DNA from: Calliopum simillimum
Lineage: Eukaryota; Arthropoda; Insecta; Diptera; Lauxaniidae
Length of the DNA stretch: 64,000 nt
Assembly (NCBI GenBank): GCA_951812925.1
Contig: OX638368.1
Location: 66,488,569-66,552,568 of the forward strand
Reading direction: 5' to 3'
Of this stretch, positions 1 to 64,000 are shown piece after piece; within the stretch, counting starts at the first letter, position 1, and each line of letters opens with the position of its first letter. Position numbers and translations under genes: made by a program. The notes under the pieces were generated by a model, which had not been told where the DNA came from, did no database searches, and saw nothing but the letters and a program-made list of their open reading frames with translations.

Positions 1-1157
1 TTTGTGAACAGTGCCACGCCTTTCTATAAGTTTTCTTAATATAATGACATATCACATAATAATCCTTGTTTCCAAGGATAACACCTATTTAATTTTGTTC
101 AAAATTTAACCAAAATATGCAAATCCTTTGATGCCGCCAACTTTTTGTTTATCATAGGATATTGATATACCCACTTACCAATCTTCATCAAAATAATATG
201 TTGTTCCAATTTCGAGAAATAACATTTAACGTGTTTTACCACGCCCACCGATGATATTTTGCCCACTTTTAATTCAGAGGTGCCTTATAACAAGTAGACT
301 CCCTGTTGTAATTTCATAAAGATTTCTTTTTAGTTTAAACCGCCCAAAATTTTATCAAAACCGTTAGAGCCGTTTTCAAAATATATCAAATTGAAATTTT
401 AAGCTGTTAAAAAGCAGGCGTGGCACTCCCTTAATGCCACCCACTTTACATCCATTTAATTGTATTGACCATCGGCACATGTATACCAAATTTCATCAAA
501 ATATATTGCTTGGTTTAGGAGATATGAATATGATTGTGAATATGTATAAGATCAAAATGTTGACTGATTTTTATTATATGCTAATTTGCATCACTCCCTT
601 AAATTTTATTAAAATCAGTAAAAGTTTAGTGTGGCATACCAGCTCAAAATTTTTTTTTTTCTCCGATTTCGCTCAAATTTGGCAATATGGTAGATCCGGT
701 GTGGAAGAACAACAATCTGGGAGGATTTGGTCCTAGTACCATTTGTTGTTAAAATACACGGTGTTGAAGTTGACTTTTTTTTGTCATTTTCATGAAAAAG
801 GTGTTTTTTCAAAAATTTATAGCTTAAACTAAAGTTGGTAAATTGATAAATCTAAGTTACTGGTCCCATTCATTTTGAAGTGTTCTATTTATAAAAAAAT
901 ATTTCTTGGTGAAAAAAATTTTTTTCACCAAAATTTTTTTCACTTAAAAATACTTTTGATTTTTTTTTAAAAAAACCCTCCTTGTATTTTTTTAAAAGTA
1001 CTTTAAATTAAAGCATAATTTATAAGCTTTAAAATTATGTATGACTCAAGATGGCATTTGAACGCTAAATGGGAGTTTTTGGCTTTTGAACGCCCGCGGA
1101 AAGCATCTTACGAAAAATGTGTACTAGGCATTGAATGCTTAGAAGCATCAAGGAAAT
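1..1157. other. AT-rich stretch without a gene
   Basis: I see no coding region here, only short chance frames. The text between about 230 and 430, with repeated 'ccacgcccacc' and 'gcccactt' phrases, looks like old repeat sequence of the kind found again near 17.1-17.5 kb. A segment near 1080-1150 (cgctaaat, gcatcttacgaaaa, aatgcttagaa) is a diverged relative of the centre of the foldback at 36.4-37.6 kb. Confidence 0.4.
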
Positions 1158-2274
1158 AAGTCGTCGTCTGAGTATTACTTTGCCGTAAACGCCAATTTAA
1201 TTTTTTTGGGAAATTACTTTTTTAAGTTTGAGGTGGAATTGCAAACAAACTAACCGATAAAATTTAATTTTTTTTTTTCTTAAATACTTTTAGTGAATAA
1301 ATTTATTTGGATTTGTACTAAGTACCGGATCCTACGCCTTCTATTTTTTAAGTTATATTAATTTTTCTTCAGGTAGTTTGGCAAAATTTCTACATTTCAT
1401 GAAATATTTCTCACTTTTTTTATTGTAACTTACAGAGAGTTTGTGGGGGCAGAATGGTCAGGAAATGTTGATATGAGACTTTATTTTTCCATATTTATAA
1501 ATATTACTCATACGACATGTGGTGCTTGTTTGCATAGGAAATAGTTTTTAAATGGCTAAAACCTTTGCAAATATAACGATAAATGGTCCATTTTTTCACC
1601 ATTTTAAGGATAAAATCATGCACTTTTAAAACTTACCATTCATTTATGGGAAATATATTAAAATGGGTCAAATTTACATGTAACTAATTTGTCAACAAGA
1701 ATATCTCGAAAAACGGAGTGAAAATGACTGCGATCACTATGTACAATAATAAAATTTGCGTTGTTTTTACTACTCAGGATTCAACAATATTAACACTTGA
1801 AAGCAACAGCTACAAAAAAAAAATAATTACGAAAGAACCATTAAATAAAACACTATTTTTGTTTTAAACTTCGCAATGTTTCATATAGATACCACTGGTT
1901 TATATACTAATGCATTCAATACACTGATTGGCTTAAGTTTATACGCTTAGCAATGCTTTACATTAAAACAATATTGAATCATTATATCATTCATATACAA
2001 ATACGGCAAAACAAAAATAACTAAAAAAAATTTGGAAATATGCGGAAAATTTGCCGTATATCCATATTTTTGTCGTTTACGGCAAACTAAAAATTCAACT
2101 TGCAATTTTTGTGGATATGCGGCAAAAGTCATACTATATAACTCTCGATTGGAAAGAGATAGGACAAAATGGATAAAAGATTCAGAAAGAGCGTACTCGG
2201 AAACATAAAGCTGCATTCTCAGCTGAAAATGCGTGGTTTGGTGTTTACGGCAAAATAATACTCAGCCGACGAAG
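1158..2274. mobile_element. TIR element, non-coding
   Basis: The left end reads TCGTCGTCTGAGTATTACTT followed by TGCCGTAAACGCC. The right end is its inverted copy (GGTGTTTACGGCA, then ATAATACTCAGCCGACGA). The arms are about 36 bp with a few mismatches. The inside holds no transposase frame; it has repeated 'tgcggcaaa/gccgtata' phrases around 2040-2130. A clear target duplication is not visible, so the superfamily is unknown. Confidence 0.6.
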
Positions 2275-2575
2275 TGTTAAATTTTTTGGAAAGTTAAAAA
2301 AAAAATTCTTTTTTTTTGAGTAATTTTTGAAAAATTTTTCAAAAATTATGGGCGATTCTAAGCATTTATAAATCGGGACCTTTTTATTAAGAATATGATC
2401 ACGTCAGGATCCTGAATAATCCTTGCAGAAAAGTGAAAAAATCACTCTTTTGAGGTCTGCTATAAACTATATAACAAAAACAGCAAATAGTAATATTGTT
2501 TTTCGGTAACGACTTCGGATAGCAAAAAATACCCTTAATAGCCATACTTTGACTATTTTTTTGTTCCTGGCAATG

Positions 2576-3030
2576 CACTATGGGTCAAACAGTAAATTTT
2601 TCTGGCCAAAATTAATAACGTCCATATTATCATGTTGACCAACTGCAAATGTAGTTTTTATGTTGACTCTAGACTCAAAGAACAATTCTGAAACAAAACC
2701 TTAACCCTCGGACACCGGGTCAAAAATGGTGTGTAATAAATTTTCTAAATTAATAACACATACCAGTAAGCTTTTGGTTTCAAGCATTTCAGAAGTTGTT
2801 TCATGCGTAGAATCCGAGGTCAGAATTGACCCACCATCTCAGGATTTGGAGATATTTGAGGTCAAACTCATGAAAAATGGCTATTTTTGAGGTTAGATGC
2901 AAACTGCACAAAATTTTCATTCATTTTTTTATCAAATGTATCTCGTAGTTCTATTTTGATTCTTCAAAGTAGGCTATTAAAAGAAGTCTTTCAATACTTC
3001 CTTTAAAAGTTATTGCCGATTTAAGATGAC
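2576..3030 (+). mobile_element. Truncated copy of the CACTA-ended element
   Basis: This starts CACTATGGGTCAAA and then follows, with about one change in eight bases, the reverse complement of the right end of the element at 25673-27040: shared phrases include ATAACGTCCATATTATCAT, TTTTTATGTTGACT, AAGAACAATTCTGAAA and GTAATAAATTTTCTAAATTA. The similarity fades after about 3030. It is a one-ended fragment with no coding capacity. Confidence 0.65.
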
Positions 3031-3589
3031 ATCTTGAAATCCCATAAAACTGTACAAAAGTACAAAATTATAATTGAATGCAAAAAAACCGACACTCCAT
3101 TCATTTACTGCATGAGGGCGAATTCTAAAAACTTGTTGCCGACAATCAACCACAATATTGCAAAATTTCGCCATCATCTGCGACGCTTTCGTTATCAGAC
3201 TCCAAATTGGTGATGTTAAATTTGTATCAGAAATGGACAAGGGCGTACGCAGGATTTCATCTAGGGGGGGGGCCAAACTCAAATTTTGCGAACCTTTTTT
3301 TTTTTTTTTTGAGAAATTTCAATGTAATGTATATTTTTGTACACTAAAATATTAAATAAAAGTTCATAATAACTTATGAAGGTACTCTTAGATAACTTAC
3401 TAAATCAAAATTTGCTTAGGTATGTTATCTTTTAAATACATATCACATTTCTAAACTAATTTGAGGTCGCTGCCTCCAAAAACGCATTAATTTTTTTTTT
3501 TCCGAGGAGCCGTTCTAGATATAATCGACACTTTCGATTTTTGAGGTTATAGCTCTAATTTTATAAAAAAATATTTCGAGAAACCCAAT

Positions 3590-5110
3590 TTGGATCGAAT
3601 TTTTTTACACACTATTTTAAAGATTGTGAAAGCTATCCAAAGCATGAAAAACAACAAGGCCGCCGGTATAGATCAAATAACAGCTGAACTGCTAAAGGCA
3701 TGCCCCGTAACATCAGCTAAAATTCTCCATCCTCTGCTCAACAAAATCTGGAGTGAAGAGCGTTTGCCAGAAGATTGGCTACATGGCATGTTAGTCAAAT
3801 TACCGAAAAAAGGTGACCTAAGCGAGTGCCGAAACTATAGAGGCATCACCTTGCTCTCAGTTCCATCAAAAGTACTGACGAAAGTGCTTCTGAGCAGGGT
3901 AAGCGAAAAACTTGATTCAGCCATTCGAAAGCAGCAAGCAGGATTCCGGCGAAACAGATCATGCGTGGATCAAATCAACACGCTCAGAATAATTGTCGAA
4001 CAATCATGCGAGTGGCGTGCTGCACTTCAACTTGTCTTCGTTGACTATAGCACTGCCTTTGACAGTGTCTCCCGAGAAAACATCTGGGCGTCACTGCAAC
4101 GAAGAGGTATTGCCGCAAAGGCCATAAACTTAGTACGTGCACAATATGAAGGCTTTAAATGCAGTGTGTTACACAACGGGTTGTTGTCACCGACATTCAC
4201 CACTAATTCAGGCGTACGGCAGGGGTGTTTACTATCACCATCACTCTTCCTTATCGTTCTTGATGATATCCTAGATAAAGCTCTTAATAAGGCCAAAAGG
4301 GGTATTCAATGGAACTTTACCGAACATCTGGAAGATCTCGACTACGCTGACGACATCTGCCTCTTATCGTCCAAACATTCAGATATGCAAAGCAAAATTG
4401 AAGACCTTGTCTTGGAATCACAAAAGGCCGGCCTAAAAATCAACGTATCCAAGACTAAAAGCATGAAGCTAAACGCAAGCAATGACATGACGTTTAAAGC
4501 TGGCAGTGATGACATCGGAAACGTCGATAGCTTCACGTATCTAGGCAGCATTATCTCCATGGATGGTGGAGCAAAAGAGGATATCAACTCAAGAATAGCA
4601 AAAGCAAAAGGCGCGTTTGCTCAACTGAACAAAATATGGTCTTCATCCGTTATATCCACCAAAACGAGAGTGCGCATTTTTGATTCGAATGTGAAGTCGG
4701 TTTTGTTATATGGGTGCGAAACATGGCTTGTTACTGAACAACTAACAAACAAGCTGCAAGTATTCGTCAACAAATGCTTAAGGCGTATATTAAAGGTTTG
4801 GTGGCCTCGCACTATATCAAATGCCGAGCTACATCAAAAATGCAAACAGAAGGCTATAGCAAACGAGATCAAGCTGCGCAAATGGGGATGGATTGGTCAC
4901 ACTCTCCGGAAACCACACAGCGAAGTTTGTCGCCAGGCCCTTGAGTGGAATCCACAAGGCAGTAGAGGACGTGGTAGACCCAAAACCAACTGGAAAAGGT
5001 CGTTGGAAAAGGAAATCCAAGAATCGGGAAAATCGTGGCAAGAGATCAAAGTCATCGCAAGGGATCGTGACAAATGGAGAGATTTCATATTGGCCCTATG
5101 CTCCTCCTAG
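3590..5110 (+). CDS. RTE-like LINE reverse transcriptase (5'-truncated ORF)
   Basis: This is a 506-codon open frame. The homology starts near residue 8 (3614), so the first methionine is not the native start and the endonuclease half is missing. RT motifs are in order: the NNKAAGIDQI region, PKKGDLSECRNYRGITLL, the fingers QAGFR, the palm FVDYSTAFDSV, the primer-grip region GVRQGCLLSP, and the catalytic LDYADDICLL at about residues 250-259. The thumb and C-terminal part contain FTYLGSII, VLLYGCETW and WGWIGHTLRKP, typical of RTE-like and related simple LINEs. The frame is intact over the whole RT, unlike every other RT in the window, so this is one of the youngest LINE copies here. It reverse-transcribes its own mRNA at a nicked target. 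Clade assignment is from motif memory; exact clade unsure. Confidence 0.85.
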   Translation: MDRIFLHTILKIVKAIQSMKNNKAAGIDQITAELLKACPVTSAKILHPLLNKIWSEERLPEDWLHGMLVKLPKKGDLSECRNYRGITLLSVPSKVLTKVLLSRVSEKLDSAIRKQQAGFRRNRSCVDQINTLRIIVEQSCEWRAALQLVFVDYSTAFDSVSRENIWASLQRRGIAAKAINLVRAQYEGFKCSVLHNGLLSPTFTTNSGVRQGCLLSPSLFLIVLDDILDKALNKAKRGIQWNFTEHLEDLDYADDICLLSSKHSDMQSKIEDLVLESQKAGLKINVSKTKSMKLNASNDMTFKAGSDDIGNVDSFTYLGSIISMDGGAKEDINSRIAKAKGAFAQLNKIWSSSVISTKTRVRIFDSNVKSVLLYGCETWLVTEQLTNKLQVFVNKCLRRILKVWWPRTISNAELHQKCKQKAIANEIKLRKWGWIGHTLRKPHSEVCRQALEWNPQGSRGRGRPKTNWKRSLEKEIQESGKSWQEIKVIARDRDKWRDFILALCSS

Positions 5111-5148
5111 GAGTTAAAGGAGAATACATACATACATTTTAAAGAAAA
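3610..5148 (+). mobile_element. 5'-truncated RTE-like LINE with CATA-type tail
   Basis: The LINE body is the RT frame plus a very short 3' UTR (5111-5148: AGGAGTTAAAGGAGAATAC then tandem ATAC/CATA units). Ending in a short tandem repeat rather than poly(A) fits RTE elements. Two further 3' scraps of the same element occur at 23202-23290 and 56289-56312. Confidence 0.7.
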
Positions 5149-5293
5149 ATTCTTACGCTTCTTTTAAATGTATCAATAACTAAAATCCTATTCAAATTGG
5201 CTGAGTTAAAGTTAAAAGTTTAAACTGAGCGAAAAGTTCATTTTCATAGTAATTTTTTACAATTTTGCAATATTTTTTATATTTCTATTTATA

Positions 5294-6521
5294 CGAGGGG
5301 CCTAACAAAAGTTCGCTTAGTTGAATTGAAAAAACTTTTAAATTTAATTTTTTAAATTTATAACTTTATTCTTCATCTATTTGTATTTTTTCAACGTAAT
5401 CGCCATTTATTTTGATACATTTTTGAAGTCGATAAATCTATCTTGAAAAACAGTCTTCAAAATCGGCTTTTTGCAGTTTTGCAATTTCACCATTAACCGC
5501 ATTTATTATCTCCTCATTGCTGTTGAAGACTCTCCCTCTCAAATTTTTTTTTATTTTTGGAAACAACCAGAAGTCACAAGGCGCTAGATCTGGGGAATAA
5601 GGTGCGGGACGAATTTCTTCGATGTCTGAAAGCGCAATAAAATCGGTCGTTTTTTCAGTAGTGTGCGCTGGCGCATTATCGTGATGTAGAAAGTAGCGGC
5701 GTAGCTCCTTTTTTTGGCGTTTCCCAATAAATTTTGGAAGACTTCTGGTAAACAGGTTTCAGTATACCACTTAGCAGTAACCGTCTGACCTTCTTCCAAA
5801 GGAATAGCAGCTACAACTTTCTCTCTGGTGAAGTAAACTGACATTATTACTTTTGTTGCTGACTTTTTTTTGCTTTACTTTAACAGGTGGACTTGCACTT
5901 TCTGGGCTCCATACCATGGATTGTTGTTTGGTTTCAGGGTCGTACTTCTAAAACCATGCTTCATCACCTGTTACGATTTTCTTGAAGGTGTTAGACCTTC
6001 CGTTTTTGAATTTTTCAAGAAAATAATATTTGCGATACAGCCATGGCATTCAAGCCCAGTTCCTCAGCAATGATTTCCTGGGTCAATCTTGGATCTTCGT
6101 CAATTTTAGACTTAACCAGCGCTACACATTCATAATCAGTCGAAGATTTTGGGCGGCCTTCTCGAGGTTCGTCCTCCACAGAAAAATGACTTGTCTGGAA
6201 TCTTCGGGACCACTTTGAAATAGTCACGAGGGATGGCGCATTAACTTCAAATGCTATTTGGCATTCATTAAATATTTCCATAGGCTAGTGCTTACGTCGA
6301 AATCCAAAAAGAATAGCGAACCGAATCTCTTGCTGCGTTGGCATTGGAATATCTGCTGACATTGTTTCACGAATTTCACGTTTTCTTCTCTCCATTTTGA
6401 CCGATCTTTCTGAAAATTAAAATGATATATCGTAAGACTATAACAAATAATACGCAACTTTTTGATTTACTAAAAATTTTCAACATGACACCAATTAAGC
6501 GAACTTTTGTTAGGCCCTACG
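5294..6521 (-). mobile_element. mariner element, degenerate
   Basis: The terminal inverted repeats contain GGGCCTAACAAAAGTTCGCT on the left and the inverse at 6494-6518, and are flanked by TA at 5292-5293 and 6522-6523. The length (about 1.23 kb) is normal for mariner. It sits inside the hAT-like element 3238-7408, so it inserted later. Confidence 0.85.
5366..6395 (-). pseudogene. mariner transposase pseudogene
   Basis: Read on the minus strand from about 6395 to 5366, the pieces spell a mariner transposase in several frames. The helix-turn-helix part lies at 6281-6015 (SKWSRRF, DEPREGRPKS, EELGLNAMAVSQIL). The catalytic half contains HHDNAPAHT near 5690-5660 and PYSPDLAPCDFW near 5610-5580, with 34 residues between the two aspartates (DD34D). 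It is broken by frameshifts near 6280 and between 5840 and 6015 and by a stop near 5450, so it cannot make transposase. Confidence 0.85.
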
Positions 6522-7194
6522 TAAGTGTATTTAATTTTAAATATTTTAAGCCCAAATTTACTACAATCAGATTATATTTTAAAAAATTATTAAGGTTTCA
6601 GTGGAGTAAGACTATTTTGATTTTTTATCGGAAAAATAAACAGGTACAATAAACTGGGTCGATTTTTATGAAGCAAAAAAATTGTATAATGTTTAAAATG
6701 CTTAGAATCGTACAAAGTACACGTGTGAATTTTTTTAGAGTTTTTGGAAATTTTTTTTTTTTTTTCTTTTTCTTTGACCAATTTTTGAAAAGTAAAAAAA
6801 GATCTGAAAAAATTTATCAAATACTTTGATTCTTTGAAGGATTTTAAGCATTTTAAGCCTCATACATTTTATTCGTAAGAGCCTTCCTTTTGAGTAAACG
6901 AATGCTTTTCCGACCACGTAATTGAAAAACATAAAAAAATCGACTTTTGGAACCGGATATTATCTATACTACCTGCACAAAAAATTTTGAATTTTTTAAC
7001 GCAGCATTTTTTGCAAAAACATAGTCTTTAGTTTTAAGCAGCTTTGGGTATCTCTTCTGAGAAGAAAAAAAAGTTATGAGCAAAAAACATTTTATTGTAC
7101 CTGATTATTTTTTGATAGAAAAACGAATAGTCATACTTCAGTGACACCTTAATAACTTTCTAAAATTTTATCCGATTTTACTTTCAAATTGCAA

Positions 7195-7218
7195 TTAAAT
7201 AAATAAATAAATAAATAG
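7195..7218. repeat. AAAT microsatellite
   Basis: About five copies of AAAT/AAATA. It may be the tail of a retroposed fragment, but I see no body next to it. Confidence 0.7.
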
Positions 7219-7416
7219 TGCAGTACAGATAAAAATAAGTGTATTTGTATAAACTATTGTCCAAAAAATCGTGTTTTATTTGGCTTTAATATGAAAAGTT
7301 GTTAAAACTACTGTAAAAATGAATGAATATGATATATTTGTAACTCTTAAGCTAGAGCTAGGGGGGGGGGGCAGCTGACCCCCCTGCCTCCCCTTGCGTA
7401 CGCCCATGGAAATGGA

Positions 7417-8403
7417 TATTTTTTGATATAATTTGAGGAGTAATTTTTCAAAAGGGCGTAAAACCACTTCCAACCTCGACCAAACCTAAGGATGCCATCG
7501 CCATTACCATGCTAAAATGCATCCTCTAATCCAAAATTCATCACAAAAAATGCATTTTTCTAAGATAAAATCGTGATCAAAAGTCGCATTTCATAACAAA
7601 AGGGCTTATTTCCATATAATTTCATAGAAATTTTTAGAGTTTGATACAAAAAGACGTATTTTGAATAGTGGCCAAAAAAACTTTTAATATTTTTAATACA
7701 CCCCAGGCTATATAGGTGCTTACATACCATGCCTTTAGACATCAAAATAAACTTCCAAATGGTAAAATAAGAGTGATTTTGAAACAAAAGGGCTTATTTC
7801 CACACGTTTCAGAACAAAAGGGCTTATATCCAAATGTTTTTTACTTTTTGCAATTGCTGCAAATATGTTAGAATAAAAATGTTAAGGGGATTAGAACCTT
7901 TGGTCAACTCACTGTAATACAGGTGACATTAAAAAAAAATATGTTGTTGTAAACAGCCCATGAAAGTTTTTTCTCATTACTGAAAATTTGTTTAACATGG
8001 TTTTTTTTTTTATATCATTTGACATCATTTTTTGATATCATTTTGATATCATTTTTGATATCATTGTGATATACGCAAAGAATTACATTCCGTATATCAC
8101 TGATAAATTTTGGATATCATTTTGATGTTCTCTATGATTTTGATATATTATTGATATTCTTTTCATGATCGGGATCAGTTGACACAACTGCAAAGTTCTA
8201 AGAAAAAAACAAAGCGTACATTGGGTGATGACAAACGTGATGGAATTACACCAAGAAATGGCTAATGCATTTTTTCAATTAATTTGTTTTTTATTTCACT
8301 TAATTTTGTTCTTATTTTGGTTCGGTTTATGAGAAAACATTGCCAAATCTTTAAGTCTGAACACAACAAAAAGAATTTGATTCAGTAACAATTTCTTGTT
8401 AAC
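7417..8403. other. Non-coding stretch with short direct repeats
   Basis: No gene is visible. Phrases such as AACAAAAGGGCTTATTTCCA recur at 7597, 7783 and 7811. Between about 8010 and 8165 a run of imperfect GATATCATTTTT units resembles a young simple repeat. The phrase ATTCCGTATATCACTG at 8088 recurs at 10903, so a repeat family links the two places. Confidence 0.4.
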
Positions 8404-8420
8404 CAAATCACAACACTATT

Positions 8421-8640
8421 TCGAGCCCTAACCGCCAAAAAAACTTAACTGACAAAAAGTAAATTTTACAGGAGAAGGTTTTTTTTTAAATATCTGTGCA
8501 TTTAGTATAGCTATTACAGTGAAATTTAGTATGTAAGCTATATTTTGTGTTAGACATGCGATGCAACTAGTTTCATTCACCAATTTATAATATAACGGCG
8601 ATTTTTCAGTGTTTTGTCAGTTAAGTTTTTTTTCTTTTCC
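8421..8640. mobile_element. Short TIR element (MITE-like)
   Basis: The left end has GAGCCCTAACCGCCAAAA then CTTAACTGACAAAA; the right side has the inverse TTTTGTCAGTTAAG at 8612-8625. The same left-end phrase (CGAGCCCTAACCGCCAAAA) recurs at 16717, showing a dispersed family. No coding capacity. Confidence 0.5.
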
Positions 8641-9032
8641 AGATTCCCCATCTGATCTTCAGTTTCTGTACCAAAAAACATTTGAGGTCACATATACTAT
8701 TAACCCGCATCAAGACTTTTAATAAATTTTCCCTTTTTATTACATTATTTGCAAATTATTTTTGACACAAAAAGAAAAAAAAGACTTAACCAACAACTCG
8801 CAGTCACAAAAAAAAATAAACAAAATACTTCGAATGTCGGTTAAGACTTGTTAGACCGGACAGAGCGTATAGTTTCTTTTGGGTGCTTAGCATAAAGAAA
8901 TAGGAGTTTTAAGTTGGAAAAAAATTATGCAGTTAATTTTATTTATTTTTCTAGTTTTGGTCGGTACCAACAAAACAAAAAAAAAATGTTGTTCTAAATG
9001 CATATTATTAGCGATAATTTAAAAAACTCACT

Positions 9033-9719
9033 TTTTAGAGCTCAAACGTCTAACCGGAAACTAAAAAATCATGTTTAAATTTGTCACTTCCATAATTTGT
9101 TGATAGTCCATTAGCATTTATAACAGCTTGCGAACGATTTTTCATGGATTTTAATAAGTTTGAGCAAACATCCAGTTGAATGTCATGCCATTCTTTGACC
9201 ATTTCTTCCTTAAGCTGGTTTATGTTATGGATAGTCCTGCTGTAAGGCTTATTGCTCCATTCGGTCCATAAATTTTATATCACGTTGATGCCAGGCGATT
9301 GAGGAGACGTTTACAATAGCTTGGAACAGTTTTATATCAGCCATAATTGCGCTACATGGAAAGAATGCGGGTCTTTATAATGGTAAAATGCAAAACTCTC
9401 TCCAATACCATGTTTTATAGCATTTCGCTTAACATTATCTTTCGAAATGTTAAGGTAACCAATCTCATCCATTTTACCATCTATAAACACTAAAATCGGG
9501 ACATCTGCAATGGACTTACAGCCCCAACGCACACAAAATCGCCCCATGTTTCACTGTAGAACGAATATTTTTAATATTAAATTTAGTGTTTGGTTGTCGC
9601 CATACATAAGTTTTGCCATCACACAAAATACATTTCTTTCGTGGCTAAATAAGACCTTAAATAACAAATATTCTTGTTATTATTCCCATTTTTTTAAATG
9701 GTTAGTCGTTTGAACCACT
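9033..9719 (-). pseudogene. Tc1-like transposase relic
   Basis: On the minus strand the fragments give a Tc1-type catalytic domain. VRWGCKS...GKMDEIGYLNI (9530-9420) matches the region after the first aspartate. SPQSPGINVI.NLW (near 9290-9250) corresponds to the SPDLNPIENLW block with the aspartate replaced by glycine. MKNRSQAVINANG (near 9150-9110) matches the C-terminal block. TIR remnants (CAGTGGTTCAAACGACTAAC in the minus sense at 9719-9700, TCAAACGTCTAACCG at 9043) bound a segment only about 690 bp long, so the DNA-binding half has been lost. Many stops and frameshifts. Confidence 0.7.
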
Positions 9720-10221
9720 GTATATAAAAGCAGGAAACAATTTACCCTAAAAAAAAAAAAAACCAAATATTGAATACAATACAGTTATACCCGTAGATAG
9801 TCCATATAATCAGTTCACATTCTAAAATTTTTTAATAAAAGACTATTTATAATATAAAAACATTAAAAAGAATGCTCTTGCAGTGGGTGCGTTTGAATGA
9901 AGTATGTATATAAAAATTAAATTGTATACTTTTTTAAAATTCGGAAATATACCACTATTTAGTCTTTCTATTTTGCATCAACTCGCTTTTATTTTTGCAC
10001 AGCTTCAGAAAAAATTCAAACTGAATGAACATGTCAAAAAACAAATCCATATCAATGTTTTTTATAAAATCGAGTTTTATGACAATCGTGAAGTTAGAGT
10101 GATCAACAAGTTATACAGTGTCCCTCAAAATGTATTATTTTTATTAAAAATTCAGTCAAGCTGTATTTTGCGTACGTATATGAGCAAATTATATTTTCCA
10201 ACAGAAAATTTTAGAAAAAAA
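9720..10221. other. No recognisable gene
   Basis: AT-rich sequence. The long open frame that runs from 9904 to 10329 has residue use typical of chance AT-rich frames (many K, L, F, I, Y) and runs into the iteron cluster at 10222; I do not call it a gene. Confidence 0.4.
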
Positions 10222-10337
10222 CAGTACAAAAAACAGTATATTATTGAAAAAACAGTACTTTTGCGTACTGTTTTGGGTGTTGCTCATAAAACAGTACTTT
10301 TTTTAAGAAACAGTACATGTACTTTTTAAAACAGTAC
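10222..10337 (+). repeat. AACAGTAC iteron cluster
   Basis: Six or seven copies of AACAGTAC/AACAGTAT lie within about 115 bp, one of them inverted (GTACTGTT at 10267). Sub-terminal motif clusters like this are where transposases of the hAT and Mutator type bind, so this may be the end of an element otherwise not visible. Confidence 0.55.
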
Positions 10338-10390
10338 GTCTGGCAACCGTATATATAATTGATGCACAAAACTTTTCAATTTGAGTCAAA

Positions 10391-10727
10391 CAGGCCTGTT
10401 CCGTAATCAGCGTGGTTTCAATTACTTTTCACTTAGGAGGCTTTTTGATGTAAATGGAGAGTCTCACGATAAAAAGGATTAGAATCTTTTTTGTGGAGAA
10501 ATACAGGTTCTGTAAATAATATTCATTTGTATTTACGAAAAAGTAACTTATTCCGAAATATTTGATAAAGTCGTATTTTTCGACTTTTTGCGGTTTTTTA
10601 ATAATATTTCCTAAACGGTTACTTTCTCGCTAATGCCAATCGATGTTATTTGTCGTGTGACTCACCATTTTCATGAAAAAGCCTCCTAAATGAAAAGTAA
10701 TTGAAAACGGATTACGGAACATGCCTG
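10391..10727. mobile_element. Palindromic MITE
   Basis: Left end CAGGCCTGTTCCGTAATC, right end the inverse (GGATTACGGAACATGCCTG). The arms run for about 55 bp through ATTACTTTTCA and GGAGGCTTTTT. Flanking sequence (ACTTTTCAATTTGAG before, TAGTTTTCGAGATAAG after) is the same sequence that appears unbroken in the foldback family at 13677-13710, so the MITE inserted into a relative of that family. Confidence 0.65.
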
Positions 10728-10941
10728 ATAGTTTTCGAGATAAGAAAATTTTTCAAAAATTCAATAATGCCAGAACAGACAACAACGCCAAACAAAACTA
10801 CTTTAATTTTAATTGAAATGGAGCTGAGAAAGTACTTATTCTAATTGTTATATATTTAGCTTGTACTAACTTGTAGAAAAAAGAGCGCCGCAGCGTTACA
10901 TTCCGTATATCACTGTGATATTTATTTTTTTGTAATCTTAT

Positions 10942-11205
10942 ATATCGTCGGGTTAAAACTACAACTAGACATCTACATTTTTCATGATTTGAGAAAAAAG
11001 CGTTTTAAATTTTATGAAATTCGTTTTTTGTATGGGATTTTGCAGTTTTATGCTTTTTATTCTTTATATAAAATTGGATGGAGACAACATTTCAAAAAAC
11101 AGATTAAACTGGGGCATAGAGCCGTTTTTTTTTCATGTTTCTGTATACTTAACTCAAAACATCAATATATGTAGATGTCTAGTTGTAGTTTTAACCCGAC
11201 GATAT
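10942..11205. mobile_element. Short TIR element (about 264 bp)
   Basis: ATATCGTCGGGTTAAAACTA at the left end continues to about 10978 and is matched by its exact inverse at 11171-11205 (arms about 35 bp). No coding capacity; no clear target duplication. Confidence 0.65.
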
Positions 11206-11511
11206 GTGTTCTTAACAAAAAGTAGAATATTTTTAACTAAGATATACAAACTATAATTATCCCTTCAACCAACGGCTGGTACTGGGATATTGTAAAACCA
11301 AGACGACAGTTTAGAAATGTTATCCATTCATTTTAAATTGTAAATTTTAAGTTGCAAACTCTAAAATAGTAAATTTTAAATTTAATTTGAAAAATTTTTT
11401 TTTCTTTGTAAATTAACTGTTAAATTGCGCTAATTGTACTCTATATCACATTATTGTTCTTTGTAAATAGTTATCACATGTTTAATTTGATTCTAATAAT
11501 ATTTTGACAAA
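11206..11511 (-). other. Probable 3' part of the CR1-like relic
   Basis: This lies directly downstream (minus sense) of the RT relic that ends at 11512. It is AT-rich with repeated TAAATTTTAAA phrases and is probably 3' UTR, but the end of the element cannot be placed. Confidence 0.35.
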
Positions 11512-12940
11512 TCACATAAATTCAATAATACTATTTTTTACATGAGAATAAACTCTCCTAGAAAAGGTGCTGAGGTTACTAATACTACGTATATCGATTG
11601 GAAGTCTGTTGTAAAGCCTTAGTGCAGAGGGTATCAGACTTTCATAGTGCTTCTGTGTTCTGCTTTGAGGAATTTGTACGTTGTGTGAAGATCTTGTAGT
11701 CCTATTTGTGATGTCACTTCGTAAATCAATTTGAAGACTCTGTTTGATATTCTTGTTAATAACTTTGTGTATAAACTTTATTTTTTCAACCGGTATGTTT
11801 TCATTAAGGCGTTGCAATTTTGTTTCGTTATACACCAGCGTTGTACTATATAGTCTATCGTAGAAGTATAAGGTTTTGATAGCTTTTGTGATAAAATGAT
11901 CGCATGTGTTATGAAGCGTTTGCAAACACGATGACCAGTTGATGATGTTGTACCGAAAATGGGTTAAAACATGCGAGCTTATCAAAAGTTGCGCCGTAAA
12001 ATTTGATAAAACCATTTTCGATCTCCTTATAGCTCCCACAACTGGAACTACCTTTTTGATTAGATAGTCGACATGATCACTCCAAGTTAATTTGCCATCA
12101 AGTATCACACCAAGGTGTTTCACTGACTTTACTTGGCTGAATCACATTATTTAATCGCACACTAGGATATATTGGTTGCTTATTTTTGTTACTAAATATC
12201 ATATAACTAGTTTTATTTTCATTGACAGTTAGCTTATTGCCCACTGCCCAATTTGAGAATAGCTGGAGATCGTTATTGACTAACGTTTCAAGTTCAGATT
12301 CATCTTCAGCAGCATATAGTAAGCAAGTGTCATCTGCAAATATGTTATACAAAGCAAAAAGCTCAGCATATTTTATGTTTTGAATGTAAAGAAGATATAA
12401 GGTCGGTCCAAGGTTTGACCCCTGTGGTATACCACACTCCAACATTTTGCTATCACTAAGCACGTTATGAACTCTGGTTCTGACTGACCTTTGTGATAAT
12501 TAGCTATTTAATAATTCATTGACAGTACCTCTTATGCCAAGGTCATAGAGATGAGCCAGTAAAATGTCATGTTGCACCGTGTCGAACGCTTTTTTCATAT
12601 CAATAAATACAGCTGCGACATATTTTTTCTCGTCTAATCTATCATTAATGTACCGTAGCATTTCAGCTAACGCGGCTTCAGTACTGCAATTATTTTGAAA
12701 TCCGAACTGGTGCATATCGAACTTGACAGTTTCATTAATAAATGACACTAACCTTGTATTGAGGGCTTTTTCAAATATTTTTGCCAGGACACTCAATAGA
12801 GAAATAGGTCGATAGTTGTTAATGTCATCATTTTTACCACTTTTGTGTATTGGTACGATGATAGTGTTTTTCAAAATTTGCGGGAAAACAGCTATGCAAA
12901 ACATGTAATTTATTAGTTTTTGTAGAACTGGAACGATCAA
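11512..12940 (-). pseudogene. CR1/Jockey-group LINE reverse transcriptase relic
   Basis: Three consecutive minus-strand blocks make one RT. 12940-12500 holds PQILKNTIIVPIHKSG, YRPISLLSVLAKIFEK and the palm FIDMKKAFDTV. 12463-12098 holds GIPQGSNLGPTLYLLYI and the catalytic FADDTCLLYA. 12123-11512 holds KHLGVILDGKLTW and a C-terminal YNRLPIDIRSI domain as in CR1-like LINEs. Between the first two blocks there is a single in-frame stop (near 12504); between the last two a one-base shift (near 12110). The endonuclease half is missing, so the copy is 5'-truncated near 12950. No RNase H domain follows. Dead but only lightly damaged. Confidence 0.85.
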
Positions 12941-13072
12941 ATCAGAAATAGACTTTACATGCTTTCATATGACATCAATATTTTTAACGATTTTTATAAA
13001 AAGAAATATCCCGATCTTTTGATGGCTATATCTCAGAAAGTAGATCCAACCAGCCATTTTTGATTACATATT

Positions 13073-15056
13073 AACTTTGTTTGATGATTTGTCTAGAGTA
13101 CTCTAAAGCAAGTTAGTGCAGTCAAAATTGTTTGATTTGACTTTTTTCTGCTGTAGCTTGCTCTATTCTACTCTGAAAAGTTTTCGATGAGTCTGCTCCA
13201 AACTGCTCTGTTTGCTCTCTTCTGCTCTAGATTTTTTTGTAGAGCAGGTTGGAGCAGCAAATTGTCATAAAAAAATCAAAACAAAATAAATATTTTTAAA
13301 GTTTTTCGTCAATTTTGTTTTTTATATTTTATTTTTAACAGAGTTGGGCAAATTGCATTATAGGAGCATTAATGCAAAAGATTTTTTCAATAGCATTAAA
13401 TTCCAAAAATCAATGCAAAAGATTTTTCGGAACAATTCCACTTTATCGACTGTTGTTGTTTTGTTTTTTTTTTTTGCCCAAATAGGGCTCTGGGAATTAA
13501 TTACAACAACAACAACCTATGAGCGCATCTACTTTCGGAGATATAGTCATCGGAAGATCGGGATATATCTTTTATAAGTTGAGTATAAGTTGGGAACCCC
13601 TGGATGGATTTTAAAAATATTGGTGTCATATGAAAGGTATTTTACCGGACTATATAATTGCCATACAAAGTTTTTCAATTTGAGTGATAGTTTTCGAGAT
13701 ATGACAATTTTTCAAAAACTCACCCGATTTTTTTTGCAAAAAACCGTTATTTTTCCCAAAAAATGTGTTATTAACCTATAATTTTAATAACTAAATTAGG
13801 AAGCCTAATTTATTTCCTTTCATTTGATATGCATTATGTATCTGAAATTGCATCATTAATAAATTTTTATAGAAAAAAACAAAAATGGACCAAATCAATT
13901 TTCTTCAAATTTGGAACTTTAAAGAACAACAATGCCAAAACAGACAACAACAACAACTTTACTACTACTACAACAACAGTAAATTTACATAAGAGTAGGG
14001 GTAATTGGGCGGCCTGTGGCCGCAGCTCAGGATTTAAAACTCCCTAAAATCCGACACCGGCTTCGCGGCGGCCTTCGGCCGCGGATCAGTCTATAATATA
14101 TCCAACACATAGTTTGCTAGCCAAATTGCGCGCGCAATTTTTAATAAAAATTTTAAATTTTTTTAATATAAGTAGCTGATCCTCTTTTTTGTTGTTGTTG
14201 TTGTAGTAGTATCCAAGTTGTTGTTGTTGTAGTATTAGTTGTTTTTGTTGTTGTAGTTGTTGTTTGTTCTGGCATTGTTGTTGTTTAAAGTTCCTAATTT
14301 CAAGAAAATTGATTGGGTCTCTTTTTGTTTTTTTCTATAAAAATTTATTAATGATACAATTTCAGATACATGTTGCATATCAAATGAAAGGAAATAAAAT
14401 GGGCTATCTAATTTAGTTTTTAAAATTATAGGTCAATAATACATTTTTTGGGAAAAATTCAGTTTTTTGGGGAAAAAAATGGGGTGAATTTTTGAAAAAT
14501 TGTCATATCTCGAAAACTATCACTCAAATTGAAAAACTTTGTAAAGCAATTGTATAGCTTCATAAAATACCTTTCATATGACACCAATATACCCAGGGGT
14601 TCCCAACTTATACCGATTTTTATAAAAGATATATCCCGATCTTCCGATGGCTATATCTCCGAAAGTAGATCCGCTCAGAGGTTGTTGTTGTTGTCGTTGT
14701 GATTAATTTTCAAAGCCCTATTTGACCAAAAAAAATAAAAAAAAACAACAGTGGAATTAAGCCGATTTTTCATTTGCATTAAATTCTAGAAATCAATGCA
14801 ATAATTTTTTGCATTTGCGTTACTTATTCAATGCATTAAAAAAGTAATTCAATTTGCCCAACTCCGATTTTTAACATAAAAAAATGTAAATATTTTAAAA
14901 TTTTTGCCGATTTACTCGAAGTTGCTTGTTTTGTGTTTTTTGAAATTTCTGCTCTGCTCTGCCCAACTCTACTCTAGCCTGCTCTTAAAGTTATGACATT
15001 TTTCAAAAGCTGCTCTACTGTAATCTAAGTTCGTCAAACAAAGCTATTCTTTCTAA
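13073..15056. mobile_element. TIR element rich in AGAGCA motifs, split by a hAT foldback
   Basis: The left end CTTTGTTTGATGA and right end CGTCAAACAAAG are inverted. Both halves are rich in TCTGCTCT/AGAGCAG units (13080-13260 and 14945-15020). A second copy, oppositely oriented and itself filled by other elements, lies at 24131-27394. No coding capacity is seen in the net 450 bp or so that remain after removing the nested element. Confidence 0.6.
13339..14866. mobile_element. hAT-type foldback element with 8-bp TSD
   Basis: The ends are CAGAGTTGGGCAAATTG and CAATTTGCCCAACTCCG, flanked by exact duplications ATTTTTAA at 13331-13338 and 14867-14874. The arms are about 650 bp and pair over long stretches (for example GATAGTTTTCGAGATATGAC at 13683 and its inverse at 14505). 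They include CAA/GTT microsatellites. The loop at about 14005-14160 is a GC-rich island (GGCGGCCTGTGGCCGC, GCGGCGGCCTTCGGCCGCGG) that stands out from its surroundings. No transposase. Confidence 0.85.
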
Positions 15057-15228
15057 GAGTTAAAAGCTTAACAAACCAAAGTAGGTTTACAAAAAAAAAA
15101 AAATATTAAGCCAAAAATATCGTCAAATCAAGGGGCCGCCGAAACCGAAGTATCTCCAAAACTTTCATTCATATTAAGCTAAATGGCACTAATTATAAAG
15201 GTATCAACACTTCTGGTTCGTATTCTTT
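15057..15228. other. Short non-coding stretch downstream of the hinge gene
   Basis: No gene visible. The 3' UTR of the complex III hinge gene probably ends in here, since its AATAAA lies at 15229-15234 in minus sense. Confidence 0.4.
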
Positions 15229-15234
15229 TTTATT
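15229..15234 (-). terminator. Candidate poly(A) signal of the hinge gene
   Basis: AATAAA on the minus strand, about 97 nt downstream of the stop codon of the complex III hinge gene, inside AATTAATAAAAAAG. Confidence 0.5.
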
Positions 15235-15330
15235 AATTTGGTATCTTTGGACAACACAGTTTTACTAAGAGCCTTAGAACATATTTTAAGCCACCTAATT
15301 ATTCAGCAGTATTTGAAAATTTTTCTCGAT

Positions 15331-15653
15331 TTACTTAAGTTTTGGCCACAAGCTATGGGCAACACAGTGGTCTAATTCAGCAACGTAGTCCAACAGTTCT
15401 TCCATGCAGGTTTCTGTAGTTTTAGAGCGGCTGTTTACGCGGTCGTTGCATTCCTGGTATTTTGAATAAAGAGCTTCTATGTTGCCGTGGGTTTGACATT
15501 TTTCCTGTAAATATGGCAGAATAAATAATCCTGAGCACAATTAAATAAAATACTTACTCTGAGGACAGTTTGAGGGTCAACTAACTCAGCTTCCTCCTCC
15601 TCGGCCCTTACATTAGGCAGGGAAAAGAATTGGATAAAACTTCTGAAGGCCAT
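15331..15653 (-). CDS. UQCRH: Cytochrome bc1 complex hinge protein (two exons)
   Basis: This acidic 'hinge' subunit of mitochondrial complex III bridges cytochrome c1 and cytochrome c in the intermembrane space. Exon 1 is 15653-15558 (32 codons, ATG at 15653). It encodes a short hydrophobic N-terminus followed by the acidic run AEEEEAELVD and DPQTVLR. The intron, 15557-15505, is 53 bp, GTAAGT to TTACAG, phase 0. Exon 2 is 15504-15331 and encodes EKCQTHGNIEALYSKYQEC, then DRVNSRSKTTETCMEELLDY and DHCVAHSLWPKLK, ending in TAA. The total is 89 residues, the usual length. Four cysteines in the two paired positions of the family are present, as is the C-terminal DHCVAH...KLK signature. It is open and cleanly spliced, one of the few host genes here. 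Mobile elements crowd it on both sides: the AGAGCA element ends about 275 bp from its stop. Confidence 0.93.
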
Positions 15654-16275
15654 TTTTACTACGTATAATCTTTCATTAATATTTCAATTTAAATAGAAGC
15701 CCAATTTCAATTGCATTTACCTTTTCCACTTAAGAAAATCTGTTGTGCAACCACAATTTCTCACAAAAACGAAATTGTTCGAAATGAAGTTGGCTGTCGT
15801 ACAAGATTACGACACTATGACGTACATGGTTAGGTTCTTCTTTTAAAGCCTTTTTCTTCATTAAGAGTTGCCGTTAAAATTGTAAAAAGTCTACGAAATA
15901 AACAGAGCTGTTCACGCGATACACAAAAGAATCAGGCGATAGTTCTATTCTCCATTGCGGTATATGAGAGCGGACACACTATCGATTTGCTATCGGTCGT
16001 TTGAAAAATATCATTCTCATTGGCCTATGAGCCTGAAGGGAAGCGGTCCCTCCGCATGCCAACAAATAGTACTATCGCCCGACAGTTTAGTCTTTCGTGT
16101 GTCCAGCCTCTAGGTGTGTATTTACACGTAGAAATTATTTTGAGAAATTCTTTAAGCTTGTTGGCAAGAGGGGAATAATATAAAGAGACGCGTACACTTT
16201 TTGTCGTACTCGTAAATTCTTTTTCGTTCTATTCGTTTATTGTAACTTTTGGGCCCTTTTTTATTTTTATTCGTT
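15654..16275. other. Upstream region of the hinge gene
   Basis: This should contain the 5' UTR and promoter of the hinge gene in minus sense. A donor-like AAAG/GTAAAT at about 15720 could mark a 5' UTR intron, but no acceptor convinces me. From 15920 to 16110 there is an imperfect inverted repeat (CAGGCGATAG / CTATCGCCCGACAG; GGACACAC / GTGTGTCC), probably a MITE relic. Confidence 0.4.
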
Positions 16276-16455
16276 TAGGGATAACCAAAATAGACGTGAT
16301 GAGACGTAACGAGTAAATTCGAGTAAATGTAAGCAAATGTTGACAACCAAAATTAACGTACGTAACTGATCGAAAGTGAACGAAACATCTTGACGAGACG
16401 TGTTGTTCCGTAATAGTGAAGTCACGCGAAGGGCACAGGCACTTCAAATTTGTAG

Positions 16456-16590
16456 GCAAGGGGCTGTCCATAAACTCCGTGACGCTAACATTCGCTAAAA
16501 TGAACCCCCTCCCCCCCTATGTGACAAAAAGTTACGCTGGACCGGACCCCCCCTAGCGTCATGTGACGAACCGAAACCCTCCCCCTATTC
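16456..16590 (+). repeat. GGGGCTGTCCATAAACT repeat, copy 1
   Basis: It begins GGGGCTGTCCATAAACTCCG and then carries pyrimidine runs (CCCCCTCCCCCCC) between GTGACGC-like words. This layout is a dispersed insect repeat with short inverted ends. The left end is intact; the right end (GCGTCATGTGACG) lacks the final GGACAGCCCC. Confidence 0.6.
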
Positions 16591-16822
16591 ATATATTTTT
16601 TTATGCATATACCAGTGCAAAAGTTGGTTAAGTTTTTAATTTTCACGTACAATGCTAAATAGCAGAAAAAATTAATTCTCATTGTAAGTTTCTATTTATA
16701 TTCATATTAATATATCGAGCCCTAACCGCCAAAAAGGCTTAACCGACACGATTTCTGATTTCCGTTTTTTGAAAAGAAATCGATAACTCGCGTCCATGAC
16801 TGTAAAAAGTACCATTACGAAG

Positions 16823-17698
16823 TAGAGCTGTCTGTTTCTGTACCAAGGTTCGTTCGTGAGTACGAACTTCGTACTTTAAAGGTACGAAATCACGTACCTC
16901 AAAGTCACGTGAATTTGAGGTTCGCATAGGTACGTGAATTTGGTAAAGTTCGTACTTTTGATTCGAACTTCGTACTATTCGTACCTCGTACTTCGTACTA
17001 TTCGTACCTCGATATTCGTACTTTTCGTGCCTCGTAGTTAGTACTTTTCGTACCCTATTTGAGATTGTACGGATGTTCAAAAGCGGCAAAAGTATCTAAT
17101 AGGTGCCACGCCCACTATTTATCGATTAATCGAAAAAAAATTTAAAACGTTATGTCTCGAAAACTATGGACGCTATTACCATGAAATTTGGTAGGTAGGT
17201 GCTCCACATAATTAGCATCCGCTGACCAAAAAGTGGGCGTGATCGGGCAATGTCACGCCCAGTTTTTAACGATTCGAAGAATGGCTACTTTAAAAGGCTA
17301 TGTCTCCCAAAATATACAAGCTATTTCCATGAAATTTTGGTGGTAGCGGATGCTTATTATGTGGAGCACCTACCTACCAAAATTCATGGAAATAGCGTTC
17401 AGTTTTCGAGATATAACGTGTTAAATTTTTTTTCGATTAATCGTTAAATAGTGGGCGTGGCACCTATTAGATACTTTTGCCGCTTTTGAACATCCGTACT
17501 ATCTCAAATGGGGTACGAAAAGACCGAAGTACGAGGTACGAATAATACGTAGTTCGTATCAAAAGTACGAACTTTACCAAATTCACGTACCTATGCGAAC
17601 CTCAAATTCACGTGATTTGGGCGTACGTGATTTCGTACCCCTGTTCATGAATTCACGTACTCACTTGTAGTACGAATTCACGTGATCCGACAGCTCTA
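16823..17698. mobile_element. hAT-type foldback built of GTACGAA-like words
   Basis: Ends TAGAGCTGTC and GACAGCTCTA, with exact 8-bp duplications TTACGAAG at 16815-16822 and 17699-17706. The arms are about 400 bp and pair through long stretches such as AGGTGCCACGCCCACTATTT (17101) and its inverse at 17440. The outer arms are made of many iterations of GTACGAA/TTCGTAC and CACGTGAATT. No transposase. Confidence 0.85.
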
Positions 17699-17706
17699 TT
17701 ACGAAG

Positions 17707-18382
17707 TTATAGCGAAAGCAATTTTGACTTTTGCACTACAATGTATGCAAAGAAAATTCAAAAAAGGTTCTACTGTAAAATTTGTTTTTTGTCGTACTAG
17801 TTTTGTACTTCATAAACTACAATCATTGAACTGACGGTTTTTCAGTATATCGCTGGCGTTTAACGATTCTAACTGCTGAAACAGAATGTGTAGCTGAAGC
17901 TTGAAGTACGAAGTAAGCGACGAACTGTCAAAAGTAGGCTACACATATTTTAATACGCGTCAACACAATGTGAAGTTAACGCTGTAGCTGAAGCTTGCGG
18001 CGTAATACAAAGTTCGAACTTTTCAACTTTGTCGCTTGCTGCATGCTTTTTGACAGAAGAACAATGTTACCGAATTGATGAAAATAAATTTTTAAAAATT
18101 ATTTAATGATTTCAAGGTAAATTTAGCGCAAAATTCATGATATTTAATTTCATAAAAACGAGCAGCAAATAAAATTATGAAAAAAGTTTTAAGTTTTAAA
18201 AGTTCAGGTCATTTTAAAATTTATGCAATTTTTATAACTAAATAAGATTGGCAGCTCTATTCTATTAGCAGTAAGCTTCTCCATTCTGTTCATAGAAATT
18301 CTCGAAGCGCTTCATCGTTTGCTACACTACATTTTGCACTACAGCGGCATACTACAGCTTCATCATTCTGTTCAACGCTTAA
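17707..18382. other. Non-coding interval between nested elements
   Basis: No gene. AGCTGAAGCTTG recurs at 17892 and 17986, and words such as GTACGAAGT and CTACAGC recur, which suggests a diverged tandem or TIR relic. A short open frame is absent. Confidence 0.35.
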
Positions 18383-19016
18383 TGGCCTGAACACAATGCG
18401 AGCGGAACGTTTTTTTCGGTTGCCGACATAGCTAGAAACAATAAGAAATTGCCTTGTGAAAGCAGTACAAAAAATTTTGTTATTTCGGCAGCGTTTTTTC
18501 TATTTCCGTTGAGATTTTTGAGTAAAAAAATTTTGAGAGAGTAAAAAAACGCTGCTCAAATTCAGTTTGTCATTAGCCAGACGATTTTTCACAAAATTCG
18601 GCTGACGAAAAACTAAGTAGTGTTGGTAGTTTTGTATTTTGTGGCAATCGGTTACCAAAAGTATTTGATTAAAATGGTTACGTTTTTAAAAATTAATCGA
18701 AATATAGATCTAAATGTTAAGAAATAAAAACAACTAAATTTTATTATCTATAAAATTTGATTTTAAAATTTTCCTAAATTAAAATAAATCAAAATATTTA
18801 AAAATCAAATAAAAAAACTGTGAGTACTCGGTTTGTATTTGGTTTTTATGTTGTAAATAATAAAAAAAAGCTGACCAAGAAAAAATAAATAAAAAAATAG
18901 TTGCTAAGGAACAAAAATTACTCTGCTAGCCGAAAGCAGAAGGAGAATGAAATACAAACAATCAACAAAATTTCTCCAACCGAAAAAAACGTTCCGCCCG
19001 CATTGTGTTCGGGCTA
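18383..19016. mobile_element. Harbinger-like MITE with TAA duplication
   Basis: Left end TGGCCTGAACACAATGCGAG then CGGAACGTTTTTTTCGGTT; the right end is the inverse (AACCGAAAAAAACGTTCCGC, CCGCATTGTGTTCGGGCTA). TAA flanks both sides (18380-18382 and 19017-19019), as expected for PIF/Harbinger. 634 bp, non-coding. Confidence 0.7.
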
Positions 19017-19019
19017 TAA

Positions 19020-19857
19020 AGAATAACAATTTATGTTTTCAAAATATTCTTCAGTTCACACTGAAAGTGTGTTATAAATTGTTAATAATTTTTTTTGTAT
19101 GCAAAAATTACAAAACTAATATTTTTAAAATTGTAATTTAAAGTCTGTGGGTAATCAATCATTAAAGTTGGTTTTTATTTCCGTACTTTAATTCAACCTA
19201 ATTGATGAAGCCTCTATTCCGCCTAAATTGATGGGGTTGGATCAAATTGAACTACACTGTGGAAGGGTACGCGGAATGTAGACGAAGCAGTCAAAAATCA
19301 AATCTAGAAAAGACCTTTCAGTGGTACCGTAATTTAAGAAAAAATCCTTGAAGCCCCTATTTCAACCAAATCAATAGAGTTGCATCAAATTGAGCTTTAC
19401 TGTAGAAGAGTATACGGAATGAAGATGTAGCAGCTAAAAATTATATTTAAAATAGTCCTTTTAGTTGCACCGAAATTTATTTTTAGGCCTCGTTTTCAAT
19501 TATATTAATTACACTTAACTATGAAAAAGCTCACGAAATGAAGTTAAGAACACTGTTTAAAAATATATCATTTGTTCACTTTCTAACGACTGACGTAAAT
19601 TAAAAAGGAAAGCGTTAAATTTTTCTTTTATAAAATTTTCAATAAAAAAATTTAAATGTTCGGGCAAAGGATGAAGGTAAAACCTGAACCAATGAAGCTT
19701 AATTTTGCCAAAGTTACAAATTTATTCTCAATGACCCCTTATACCAATATCTTCAACAAAATTTAAAGTTTTCTTTTTTTAAAATTTCTCAAAACTGTGA
19801 CAAACTCAGTGCTTTTATAAAAATTTAGGGAATTGAAATGATTGAGTTACATTAAAC
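19020..19857 (+). repeat. Diverged tandem repeat, about 155-bp period
   Basis: The segments beginning near 19205, 19358 and 19490 share the order GAAGCC(T/C)CTATT, ATCAAATTGA(A/G)CT, ACTGTGGAAG/ACTGTAGAAG and GGAATG(T/A)AGA. They look like two to three decayed units. No coding capacity. The rest of the interval shows nothing I can name. Confidence 0.5.
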
Positions 19858-20530
19858 ACAGTTTCCATTGGGAAATCTAGATTTTGCTCTCAGATCAAAA
19901 TTTTTCTTGAATGGAACACGAAAACAGAGTAATTGTTTTTGCTGGGGCGGATGACGGGTACAAATGTTTTGACATTTATAGTAACAAATAAGGCTGTATT
20001 TGTGTATTGTATCGTCAAATTATTTGGAGTTCGAATTTTTAAAAACATCCAATTGGAAATTTTAAGTTGAAAGACGAAATTAAATGAAGAATTATTGAAA
20101 CTGAAACCGATTATTATTAAATGCTTTCTTTTTAAATAGGACAATCGAAATAAATACATAAATTTGAATTATGCAGAACCTTCTTGAACCTCAATGTCTT
20201 GAACATAGTACATATGCATATATTTCTGGCCCAACATACGATTTCGTGAAACATTGACCCTTGCCACATGCGCTAAGCAGATGGCTTTTTGTTAGCAAAA
20301 TTGGACCAAGTTCCACTGAATTGGCTGAATAGGTATGCCAGCTGTTAAACAAGATTTTTGTCTGCATCATTAGTTGTCTTTTTGGCGAATTGTTTTTGAG
20401 CGCCATTCGCAGCCCGCTCCGAATTTCAAACAATGGCTTCTACCATCTGCACAGCTTAAGTCAAATTTCCAAATCCAAATTTATCCATATTTTCCTTTGA
20501 TAACAAATGTTTCTTTGTATTGTACTCTAA

Positions 20531-22665
20531 GGCCCGATTTCACAGTGTGAGCTTAAGCGTAGTTTATCTGTTGAGTGTAGTTTAACTTCAAATTTCATTT
20601 TCACAGTCATTTTAATTTAAGGGCCGCTTAAGCGCCAGTCAATCGACACTATAAATAGTTAGGGAGGCTTAAGCGGCGTTTATGTCACAATTGACATTGT
20701 CAAAAAATTAAAAATAAACAGAATAATATGAATTCAAAAATAAATTTAACTAAACAATTATTGAAATTTTGAGTAAATGGAACAGTTTGGGTAGGCATAT
20801 AATATAAATGATTTATATTAACTTTCAATAAATTTCCAGGAACAAGTTACATTTGTACCAGAAGGACAAAATTTGGGGTGCATACATTTGCGTCATGATG
20901 ACTTCGATGGATGCGATCTATGTATTCTCTTGAAACTTTTAAGAGAAGCAGTTTATATGGAACACACAGCGTTTTCATTTTTCAAGAAAGTCAAATTGTA
21001 ACCCAACGTCTTCAATTGCAAGCGTTCAATTCTGACTGCTTTCTCTCCAATACCGGCATCAACAAGGAAAAATCGAATTGGAAGTTCGGTTTCAATAAAA
21101 GTCAAAAGAAAATAACTTAATTTTGGTTGTGTTTATTTATGCCTACAATTTAAAATTTTTATGAAAACTACATCTATTAATTTAATTGCGATGCTCCAAT
21201 GTATTCTGGATATTATTTATTCCATATTTCAATACTCCCATCAGCTTCAATTTCAATAAATTTCGACTCATTGCGCGCCAAATTGCTAAGCATTTCGGTA
21301 ACCATATCCATACTCTTTACGCCCCGTAGTATCGTGTTCTCTAAATGCATTGATAGCATTATGCCAACATCCAACGGCAGTCCGCGACGCATTTCCAAAC
21401 TAGAAGCAATGACTCGTGTTAAGATTAATGACATCAACATCTCGAAGAGATTAGCATATTATTGCTTTGATAAACACTTCGTATGAGGCGCAACGAATAA
21501 AAACCAGGTTCAGGAACCTCTTCCATGATGGGTTTTCCAATCTCATATTGATTAAAGTTTTGTGATAAGTAACGTGGCAGCAGTTACACGGTTCATAGGG
21601 CTTCTTGCAAGACAAATGCCTCTTGTCATCATAATGTGGCCCAATATCTTGACTGTTGGTTACAACTATTATGCAGCTTTTTTTAAAAAAAAAAAACATT
21701 AAAAGCAGTGCAACGGCACATTTGCGGTTTGCTTGCTATGAATTAAATATTTTTTTAAGAAATTCCATATCGATACCTTAGAGCGCTATAGTCCTATCTC
21801 CATTTTTCCAATTGTTGGGAAATGCAAAAAGAAGATTTCAAACAGTGGTTATTTAGGATTGGCTGCTATTTTGATATAAATGTATATGCAATATTTTTAT
21901 CTATAGTATATTTTAACATAATTTAATGTTTTTAACCAATTTTGTTAATTTCTTACGAAATCCCAGCCAATTTATAGTATGTCATTACTTTTGCCCTTAT
22001 ATTGAATTCCACTACTATTGAAATAAAAGACGTATTTAGTACATTTTTTGAATTTTTTCCATTAAAATGTCGTAAAAAGTCATGAAACGCGTAAAAAACA
22101 CGAAAAAAACGAATTTTTTTCGTTTTTTTTTATTTTTTTTTTTTTAATTTTTGGTTCCGACAAACAAGAGTGCAGCCTTGGGTGCAACCAAATTTGTTCA
22201 CTAAAATGTCTCAAAAAGTCATGAATCGCGAAGTAAACGCGATAAAACGAAGATTTTTTTTTTAAAATGTGACTTATTTGAAAATTTAGTGGAGATAGGA
22301 CAGTAGCGCTCTTGAAAAAATTACAGTTTGGGGGTAGGATTTTTGTTAATTATCAAATATTTTGGTATTTTAGTGGTATTTTGACATCACACAGTTTTCC
22401 ACACGGTGAAGAATCCCACAATGATGCCATAACTGCAAAAATCTCAAAATCGCAAAAAGTGGAGATAGAACTATAGCGCTCTAAGGTATCGATATAAACA
22501 AATTTTGTATACTGTCAAATTTATTTACATTTTTCTGGTTCGTATCTATGCTAATGACAAAAGTGAGCTAGTCAACTGTGAAATTGAAAAATATTTAAGG
22601 GCCGCTTAAGCTACCCTAACGGTTTAGCTAAGCTAAAGCTTAAGCTCACACTGTGAAATTGGCCC
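20531..22665. mobile_element. PIF/Harbinger-like element
   Basis: The ends are GGCCCGATTTCACAGTGTGA and its inverse (TCACACTGTGAAATTGGCCC), with TAA duplications at 20528-20530 and 22666-22668. The 3-bp TWA duplication and GGGCC start are those of PIF/Harbinger. Inside, a minus-strand stretch at 21700-21213 has reading frames of unknown identity (one ends FIEIEADGSIEIWNK). It could be the relic of a Myb-type or other element protein, but I cannot identify it. Confidence 0.7.
21767..22495. mobile_element. TIR element nested in the Harbinger-like element
   Basis: ATATCGATACCTTAGAGCGC...TATAGTCCTATCTCC on the left, with the exact inverse TAGCGCTCTAAGGTATCGAT on the right; arms about 42 bp. The inside has poly(T) and two related blocks (GTCGTAAAAAGTCATGAA... 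near 22068, TCTCAAAAAGTCATGAAT near 22208). Non-coding. Confidence 0.65.
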
Positions 22666-23201
22666 TAAATGAGTTTGGTTATCTTTTTCAAAAACAATAA
22701 ATATTTTTTTATTAATAATGGTGCCACTTTGACACTTGCCCTACGTGATTGTAATAGTGTGAGTGCGAGCAAATGAAATCTGAATAAAAAAATCTAGATT
22801 TGAAAAAATTGATTTGAGATCACAAAATTTTGCTCTGGATTTCCCAATGGAACGCAAATTGTAATTGATTTTGATCTAGATCAAAAAAAGATTGCTCTTT
22901 TTTGCCCAATGGAAAACGACATAACATTCTTATTTGTATATTTTGCAAATTTATTTTTATAATCAGGCCTAACACTGCATACACTGTAGATTCGATAATC
23001 GTAAGGACTACGGAAGTACTATTATTACATTTAAAAGATTGCGATTGTTAATTCGGCCTTTTAAATCAAATAACGATACTTCACTGACAACCAAATCGTA
23101 AAAAATTAAGAAAATTAGATGTTCTTATACCTTTGAATAACTTAAGTTTAGTTTTTAATTTTTTTCTTTTGAAAAAAAGGTTATTTTAAACGCCGTCCCG
23201 T

Positions 23202-23290
23202 GTCATTGCAAGGGATCGTGACAAATGGAGAGATTTCATATTGGCCCAATGCTCCTCCTAGGAGTTAAAGGAGAATACATACATACATAC
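23202..23290 (+). mobile_element. 3' scrap of the RTE-like LINE
   Basis: An 89-bp copy nearly identical to 5051-5146 of the RTE-like LINE: the last codons of the RT frame, the GGAGTTAAAGGAGAATAC 3' UTR and the CATA tail. It is flanked by CCGTG on both sides (a possible 5-bp duplication) and it interrupts the GTGACGC-type repeat that continues at 23290. Confidence 0.85.
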
Positions 23291-23391
23291 CGTGACGCTT
23301 GCTGGAACCCCCCTCCCCTTGTGAAAAAAAGTGTCGCTTGCTCCAACCCTCTCCCCCCTAGAAGTGTCTCGGAGTTTATGGACAGCCCCCA
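23270..23391 (-). repeat. GGGGCTGTCCATAAACT repeat, copy 2
   Basis: It ends GGAGTTTATGGACAGCCCC (inverse of the start of copy 1 at 16456) and carries the same CCCCCCTCCCC and CTCTCCCCCC runs. The two copies lie as an inverted pair just inside the outer TIR arms of 16276-24064. The start shown overlaps the LINE scrap tail, because the scrap sits in the middle of this repeat. Confidence 0.6.
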
Positions 23392-23550
23392 AGCGGAGGG
23401 AAGTGTTGCTTTTCATTTCACTCCGTTTGCCTACAAACTCGAAATGCCCTTCGTGCGACACCACACTAAGAACCGAACTTAAAACCGTCACTATAGTGAC
23501 GAGTGTACTCGTCATAATAGTTGTTTGGCCGCAGAACATAAATATTTTTG

Positions 23551-23892
23551 TATGATAATTTTATATTGAACTAATTAAACAGTCATTTTTGCAATTTTTC
23601 AACAACAGACGAAAGCAAGTGTTTACATGGAAATTGATTACATATGTTTCGGCTACTTCCACATATATATTTATATATTTTCATATATAAACATGTATAT
23701 AGCCTCATCAGATCAGTTTTAGTTAAATCTTGCTAGAAACCGTACTCGAACCCGTGACTCCGGTTTTCTAATGAAAGAGAACGCGGTGCTTAAGCGATAG
23801 GTCACGAAATTACGAGAATTTTAATGTTTAATGTTAATGCTACAATTAAAACCTACAAGCAAAAAAAAAAAAAACAGTCAATTAACTAACTT
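23551..23892 (-). mobile_element. 342-bp retroposon-like insertion with hammerhead
   Basis: It is bounded by an exact 14-bp duplication CATAAATATTTTTG (23537-23550 and 23893-23906), the size left by LINE-driven retroposition. On the minus strand it carries, in order, a tRNA-like stretch with a B-box-like GGTTCGAGTAC (23752-23742) and then a hammerhead ribozyme (23719-23631). An A15-or-longer run (plus sense) lies near 23862. I infer a SINE-like or retrozyme-like unit; the orientation of the poly(A) run is opposite to the ribozyme, which remains unexplained. Confidence 0.6.
23631..23719 (-). ncRNA. Type I hammerhead ribozyme, solitary
   Basis: In minus sense: stem I 5' strand AAA-C-TGAT, then core CTGATGA (23711-23705), stem II GGCTA...TAGCC, then GAA (23650-23648), stem III ACATATGT, the cleavage triplet GTA, then the stem I 3' strand ATCA-A-TTT. 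Stem II is prolonged by an inner hairpin TTTATATAT-GAAA-ATATATAAA capped by a GAAA tetraloop. Stem I has 4 + 3 base pairs round one mismatch. Stem III is the same 8-nt palindrome as in the array at 45.6-50.6 kb, so pairing between two molecules may be needed for good activity. Confidence 0.75.
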
Positions 23893-24410
23893 CATAAATA
23901 TTTTTGATAAAATAAAATAAGATGACTGATTTTTTGTAAAACGCTGATCCCTTATGACTCGTTTGCTAACGTAGCATTTTGGGCGAAATGTCAAAACATA
24001 CGTAACGAGTGCAAACGTTCATTCAGTTGCTATCGTCTCGTCACGTCTATTTTGGTTTGGGCTAGTTTACATAGACATTCATAATCAAAATAATCATGCA
24101 TTTTTTTGCTTCATGATTAAAATTATATTAGATTTGTTTGACGAAGAGAGCAGAGCAGAGTAGAACAGCTTTTGAAAACTGTCATATGACTTTTAGAGCA
24201 GGCTAGAGTAGAGTAGGGCAGAGCAGAAATTTCAAAAACACAAAACAAGCAACTTTTAGAAAATCAGCAAAAATTTAGAAATATTTACATATTTTTACGT
24301 TAAAAATAAAATGTATTGTTGTTATCGGCTTCTTTATGTTACACTTAGTGAAAAATGCTGAGCTACAGCCGTACAAATAAAAACAAAAGAAATGTTTTTA
24401 TATATTTTTA

Positions 24411-24453
24411 TTTTCAATTTTTTGGCTTAATTTTTAAGCCATCATCAGGAAAA
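24411..24453 (-). ncRNA. Degenerate hammerhead-like motif
   Basis: In minus sense: TTTTC, then CTGATGA, an extra T, stem GGCTTAA-AAA-TTAAGCC, then AAA where GAA is needed, and GAAAA, which pairs perfectly with TTTTC. The missing G12 and the extra base should abolish activity. The sister copy (split at 25672/27041) keeps GAAATATT. Confidence 0.4.
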
Positions 24454-25672
24454 GTCTACGAACAAATATAGATAAATTTAAAAGCTTTATTCATACCTTA
24501 ATTTTGTTTTTTATTCAATATTATTTTTCAAACTCCATGCAAGTAGGTACATTTATTCGAGTAATTTGATTATTGCTGCAACATTGTTCCACTGGGTCTT
24601 CTTGGTCTTTCTGAACTTTTGTACGCCACGAGCTTCAAGTAATTTGACAGCCACATTTGGAGTATGCTTCTGAAAATTGTCTACTTACAAATTGATATAC
24701 AAAAACAGTAATAAAGAATGGACAAATCGTAGCAATGCTAATATTTTTGGGCTAAAAGTCATTTGATTTTTTTTCTATTTTAAAGACGGTTATAAAAAAA
24801 ATATCCAAAAATGTACTACACTTCATGATTCTTCTTCTAGAACGGACCTTTGACTGTTGACAGACAAAATATCATAAGCCCAAAATTACTAAATAATTGG
24901 GACTGTTTTTTCAAAAAATCATAATTCCCAAACAACAAATTTGGGCTAATAGAGGCTGTTACATAATATTGCTTATATGTATGGCTATTTAAAAAAAAAA
25001 TATGAAGAAAAAAAAAAACTGATGCAATTGAAAATTTTTCAAATCAAAAATTTTTTGAATTTTTTTTTCAAATGACGATATAAAAGTTATTTTTTGAAAT
25101 ATACCCTGTATCATATTTTTTTCTTTTAGAGGAACCTCTTAGCTACAAACATACCAAAAATTACGAAGATCGGACGTTTTTTCGCAAAGTTATCACATTT
25201 TCCGTGAAAATTGACATGCGACAATAGCGCATAATCGAGTTTGTGGACGAATTTTAAAAAATTCCCCACGACGAAAGAACTCAAAATCAAGCAAAAGGAA
25301 AAAATACGTGTCTCATCGATTTCAATGTAGAAACTATTAAAAAAATAATATGCAAAAAAAAAAAAATACTGCCTGGACGATTTGAGATGAAATGACCCAT
25401 TTGTTTTAACTTTACTTATCCGTCGATGCCGTTGATAATTTGGCCTGTGTCGTTTCCGAATTTTTCCCTCAATTGTTTATATGTTAGTACATTTGTACCT
25501 TCACTTGGCGTGCTCTCCATGTTTGATGTATTGTTGTAATCGGCTTCTTTGATATTCCTTGCACGACAAGAATTATGGAAAAATGTTAAAAGTATGTTCA
25601 ATTATTATTTGTTTTTATGTTGTTAAAATTTTAAATTTATCTGTATTTGTTCGTAGACTTTTCCTGATGATG

Positions 25673-27040
25673 CACTATAGGTCAAAAGGCACACTTTTTT
25701 GGCCAGAATTCAATTTAATTCAATTTTTACAAGTATTGCTATTGAGTTTTTGTTGATGCAGTGTAACGGAGAATACTTCAATACAAACAAAAGTGTTTTT
25801 TGTTTTGGGAAAAAGTAATTTTCAGTTCCTCAGCGATGTTGCATTTGCATTTTAATGCGATAACGCAAAAAAGTCGTGATTTTAACTCCTTTTTTCAATT
25901 AATAAAAAGTTATCAAAATAATTGGTTTTTTTTTTTAATTAAAATGAATAAAATTGATGATTTTATGTATAACGCAATTTAGGTCAAAACATTAAAATAT
26001 ATTTTGGTTTTTTGTGGAAAAATCTAAAATTCAAATTAGACCCTTGACTTTTAATATTTTTTTAAATTTTGAACTTAATGTAAGCTTTAAAAATTTTGTT
26101 GGAATTTGTTAGTCCTAAGAAACCCGAAACCAATAAGATGCGGATATTGTTAATGTTATTTAGAAATATAGACGCCCGATTTTGGCCGTTTTTTTTAATG
26201 ATTTTTTTTGTCAGGTAACTTTTCTTCCGTAATTCCGATTTTTTCGGAATCTGGTTACAAAAGACAGACAAAAAAGAAAACGAAGAAGCTGTTTTTCAAT
26301 TTCTTATAAGAAAATACTGAAGATACTACCAGTCCTAGTAACTTGGGTAAAAGTGCGTATAATTTTTGCGTTAGGTTTTTCGAAAAATAGAGATATTTGT
26401 GGTTGATATACGAAAAATTAGTACTTTTTTTTACTTTTGAGGTTAGTTGTAGACTTTACTTTTTTTGCATAATTCATTAATGAGTACCATTTTTTACCTT
26501 CAAAACGAGGTCTTAAAATGTTTCATATAATACTTTCTTCAAAAGTTATTAAAGATTCAAGATGATATCATGCAATCGAAAGTCGTGTCATTTTACCCGT
26601 TTTATGGGATTTGAAGATGACATCTTAAATCAGGCATAACTTTTAAAGGAATTATTGCATGACAGTTTTCAAGAGCTCATTTTGAAGAAACAAAATAGTT
26701 TGCATCTAACCTTAAATATAGCCAAAATGGCCATTTTTCATGAGTTTGACCTCAAATATTTCCAAAACCTGAGGTGGTAGGTAAATTCTGACCGCGGATT
26801 CGGATTTTACGAATAAATTTACTTCGGAAATGCTTGGCAACAAAACCTTGTTGGGATGTGTTATTAATTTAGAAAATTTATTACGTACCATTTTTGACCC
26901 GGTAGTACAAGGGTTAAGATTTTTTTCAGAATTGTTCTTTAAGTCTAAAGTCAACATAAAAACTTCATTTGAAGTTAGTCACAATGATAATATGGACGTT
27001 ATGAATTTTGGCCAAAACAATGCCCTTTTGACCTATAGTG
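25673..27040. mobile_element. CACTA-ended TIR element, 5-bp TSD
   Basis: Begins CACTATAGGTCAAAAGG and ends CCTTTTGACCTATAGTG, with about 40-bp arms (TTTTGGCCA.AATTCA inside both). TGATG lies on both sides (25668-25672, 27041-27045), and the empty site is known from the other arm of the foldback it hit. CACTA...TAGTG ends recall CMC/EnSpm, but those usually leave 2-4 bp. No transposase is present; minus-strand open stretches (26957-26712, 26271-26062) look like chance. Confidence 0.75.
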
Positions 27041-27394
27041 TGATGGCTTAAAAATTAAGCCGAAATATTGAAAATAAAAATACATGCAAACATTTCTTTT
27101 GTTTTTATTCGTACGGCTGTAGCTCAGCATTTTTCATTAAAGATAAAATATAAATATCAAAAGTGACGATGAATTTTAAAAATATTTATTTTTGTCTTAT
27201 GAAAATTTTCTGCTCCAACCTACTCTACATAAAAATCTAGAGCAGAAAAGAGCAAACAGAGCAGTTTGGAGCAGACTCATCGAACACTTTTCAGAGTAGA
27301 TTAGAACAACCTAGAGCAGATAAAACTTTCATCGAACACTTTTGACTGCTCTAACTTGCTCCAGAGTACTCTAGAGCAATAATCAAACAAAGCT

Positions 27395-27800
27395 ATTTTG
27401 TTCACATTCAACTGATTTCAGATTACTAGTACTATTTTACTACTTTGTCAATGCTATTTATTTTAATACTTTATTGTATTATTTTTTCATGCGACAAATT
27501 TGTGTCAAACTGTGAGTTAATTTTATTTGGTCTCTCAAATTTTGTTGGTACTGATTCAAAGATTGCTATTAACCACTTATTTTATTCATCTCGTAGATTT
27601 CTTCACGAAAACTCTATTATTTACCTCTTAAAAGGAACAAATTGTGAAACATTTTACAACACAACTCTGTTTTCGTGAAATATTTTACAACACAACTCTG
27701 TTTGATTTCGTGAAGTGGCATCGTTTGCTCATTCATTTCATGATTAAAATAATCACTTAAGGGGACATTCGCTTTTGTAATTGAAAAGAAAAACACTTTT
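27395..27800. other. No recognisable gene
   Basis: A direct repeat of TGAAACATTTTACAACACAACTCTGTTT / TGAAATATTTTACAACACAACTCTGTTT (only short parts given) lies at about 27645 and 27677. TCATGATTAAAAT recurs here (27739) and at 24112, which suggests that these lie in the same repeat on either side of the nested stack. Confidence 0.35.
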
Positions 27801-28418
27801 TAAAAATTTTATTATGAAAAAACTATTATATTTATTGACAAAATTTCTTTTGGACATTATTAAACACTGTTTAGGAAATATGAAAAAAAAATTTTTTTTT
27901 ATTTTTAGTTTCCCTTAGCTGCTGTAGAGTGCGCCATCCAAAAGTTACTTTTTAAACGGTAGGAAATATTTTAGATCTCCTGTAACAGATTTTTGAAAAA
28001 TTCAAAATGGATTTTATTCTTGAGACCCAAAACTATACAATAAGCCTTTAAAATTCATACTTTTTTATATTTTGAAGTTTTTGTATGAATATTTATATGT
28101 ATGAAAATTTAGGGACTTACCCTCAAAAAATGCCCCGTAAAAAAAGGGGGGGATATTTTTTATAACTTTCAGAGGCTTATTGTTTAATATTTTTTGTGAG
28201 TAATCGAATGCTCTTTGGCTTTTTAAAATCGGTCGAGTAGATTCGGAGAAAAATTTCCTACCAGCTTAAAAAGTAACTTTTGGAAAGCGCCCTCTACAGC
28301 AGCTAAGGGAAACTAAAAATAAAAAAAAAATTTTTTCGTATTTCTTAAACAGTGTTTAACAATGTCAAAAAGAAATTTTGTCAATAAATATAATAGTTTT
28401 TTCATAATAAAATTTTTA
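27801..28418. mobile_element. Foldback element, 618 bp
   Basis: TAAAAATTTTATTATGAAAA at the left and its inverse at the right. The arms are about 170 bp and include TAGTTTCCCTTAGCTGCTGT (27906) against ACAGCAGCTAAGGGAAACTA (28294). Loop about 280 bp. Non-coding, TSD not clear. Confidence 0.7.
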
Positions 28419-28617
28419 GGCCTTTTGTCGGTTGACGTTAATGGCGTAAAATAAAATATATAACGAAAAATTCTTTAAAACAAAAAAATTTTAAAAATAT
28501 GTATTTGAATAATTACACTAGTTTACAAATGATTAAAAAAATTTGTCCCATTGAATGCCATTATTCAGTTTATATGTAAAATCGGCTGCTGATTCCGAAA
28601 AATGCATTATTTTTTTT

Positions 28618-29525
28618 TATACCCTACACCCAGGGTATATTCACTTTGTCCTTCCGTTTGTGACGCAGAGAAGGAGGCGTGGTAGATATAGAAAAGTATA
28701 TATATTCTTGATCAGCGTCACCTCCTGAGTCGATAAAGCCATGTCCGTCTGTCTGGCTGGGTGGCTGGCTGTGCGTTGAAATACACTTTTTGGGAAAACT
28801 GAGCAAGATATTTCAATGAAATTTGGTACACTGCCTCCGTCATCAAAGTTAGCTCGGGGGATTGAAAATGAGCGAAATCGGTCAACGGACACGCCTACCG
28901 CCCATACAAAAAATATATTCAAAATGCAATTTTAGGAGTATTTTTCACGACAATTCACCCAAAATACGCATAAATACTAAGAATTGTAAGAGCAAGCTTT
29001 GAAAAAAAACTGAGCAAATTCGGACAAGAGGGCGGGGCACCTCCCATATAAGCAAAAGCTTCAAAACGCTATACTGAAAGCGTTTTATGAGATATTAGAA
29101 CCAAATTTGACTTAGACACTAAGAATCATAAATAAAAGCTCTCAACAAAAACTGGGTGAAATCGGACAAGAGGGCGTGGCACCTCCCATATGAGCAAAAG
29201 CTTCAAAATGCTATACTGAGAGTTTTTTGAGATAATCCAACCAAACTTCACTCAAATACTACAGACTATAAATGCACGCTCTAAGCTAAAACTAGAGGAG
29301 CTCGGACAAGAGGGCGTGGCACCTCCTATATATGCAAAAACGTCAAAACACTATGCTGAAAACGTTTTTCACTCAGACACTAAAATCTATAAATGCAAGC
29401 TGTGAACAAAAACTGGGTGAACTCGGACCAGAGGGCGTAGCACCTCCCATATGAGCAAAATTTTAAAAATACTGCAGTGTAGGGTATTTAATGTTTGGCC
29501 AGGCCAAATTTTACACCCTTACTAG
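28618..29525 (+). mobile_element. DINE-1/INE-1-like helentron, copy a
   Basis: 5' end TATACCCTACACCCAGGGTA; a core TATATATTCTTGATCAGCGT...GAGTCGAT followed by CCATGTCCGTCTGTCTGGCT, which is the conserved fly INE-1 block; then several roughly 120-bp sub-repeats carrying GGCGTGGCACCTCCCATAT. The 3' end has the sub-terminal inverse GTGTAGGGTAT, a hairpin TTGGCCAGGCCAA and terminal CTAG about 17 nt on. It is inserted between Ts in a repeat whose unoccupied relative is at about 45095-45240. Non-autonomous; its short open frames are spurious. Confidence 0.9.
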
Positions 29526-30186
29526 TTTGTCTTTCACGTCGTTTTCGAGATATCGGTTATTTTCGGTTTTTGGACCAAACCCAAAAGATAGTTCCATTTA
29601 AATACTAAGGGCCTTATCGTAAATAAATATTCTCGAGAATTTATTGACTGACTCCCTGGTTTGCAATCGCAAAAAATAATTCATGGAAAGGGAAAATTCA
29701 GTGGCAAAATAATGCTATCGGCAATAAGTTGGGAGCGAGTTTTTTCACTTTTATTTGTTAAATTTACTCCCCAACTTTTTGCTACGGAATACTAATGTAT
29801 AAATTACTAATTATAAACAACGTTTGACAAATTAAAAAATTTAGTGCAACAATTTTAGAGCTTATTGAAATAGCTTTCATATGACTCTAAAGTTTTTAAT
29901 ATCCATCCAAGCGTTTCCAACTTATACTGGTTCTGCTAAAACTGCTTTTCACTTCAATTTTTTTTTTAGGTTACTTTTTGGTGCAAACTTTTGATTTTTA
30001 AAATCCACTCAAATGATCAAATAGACATTTTTTAATTATAAAAGCAAAGCATTCTGCCCTGTTCCTAATATTCCACTTTCACGTGAAAGTGGTTATAAAG
30101 TGGAATGCAAAACTTTTTGAAAAGTCGGCATAGTACTACGACTTTTCAATTAATTTTGCCTTTTTAAAGCTGCTTTATCGATCAAA
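29526..30186. other. Repeat-derived, no gene
   Basis: 29527-29640 (CTTTCACGTCGTTTTCGAGA, TTTTCGGTTTTTGGACCAAA) is the inverse of sequence at 45095-45150. It is therefore the other flank of the repeat that DINE-1 copy a split. The rest is AT-rich with a small hairpin at 30070-30100 (CACTTTCACGTGAAAGTG). Confidence 0.5.
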
Positions 30187-30287
30187 TTGAAAAAAAAAAA
30201 AAAAAAAAAAATACAAACTTACAAGCTCCAGAGTTTTTCCCTTTTTTATCGACAGTGTGAATTATTTAACATTTCATTATATCATGG

Positions 30288-30513
30288 TGTGAGGCCGACA
30301 ATTAAAAGACTTTATATTGAATTTGATACTCATCCAACAGGCATTGCAATTTTTCTTTTTCTAAATAACAGTCGTCTTGGTGAACAACTAAGTGGCTTCG
30401 CTTTTTCTAAAATAATTTTCATCTCCCATTTAACCAGTGGCTCACCAGGCCGTTCCACTTTTAATGGTCTTTTAACAACTTTAAAAATCTCCGTTTTCAA
30501 TGAAGCCTTTTAA
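30288..30513 (-). pseudogene. LTR retroelement pol fragment
   Basis: In minus sense the text reads as the stretch just before the RT of a gypsy-type pol: LKVERPGEPLVKWEM, KAKPLSCSPRRL, then after a one-base shift EKLQCLLDEY. It then runs straight into the sequence that also ends the putative LTR at 32127 (TTTTAATTGTCGGCC). RT, RNase H and integrase are gone, so a large internal deletion is inferred. Confidence 0.55.
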
Positions 30514-30521
30514 ATGGAAAT

Positions 30522-31478
30522 CCTCAAGAACAGCACCGATTTTGATGATATTTTTTTAAAAATTTTGTGTTTTTATTTAAAATCAGAAACATTTTGGAGC
30601 GCGGTATGAATTATATAATTTTTTAAACAATATTTAAAAAAGTTATGTTTTCATAAAAAAAAATTGGAAAAAAAATACAACAAACAAAAATCAAAATAGT
30701 CATTTTATATGTATTTGGCAATTCTATATCCGAATCTGGCATTCGAATTGCTGTATCTTATATGGTTTCTGAGATATCTTCTCTTTTTATAGGGTCTAAA
30801 ATTGTGTATATAAAAACTGTTGTCATGTTTTGCTCAAGAACGGCTAAAGCGATTTAAATGAAACTTTGGAAAATGATGCGCATTACCATATACTAAAGAA
30901 ATAGACCTTGACTTAGTATATACTTATGAAGAGGCGTAGCATCGCACCAATCTTTTAAACCGGAAAAGTCCCACGTCCACTTTTTAACCATTGCAAATTT
31001 TGATTTTTATAAAAATCAATTTTATAAATTTTTCCCCATTATAAAATTTTACATGGTTCAAATGATATGACCAAATCAAATTAAAAGTTTGGGGCGATGC
31101 CACCCCTCTTCATAAGTATATACTTAGTCAAAATCTATTTCATTCTTTAGTATATGGTAATGCATCATTTTCCAAAGTTTCATTCAAATCGCTTAAGCCG
31201 TTCTTGAGAAAAACATGACAACAGTTTTTATATACACAATTTTAGACCCTATAAAAAGAGAAGATATCTCAGAAACCATATAAGATACAGCAATTCTAAT
31301 GCCATATTCGGATTTAGAATTTTGATTTTTGTTGTTGTATTTTTGTCCAATTTTTTTTTTATGAAAACATAACTTTTTTAAATACTGCTTAAAAAATTAT
31401 ATAATTCCGACCGCGCTCCAAAATGTTTCTGATTTTGTATAAAAAAAAAATCATCAAAATCGGAGCTGTTCTTGAGGA
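30522..31478. mobile_element. Foldback element, 957 bp
   Basis: CCTCAAGAACAGCACCGATT at the left and the inverse at the right. The arms are about 440 bp with few mismatches (for example CTTCTCTTTTTATAGGGTCT at 30779 and AGACCCTATAAAAAGAGAAG at 31245). It separates the gag-like frame (ending 31484) from the pol fragment (30513) of the LTR retroelement relic, so it inserted into that element. Non-coding. Confidence 0.8.
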
Positions 31479-31483
31479 CTTCC

Positions 31484-31957
31484 TCATTTTGCCTGTTTTT
31501 TGGCTTCACTTTCGTTGTCCAAACAATTTATTTCTAACATGTCTTTATCAAAACTATCTACCAAAATATCTTTTCTATTTGCGTCGCTACTAACTGTTTT
31601 TGCCTCTAACGATTTGCAATCAACATTGTTTCGCTTTTCATCATCTGCTATTTCTTCTCTCAACTCTTTCCTAACTGTTTCTAAATGTTTCTTGCTTCTG
31701 AGCTTTGTCTCTACATCCTTTACTTCTGATACATTAATGTTTGAATTTTCTACAAAACTTTCATTTTTTTCGATATACTTGTCTCTTTCTCCCTGCAGTT
31801 GTTTCAACTTATCAATCTCAACGTTTATTTGCAGCTGCATGCGTTTTAAAAAATTTCTAGCAGCTTCGATTTCTTCATGTAACGTTTCCAATGATTTGGC
31901 GTCATCTTTAATTTTTTGTTGTTGCAGTTGTACTGCTTGCGCCAAATCTAAATCCAT
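31484..31957 (-). pseudogene. Gag-like coiled-coil frame of an LTR retroelement
   Basis: A 157-codon minus-strand frame rich in E, K, Q and D with heptad-like spacing (LETLHEEIEAARNFLKRMQL, IDKLKQLQGERDKY), so very probably coiled coil. Just upstream (32075-31962, minus) lies a start ATG followed by VMVATLKKWLGSLGLPTNGQ, which has the SAP-like 'LKxWLxxLGLPTxGxR' look of some insect gag proteins; two stops caused by small indels follow before 31957. I infer a gag of a gypsy-type element. Alternative: a truncated host coiled-coil protein, but the pol fragment and repeat end nearby argue against it. Confidence 0.5.
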
Positions 31958-32127
31958 TTAATCGAGTTAGCAGCTCCGCCTTTGCCCATTAGTGGGTAAT
32001 CCAAGTGATCCTAGCCACTTTTTAAGCGTAGCCACCATTACATCATTAAAATTCACTTCTTTATCCATGAAGTATGGTTTTTAATTAAATTAATCAATTT
32101 GTTAAAGTTAAACGTGAAATTGTGGCC

Positions 32128-32400
32128 GACAATTAAAACACTTCATATTGAATTTTACGTCTTCTTTATTTCGCATTACAATAAGTACTGAATACTACTG
32201 CTCTCAGGCAGCTTTCAACAACCTTCAACTCTTGTAAGAGCATTTGAGAGAAAGAGAGACTGAGCATAGATAGAACCAACTCATTGGACTTACATATATG
32301 TGAATGCATGCATGGCACACTATGCCTGCAACAGGTGTTAGAAAGAATGTTCGAAAACCGGATGCCACCTGATTTTATTTTTTAAACTGTAAGAGAACAT
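32128..32400 (-). repeat. Putative LTR of the same retroelement
   Basis: Plus-sense text starts TGTGGCCGACAATTAAAACA; a 30-bp relative (TGTGAGGCCGACAATTAAAA) starts at 30286, where the pol fragment ends. That spacing fits two LTR ends on either side of the relic. The far end of this LTR and a target duplication could not be fixed. Confidence 0.4.
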
Positions 32401-32589
32401 CCAATTAATCCAATAAAATACACAGAGCATGAAAAAAAACTTTCTGAAATTCCCCGAAATCGGAGGAAATCCCATAATTGGGCATCTTGTGTATTATACA
32501 GACAAAATTGCGAGCAGTTATAATTTCAAGTGCATTGCAGCAGCCGTTGTTAACTTGAAACTCAATTAAAGTTAATAAAAAACATTTTG

Positions 32590-33005
32590 TAACTAGCTAC
32601 CAAAAAATCACGTGTCAAGTGTTTTGTGGTGTGAGCTTACTGTTCTGTGTTTTTGAGTAAAAACAACAACATTACAAAAACAAGGCAAAATGCATAGGTA
32701 AAAAAAACCAAAAAATTTTGTTGGTAGGTTGGTTTTCGATACGTTTCACCCATAACCATATGGGATCTTCAGTCGAATTCACCTACAAACCAAGAACTCG
32801 ACCAAGCATGCTTTATTCATTTTTTGCATAGATTAGATGAGAATCACAGCAAAAATTCAATGCAGCATATGCAAAGTTCTAATTTTTTGTTTTTTACCTA
32901 TGCATGTTGCCTTGTTTTTGTAATGTTGTGGTTTTTACTCAAAAACACAGAACAGTAAGCTCACACCACAAAACACTTGACACGTGATTTTTTGGTAGCT
33001 AGTTA
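32590..33005. mobile_element. TA-flanked foldback with hammerhead-like centre
   Basis: ACTAGCTACCAAAAAATCAC then GTGTCAAGTGTTTTGTGG at the left, with the inverse at the right and TA on both sides. The arms are about 115 bp, reaching AACATTACAAAAACAAGGCA. A diverged right half of the same family occurs at about 56590-56715 (ACTCAAAAACACTGAACAGT...GGTAGCTA). The centre holds the motif at 32735-32777. Confidence 0.7.
32735..32777 (-). ncRNA. Minimal hammerhead-like motif
   Basis: Minus sense: stem I TTCGA, core CTGAAGA, T, stem II CCCATA-TGGT-TATGGG, T, GAA, stem III ACGT, A, then stem I TCGAA. Every helix is perfect and the order is right. The T-T mismatch at the base of stem II is unfavourable and the 4-nt palindromic stem III could work only as a dimer. 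It resembles the short stem-III hammerheads known from Penelope-like elements. Confidence 0.5.
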
Positions 33006-33614
33006 ATGTAAATCATTATCTGTTCAAAAAAAAAAAAAAAAAAAAAAACATTTTGATTCATAGATCTTGTTTACTTGTGTGTATTTTTTAACTGACAGCC
33101 AAATAGTTTACGTTTCTACTGTGAGAAGTTAAACGTCTTGAACAGTCGTTGAATAGGCTTCACATCCACATCGAAAATAAAAAGTAATCAACAAGTCTTC
33201 AAAATTAAAAGTAAGTTATTGAAATTACACGGATTACCTAACAGGCCTGATTAACTTAAATTTTATTCTGCTGCAATTGCTGTTTCTTGTTTCTTCTTCT
33301 TTGAATATGTCACTCATTGCGAACAACATGTGTGTTTGTTAAAAAGAGCTGCCATAAACATTTCGTTTTTTTTCAGCTCTTAGCGTTGATAGTCAGAAAG
33401 CATCTTAATCAAGACTATTGCGAAGCCCTTTTCAGGAATTGTAAGACTCGAAATTTCCAGCTGGACTGAAAAAAATAACTTTTTCTTTTTAACAATATTA
33501 TGTTTTAAGATCTTTTTTTTTTTTTTTTTGATTAGAACTTGTTTTTTCTTTTTTAGTACGATTTCTTTTTTTTTTTTTAAAATCGAATTTTGTTTTTTCT
33601 CTTTTTTTTTCTTT
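33006..33614. other. No gene; poly(A)/poly(T) tracts
   Basis: Holds a long A run near 33029-33048 and T-rich tracts at 33511-33615. A GTAAGT at 33211 and a polypyrimidine-CAG at 33365-33376 could pair as intron signals of a non-coding first exon, but no coding exon follows. Confidence 0.35.
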
Positions 33615-33730
33615 TCTCTAAAACGTTATAATGGAATTACTTATTATACTTAAGTAAAAATCTTAAAAATACTTAAAAATATGAGTCCAACGACGGACTA
33701 ACGATTTGAGCGACTCGGTGAGTGAATTTC

Positions 33731-36700
33731 TTACTTTCGCATGTCTAATATCAATTTTAGCTTCCGAAAAGAAACATAATATTGATATATATCAAAATCA
33801 TCTGATTTTAACAAGTCAATTATATTGCGAGTGCTGATACCATGGCCTTGCGTTACATTCAGCAGCCATGATCTCTGTGCTGAGTTTATATTTGGACAGT
33901 CAAAAAGTAAATGTTGTGTTGATTCAATATCGCCACATGAGCAAATGTTGCTATTGACGATATTAATTTTAAAAAGGTGATCCTTGCATCGGGTATGATT
34001 GAATTTTAATCTATTTATCAAAGTAATCGTTTTACGTAGCAAACTAGAGTTGTAGAACCATGACTTTTTGTTAATACTTGGTGAAAACGAAAAATAAAAC
34101 CTCCCAAACTCAGAAGTATTCCAACGAGATTGCCAGCTATTAACCTGCACTGCCTTATCAGCAGATCTAACATCCGAAAAGTTAACAGAAAGGAAGGATG
34201 CGTCCAATCCCGAAGGATGTCCCGAAGCAACCCGATCAACATATTCATTGCCCTCGATACATCTAGCTAGGTACCCACAAGAAATGAATCTGCTTACCTT
34301 TGACCTTCAGCTCATACAAAAGTGATTAATTTGAAAAATATACTGATGCGTTCTATTGTTGCAAATGCCAGAAATAGCCATGAGTACAGATTTACTATCA
34401 GATATAATAATAAATTTAGAAAAGTCCTGTACGGCGATTAATTTAATTGCCTCCAAAATTGCCAGAGCTTCAGCAGAGTATACAGATGATGCAGGATTTA
34501 AGGGAAAATAAGCCTCAATATTAATATTGGGCACCCATATTCCACTGCCGGTGGAAATGTCCGTTTTGGAGCCATCTGTAAAAACTCTTACAAAATCTCT
34601 ACGACAGGCCATGAAATTATGAAACTTGCAACTAACTTCATTTGCGGTGACTAACGATTTAACTGGCAAAAATTTTACTACAGGCCTTTGCAACAGCGCT
34701 TCAAAAGAAGTAGAAAAAATAGGATGCTTGATATAACGAATGAAGGTCAGTTTTTGAGACTTTTCCAAAAACTTTTTAAAAAATATAGGTACATTAGTGA
34801 AATTTCAAATATGAATGCCCTAGCAGGGTGATTATCAACAGATATTACTTTGTTAATAACACCTTCTGCCAAAAAGTTCAGACGCTCCAGTAAAGGCATA
34901 ACATTTCCCATTTTCTCCAGACTGAGTGTATGAGTAGAAACCATGGCACCAAGAGAGATACGCAAAGCCTTTTACTGCACACGCTGCAACTTTAAAAAAT
35001 CTTTTTTGGAGCAATCCAGAAGCAAAAGCGCCATATATTCAAATTAAGGTCTAATGAGACCTATATAAAGTCGAATTGAACATTGAGGGTCAGAGCCCCA
35101 AGTCACCCCACATAGAGAATGCAAAACATTAGTATAATGAAAACAGATGTTGACTATACGATCCACTTGATATCTTAAAAGCAGATTCTTGTGGAATGTA
35201 AAACCCAAAAAATTAAACGTATCAACAAATTCTATGCTGTCAGAACCCATCTGCAACGGTGTAACTAACAAATTCTTTCTTTTGGTAAAAATCATTGCCT
35301 TTGTTTTACTAATAGACAGTTCCAGTTGTATCTGTAGAAGTTGATTTCTCACAGCAGCGTGGACTTTCGCCCTCGCCGGAAGAACATCAACGCCAGAGGC
35401 AAAAATAACATCGTCAGCATAACCGAAAATGTGAACACCATCACAAACAACATTAAAAATCTCATTAATATAAAGATTAAAACAGGTAGGGCTCAAATCA
35501 CACCCTTGAGGCACACCTGTAAAGGAGTGTCTATTAACGAAACCATCGTCATTCTGAATATAAAGGTCCTTAAATTGAAAAAGACAATAAATGAAGTCAC
35601 AAAACTTGTTTGGAATACCAAGTAGCTTAAGCTTAGACCATAAAAGACGTATATTAACATTGTCAAATGCGCCCTTTATGTCCAAAAACACCGCCACAAC
35701 ACTTTCCTTTTTTAAGAAGGCTAAATGCACAGCGGACCAGAGTGCGAGAATATTATCAGAGGTTGACTTCCATTTTCCAAAAACCAGACTGACTATTACT
35801 AATTTTCAAGTGAGACTTCAAAAACCACTCAAGCCTAGTACAGAGGATGCGCTCAAAGATTTTCCTGAGCGACGCCGCAAGTGCTATTGACCGATGAGAA
35901 GTTGCAATGGTAGAAAGACAATTCTTTTTCTTAAGTGGCATCACCTTGCATTGGAACCAACAATAAGGAATTCGACCACTCAAAAGGATCTCATTAAACA
36001 TTCCTAGCAACTTGAATTTATGCTCTGCATTAAAAGATTTCAGATGTTGATTGCGCATGCCATCAATACCGGGAGCAGTGTTTTTTGAAATAGAGATTGC
36101 TTTTTCCAATTCCGCAAAGGCAATTGGCAGTAACAAAAAATTATCATTGTGCTCTGAAATAGGAGAGACGAATTGAAAAGGGCCGACAGGACCAGCCAAA
36201 TTGTCACAAAACACAGATAAACACTCATTGAAACCAGATAAACAACTAGAAAAATTTCCCTTGAAACATTTAACTGTCTTCCAAAGCTCAGCAACCGTCA
36301 TGTTACTATCTATACTTTCACAAAAACTTTTCCAACCGTTCCTTTTTTCAACCCTTAGTATGTATTTATTAGGGCTGTTCAAAAAAAAAAAATTTTTCGA
36401 ATTTCCAAAATATACTTTGGCATCACGATCTACATCATGTCAGAATATCCCAAAAAATTTTTCAGATTTTTAAATTCATATTTAAAGGTGGCTCAAAGCA
36501 GAAATATATTTTTATTATTTTTTTTTTAGCATTAATTATAAAATGTTGTCAAACAATTTGAAAAATTTGTTTTAGAGTAACTTAAAAACATTCATTTTGT
36601 TTGTTTTTTAATGAACTTTAAAACCTACGTTGTAATTTTGACAAAAAAAATTTTACACTTCTTAAAAAACGAAAAACTGCCCTAAGAAGGCGAAATTTTA

Positions 36701-38590
36701 CGGTTTTTCAAAGAAAAAAGTCATCGTGCTTTAAACGAAATGAACATTTTTTAATTTACAAGATCTCATTCAAAAGAGCTCTTAAAAACCTTCAAGACAA
36801 GACATGTTAAGACTTTTTAAGGCCAGCAGGCTCGATGACATAACGTTTGAAACATAGTAATGCAGCCCTGTGAAAGGCAAAACGCTTTTTACTCAAGAGG
36901 GAGGCATCTTACAAAAAAGTGCCCATGGCATAAAATGCTTAAAATCATCCAAGGAACAAGTGTGAATTGTTTTTTTTTTTTTTTGAAAAGTTTATTAAAA
37001 ATGATGTTAAAAAAAATTTTTTTTTAAAATTAAGTAAAAAAAAAAAAAACAATTTACACTTGTTCCTTGGATGATTTTAAGCATTTTATGCCATGGGCAC
37101 TTTTTTGTAAGATGCCTCCCTCTTGAGTAAAAAGCGTTTTGCCTTTCACAGGGCTGCATTACTATGTTTCAAACGTTATGTCATCGAGCCTGCTGGCCCA
37201 AAAAAGTCTTAACATGTCTTGTCTTGAAGGTTTTTAAGAGCTCTTTTGAATGAGATCTTGTAAATTAAAAAATGTTCATTTCGTTTAAAGCACGATGACT
37301 TTTTTCTTTGAAAAACCGTAAAATTTCGCCTTCTTAGGGCAGTTTTTTGTTTTTTAAGAAGTGTAAAATTTTTTTTGTCAAAATTACAACGTAGGTTTTA
37401 AAGTTCATTAAAAAACAAACAAAATGAATGTTTTTAAGTTACTCTAAAACAAATTTTTCAAATTGTTTGACAAATTTTATAATTAATGCTAAAAAAAAAA
37501 TAATAAAAATATATTTCTGCTTTGAGCCACCTTTAAATATGAATTTAAAAATCTGAAAAATTTTTTGGGATATTCTGACATGATGTAGATCGTGATGCCA
37601 AAGTATATCTTGGAAATTCGAAAAATTTTTTTTTTTTTGAACAGCCCTAGTATTTATATTCCTTTTTCACTTTTAGAAACTCTTCAAAATTATGCCTAGA
37701 AGGACATGATTTGTATCTATTTAGCGTTAACCTCAAAGCAGCACTAATTCTTTTACAGGCTGGATTCCACCAAAGGTTTGGTGCTCTCATTTTACTACTA
37801 GTCTTTATTTTGAACGTATAATGAAAAATTTGAGTAAAAGTATCAATTCTACTGTCTGAAGAAGGACTATCAAACAAAGGAGTGTCGAATACCTCATGAA
37901 GTTTTTTGTTAAGAAAGCCCTTATCAATAAACTTAGGAATAACATACTTAGAAAAGCTTTTTGACGTAGGAACATGATTAAGAGTTATTTCAATGATGCA
38001 ATGAGAGCTTGCTAACGTTTCTCTAGTAGTTTCCCAGAAAGAGTGTAGACCCACATTGCCTGTGCAAACAGTTAGATCCAAACAAGAAATACTTTGACCA
38101 AAATGAGTCGACTCGCCGTTATTGACCAACATAAAATTATTGTCCTCCACAAAATCTAATATTTTCCTGCCTCTAGAATCCGTCACAGCACTGCCCCAGC
38201 ATACATTATGCGCATTAAAATCTCCACAAATCAGAATAGAAGAGTGACTCAAATTAGCCAAAATTCCATTCAGATGAGACACAGATATTGTATATTATGG
38301 TTAGGTGGAATGTAAAGAGATAAGATAGCAATAGCACTCCTATCCGTTAAGACTTCACAGCCACATACCTCAACAAAATCTGAAGAAGAGACAATATGAA
38401 GGGATTTAACCTTAAGAGACTAAGCAAAAACAATGGCCACTCCACCACCGCGATTTGCAGAGGAGCGATCAAACCTAAAAACATCAAAATTCTTGAACAC
38501 AAGAGAGTCAGATGATTGCAGAAAAGTTTAAGACAGGCACCCCCAAGAAATACCATTGTCAAGAAAATATTGCTCTATAAGATGTTTTTA
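33731..38590 (-). pseudogene. I-like LINE ORF2 pseudogene (endonuclease, RT, RNase H)
   Basis: Endonuclease: 38590-37647 (NRGGGVAIVF, ILSLYIPP, then ICGDFNAHNVCWGS and DLTVCTG), with two stops in the first third. A hAT foldback then interrupts (36370-37649); taking it out with one copy of its 8-bp duplication joins the frame exactly. RT: 36382-35756 (NTAPGIDGMRNQHLK, SHRSIALAASLRKIFERIL, SQSGF), a frameshift near 35760, then 35730-35044 (FLDIKGAFDNV, GVPQGCDLSP, catalytic GYADDVIFASG). RNase H: 34660-34300 (FTDGSKTDISTGSGIWV, SSVYSAEALAILEAI, ISDSKSVLMAI). The C-terminal zinc-like region at 33960-33870 reads CSCGDIESTQHLLFDC. About five stops or shifts in all: dead. Confidence 0.9.
36370..37649. 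mobile_element. hAT-type foldback in the I-like LINE
   Basis: Ends TAGGGCTGTTC and GAACAGCCCTA, with an exact 8-bp duplication GTATTTAT at 36362-36369 and 37650-37657. The arms are about 610 bp and nearly identical (for example GTCATCGTGCTTTAAACGAA at 36720 against TTCGTTTAAAGCACGATGAC at 37281). The loop is about 60 bp. The target is the endonuclease-RT linker of ORF2. Arm identity is so high that it is either young or kept alike by gene conversion. Confidence 0.93.
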
Positions 38591-39227
38591 TTGCGTACAC
38601 TCGTGCAATTGAATTTTGCAACTATCATTTATGTTTTTAAGAATAGAACTGAATAGGGGTTTAAGGTTATCTCTCCTAACATCATCCTCTGAATTATCGT
38701 TCATACTAAGAAGACTAACGATGGATTCGAAAAATGGCTTAATTTTCTTAACTAATTCATCACTAGAATTCTCAACTTGAACGTTGATGACCGATTCAAT
38801 GTCGGCTACCTCTGTTACATGCTTGGTGGGAATCACACTAGCAGTCTCAACCACTGTGTCTACACTCTCCTCTTCCACCTCAATGATGTCACTTTCCACA
38901 CGCTGCCTCTTGGCAGGAACAACAGGATTTTGTTTCGGCTTGGACCGACCACGATGCAACGAAATTTGAGGAAATTCCTCGGAATTAAATGCAAAAGAAT
39001 TATTATTGTTATTAAATGTAAACGACTTACAACGTTCGTCATATGCAGTATCGCGAGCGTTAGGATCCGCATATGAAGAATTAGAAAAAGATACAACTTT
39101 GGGTTTAAGTTTATTGGCCTTTTCAACTTTTCCTTCAAAAATCTTTTTATAGATCGAACAAAACTTGGACGCAGCTTGATGAGGACCACCGCAATTAGAG
39201 TAATTTAGGGTAATGTGGTTACCTTTT

Positions 39228-40052
39228 TATACCCTACACCCAGGGTATATTCACTTTGTCCTTCCGTTTGTAACGCAGAGAAGGAGGCGTGGCAGGTATA
39301 GAAAAGTATATATATTCTTGATCAGCGTCACCTCTTGAGTCGATATAACCATGTCCGTCTGTCTGGCTGGCTGGCTGGCTGGCTGGGTGGCTGGCTGGCT
39401 GGGTGGCTGGCTGGCTGTGTGTTGAAATACACTTTTTGGGAAAACTGAGCAAGATAATTCAATGAAATTTGGTACGCTGCCTCCGTCGTCAAAGTTAGCT
39501 CGGGGGATTGAAAATGAGCAAAATCGGTCAACGGACACGCCTACCGCCCATACAAAAATTATATTCAAAATGCAATTTTAGGAGTATTTTTCACGACAAT
39601 GCAACCACAATACATATAAGTACTACGAATTGTAAGCGCAAGCTCTGATAAAAATTTGAGCGAATTCGGACAAGAGGGCGTGGCACCTCCCATATAAGCA
39701 AAAGCTTCAAAACGCTATACTGAAAGCGTTTTTTGAGATATTCGAACCAAATTTGACTCAGACACTAAGAATTATAAATGAAAGCTCTCAGCAAAAATTG
39801 GGTGAAATCAGACAAGGGGGCGTGGCACCTCCCATATAAGCAAAAGATTCAAAATGCTATACTGAAAGAGTTTTTTGAGATAATCCAACTAAATTTCACT
39901 CTGACACTAAAAACTATAAATGCAAGCTCTGAACAAAAACTGGGTGTACTCGGACAAGAGGGCGTGGCACCTCCCATATAAGCAAACTTTTCAAAATACT
40001 GCAGTGTAGGGTATTTATTTTTTGGCCAGGCCAAAATTTACACCCTTACTAG
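39228..40052 (+). mobile_element. DINE-1/INE-1-like helentron, copy b
   Basis: Same structure as copy a: TATACCC start, core with GATCAGCGTCACC and a longer GGCT microsatellite (39363-39416), sub-repeats, hairpin TTGGCCAGGCCAA, terminal CTAG at 40049-40052. Nearly identical to copy d (43297-44100), so the two are recent relatives. It is inserted 30 bp inside the TIR element 39198-41554. Confidence 0.92.
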
Positions 40053-40061
40053 TTTTCTTTT

Positions 40062-40710
40062 TATACCCTACACCCAGGGTATATTTACTTTGTCCTTCCG
40101 TTTGTAACGCAGAGAAGGAGGCGTGGCAGATATGGAAAAGTATATATATTCTTGATCAGCGTCACCTCCTGAGTCGATATAGCCATGTCCGTCTGTCTGG
40201 CTGGCTGGCTGGGTAACGGCTGTGTGTGGAAATACATTTTTTGGGAAAACTAAGCAAGATAATTCAATGAAATTTGGTACACAGCCTCCGTCGTCAAAGC
40301 TAGCTCGGGGGATTGAAAATGAGCGAAATCGGTCAACGGACACGCCTACCGCCCATACAAAAAATATCTTCAAAATGCAAATTTTTGAGTATTTTTCTCA
40401 ACAACGCAACCAAAATACACATAAATACTACGAATTGTCAGCGCAAGCTCTGACAAAAAACTGGTCGAATTCGGACAAGAGGGCGTGGCACCTCTCATAT
40501 AAGCAAAAGCTTCAAAACGCTATTCTGAAAATATTTTTTTAGATAATCCAACCAAATTTCACTTAAATACTAAGAACTACAAATGCAAACTCTGAGAAAA
40601 AACTGGGTGAATTCGGAGGGCGTGGCACCTCCCATATTAGCACAATTTTCAAAATACTGCTGTGTAGGGTATTTAATGTTTGGCCAGGCCAAAGGTAACA
40701 CCCTTACTAG
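40062..40710 (+). mobile_element. DINE-1/INE-1-like helentron, copy c (tandem to b)
   Basis: It starts TATACCC only 9 bp after the CTAG of copy b and ends with its own hairpin and CTAG (40707-40710). Diverged from b (shorter GGCT tract, fewer sub-repeats). Head-to-tail pairs are typical of helentrons and of rolling-circle replication past the end. Confidence 0.9.
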
Positions 40711-41554
40711 TTTCTTTTTCGCAAATTTCGACCAAAGTAATGGTAGTAGTTTAGTTTGGTCAATTAATTAGTATTAGTTATCTATTGTTTTCACTATTAT
40801 ATAATTTATAAACTAAAATATTAACTTCTTCAAGCGTGAGGCCAGATAAATTGACAGTATCTAAAAATAGCTGAAAAAGAAAAGTGTTGGGTAATGTGGA
40901 TCACCCTGTCCATTTCCTAAAGTAGTACCGTTATTCGCAACTTTTGTTGACTAAAAGTCGAGTTATATTATTTTAGATTATAATTGCTATAATTGCTGTA
41001 AAGGCTTATTACAGAATATTTTTTTGTAAGATAAACCAAATTCGTACTAACAAATGAATAAGACATAAAGAATACCTAATCATACGTGAAATAGTGCACC
41101 ATAGTACTCAAACTCGGGTGTTCTACACACGTAATTAGCTTTTAAAGGTATAATAGTAATCAGTGTTAAATAATACGGGGTAGGCCACATTACCCGAAAA
41201 CATAACTTTTTTGAAATAATCATTTAATATATAATAGCAATGTAAAAGCAGACGTGCTTATGCATTTTTTCGTTGAATAATAGCTCCGCAAATGCATTAG
41301 AGTGATAAGAATTTTAGAAAACAGAGTTCTGAGGAAATTATTTAGCTATTCAGTACGTACTAAAAAAAGTCATTTTGACCTCACAGCTTATATAAAGAAA
41401 TTGCACATATGTAAGGAGCATAACAGAAAAGCCAAAGAGCGTAAAAAATATGTTTTTCGAGCTTTAATATGCACAAGTAACCAGAATTGTTATATATGGG
41501 AAATAAAAGGGTGCACCACATTACCCACATAGTCCACATTACCCTAACTTACTC
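40711..41554. other. Remainder of the TA-flanked TIR element
   Basis: AT-rich, non-coding apart from short chance frames (longest about 76 codons at 41302-41532). It contains inner copies of the terminal word at 40889 and 41177. Confidence 0.5.
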
Positions 41555-42627
41555 TAACACATTTCACAACAGCAGAACAGCCTGCAGATTCTTCATGTTG
41601 AATACCACACTTACCGCATAAGCGATGCGTGCGTCAACATCCCCTTTCGGAGTGATTGAACCTCCAGCACCTCTTACATTGCAAAACGTTATAACGATAT
41701 GGATTTATCGGAAAATTGACACCGCCCATAGAAATATGAGATGGCAGCACGTCTCCCGAGAAACACACCAAAACTGTCTCGGATACCGACAAACCACCGG
41801 GACTGGACACATCCTTTCTAAACAGTAAGTTTACAGCTAGCGGACAGCGGACCAAATTGGCACATGTTTTTCCCGAAACTCTCTTCATAAATTTCCTGCT
41901 CGCTATACGAGATAGGAATAGGGACAACGCCCTTCACTTCACAGAACTCATCTTTTGTAATCTAATTGACGACATCATACTTCTGCGTTACTACTTTTAA
42001 TTTTTTTTTTCGAAATAAAAAAAATGTCAATGTTTTCATATTTTTTATAAATATGCTTCCCAATAACAACCACGTTGAGAGCACTATCATTTCTGGCCTG
42101 AATAACGACCTCAAAATTCCTTACAAATCTAGAATTTACATAAAAGCGCGAACGAGGAACACTAACCTCATTTTTCCCGCCTTCATCTGCCGCCTTTAAA
42201 ATTCGGTCTTCAGGGAAAACCATTTTGTTTTGTCAGCACCCCCTTTTTTTTAGAAAAAAAAGCGCAGCCCGTAAATTATGATAAAAAAAATAGAATATAT
42301 ATAAAAAAAAATACAACCACCCGACGCAAAACCACCTTAATTAAAAAGAAAAATTAAAACACTTTAATTAAACACAAAAGCTACTGAATGCAATGCAAAT
42401 CCAAATAAAAGCAAAAATTACTCACAAAGTTACTTCACAGAAAACTGCGAAAATTGTTGCGCCCAAGATGGCGTCTCAGCAAAAAATTCAGAAGAAAAAA
42501 TTTTCCAGCAAGAGTATCAAATGTAGAATCCAAAACACGTCAGCACTGCACCACACTCAAATCGAAAGTCCTGTTTCTTGTTTATCTTTTTTTTTTTATT
42601 AAGTCAGCTGTCAAAATCCAGTAGAAG

Positions 42628-42860
42628 ATGGACAAAAATTTCAACGATTTATGGAAAAAAGCGTTGCCACATGTTTTTTTTTTTTGTGCAAAATGTCTAC
42701 GGAATCGGAAAAAGTCAGCGTTCAGACTTTTTGTTTGCACAAAATGTCAAAGATATGGGAAAGACGCAGCGTTGACAGGTGTTGTTTTTGTGCAAAATGT
42801 CAACAGACTTGGAAAACCACAGCGTTGCAAACTGGTTATTTCTGAAAATGTCAACGATAT
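42628..42860 (+). repeat. Tandem repeat, about 52-bp period, five units
   Basis: Units share TTTTTGTGCAAAATGTCAAC, GATATGGAAAA and CAGCGTTG; AAATGTC recurs at 42691, 42742, 42795 and 42846. It lies directly upstream (in LINE sense) of the I-like LINE and might be repeats of its 5' region, or an independent minisatellite. Confidence 0.7.
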
Positions 42861-43296
42861 TAAAATAATAAAAGTATCCCTGCAGGAAGTGCAGTTTCCA
42901 TTCATAAAATATTCTTTATTTCCAGTGCTCCCTCCCCGGACGGGAGTATATTCTCGAGAATGGTAACGATAAGGCTCTATATGTCTTATTAAAGGTAATT
43001 AAATTACCTACAAATGATATTCACATCACTTTTTGGTTGGTTTGTTAGTTTCGGCAAAATAAATTGATTTCTAAAAAAAAATTATTTTTTTTCGAAAAAA
43101 TGAAACGAGTCAAAATCAACTGCAGATTTATACAAGAAAAAAAAATGTTTAAAATCATTTTGCCTTTTTATATCATAGTCCATATATCTGTTAAGCAAAT
43201 AAGATACTATATAAGAAAATTAATTGAAAAACGCAGAAGTTGTATACAATTCATTGATAAATTACCAAAATACGTTTTTGCTTATTTTTCCATTTT

Positions 43297-44100
43297 TATA
43301 CCCTACACCCAGGGTATATTCACTTTGTCCTTCCGTTTGTAACGCAGAGAAGGAGGCGTGGCAGGTATAGAAAAGTATATATATTCTTGATCAGCGTCAC
43401 CTCCTGAGTCGACATAGCCATGTCCGTCTGTCTGGCTGGCTGGGTGGCTGGCTGGCTGGCTGGCTGGCTGTGTGTTGAAATACACTTTTTGGGAAAACTG
43501 AGCAAGATAATTCAATGAAATTTGGTACACTGCCTCCGTCGTCAAGCTCGGGGGATTGAAAATGAGCAAAATCGGTCAACGGACACGCCTACCGCCCATA
43601 CAAAAATTATATTCAAAATGCAATTTTAGGAATATTTTTCACGACAATGCAACCACAATACATATAAGTACTACGAATTGTAAGCGCAAGCTCTGATAAA
43701 AATTTGAGCGAATTCGGACAAGAGGGCGTGGCACCTCCCATATAAGCAAAAGCTTCAAAACGCTATACTGAAAGCGTTTTTTGAGATATTCGAACCAAAT
43801 TTGACTCAGACACTAAGAATTATAAATGAAAGCTCGCAGCAAAAATTGGGTGAAATCAGACAAGGGGGCGTGGCACCTCCCATATAAGCAAAAGATTTAA
43901 AATGCTATACTGAAAGAGTTTTTTGAGATAATCCAACTAAATTTCACTCTGACACTAAAAACTATAAATCCAAGCTCTGAACAAAAACTGGGTGTACTCG
44001 GACAAGAGGGCGTGGCACCGCCCATATAAGCAAACTTTTCAAAATACTGCAGTGTAGGGTATTTATTTTTTGGCCAGGCCAAAATTTACACCCTTACTAG
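43297..44100 (+). mobile_element. DINE-1/INE-1-like helentron, copy d
   Basis: TATACCC start, INE-1 core, three sub-repeats, TTGGCCAGGCCAA hairpin and terminal CTAG. Differs from copy b by GGCT repeat number, an 8-bp gap near 43545 and a few bases. The unbroken sequence at its target can be read in the other arm of the foldback (about 44785-44830). Confidence 0.92.
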
Positions 44101-44112
44101 TTTTCTATTACA

Positions 44113-44784
44113 CTGTTCGGCAATTTGAAACTTTTTGTTAAAAAAAAATACCCGTGTCTCGTCGTTTTTCTCCAGCATGTCACATTTGTTTTTAATCGAT
44201 TTTTGAAGTTTTTCAATCCACTCTTCATGAAATAAACAAAAGTAACGCATTCTTGAGTTAAATCGATGAATTTAACTATATGATCCTTACATCTGAGATG
44301 TATCATGTGTTCAGAAAACTTAGGCAGGATATTGCGAGGATTTTTTTTTTATGTAGAAAGTTTTAACCCTCTAAAGCCTCCACATGTGGATCATTTTGAC
44401 CCTTTCCTTTAAAAGGAAAGGATTTTAACAATTTTTTGTATTTCGGGATAAAATTTAAACTTTTTAGTATTCAGCAACTAGTAGTGAAATTTTAAAGCAA
44501 ATATTTCTGTAGTTCATTCGGATTCAATATTCCACTGTTTTAGGTGTCATTTTTGTACCTTTTTAAGAAAAGGGTCAAAATGACCCACATGTGGGGGCTT
44601 TAGAGGGTTAAAATTTGCCCTAAAAATATTCCCCGCAATATCCGGCATAATTCAAAAATCGATTACAAAAAAATCTGACGTGCTGGAGAAAAACTATGAG
44701 ACACGGGTATTTTTTTAACGCCTACTTTAAGAATTTTTTGGATTTTCTCATGTGTTTTACAAAAAGTTTCAAATTGTCGAACAG
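44113..44784. mobile_element. CTGTTCG-ended foldback, non-autonomous
   Basis: Ends CTGTTCGGCAATTTGAAACT and the inverse. The arms continue to GTCTCGTCGTTTTTCTCCAG. The inside has an additional hairpin pair, CCCTCTAAAGCC(T/C)CCACATGTG (44380) against CACATGTGGGGGCTTTAGAG (44588). Its ends and sub-ends match those of the coding element 51080-58222, of which it is probably a deletion derivative. Confidence 0.7.
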
Positions 44785-45935
44785 CGCAATACAAAAAAAC
44801 GGAAAAATAGGCAAAACCGCATTTTGGTAATTTATCAATGAATTGTATACATTTCCAATTGATTTTTTTATATAGTATCTTATTTGCTTTACAGATATAT
44901 GGACTGTGATATAAAAAAACAAAATGAAAAAAAAAAAATATTTTTTTTTTAAAAATCAATTTATTTTGCCGAAACTAACAAACCAACCAAAAAGTGATGT
45001 GAACATAATTTTTAGGTAATTAAATTACCTTATGACATATAGCACGTTTAAACACAAACATTGGTTCTTGAGATATTTGTAATTAAATGGAATTATCTTT
45101 TTTTTTGGTCCAAAAACCGAAATTGACCGATATCTCAAAAACGACGTGAAAGAAAAAAGTAATGCGATTTTCGGAATCAGCTGCCAATTTAACATATAAA
45201 ATGAATAATGGCATTCAATGGGAATTTTGGCTGTAAACTAATGTAATAGGCATGCGCTTATTTTACGATTTTCTGATTTTCGTTCATGCCGCCCCCTGAA
45301 ATCCTTCTAATGGTCATAAAAACAAATACTATGAAGTTTCACGGCGATCGGATAACGATAACCCGGCCCGCAAGAGAGGTCAAGGTCAAGTTGAGGTTTC
45401 AGGCAAAACATAATGAAAATTTTTTTTAAACTTAATTAAATTAGTCAAAGCATAACTTTATCTTATAACAAATTGAAACACCTTTCCAACAAGCTATAAT
45501 TGTTAAAAATCGGGTAATAAATACGAATTCTATGAATTTTTCTTTTATCTTTAAGAATTTTTTAAGTGTGTTACTTAATGACATTTATATTTGCTTTTAA
45601 TCCGTTCCTTGATTTGTCATAATTATGTGTTAGAAAATGCATTGATAGATTTATATATAAATCGATCTTTGCAAATATATGACTATAAGTTCAATTAAAA
45701 AAAATTCAATTTCAAATATAAATGTCATTAAGTAACACACTTAAAAAATTCTTAAAGTTATTTGGGAGAACACGCCCTGATAAGGTGGAAACACCTGCAA
45801 TCGGTATTGAATTTGTTCCAAAGGAACAACTATACCAAATCTCAATAAATAACACAAAACAACAATTATGATATATCAATACGTATTAACACACAAACAA
45901 AACTGGCAAAAGTCGGCTTCGCAGCCGGGCAAGGC

Positions 45936-45989
45936 TGGTGCAGTGGTAACGACTTCTGCTACCAACCTGCAGATCCTTGGTTCGACTCC
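45936..45989 (+). promoter_or_regulatory. tRNA-like A and B boxes, unit 1 (repeated in all units)
   Basis: A-box-like TGGTGCAGTGG (45936-45946) and a perfect B box GGTTCGACTCC (45979-45989), 32 nt apart as in a tRNA-type Pol III promoter. B boxes of the other units start at 46527, 47072, 47619, 48164, 48711, 49256, 49800 and 50346. The text resembles a tRNA (AGTGGTAACGACTTCTGCTA) but acceptor and T stems do not close, so it is tRNA-derived, not a tRNA gene. T runs (TTTTT at 46138-46142, just after the ribozyme) could end a Pol III transcript. Confidence 0.65.
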
Positions 45990-46083
45990 CGCCCAGACCA
46001 AAAACACAAAAAGTTTTCAAAACTTGCAATTTTTCAATTATAATTAATTTAGTAAAATAAATATAATTATAATTACAACAAAA

Positions 46084-46130
46084 ATAGTCTGATGAGTCTT
46101 TGTGGCGAAAGACGAAACATATGTCACTAT
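46084..46130 (+). ncRNA. Type I hammerhead ribozyme, unit 1
   Basis: Stem I ATAGT, core CTGATGA (46089-46095), stem II GTCTTT-GTGGCG-AAAGAC, GAA (46114-46116), stem III palindrome ACATATGT, C17 (46125), then the second stem I strand ACTAT. All helices pair perfectly and no conserved core base is missing. Outside, AAAAA before and TTTTT after can add an outer stem I helix across a 7-nt internal loop, the place where natural hammerheads make their activating loop contacts. Self-cleavage after GTC would free monomers of about 546 nt. The palindromic stem III favours action as a dimer. Confidence 0.93.
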
Positions 46131-46631
46131 AGCCGTGTTTTTAATCCGTTCCTTGATTTGTCATAATTATGTGTTAGAAAATGCATTGATAGATTTATAT
46201 ATAAATCGATCTTTGCAAATATATGACTAAAAGTTCAATTAAAAAAAAAAAAATCAATATCAAATATAAATGTCATTAAGTAACACACTTAAAAAATTCT
46301 TAAAGTTATTTGGGAGAACACGCCCTGATAAGGTGGAAACACCTGCAATCGGTATTGAATTTGTTCCAAAGGAACAACTATACCAAATATCAATAAATAA
46401 CACAAAACAACAATTATGATATATCAATACGTATTAACACACAAACAAAACTGGTAAAAGTCGGCTTCGCAGCCGGGCAAGGCTGGTGCAGTGGTACCGA
46501 CTTCTGCTACCAACCTGGAGATCCTTGGTTCGACTCCCGCCCAGACCAAAAACACAAAAAGTTTTCAAAACTTGCAATTTTTCAATTATAATTAATTTAG
46601 TAAAATAAATATAATTATAATTACAAAAAAA

Positions 46632-46678
46632 ATAGTCTGATGAGTCTTTGTGGCGAAAGACGAAACATATGTCACTAT
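46632..46678 (+). ncRNA. Hammerhead ribozyme, unit 2
   Basis: Core, stems and cleavage triplet identical to unit 1; cleavage expected after 46673. Confidence 0.92.
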
Positions 46679-47176
46679 AGCCGTGTTTTTAATCCGTTCC
46701 TTGATTTGTCATAATTATGTGTTAGAAAATGCATTGATAGATTTATATATAAATCGATCTTTGCAAATATATGACTAAAAGTTCAATTAAAAAAAAAATC
46801 AATTTCAAATATAAATGTCATTAAGTAACACACTTAAAAAATTCTTAAAGTTATTTGGGAGAACACGCCCTGATAAGGTGGAAACACCTGCAATCGGTAT
46901 TGAATTTGTTCCAAAGGAACAACTATACCAAATATCAATAAATAACACAAAACAACAATTATGATATATCAATACGTATTAACACACAAACAAAACTGGC
47001 AAAAGTCGGCTTCGCAGCAGGGCAAGGCTGGTGCAGTGGTAACGACTTCTGCTACCAACCTGGCGATCCTTGGTTCGACTCCCGCCCAGACCAAAAACAC
47101 AAAAAGTTTTCAAAACTTGCAATTTTTCAATTATAATTAATTTAGTAAAATAAATATAATTATAATTACAACAAAA

Positions 47177-47223
47177 ATAGTCTGATGAGTCTTTGTGGCG
47201 AAAGACGAAACATATGTCACTAT
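47177..47223 (+). ncRNA. Hammerhead ribozyme, unit 3
   Basis: Identical 47-nt motif; cleavage expected after 47218. Confidence 0.92.
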
Positions 47224-47723
47224 AGCCGTGTTTTTAATCCGTTCCTTGATTTGTCATAATTATGTGTTAGAAAATGCATTGATAGATTTATATATAAATC
47301 GATCTTTGCAAATATATGACTAAAAGTTCAATTAAAAAAAAAAAATCAATTTCAAATATAAATGTCATTAAGTAACACACTTAAAAAATTCTTAAAGTTA
47401 TTTGGGAGAACACGCCCTGATAAGGTGGAAACACCTGCAATCGGTATTGAATTTGTTCCAAAGGAACAACTATACCAAATATCAATACATAACACAAAAC
47501 AACAATTATGATATATCAATACGTATTAACACACAAACAAAACTGGCAAAAGTCGGCTTCGCAGCCGGGCAAGGCTGGTGCAGTGGTAACGACTTCTGCT
47601 ACCAACCTGAAGATCCTTGGTTCGACTCCCGCCCAGACCAAAAACACAAAAAGTTTTCAAAACTTGCAATTTTTCAATTATAATTAATTTAGTAAAATAA
47701 ATATAATTATAATTACAACAAAA

Positions 47724-47770
47724 ATAGTCTGATGAGTCTTTGTGGCGAAAGACGAAACATATGTCACTAT
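47724..47770 (+). ncRNA. Hammerhead ribozyme, unit 4
   Basis: Identical 47-nt motif; cleavage expected after 47765. Confidence 0.92.
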
Positions 47771-48268
47771 AGCCGTGTTTTTAATCCGTTCCTTGATTTG
47801 TCATAATTATGTGTTAGAAAATGCATTGATAGATTTATATATAAATCGATCTTTGCAAATATATGACTAAAAGTTCAATTAAAAAAAAAATCAATTTCAA
47901 ATATAAATGTCATTAAGTAACACACTTAAAAAATTCTTAAAGTTATTTGGGAGAACACGCCCTGATAAGGTGGAAACACCTGCAATCGGTATTGAATTTG
48001 TTCCAAAGGAACAACTATACCAAATATCAATAAATAACACAAAACAACAATTATGATATATCAATACGTATTAACACACAAACAAAACTGGCAAAAGTCG
48101 GCTTCGCAGCCGGGCAAGGCTGGTGCAGTGGTAACGACTTCTGCTACCAACCTGGCGATCCTTGGTTCGACTCCCGCCCAGACCAAAAACACAAAAAGTT
48201 TTCAAAACTTGCAATTTTTCAATTATAATTAATTTAGTAAAATAAATATAATTATAATTACAACAAAA

Positions 48269-48315
48269 ATAGTCTGATGAGTCTTTGTGGCGAAAGACGA
48301 AACATATGTCACTAT
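48269..48315 (+). ncRNA. Hammerhead ribozyme, unit 5
   Basis: Identical 47-nt motif; cleavage expected after 48310. Confidence 0.92.
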
Positions 48316-48815
48316 AGCCGTGTTTTTAATCCGTTCCTTGATTTGTCATAATTATGTGTTAGAAAATGCATTGATAGATTTATATATAAATCGATCTTTG
48401 CAAATATATGACTAAAAGTTCAATTAAAAAAAAAAAATCAATTTCAAATATAAATGTCATTAAGTAACACACTTAAAAAATTCTTAAAGTTATTTGGGAG
48501 AACACGCCCTGATAAGGTGGAAACACCTGCAATCGGTATTGAATTTGTTCCAAAGGAACAACTATACCAAATATCAATACATAACACAAAACAACAATTA
48601 TGATATATCAATACGTATTAACACACAAACAAAACTGGCAAAAGTCGGCTTCGCAGCCGGGCAAGGCTGGTGCAGTGGTAACGACTTCTGCTACCAACCT
48701 GAAGATCCTTGGTTCGACTCCCGCCCAGACCAAAAACACAAAAAGTTTTCAAAACTTGCAATTTTTCAATTATAATTAATTTAGTAAAATAAATATAATT
48801 ATAATTACAACAAAA

Positions 48816-48862
48816 ATAGTCTGATGAGTCTTTGTGGCGAAAGACGAAACATATGTCACTAT
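48816..48862 (+). ncRNA. Hammerhead ribozyme, unit 6
   Basis: Identical 47-nt motif; cleavage expected after 48857. Confidence 0.92.
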
Positions 48863-49360
48863 AGCCGTGTTTTTAATCCGTTCCTTGATTTGCCATAATT
48901 ATGTGTTAGAAAATGCATTGATAGATTTATATATAAATCGATCTTTGCAAATATATGACTAAAAGTTCAATTAAAAAAAAAATCAATTTCAAATATAAAT
49001 GTCATTAAGTAACACACTTAAAAAATTCTTAAAGTTATTTGGGAGAACACGCCCTGATAAGGTGGAAACACCTGCAATCGGTATTGAATTTGTTCCAAAG
49101 GAACAACTATACCAAATATCAATAAATAACACAAAACAACAATTATGATATATCAATACGTATTAACACACAAACAAAACTGGCAAAAGTCGGCTTCGCA
49201 GCCGGGCAAGGCTGGTGCAGTGGTAACGACTTCTGCTACCAACCTGGAGATCCTTGGTTCGACTCCCGCCCAGACCAAAAACACAAAAAGTTTTCAAAAC
49301 TTGCAATTTTTCAATTATAATTAATTTAGTAAAATAAATATAATTATAATTACAACAAAA

Positions 49361-49407
49361 ATAGTCTGATGAGTCTTTGTGGCGAAAGACGAAACATATG
49401 TCACTAT
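49361..49407 (+). ncRNA. Hammerhead ribozyme, unit 7
   Basis: Identical 47-nt motif; the outer T run after it is TTATT rather than TTTTT, which weakens the outer stem I helix in this unit only. Confidence 0.92.
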
Positions 49408-49904
49408 AGCCGTGTTATTAATCCGTTCCTTGATTTGTCATAATTATGTGTTAGAAAATGCATTGATAGATTTATATATAAATCGATCTTTGCAAATATA
49501 TGACTAAAAGTTCAATTAAAAAAAAATCAATTTCAAATATAAATGTCATTAAGTAACACACTTAAAAAGTTCTTAAATTTATTTGGGAGAACACGCCCTG
49601 ATAAGGTGGAAACACCTGCAATCGGTATTGAATTTGTTCCAAAGGAACAACTATACCAAATATCAATAAATAACACAAAACAACAATTATGATATATCAA
49701 TACGTATTAACACACAAACAAAACTGGCAAAAGTCGGCTTCGCAGCCGGGCAAGGCTGGTGCAGTGGTAACGACTTCTGCTACCAACCTGGAGATCCTTG
49801 GTTCGACTCCCGCCCAGACCAAAAACACAAAAAGTTTTCAAAACTTGCAATTTTTCAATTATAATTAATTTAGTAAAATAAATATAATTATAATTACAAA
49901 AAAA

Positions 49905-49951
49905 ATAGTCTGATGAGTCTTTGTGGCGAAAGACGAAACATATGTCACTAT
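49905..49951 (+). ncRNA. Hammerhead ribozyme, unit 8
   Basis: Identical 47-nt motif; cleavage expected after 49946. Confidence 0.92.
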
Positions 49952-50450
49952 AGCCGTGTTTTTAATCCGTTCCTTGATTTGTCATAATTATGTGTTAGAA
50001 AATCCATTGATAGATTTATATATAAATCGATCTTTGCAAATATATGACTAAAAGTTCAATTAAAAAAAAAAATCAATTTCAAATATAAATGTCATTAAGT
50101 AACACACTTAAAAAATTCTTAAAGTTATTTGGGAGAACACGCCCTGATAAGGTGGAAACACCTGCAATCGGTATTGAATTTGTTCCAAAGGAACAACTAT
50201 ACCAAATATCAATAAATAACACAAAACAACAATTATGATATATCAATACGTATTAACACACAAACAAAACTGGCAAAAGTCGGCTTCGCAGCCGGGCAAG
50301 GCTGGTGCAGTGGTAACGACTTCTGCTACCAACCTGGAGATCCTTGGTTCGACTCCCGCCCAGACCAAAAACACAAAAAGTTTTCAAAACTTGCAATTTT
50401 TCAATTATAATTAATTTAGTAAAATAAATATAATTATAATTACAACAAAA

Positions 50451-50497
50451 ATAGTCTGATGAGTCTTTGTGGCGAAAGACGAAACATATGTCACTAT
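50451..50497 (+). ncRNA. Hammerhead ribozyme, unit 9
   Basis: Identical 47-nt motif; the last complete unit, followed by the partial tenth unit that has no second ribozyme. Confidence 0.92.
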
Positions 50498-52020
50498 AGC
50501 CGTGTTTTTAATCCGTTCCTTGATTTGTCATAATTATGTGTTAGAAAATGCATTGATAGATTTATATATAAATCGATCTTTGCAAATATATGACTAAAAG
50601 TTCAATTAAAAAAAAAAAATCAATTTTTCTTTTATCGACATTAGCAAAATTGCCGCAAAATGCTATTCTACTACATATGGTATTTTGCGGCAATTTTGTT
50701 AATGCCGTAAAAGAAAAATTCATAGAATTCGTTTTTATTACCCGATTTTAAACAATTATAGCTTGTTGGAAAGGTATTTCAATTTGTTATAAGATAAAGT
50801 TATGCTTTGACTAATTTAATTAAGTTTAAAAAAAATTTTCATTATTTTTTGCCTGAAACCTCAACTTGACCTTGACCTCTCTTGCGGGCCGGGTTATCGT
50901 TATCCGATCGCCGTGAAACTTCATAGTATTTGTTTTTATGACCATTAGAAGGATTTTAGGGGGCGGCATGAACGAAAATCAGAAAATCGTAAAATAAGCG
51001 CATGCCTGCTAGTGTAATCAATAAACATATGAAAAAATATTATAACAAACTGGCTTTTGCATTTTTTCGTTAGGTAACACTGTTCGACAGTTTCGAACTT
51101 TTTGTAAAACAAACGAAAAAATCTAAAAATTCTTAAAATAGACGTTCAAAAAAATTTCGTATCTCGTGGTTTTTCTCCAGCACGTCACATTTTTTTTTAA
51201 TCGAATTTTGAAGTTTTTAACTCCACTGTACACGAAAAACAAAAATAAAGCATTATTGTGTTAAATCGATGTATTTAACTATATGATCCTTACATCTGAG
51301 GTGCATCTGTTCAGCAAACTTATTCAGAATATTATGGGAATATTTTTGTAGAAAACTTCAACCCTCTAAATCCCCCAAATATGAGTCATTTATACTCTTT
51401 TCCTAAAAAAGTGCAAAAATTACACCTAAAAAGTGGGAATATTGAGTCAATATGTACCACATAAATAATTGCTATACAATTTCGAAACTAGTTGCTGAAC
51501 ACTAAAAAGTCGAGGGCAACAGGGTTAAAATTTTCTACAAAAGTATTCCCCACAATATCCTGCATAAGTTTGCTGAACACATGATACACCTCAAATGTAA
51601 GGATCATATAGTTAAATTCATCGATTTAACACAAGAATGCGGAATTAATTAGCATGCAAGATTATTTCGAAATTGAATAATATCTTGTGCTGCCTCTTGG
51701 GCCTTAAAGTTTGAGAACTTGGGCCAAAAGAGACATATTTTCCAAAAAATATAACTTTTCCTTATTTTCCTTGGACTGTTTAAACAATCTAGTAAAATAT
51801 ATTTTACATTGAATAATATCTTCAGGCAGAAACTGAGCATCGAATTTTATGAATATAGGCCAAAATAGACCTTTTTTTTTTAAAAAAAAAGCATTTTTCA
51901 AACTTTTTGAAATCGTTATTAACCAAATACGGTAAAGTTTCTCCTTGGATTACATAAAAAGACGAAAAATATTTTCGGAATCAGATACATATCTGGAACG
52001 ACGACGTGCATCATAGCTGA

Positions 52021-52445
52021 GCCGTCTATGCTGCAAAATATCAGTAGCAATAAGCTTCAAGAGATGATTAAAGATGAAAATCCACCTTTGGTCATTTAAA
52101 TATTTCGTTAATTGCTTAGAAACTTGCCACTAATTTTTCCAATTTAAGTAATATGTATGTATGTAAAAAATCTCTTACTCTACTTATTCTGCTTTTGCCT
52201 TTTTATACATCTATGTATTGTCGAAGGATGGAATCGTTTTTCGGGCTTCAATCTTCGTCCTTATCACATCATCCCGCGCAATTTGCGCAACCACAGAATC
52301 AGATGCCTCGGTGACCATTCTTGCGGCTCTTTCCACTGCCTGACTGTGACATGGAAAATTTGATATTTCCAAAAAAAGTGGGTTTCTATCTTTAATCATC
52401 TCTTGAAACTTATTGCTACTGATATTTTGCAGCATAGACGGCTAA
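52021..52445. repeat. Inverted duplication of a coding segment
   Basis: GCCGTCTATGCTGCAAAATA...GAGATGATTAAAGAT at 52021-52073 is the inverse of 52388-52443, which is the coding sequence for MLQNISSNKFQEMIKD in the minus gene. A piece of the gene has been copied in reverse just beyond its end. Confidence 0.7.
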
Positions 52446-53049
52446 GTAATGATGCAGTTGTTCCATTCGATAAGGTCAAAATAATCCTTAGCACTAAAAT
52501 TAAGCAATGTAAACGCCCGTATTCCCTGGAAATCAAAATATTTTTTATAGCAAGCTCTTTGTTGTGATTTATATCATCCGTAAGCATTGAGACTAAAATG
52601 TTCTCATGATGGGCATAAAAAGCGTTATAACTTATGACAGCATCCACAATATTCTTCAAGTCCGCGGAAAGATAATGGGACAATACAGTAAGTCTTTGAT
52701 TTGATCAAAAGCAACATTGGCGCATACACTTTAATGATACACTCTACCAAGATTTTCAAATTCTCGGACACATCTGTGGTTGCAATATACAAACGCAAAA
52801 CTCGACTTGCTGCTGTCATCCAACGACAGCTTTCCCCAAAAAGGTCTGACCAATAACCTGTTGTTACGACTTTGTAAATATCATAAACTAGCCTTCTTTG
52901 CCCACTTCGCTAGGCATGTTTGTTTTGTTTTTTGATTCCCAATAGCTTAGAAGGTATACAGGGATAAAATTTTGATTTACGCTATTGCCACGTCACCAAT
53001 AAAAATTTAGGTATTTTGAGAAAGTTAATTTCATTTCAAACCATCTTAA

Positions 53050-53575
53050 AAATTGGCAATGGCATAGCTGGAGTGTCCCAGAAAACCATCAATTAAGGCT
53101 TGTTGATAGTTTGCCTTATATTTTCTTCCTGTAGAACATCTAGATATTCTTCGTTTAGACTATGAAGCCTTCGGGAAGCATTGGGTATTCCAAAAAACTA
53201 TCAGTTAAAGTTTGTTGATAGTTCACCATAGATTTTTTCCCTCTCGTATACCTAGATATTCTTCGTTTTGACTATGAAGCCTTCGGGTGACCTTCGAACA
53301 CCTTCGGGTGTCACAAAAAACTATCACTTAAAGCTTGTTGATAGTCCGCCATAGATTTTTTCCCTCTCGTATACCTAGATAATCTTCGTTTTGACTATGA
53401 AGCCCTCGGGTGACCTTCGGAAAACTTCGGGTGTTTCAAAAAACTATTAGTTAAAACTTGTTGAAAGCTTGCCATAGATATTTTCCCTCTAGTGTACCTA
53501 GATATTCTTCGTTTTGACTATTAAGCCTTCGGGTGGTCTTCGGAAACCTTTGTGTATGGTATAGAAACATTCCCA
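53050..53575 (+). repeat. Minisatellite, about 120-bp period, four units
   Basis: TAGATATTCTTCGTT recurs at 53141, 53253, 53376 (one change) and 53499, each followed by ACTATGAAGCCTTCGGG and AAAAAACTAT(C/T)A.TTAAA. Confidence 0.85.
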
Positions 53576-53672
53576 TACCTAATATATACTTATTTCCAAA
53601 TTTTCAGCTCAATTGGACGAATGGTTTCTGAGTGATAATGCTTCAGACAGACACACAGTCATTTTTATATAT

Positions 53673-55035
53673 GGGTAGTTCTTTGTCAAAAAGGCCATCC
53701 CCTCTGCCCATTTTAGTTTTGAAAAAAATAAATGTTCAAGCATCTGAAAAAATCGGAAATTTTCTCAATTTTTTGATGCCGTCTGGCCTTTTTCGAAAAA
53801 ATAGCTTTCTAACCTCAAAAAACGTGTTTGAAGAGAAAGTGCTACTAAAAAAAAAGATAAAAATCGCCGAAAAATGTGTTATGCTGCTAGGAAATCTCAC
53901 AAACCGACTTTCTGGGCGGGTTTTTGGGATCTCTGGAGAAGAAACTGTTGTCAGACTATAAATTCAAAATGGCGGATCCAAGATCGCGGACAGTGTGACA
54001 TCAAAATTCAATTTCTATTGATGGATTATCACAAAATACGAGATTTGGGGTTTTTTGAGGTTGCTAATTACGATTATCGATTTCGATGTTAAATTTTCCG
54101 ATATTGTCTCACCGTTTCGAAAAAACAATGATTTTCTAACCTCAAAACACGTGTTAAAAGAGTAAGTTAAAAGAAAAAACTAATAAAAAGTCAAAAATCG
54201 CTGAAAAAAGTGGAATAATTGAAGGAAATCTCACTAACTGACCTCCATAAGGGAGTTTAGGGGTGTCTGAACAAGAATTCGATGTCAGTGTTTAAATCTA
54301 AGATGGCGGATTTAAGATGGCGGACGGTGTGACATAAATAAGTCCTTTTTTTATTGATAGATTACTACAAAATACGAAATTTTGGGGTTTTTGAGGTCAC
54401 CGATTTCCGGTTTACGGTTAATCACAGTAATCATTTTCACAATTTAAATCTTCAAGTTTATTAAATTATTTCTCACTCTTTTTTGGTGACCAGTGGTTTG
54501 CATTTTTTTTCATGTCAATAGAAAATTTTTTGATTATAAGACTTCCATCTGTCTGAACTACAACACCATGATTTTTGGAAATTTCAGGTACACGGTGAGA
54601 CAGTATCGGAAAATTTAACATCGAAATCGATAATCGTAATAAGCAACCTCAAAAAACCCCAAATCTCGTTTTTTGTGATAATCCATCAATAGAAATTGAT
54701 TTTTTGATGTCACACTGTCCGCCATCTTGGATCCGCCATTTTGAATTAATAGTCTGACAACAGTTTCTTCTTCAGAGATCCCAAAAACCCGCCCAGAAAG
54801 ACGGTTGGTGAGATTTCCTAGCAGCATAACACATTTTTCGGCGATTTTTATCTTTTTTTTTAGTAGCACTTTCTCTTCAAACACGTTTTTTGAGGTTAGA
54901 AAGCTATTTTTTCGAAAAAGGCCAGACGGCATCAAAAAATTGAGAAAATTTCCGATTTTTTCAGATGCTTGAACATTTATTTTTTTCAAAACTGAAATGG
55001 GCAGAGGGGGTGGCCTTTTTGATAAAGAACTACCC
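53673..55035. mobile_element. Foldback element, 1.36 kb
   Basis: Ends GGGTAGTTCTTTGTCAAAAA and the inverse. The arms are about 435 bp and so alike that both carry the same open frame of about 100 codons (53632-53961 plus, 55037-54615 minus), which I take as non-functional. Flanked by ATATAT on both sides (possible duplication, low complexity). It interrupts the uncharacterised gene. Confidence 0.8.
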
Positions 55036-55807
55036 ATATATAGATGTACTGCTGATGACTACTCAAATGTTTACATTTTTTCTGATATTGAAAATGGATC
55101 ATCTACTCCCAACTTTGAAAAGTTAACGACAGGCCTAGATTCACAAGTTTGGAGATCTTTTTCTATTGGACCGGAGAATGTTTCCACACCACTTGATTTC
55201 CCATCTAATTTATGTAGAAGGTGTCTTGGTGGTAGCTCATTCATATGCGGTAAGCATATAAGCCATTGCAGAGTTCTTCCATTATTTTTTTCCAATAATC
55301 GTAGAACTCCACTCTTCCGACTGTTCCGTCACTTTGAACTACCACAAGGATTCCTGTACTAATTTTATTTTGCGATTGGTATTCGATAATGCTTATCTTA
55401 ATGAATTCTACTGTATCACTTGTCGGTGAAACATGCCCTAGATAGTGAGAACCTGGCTCTTGGATTAACACTACATGCTCTTCGGTAATAGCTGTTCTGT
55501 ATTTCTTTTCACTTTTTTTCTGTCTTCTAAAGTTTTATCTTTTCGTTTATCGAAAAAGGGGTCTTGAAGTTTTTCTTCGTTCCCACGTCTTTGCAACTCA
55601 GAGCGCATTTTTTTCCTCTATCTATTTCTTATCTTATTCCTGTCTGTAACTTTTGAAATATCTGATTCACTCACCATATCCACATCTTCTAGGACTTCTT
55701 CGCCTACTTGATGCAACAATTTCAAAAGTTTTAAATAATTCGTTACAAAAGTAAATAAAAAACCCCGTTAAAAAATGTATAAGTGTTTAAACTAACGGCG
55801 CTTGAAG

Positions 55808-56234
55808 GGAACGGTCCATTCAGTACGTCGAGTACGTCACGTCGTTTTTTTCGACTGACAGCTAAGTTAAAAATATGAGTTTATATCAAGTGCGACCCAA
55901 TCAGTACGTCTACGTTAACGCAATGTACAAAAGTTGCCCAACTCCCAACTTTCGACGTACGTCGCTTGATTTGACAATCGTAAAATAAATTTATTTTCAA
56001 TTTTATTTGTTGTTTTTTTTTTCTTTGTCGTTTTTCATTTATTTTTTGAAATAAAGTGTGAATAAAAAATTATTGGAGCTGTGCAAGTGCAAAATTAAAA
56101 TTTGAAATTAATATTATAAAAAGAATTTTGATGTTTTAATCCGTTTTCAAAGTATTCATTGGGCCAGGCTTCTTCGTCAAATGCGTCGCAGTCAGTTGAA
56201 AAAAACAACGTGACGTATCGACGTATTCTATGGA
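55808..56234. mobile_element. TIR element (MITE), about 430 bp
   Basis: GAACGGTCCATTCAGTACGT...CGTCACGTCGTTTTTTTC at the left; the inverse GAAAAAAACAACGTGACGTA...TATGGACCGTTC at the right. Arms about 60 bp. Non-coding interior. Confidence 0.7.
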
Positions 56235-56288
56235 CCGTTCGCTTAACTCAGGAATATTTGGAAAATTTTTAATGATTGTACGTTCGGA

Positions 56289-56312
56289 GTTAAAGGAGAA
56301 TACATACATACA
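56289..56312 (+). mobile_element. 24-bp terminal scrap of the RTE-like LINE with TSD
   Basis: GTTAAAGGAGAATACATACA, followed by four more bases, is the last 24 nt or so of the RTE-like LINE. It is flanked by an exact 10-bp duplication TACGTTCGGA (56279-56288 and 56313-56322). An extreme 5' truncation. Confidence 0.85.
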
Positions 56313-56507
56313 TACGTTCGGAAAAAAATTTCTGATATGGTCCGAATTCCTAAAAATAAAGGTGCGTGTGACACAGGTCGACATTTCCAATTTATTTATT
56401 TAATCCAAGGGGAAACTTTACCGTACTTCACCAGTAAGGAATTCAAAATATTTGAAAAATGCAATTTTCTGAAAAAAACTTGCAAAATTCTATAAGATGT
56501 CGGCAAA

Positions 56508-56575
56508 GCGTCTGATGAGGAATTGACTTATTATAGTCAATTGTGACCTGTGGTGGGTCCCGAAACTAGTAACGC
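56508..56575 (+). ncRNA. Candidate hammerhead ribozyme with unusual stem II
   Basis: Stem I GCGT, core CTGATGA (56512-56518), an insert starting GG and ending CCC, GAA (56562-56564), stem III palindrome ACTAGT, A17, then ACGC pairing with GCGT. Further out GGC (56502-56504) and GCC (56582-56584) add three pairs across an internal loop. Stem II is only 2-3 bp at its base but the insert folds into AATTGACT-TATTAT-AGTCAATT and a small ACC/GGGT hairpin. Core complete; stem II decay may have reduced activity. Confidence 0.55.
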
Positions 56576-56988
56576 AAACCAGCCTTACGATACATTTTTT
56601 TGCTTATTTTATTTATGTGTATTTTTGCCTTGTTTTTTGTGTTTTTATTGTTGTTTTACTCAAAAACACTGAACAGTAAGCTCCAACCATCAATGTATTT
56701 TCATTGTTGGTAGCTAATAATGAAAAAAACTTCATTTTGGCCGAAATTCGTAAAATTCAAAAGTCGGCCTCAGTCTGAAGATATTACTCAATGTGAAAAA
56801 TATGTTACTAGTTTGTTTAAACAGTCCAAGGGAAACATTTTCTGCACTAGTCTGATAGCGATTTTGAAAAAACTGGATGTTATATTTTTTGGAAAATATG
56901 TCTATTTTGGCGCAAGTTCTCAAACTTTAAGGCCCGAGAGGCAGCACAAGATATTATTCAATTTCAAAATAATTTTGCATGTTAATTA

Positions 56989-57887
56989 TTGGGTGTGTGC
57001 ATTAATTTCCATCGTTTTTCAAAAGATGTTGCCATCAATACATGGTGACTTAAATGTTAGATCAGAAACGTCATATCTTAAGCTTAGGCATCTGTCAACA
57101 ACTCTGCATCATTTTATTTGAACATTTTCATCCGCATCATAAATTTTACTGTGCTCCAAAATGTCCGAGTTCGTGCCGAAAAAGCAACATTTGCGGGAAG
57201 TTTTACTTCACTACTATATTTCAAAGAAAACAGCTGCCGAAAGCCATCGCATTCTTGTATAAGTTTATGGGGACTATGCTCCAGCTGAATCAAGCTGTCG
57301 TGAGTGGTTTCGACGGTTTAAAAGTGGTGATTTTGATGTCGAAGGCAAAGAACGTCCTGGTCAGGACCAGCTAGGTGTGATCCATTATGAGCTGTTGCCA
57401 GGTGGCCAAACCATTAATGCTCAACTCTATCGTCAACAATTGATCCGATTGAAGCAGAAAATCCAGGCAGAGCGGCCAACGTATGCGACCAGACAAGAGT
57501 CAATCATTTTCCACCACGATAACGCTCGGCCACATATTGCTGCCCTAGTCAAAAATTATCTGGAAAACGGATGGGAAATTTTGCCTCACCCGCCTTATAG
57601 CCCAGACCTTGCACCATCAGACTACCATTTGTTCCGATCGATGAAGAATGCCCTATCAGGAATACGCTTCACTTCAGTTCAAGATATCGAAAATTGGCTC
57701 GATTCGTTTTTGACCGCCAAGCCGGCGCAGTTTTTCTGGAATGGAATCCATAAATTGCCAGAAAGATGGGAAAAAGTAGTGACTAGCGATGGGCAATACT
57801 TTGAATAAAATACATTGTACCATTTTCTTTAAATAAAGTCTCAAATAAAAAAAAACAAAAAACGATGGAAATTAATGCACACACCGA
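56989..57887 (+). mobile_element. mariner element with internal deletion
   Basis: TIRs TTGGGTGTGTGCATTAATTT and the inverse (AAATTAATGCACACACCGA), TA at 56987-56988 and 57888-57889. At 899 bp it is about 400 bp short of a full mariner. It sits in the right arm of the element 51080-58222. Confidence 0.88.
57163..57808 (+). pseudogene. mariner transposase, internally deleted
   Basis: The N-terminal DNA-binding part starts with ATG at 57163 (HLREVLLHYYISKKTAAESH, one stop at about 57261, then EWFRRFKSGDFDVEGKERPG). At about 57371 it jumps to the late catalytic region (GVIHYELLPGGQTINAQLYR), so the linker and the first catalytic aspartate block are gone. The rest is intact: HHDNARPHIA and PPYSPDLAPSDYHLF carry aspartates 2 and 3, 33 residues apart (one fewer than the usual 34). 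Stop at 57806-57808. It cannot catalyse transposition. Confidence 0.85.
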
Positions 57888-58222
57888 TAATAACACATTT
57901 TCCGCACTAGGCTCTTATTAATTTGGAAAATTTTCATTTTTCGGCCCGCCCTAATGTAGAGCAAAAATATTCCTCGCAATATCCTGCATAAGTTTGCTAA
58001 ACACATGATACATCTCAGATGTAAGGATCGTATAGTTAAAATCATAGACTTAGCACAAGACTGAATTATTTTTGTTTTTTCATGTACAGTGGACTTAAAA
58101 ACTTAAAAAATCAGACGTGCTGGAGAAAAACGACGAGACATGGGTATTTTTTTATCGTCTATTTTAAGAATTTTTTGGATTTTCTCATGTGTTTTACAAA
58201 AAGTTTGAAATTGTCGAACAGT

Positions 58223-58581
58223 TTCTATTTCTATCTGAACATCAACAACAAATTGATTCTTTAGCTGAAATTCTCAAAAGTAATGTATTTTTGAATTTCC
58301 ACCCTACTGTAAGTTTCTAACTAAAACCACTTTTAGATAAAACTTTTTGTTCCAACGTCACAATAAATCACACAACGAACGTTTTTTAAAACATATTAAC
58401 CCATTATATCCTGTTTTTATGAGTCTTTTGTGGCCCCTTTTACCAAAACCTGTAATGGATTAAAGTCGAGGAACGCTTAAAATTTAAAAAAAATGCGTTC
58501 AAAATTTAATTTAAGCCGTTAAATGATTTTAAAGTGCCATCTGGTGAAATTTAATTTTTTTTTAACATCTTAGTAAAATGT
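58223..58581. other. No gene
   Basis: AT-rich spacer between the long-TIR element and the LOA-like LINE. Contains the left target duplication of that LINE at its end. Confidence 0.4.
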
Positions 58582-58776
58582 ACTACAAAGTGCACCACCG
58601 GCTAGGAGTACAACCGCTGGGCGAAGTACCACACTTCGAGCACCCGCAGCAGAGAAGGGCAACAGTGCCGCACGACCAAAAAAATTCTCTGCTTTGGGTC
58701 GACTTAGAAAGTGGGAAAGAAACGACCCAGAAACTCTGCATGCCACAAAAGGTGGCAAAGTTAGGAAGCGGACCTA

Positions 58777-59580
58777 ATGTCCCACTCCCAACACATTGCA
58801 GACCCCACCAGTTGGAGGCAACTTGAGTGCCTCCAAATCAACCTCCACCGGGCAGCAGCAGCTTCCTACAGGCTCAGCGCCATGGTGGACGAAGAGTGTC
58901 TGGCTTTCGTAGCCATCCAGGAGCCATGGGCTTCTAAAGGCCTCGTAAACGGCCTTTCGACAAAAACATGTAAGTTGGTCTACGATAGCAATGTCGACCG
59001 TCCGCGCGCGGCTATCTTAATCAATAAACACTTTAAATTTCTTCCCATTTCAGAGCTCATCCAAAGGGACCTGGTGGCGGTGCAGGCAGAGGTGCCTAGT
59101 GCCAGAGGGAGAAAGAACATCGTCTTGGCGTCACTTTACCTTCCGGGCGACTCGGAGGAGGCGGTAACCAATGAGCTAAAGCAGCTCACGGAATACTGCC
59201 ACAGTAAAAACCTCCAGTGGGTGGTGTGCTGCGACACAAATAAACGAGGTGAGTCCATCTTTGATTTCATTACTACAAAAAACTTAGTGGTAGCAAACAG
59301 GGGGAATGAACCCACATTTGTAAATGTCGTTAGGAGAGAGGTTTTAGATCTTACCCTATCTAGTACTTTTATTTCTAATAACATCTCTAACTGGAGAGTG
59401 CTAGATGAAGTCTCCTTGTCGGATCATCGCTGCATAAGCTTTGATCTGAAGGGAGATACAGAAGACACCTTTACGGTTAGAGATGTTAAAAGAACCAACT
59501 GGTCTCTTTATACATTCCATTTAGAGCAGAACATTGAATGCCTGAGTGGGAAAATAACTAACTCACAAGAATTCACGTAG
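58777..59580 (+). CDS. LOA-like LINE endonuclease domain
   Basis: Open frame of 267 codons encoding the apurinic-like endonuclease that nicks the target. Motifs in order: LQINLHRAAAASYRL (residues 15-30), AIQEPW, RAAILINKHF, VVCCDTNKRGESIFDFITTK (where DSNAH-type residues are usual; the H is changed), DLTLSS and the final SDHRCISF. It ends at a stop (59578-59580), where the intact gene would go on through a linker to the RT. Between 59580 and 59904 the linker is present but broken by at least three stops. Confidence 0.8.
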   Translation: MSHSQHIADPTSWRQLECLQINLHRAAAASYRLSAMVDEECLAFVAIQEPWASKGLVNGLSTKTCKLVYDSNVDRPRAAILINKHFKFLPISELIQRDLVAVQAEVPSARGRKNIVLASLYLPGDSEEAVTNELKQLTEYCHSKNLQWVVCCDTNKRGESIFDFITTKNLVVANRGNEPTFVNVVRREVLDLTLSSTFISNNISNWRVLDEVSLSDHRCISFDLKGDTEDTFTVRDVKRTNWSLYTFHLEQNIECLSGKITNSQEFT

Positions 59581-59903
59581 TTAACACAATCACAAACAGT
59601 ATCACTGATGCTTTCGAGAAAAGCTGCACACCAAAAGTTAAAAGACGTTCTCGTAACGGTGGAGCGGGGAGCTGGATAAGCTGCGGCTGAAAGCTCGACA
59701 ACTCTTTAATAGAGCTTAATCCAACGGGGATGGGGCAGCATATAGAATTGCCCTAACAGACTACAACAAGGAGCTGAGAAGGTCAAAAAGGGCATAATGG
59801 AGAGAGTACTGTGAGGGGATTGAGTTACTCCCAACAGCTACAAGGCTCCAAAAGTCCTTTATAAAAGACCACTCAAACGGCCTTTCAACACTTAAAAGGG
59901 CAA

Positions 59904-61643
59904 ATGGAGATTATACGGAAAGCCCGGAGGAAACTGGACACACATTTCCCAGGCTGTGTTAGGTGCGAAGAGTCCTGCGAACCAACCAGAGATACAAAAT
60001 TCCTGGTGGCTACCAGACGGAACTTCTCCTTAGCCCGTAAAATTTTTACCATTGAAAAAGTTAGATGGGCAGTCTCCACTTTTAACCCATTTAAATCTCC
60101 TGGGGCGGATAATATTCAACCTTGCCTATTGCAGAAAGGTATAGATATACTGGCACCTACTCTAACTAATATCTTTAGGCTAAGCCTAGAACTAGGAATA
60201 GTACCTGAAGATTGGACTAAAGCCCGAGTTGCTTTTATTCCTAAAGCAGGCAAAAAGGCGGACCACACGCCCAAAGCCTATCGGCCTATAAGTCTAACCT
60301 CATTTCTTCTGAAAACAATGGAGAAAATTTTAGATCAGTATCTTAGAAGTGTGTACCTTGAGGCTTCACCTCTACACCCTGAACAATATGCTTACCAATC
60401 GGGTAAATCAACTGAAACCGCCATACATAACCTCACGACTAAAATCGAGAAGGCTTTAGGGGACAAGGAAGTAGCCCTCTGTTCATCTATTGACATACAG
60501 GGAGCTTTTGACAACACGACTTTTAAGTCAATTGAGGAATCACTGATCAGGAAGGGAATACCCGAAATGATCATTGATTGGGTCAACATGCTTAAAAATA
60601 GGACAATCATCTATGAAGCGGGCACAGAAAGATTAACTGTAAGGACAACTAAAGGTTGCCCCCAGGGAGGTGTACTGTCACCGCTCTTATGGATTCTAGT
60701 CATCGATGAACTACTAGAAATTCTCGATGATCACAAATTCGAGGTCCAGGGCTTTGCTGACGATCTGATTATTATGGTTAGAGGCAAGTTTGACTCTACC
60801 GTAACTGAACGAATGCAACTAGCTCTCAACTTAGCTCTAGGCTGGTGTCGAGCTGGCAGCGCGGGAGCTGGAGTTGTGGGACCAAGATTGCAGAAAGCAA
60901 TTGCAATGGGAAAAAAAGCTTCTATTTTTCAGGCCGAGGTCCACGCTTTAGAGTTGTGTGCTAGAGAATGTCAAAGAAGGGGCACCTCCGGCACCGACAT
61001 ACACATTTACTCGGACAGCCAAGCAACTCTAAAATCACTAATGGCTTTTCCAATGCACTCCAAGCTTGTCTGGGAGTGTTTTGAACTTCTTCAAGCCCTA
61101 TCCAGGAGGAATGAAGTTACTCTAGTTTGGATACCAGGGCACGAGGGGCATGAAGGCAACGAAAGGGCAGACTGCTTGGCCAAGAGGGGCGCACTCAATA
61201 CTTTCATAGGGCCAGAACCCTTCTGCGGAGTAAACAACAGTTTTAAAAATAACTTAATACGGGAATGGGAAAAGGAAAGCCTCTCCGATAACTGGAGAGC
61301 CAAAGAAGGTATGCGACAGGCGAAGAGGCTGATCGATCCAAAACATATTAAGGCTGAAGCTGTTCTAAATCTCAGCAGGAAAGATATAAAAACGTACAGT
61401 GAGATAATGACAGGTCACTGTAAACTTAATTATCACCTAAAAAAGATGGGTCTGGTAGACGATGATTCCTGCAGACTCTGTTTAGAGGATTTGGAAACAG
61501 CAGAGCATGTGCTATGTGCATGCCCTGCTGCGTTTAGACGCAGAATTAAGTACCTAGGAGCTGAGATTTTAGATCCAGGTGACATAGGTAAAATTAATCC
61601 TATGGCAGTAACAAGATTTATAGATAGTCTGGAACTGTTTTGA
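59904..61643 (+). CDS. LOA-like LINE RT fused by deletion to RNase H
   Basis: Open frame of 579 codons. RT: FKSPGADNIQPCLLQKG, AYRPISLTSFLLKTMEKILD, YAYQSGKST, palm SSIDIQGAFDNTTF, CPQGGVLSPLLW and catalytic GFADDLIIMV (about 289-298). At residue 318 (about 60855) the text jumps from LALGWC, the start of the RT thumb, to GAGVVGPR, the start of RNase H, so the thumb and the first RNase H strand with its DGS aspartate are missing. Later RNase H residues are present (EVHALELCARE, SDSQATLKSL, NERADCLAKRG), followed by a C-terminal zinc-like region CRLCLEDLETAEHVLCACP. The reading frame survives the deletion, but the enzyme should be inactive. Confidence 0.85.
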   Translation: MEIIRKARRKLDTHFPGCVRCEESCEPTRDTKFLVATRRNFSLARKIFTIEKVRWAVSTFNPFKSPGADNIQPCLLQKGIDILAPTLTNIFRLSLELGIVPEDWTKARVAFIPKAGKKADHTPKAYRPISLTSFLLKTMEKILDQYLRSVYLEASPLHPEQYAYQSGKSTETAIHNLTTKIEKALGDKEVALCSSIDIQGAFDNTTFKSIEESLIRKGIPEMIIDWVNMLKNRTIIYEAGTERLTVRTTKGCPQGGVLSPLLWILVIDELLEILDDHKFEVQGFADDLIIMVRGKFDSTVTERMQLALNLALGWCRAGSAGAGVVGPRLQKAIAMGKKASIFQAEVHALELCARECQRRGTSGTDIHIYSDSQATLKSLMAFPMHSKLVWECFELLQALSRRNEVTLVWIPGHEGHEGNERADCLAKRGALNTFIGPEPFCGVNNSFKNNLIREWEKESLSDNWRAKEGMRQAKRLIDPKHIKAEAVLNLSRKDIKTYSEIMTGHCKLNYHLKKMGLVDDDSCRLCLEDLETAEHVLCACPAAFRRRIKYLGAEILDPGDIGKINPMAVTRFIDSLELF

Positions 61644-61727
61644 TTAGGGAAAGAGGCTGTACAAAAGATCTTTTAGGTCGCAGTACAATCTAGAGCCTTT
61701 TAAATAATAATAAAATAACTACAAAGT

Positions 61728-62195
61728 ACCTTTCTAACAAGCCTATGATCATAAATATTGAAGCACCTTTTTTATTTGTAATATCACAGGTTTCCTAATA
61801 CCTCGAAGCCGGGTTTACAGAAAACCTGATCTGCCGCAACAAAACGGATAGCATATTCGTATTTAAGAGATCAAAATACACTTAAAACACTTTTTAACCC
61901 TCTTGGGGTTTTTTGACTGTTGTACAGTGCAATTGTACTAGATTTAATAAACAATGAAAAATAGCAAAATCAATTTTCGCTTAACATTGATCCAATGAAA
62001 TTTGTTTCAATTGATTTAATGAATTTATGATAAATTGATTAAATTAGTAAAATTTAAAAGTACCTCGAATATAAAATCATAAAATAATATGGACTTAATA
62101 ACTTTTAATGTAATTTCGGTAGAAATGCCGAACTTAACTAACTGCACACTTAGCTGAGGAAGATTTTAAACAATTGTACTTTCAGAAAAAAAAGG
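61728..62195. other. No gene recognised
   Basis: AT-rich spacer downstream of the LINE. No repeat ends or coding text that I can support; it may be intron of the gene whose last exon is suggested at 62196-62564. Confidence 0.35.
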
Positions 62196-62564
62196 GTGAA
62201 TTCAAAATTAACAAAAACTACGTCAGAGCTGCGTTGGAACTGCAGCAGTATTAATTATTCCGTAACTCTGCTATTGTTTCTTAATTCAAGTTTCATCTTA
62301 CCCATAGTCATTTATGTAGTCCAAAATTTGTTGCAGCTTTGTTTGTTTCATTCGATGCAAATGATTTGTATTCCCGCTTCTCTAAGAATTTTGAATTCAG
62401 CAATGTTAAGATCTGATTTTTGGCAACAAGTATTCTTCAGCAGCGAATTTCACAATATGAGTTATAGCGGCTTGACACAAGAAAGGACAACTTACCAAGA
62501 GTTTTTGTTTTTGCTGAGTGAAAAAGTAAGGAATATTAAATTAAAAGGCAACATGGCGGTATGA
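62196..62564 (+). CDS. Possible C-terminal exon of an unknown host gene
   Basis: A plus-strand frame ends ...TTYQEFLFLLSEKVRNIKLK and TGA. Acceptor-like sites (TTACCCATAG at 62299-62308, TTGAATTCAG at 62391-62400) suggest that only its 3' part is exon. An AATAAA at about 62612 would serve as poly(A) signal, and the arrangement is tail-to-tail with the CHORD gene 100 bp on. I do not recognise the protein;  it may be chance. Confidence 0.3.
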   Translation: MNSKLTKTTSELRWNCSSINYSVTLLLFLNSSFILPIVIYVVQNLLQLCLFHSMQMICIPASLRILNSAMLRSDFWQQVFFSSEFHNMSYSGLTQERTTYQEFLFLLSEKVRNIKLKGNMAV

Positions 62565-62663
62565 ATTAGCTGGTCGTATAACCAAACTTACTGATATATA
62601 TTTTAAAATAAATTAACTTTAAATGCCTTTGCAAATCATCGTTTTTGTAACAAAATTATAATA

Positions 62664-63187
62664 CTAATCTAGATCATTCTTGTTGTCTTGACCAATATCA
62701 GTAAAACGAACGCCTGTGTTTACTGTTTCAATATCATCCAAGTCAAAACCTTCTTCTGAATCAGAATTGTATTCCTGTTTGCACTGCATCATGTTTGGCA
62801 ATTCAGCTGCCATATTTGGTTTTTTGCTTTTAGGAAAATCTAATTTAGACCATAGTCCGGATTCAGCTTTTGGCAACGTTATTTCTACTTTAGACGCATA
62901 CATATTAACAACGGTTTTACTTACGTCAATTATCTACGATCAAATGCATAAAAACTTTTATTTGCCATAAGTATTGGTAATTTTGTACTTACGCCCCTTA
63001 GCTCCAAATCAATCTCAAATACTGCGTTGCCTTTATTGGGAAACACCAGTTTTACATGTAATCGTATCGGGTTCACCTCAACACAGCTTTGTTTGTAATC
63101 GTACGATTTAGCATAAATAGAAACAATGATATTGTTTGCAGTTTGGTGCCAATCATAGCGGCATTGTACAACTTCCTTGTTATCATT
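62664..63187 (-). CDS. CHORD: CHORD-containing protein (Morgana), two 3' exons
   Basis: Exon A, 63187-62993, starts after an acceptor (CCGCATAG) and encodes the N-terminal half of the CS domain: CRYDWHQTANNIIVSIYAK, QSCVEVNPIRLHVKLVFP, FEIDLELRG. A phase-0 intron of 59 bp (62992-62934, GTAAGT to GATCGTAG) follows. Exon B, 62933-62664, encodes IIDVSKTVVNMYASKVEITL, KAESGLWSKLDFP and an acidic tail to the stop. The CS domain of CHORD/Morgana binds HSP90 as a cochaperone; in flies it acts in centrosome control. The two CHORD zinc domains must lie on exons further right, beyond the window or past the repeats at 63230-63600. The frame is intact, so this is a live host gene. Confidence 0.88.
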
Positions 63188-63229
63188 CTATGCGGAAGAT
63201 AAAATCATGTTAAGAATTCAAGTCATACG

Positions 63230-63442
63230 AGTGTTTCTCAAACTTTTTGATTGGCGGCACACTAAAAGTATTTGATATTAATTGCGGCACACCTGTATAT
63301 AAAAACGGCAAAATCGTGATACAAAAATACATAAATATCAAATACTTCATCAAGGATACAATATCCATGCAATTTTAATTTTTGACAAAGTTGATAGTCT
63401 CTCAACATCAGTGTGTCGCGGCACAATGTTTGAGAAACACTG
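63230..63442. mobile_element. hAT-type MITE in the CHORD intron
   Basis: AGTGTTTCTCAAACTTTTTG at the left and TTGAGAAACACTG at the right, with GGCGGCACAC / GTGTCGCGGCAC inside. This is the common CAGTGTTTCTCAA hAT end. 213 bp, 43 bp upstream of the exon in gene sense. Confidence 0.7.
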
Positions 63443-63499
63443 TACGTATGTAATACAAAAATAATTTATTTAATTTTTTTTTTTTCAAACTTCTCTATT

Positions 63500-63600
63500 T
63501 ATTATGTAAGACGCTTTTCTCATTTTTTGACCCCTCTCCCTCACGCGAGAGAGCTTAAGATTTTTCAATATCCCCCATTCCCATCAAATCTTACGTAATA
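63500..63600. repeat. Short GTAAGA-type inverted repeat with pyrimidine runs
   Basis: TATTATGTAAGA...TCTTACGTAATA around GACCCCTCTCCCTCACG and ATCCCCCATTCCC. It is the same kind of repeat as the GGGGCTGTCC copies at 16456 and 23270. Confidence 0.55.
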
Positions 63601-64000
63601 ATTCTATATTCGTGAGTATTTTTTTAATAAATACCCGGTGGCGTTTTTGAGCGACAACATCCATTATGATATTGTCATCGATGATTCATCGAGAAAATAA
63701 CACGAACATAAGGCTCTCTAAATGAAATTTTCCGAAATGATTTCTCCATCGATGATTCATAATGTGCATGTCAGGAAGTTAGTGTTCTTTGCCGGACAAT
63801 GTCATTTAAATGTCTCTGAAATTCTAAAATGTTCCGAATTGGTGAAATTGTCTGTTAGAAGTCGATAACAAGTGTATGGCTGCATGGCATTGTCTGTTAC
63901 ATGTCGCCATCAAAGAGTAAAAGTCATGGATACAGCCGATTGTTATTTTTGCTGTCAGTTTGTCAAGCGAATCGAAATAAATAAATAAAACATTTTGTGT
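63601..64000. other. No gene
   Basis: Contains two related blocks (ATCGATGATTCATCGAGAAA at 63676 and CATCGATGATTCATAATG at 63748) in the probable CHORD intron. No exon seen up to the window end. Confidence 0.4.

Follow-up and report, generated by a model that had tools for sequence, protein, structure and literature searches.

The window, by which we mean the whole 64,000-nucleotide stretch analysed here, contains a palindromic, foldback-like element whose left arm (45248..45547, forward strand, 300 bp) is 98.3% identical by arm alignment to the inverted right arm (50708..51007, reverse strand). This element hosts an insert of 5,072 bp comprising approximately 9.2 head-to-tail units of approximately 546 bp. 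The array itself occupies 45594..50621 on the forward strand, running from about unit position 13 to 129, or to 134 when an AATTT common to the array right end and the target is included. The reference unit is that defined by unit comparison from cut site to cut site (47219..47765, forward strand, 547 bp). Where nine units of 546 bp had originally been predicted, nine motif-bearing repeats are indeed present, but the complete cut-to-cut units number eight, measure 544-548 bp and are accompanied by an extra partial unit at either end of the array. All eight have a GC content of 31-32%, within the low-GC range (<45-50%) of retrozymes. The longest sense-strand ATG open reading frame (ORF) in the unit has 59 codons. 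A coding role for an ORF of 49 codons was discarded as unsupported, one of such length occurring in 27% of shuffled units, and its product has neither a homologue among proteins of similar length nor a Pfam family. A variable dinucleotide is also present, for which RNA modification was considered as a possible cause. Exact matches to the unit numbered zero in viral contig and genome contig collections, a result that says little because these collections hold few eukaryotes. Comparison of the unit with the LINE regions of the window gave no significant match beyond A/T-rich pieces, and the 72% similarity between unit 92-186 and 28454-28545 is probably due to chance in A/T-rich sequence.

Each of the nine repeats carries a 47-nt type I hammerhead motif, identical in 9/9 copies, on the forward strand at 46084..46130, 46632..46678, 47177..47223, 47724..47770, 48269..48315, 48816..48862, 49361..49407, 49905..49951 and 50451..50497, with cuts predicted after 46125, 46673, 47218, 47765, 48310, 48857, 49402, 49946 and 50492, respectively. 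Stem I has 5 bp and stem II 6 bp, and stem III is the 8-nt palindrome ACAUAUGU, which allows at most 2 bp in cis and 8 bp between copies. As stem III pairs better between copies, hammerhead cleavage is predicted to be dimer-dependent. The dimer hammerhead has a computed energy of -19.8 kcal/mol versus a cofold minimum of -21.0 kcal/mol, and the active monomer fold has a probability of 0.001; folding the ribozyme segments alone gives stabilities no greater than those of shuffled sequence (z 0.90 and 0.52). Applied to the whole window, the hammerhead descriptor returns nine sites on the forward strand and none on the reverse strand. In dinucleotide shuffles of the window minus the array, both strands included, it returns 13 sites in 254 Mb (0.0033 expected per 64 kb), and the nine motifs with stems I and II therefore stand as predicted, far above chance. 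The proposed Rfam check for a type I hammerhead turned out otherwise, since the window yields no family hit at or above the gathering score; at relaxed thresholds the type III hammerhead model marks 9/9 places with 22.7-23.8 bits (24.2 bits in a second search), versus a required 48.5, and a sub-threshold RAGATH-1 match likewise falls at the right place.

An A box and a B box are present in 9/9 units at a spacing of 32 nt. Motif matching places the pair of the reference unit at 47576-47586 and 47619-47629 (47576..47629, forward strand) and the starts of the other eight pairs, on the same strand, at 45936, 46484, 47029, 48121, 48668, 49213, 49757 and 50303. The B box ends 94 nt upstream of the ribozyme, in agreement with the earlier description of a B box and an A-box-like word in each unit, the former about 95 nt before the motif. 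No A+B pair arises in 142.8 Mb of shuffles, and the B box alone is expected 0.039 times per 64 kb. Pol III boxes are a feature of the schistosome Smalpha/Sjalpha elements as well. The label 'tRNA-like' can be retained for boxes at the tRNA-like spacing that characterises tRNA-derived SINEs, but a true tRNA, or a recognisable tRNA ancestry, was rejected: ARAGORN finds no tRNA gene in the window and the Rfam tRNA search gives no match at E up to 10. Runs of T act as Pol III terminators, and in 8/8 complete units a T4 (~unit 436) and a T5 (~unit 452) lie between the B box (unit 401-411) and the ribozyme (unit 506 on), these possible stops falling at 47654..47674 on the forward strand of the reference unit (unit 436-439 and 452-456). 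Pol III RNA would thus probably end before the ribozyme, which weakens Pol III transcription through the ribozyme as a candidate and speaks against the ribozyme-bearing Pol III transcript of the original prediction.

Both edges of the insert can be read against the host element. A 15-bp direct repeat, AATTTTTCTTTTATC, the longest word common to the two boundaries, stands exactly at both insert edges as a target site duplication, its left copy at 45535..45549 and its right copy, placed by boundary comparison and the empty site, at 50622..50636; it retains at least 10 bp if the shared AATTT is excluded. Among random boundary pairs in the window, 98/397,468 have a repeat of at least 10 bp. Between the left repeat and the array lies an inverted left end (45550..45593, reverse strand), the reverse complement of unit 178-135 with 44/44 nucleotides identical, and the right end of the insert falls at unit 134, the base adjoining position 135 of that inverted piece (134|135). 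In this single insertion, therefore, the ends lie at unit 134 and 178, 44 nt apart, with one inverted. When the flanks are joined, their alignment with the opposite arm spans 124 columns and contains 5 mismatches and one 1-nt gap; with the insert left in, similarity to that arm ends at the join from either side. Judged from this alignment, the opposite (right) arm is an empty site, an uninterrupted version of the target. The direct repeat and the inverted left end were absent from the first reading of this DNA, and the edges are a new finding. They provide independent evidence for the retrozyme-like origin proposed there, which is supported.

Unit 3 equals unit 5 exactly and units 2 and 4 are one base apart, a two-unit block having been duplicated in place on at least one occasion. 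Changes among units are mostly private (14/18 and 16/17), but their excess over a coalescent is not significant (P 0.13 for nine units, 0.07 with the duplicated pair collapsed). Star-like divergence was accordingly dropped as proof of a one-step array, leaving it unproven that all units arose in one step. Ordinary satellite growth, in which a short insertion of one or a few units expanded by unequal exchange within the foldback-like element and left the ribozyme and boxes as inert passengers, is favoured both by this duplication pattern and by the lack of significant star-like divergence. It can also point to the foldback element Tetris, described in the available part of PMC4079207 as the seed of a fly satellite. 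None of the nine copies has a change in the ribozyme or in either box, which argues against passengers but is weak evidence given that the units are highly similar throughout. The flanking duplication and the inverted end would still require a retrotransposition-like start, and we consider satellite growth as the whole explanation unlikely.

We propose instead, with about even confidence, that a Penelope-like reverse transcriptase, with circular or multimeric ribozyme RNA as its template, wrote the array into the chromosome in a single target-primed event. In this model a parent array would be transcribed into a long RNA, probably by read-through because the T-runs would halt Pol III before the ribozyme; paired hammerheads would cut this RNA, and the cut unit would be circularised by RtcB ligase. 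A Penelope-like protein would bind a structured domain and nick both strands of AT-rich DNA. The putative protein-binding part is unit 181-274 (47399..47492, forward strand; z -3.30, 1/200 shuffles equally stable), and the bottom nick would follow AAATT. The first DNA end would then prime at unit 134 and run nine times round the circle, or along an uncut multimer, and the second DNA end would prime at about unit 178 and halt on reaching the first primer at 135. Joining and fill-in would yield the direct repeat, and at least one two-unit block would later be duplicated in place. The interval between the two presumed reverse-transcription starts, unit 135-178 (47353..47396, forward strand), contains 23 A, 6 C, 2 G and 13 T, including a hairpin (TTAAGT-AACAC-ACTTAA, with an AACAC loop) at unit 150-166 that is weak at -1.6 kcal/mol. 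The circular fold of the unit (z -4.6) is compatible with, rather than indicative of, a circular RNA. We advance more tentatively, as possible rather than probable, a Penelope-driven ribozyme SINE. Such a parasite of Penelope-like elements (PLEs) would combine a dimer hammerhead and a Penelope start site with Pol III-type boxes, and its RNA circles would be reverse-transcribed repeatedly into broken chromosomal DNA, one hit giving a ready-made satellite array.

Among the 20 window ORFs of at least 120 aa there is no PLE ORF and none matches a GIY-YIG model. Pfam models for RVT_1, RNase H or zf-RVT match 6/20 and an endonuclease model matches a further two, a LINE-like architecture. The reverse transcriptases encoded there would suit twin priming, in which a LINE enzyme primes a linear multimer RNA beside an A-run, the inverted 5′ end coming from another primer on the opposite strand. 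LINE insertions commonly show duplications of 15 bp and inversion of the 5′ end, and the sole A-run of at least eight bases (A8-A13) lies directly before the right end of the array, as a LINE poly(A) would, an observation that also counts against the PLE route. Ordinary twin priming, however, draws the inverted piece from upstream, and here the inverted 44 nt are the part of the unit immediately downstream of the right end; by our estimate the exact 134|135 abutment would then arise by chance in roughly 1 of 100 cases, given that a few of 547 positions would serve. Furthermore, the AAATT primer end matches AAUUU rather than the A-run, and we regard the LINE route as doubtful. The inverted piece could also be a templated repair patch if a circular or multimeric DNA had been captured at a staggered chromosome break. 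Tandem DNA circles do occur in flies, but nothing in the analysis supports a DNA circle and a 15-bp duplication with an exactly abutting inverted end is atypical of end joining, leaving such capture highly improbable.

The edges expected from target-primed insertion by a Penelope-like protein can be compared with characterised elements. In the anole, a Penelope-like protein cuts and extends both strands with a preference for ATT, and two internal starts, whose interval appears as a 30-40 bp genomic 'tail', lie in an AC-rich stem loop ~85-92 nt downstream of the hammerhead cut (PMC11167929). Rotifer Penelopes, as presented in the portion of PMC3846280 available, have inverted left ends, a 31-bp tail and duplications of 8-10 bp, with none in some copies. 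By this analysis our edges resemble the PLE signature in that both strands appear primed internally, at sites close together, in AT-rich DNA. Other features count against the PLE route: AATTT is common to the right end and the target, whereas the start described for the PLE had no homology to its target; unit 135-178 has a weak hairpin and is rich in A and T instead of A and C; and the starts lie 134 and 178 nt past the ribozyme cut. The ATT preference is matched only if the repeat is read as 15 bp and not as 10. Uncut RNA is the main substrate in the anole system and the ribozyme is dispensable in vitro (PMC11167929), a point against any requirement for circles. PLEs encode a telomerase-like reverse transcriptase, accompanied in the canonical ones by a GIY-YIG endonuclease. 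With no reverse transcriptase or GIY-YIG ORF and a longest frame of 59 codons, the unit would be at most a non-autonomous rider of PLEs.

The step from RNA circle to tandem DNA in animal retrozymes has so far been a proposal, in the parts of PMC7229834 and PMC7761336 available. The former names PLEs a strong candidate for moving retrozymes with circles as templates, and the latter, a review, describes in its accessible text retrozyme repeats without a motif that would betray their partner. The junction supports the earlier proposal of PLEs as movers of animal retrozymes together with direct insertion of concatemers. As both ends of this one insertion can be read and the host element supplies the empty site, the route becomes testable: the array predicts the reverse-transcription start sites, the recurrence of unit 134 and 178 as insertion ends and the enzyme to seek, and it suggests that a satellite array may arise in a single step rather than by slow growth.

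Among known systems, PLEs carry minimal dimer hammerheads (PMC7761336, in part). The unit is like such PLEs in placing a dimer-type hammerhead upstream of two close internal starts, and in its inverted left end, tandem copies and target duplication (PMC11167929; PMC3846280, in part). It is unlike them in having no reverse transcriptase or GIY-YIG ORF, a larger ribozyme-to-start distance and an interval of 44 nt versus 30-40. With the metazoan non-LTR retrozymes of coral, mussel and axolotl, as far as the available sections of PMC7229834 describe them, it shares a tandem array of type I hammerheads, low GC, no large ORF, a stable predicted RNA fold and a target duplication longer than 4 bp, here 15 bp. 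Dependence on the dimer, predicted here by folding, is a likeness to the axolotl retrozyme in particular, whereas the unit of 544-548 bp exceeds the 150-450 bp reported in the same source. Retrozymes seem promoterless in the accessible text of PMC7761336, unlike the present unit with its Pol III-type boxes in 9/9 copies. By description, the unit resembles the schistosome Smalpha/Sjalpha satellites and W elements, which have a type I hammerhead in SINE-like repeats, and it differs from them in host phylum and unit size (PMC8490949, in part). It is likened on the same basis to Dolichopoda pDo500, an insect satellite with a hammerhead (PMC2808323, in part). Finally, Tetris of Drosophila virilis also houses tandem repeats in a fly foldback element, but its repeats derive from its own arms (PMC4079207, in part), whereas the array described here is an insert distinct from the arms, bounded by a direct repeat of its own and carrying ribozymes.

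We propose that the tandem array of about 546-bp units was inserted into one arm of the foldback-like palindromic element that houses it (arms 45248-45547 and 50708-51007, inverted, 300 bp each, 98.3% identity). The array is bounded by the direct repeat AATTTTTCTTTTATC at 45535-45549 and 50622-50636. Once one repeat copy is removed and the flanks are joined, their alignment with the opposite arm runs through 124 columns, showing 5 mismatches and a single 1-nt gap two bases ahead of the join; if the insert is kept, the match ends at the join on both sides. As the joined flanks align through the opposite arm, the sister arm displays the empty site. From the sequence, AATTTTTCTTTTATC is most plausibly a target site duplication, although five of its bases could alternatively be part of the array end; random pairs of boundaries in the window shared a repeat of at least 10 bp in 98 of 397,468 cases. 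At the outer ends of the palindromic element (45222-45248 and 51007-51032) stand CTAATGTAAT on the left and CTAGTGTAAT on the right, one or two bases off, perhaps the element's own target duplication. Its centre (50649-50695) is a near-perfect hairpin; the score to a microRNA model, 26 bits, falls far under the gathering score of 93, and the hairpin is best read as just that centre. Further inverted matches of 80-84% lie at 44501-44784 and 51080-51467, and the element may be nested in an older and larger inverted structure, or be flanked by members of a single repeat family.

The left end of the array (45550-45593) matches the reverse complement of unit positions 135-178 at every base (44/44), with positions counted from the predicted hammerhead cut. 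Direct-orientation units start near unit 13 after this inverted piece, and the right end falls at unit 134, or at 129 if the shared AATTT is assigned to the target; the two ends are adjacent unit bases in opposite orientation. In the scheme we favour, one DNA end would prime at unit 130-134, target AAATT pairing with RNA AAUUU, and the other at about unit 178, with the second strand halting where the first primer sits. This would require RNA running beyond the first priming site, a circle or longer multimer, rather than ordinary 3′-end priming; either of these RNAs may have been the template.

The original prediction of nine hammerhead-bearing units is confirmed. A descriptor (CTGANGA, GAAA, at least 5, 4 and 2 pairs in stems I, II and III, G-U permitted) matched exactly the nine array motifs on the forward strand of the window and none on the minus strand, against 13 matches across 254 Mb of shuffled sequence (0.0033 per 64 kb). 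These 47-nt type I motifs are all identical, span 46084-50497 at a spacing of 544-548 bp, and have predicted cuts after 46125, 46673, 47218, 47765, 48310, 48857, 49402, 49946 and 50492. In the covariance check proposed with the prediction, Rfam reports no hammerhead for the array at gathering scores, likely because stem III is minimal; with relaxed thresholds its type III model picks out all nine motifs, at 22.7-23.8 bits. On folding, the ribozyme segments are not more stable than shuffles, which speaks against the motif being a stable fold. Stem III, ACAUAUGU, is self-reverse-complementary and forms two pairs at most, with an AUAU loop, in a lone copy, compared with 8 bp between two copies. 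The single active fold has a probability of 0.001 in a model ensemble that ignores tertiary contacts, and the double hammerhead scores -19.8 kcal/mol where the cofold minimum is -21.0. Because stem III and the fold energies favour the dimer, cleavage is predicted to be most efficient as two copies, as is likewise described for newt and Penelope-like element (PLE) hammerheads (PMC6155905; PMC7761336).

Each unit was also said to carry a tRNA-like Pol III promoter, of which the boxes stand and the tRNA does not: TGGTGCAGTGG and GGTTCGACTCC lie 32 nt apart in 9/9, a pairing found 0 times in 142.8 Mb of shuffles, and neither ARAGORN nor Rfam detects a tRNA. That Pol III makes the ribozyme RNA is doubtful given T4 and T5 runs 25 and 41 nt past the B box, ahead of the ribozyme, in all eight complete units. 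If functional, the boxes should yield a ribozyme-free RNA of about 90-110 nt, taking the Pol III start point from tRNA genes, and multimers would then stem from read-through. The dinucleotide 8-9 nt upstream of each B box (46518-46519 in the first complete unit) varies three ways (GA, CA, AA, GC); three of 18 hand-listed changes sit on these two neighbouring bases (P 0.018 by simulation).

Nine units were compared, the eight complete ones and the first partial one; each departs from their consensus by 1-5 bases. Units 3 and 5 are identical and units 2 and 4 differ at one base, pointing to a two-unit block duplicated in place. Private states make up 14/18 of the variable states (coalescent P 0.13), or 16/17 with the duplicated pair collapsed (P 0.07), so that the sequences at most suggest a single-step origin of all units.

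The unit RNA folds more stably than shuffles whether linear (z -5.3, 0/100 equally stable) or circular (z -4.6, 0/60), and when 13 windows of 90 nt are compared, unit 181-270 stands out most (z -3.8), followed by 226-315 (z -3.1). This structured part comes after the inferred start sites in the unit, as does part of the insertion-required RNA of the anole PLE (+20 to +172), and it may bind a protein. A 49-codon ATG ORF (unit 144-293, e.g. 47362-47511) overlaps the domain and is open in all nine units containing that stretch; its length is no greater than expected by chance, it matches no Pfam family, and proteins of similar length include no homologue.

Elsewhere in the window, four copies of a 0.6-0.9-kb element (28610-29535, 39223-40061, 40057-40720 and 43293-44109; 86-96% alike) hold internal 140-142-bp repeats, detected by TRF as three arrays, and two carry a CTGG microsatellite; we take their plan to be reminiscent of Helentron-like DINE elements. 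A 123-bp tandem array of about 4 copies occupies 53073-53550. For the LINE ORF at 59904-61640, the top identity among 120 of 457 matches is to the stalk-eyed fly Teleopsis dalmanni (76% over 35% of the query), although some named matches among these score higher, the psyllids Diaphorina citri and Cyamophila willieti being two of them. The matches favour a fly host without proving it.

The retrozyme-like nature first proposed was right. Since the array differs from published animal retrozymes in unit size and in having promoter-type boxes, we do not class it as a strict member, and call it a variant of the retrozyme kind. The best-ranked titles and abstract openings of mainly non-subscription literature describe no comparable junction or fly repeat of this plan.

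From its junctions, the array was probably moved by a Penelope-like enzyme. The anole PLE protein cleaves and extends both strands, prefers ATT, uses uncut RNA with the ribozyme dispensable in vitro, and has two internal reverse transcription start sites whose interval equals a 30-40 bp genomic tail; they are located 111-118 nt into the ORF, within an AC-rich stem loop, and the hammerhead cut is at +26 (PMC11167929). Rotifer Penelope copies may begin with a pseudo-LTR in inverted orientation, in one case bearing a 31-bp tail, and duplications are 8-10 bp in some copies and absent in others (PMC3846280). In the single insertion studied here both ends are internal, 44 nt apart and one inverted, with the ribozyme upstream, a small AACAC-loop hairpin between its end points and, provided the repeat is 15 bp, an inferred bottom nick after AAATT. 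Unlike in the anole element, the ends are 134 and 178 nt from the ribozyme cut, rather than about 85-92, and the hairpin is weak (-1.6 kcal/mol) and in an A/T-rich stretch; the 5-nt homology of the array end to the target and the A-run beside the right end are further mismatches. PLEs were already proposed as a strong candidate for mobilising retrozymes (PMC7229834), and the idea itself is not new; what the array adds to this comparison is junction-level evidence.
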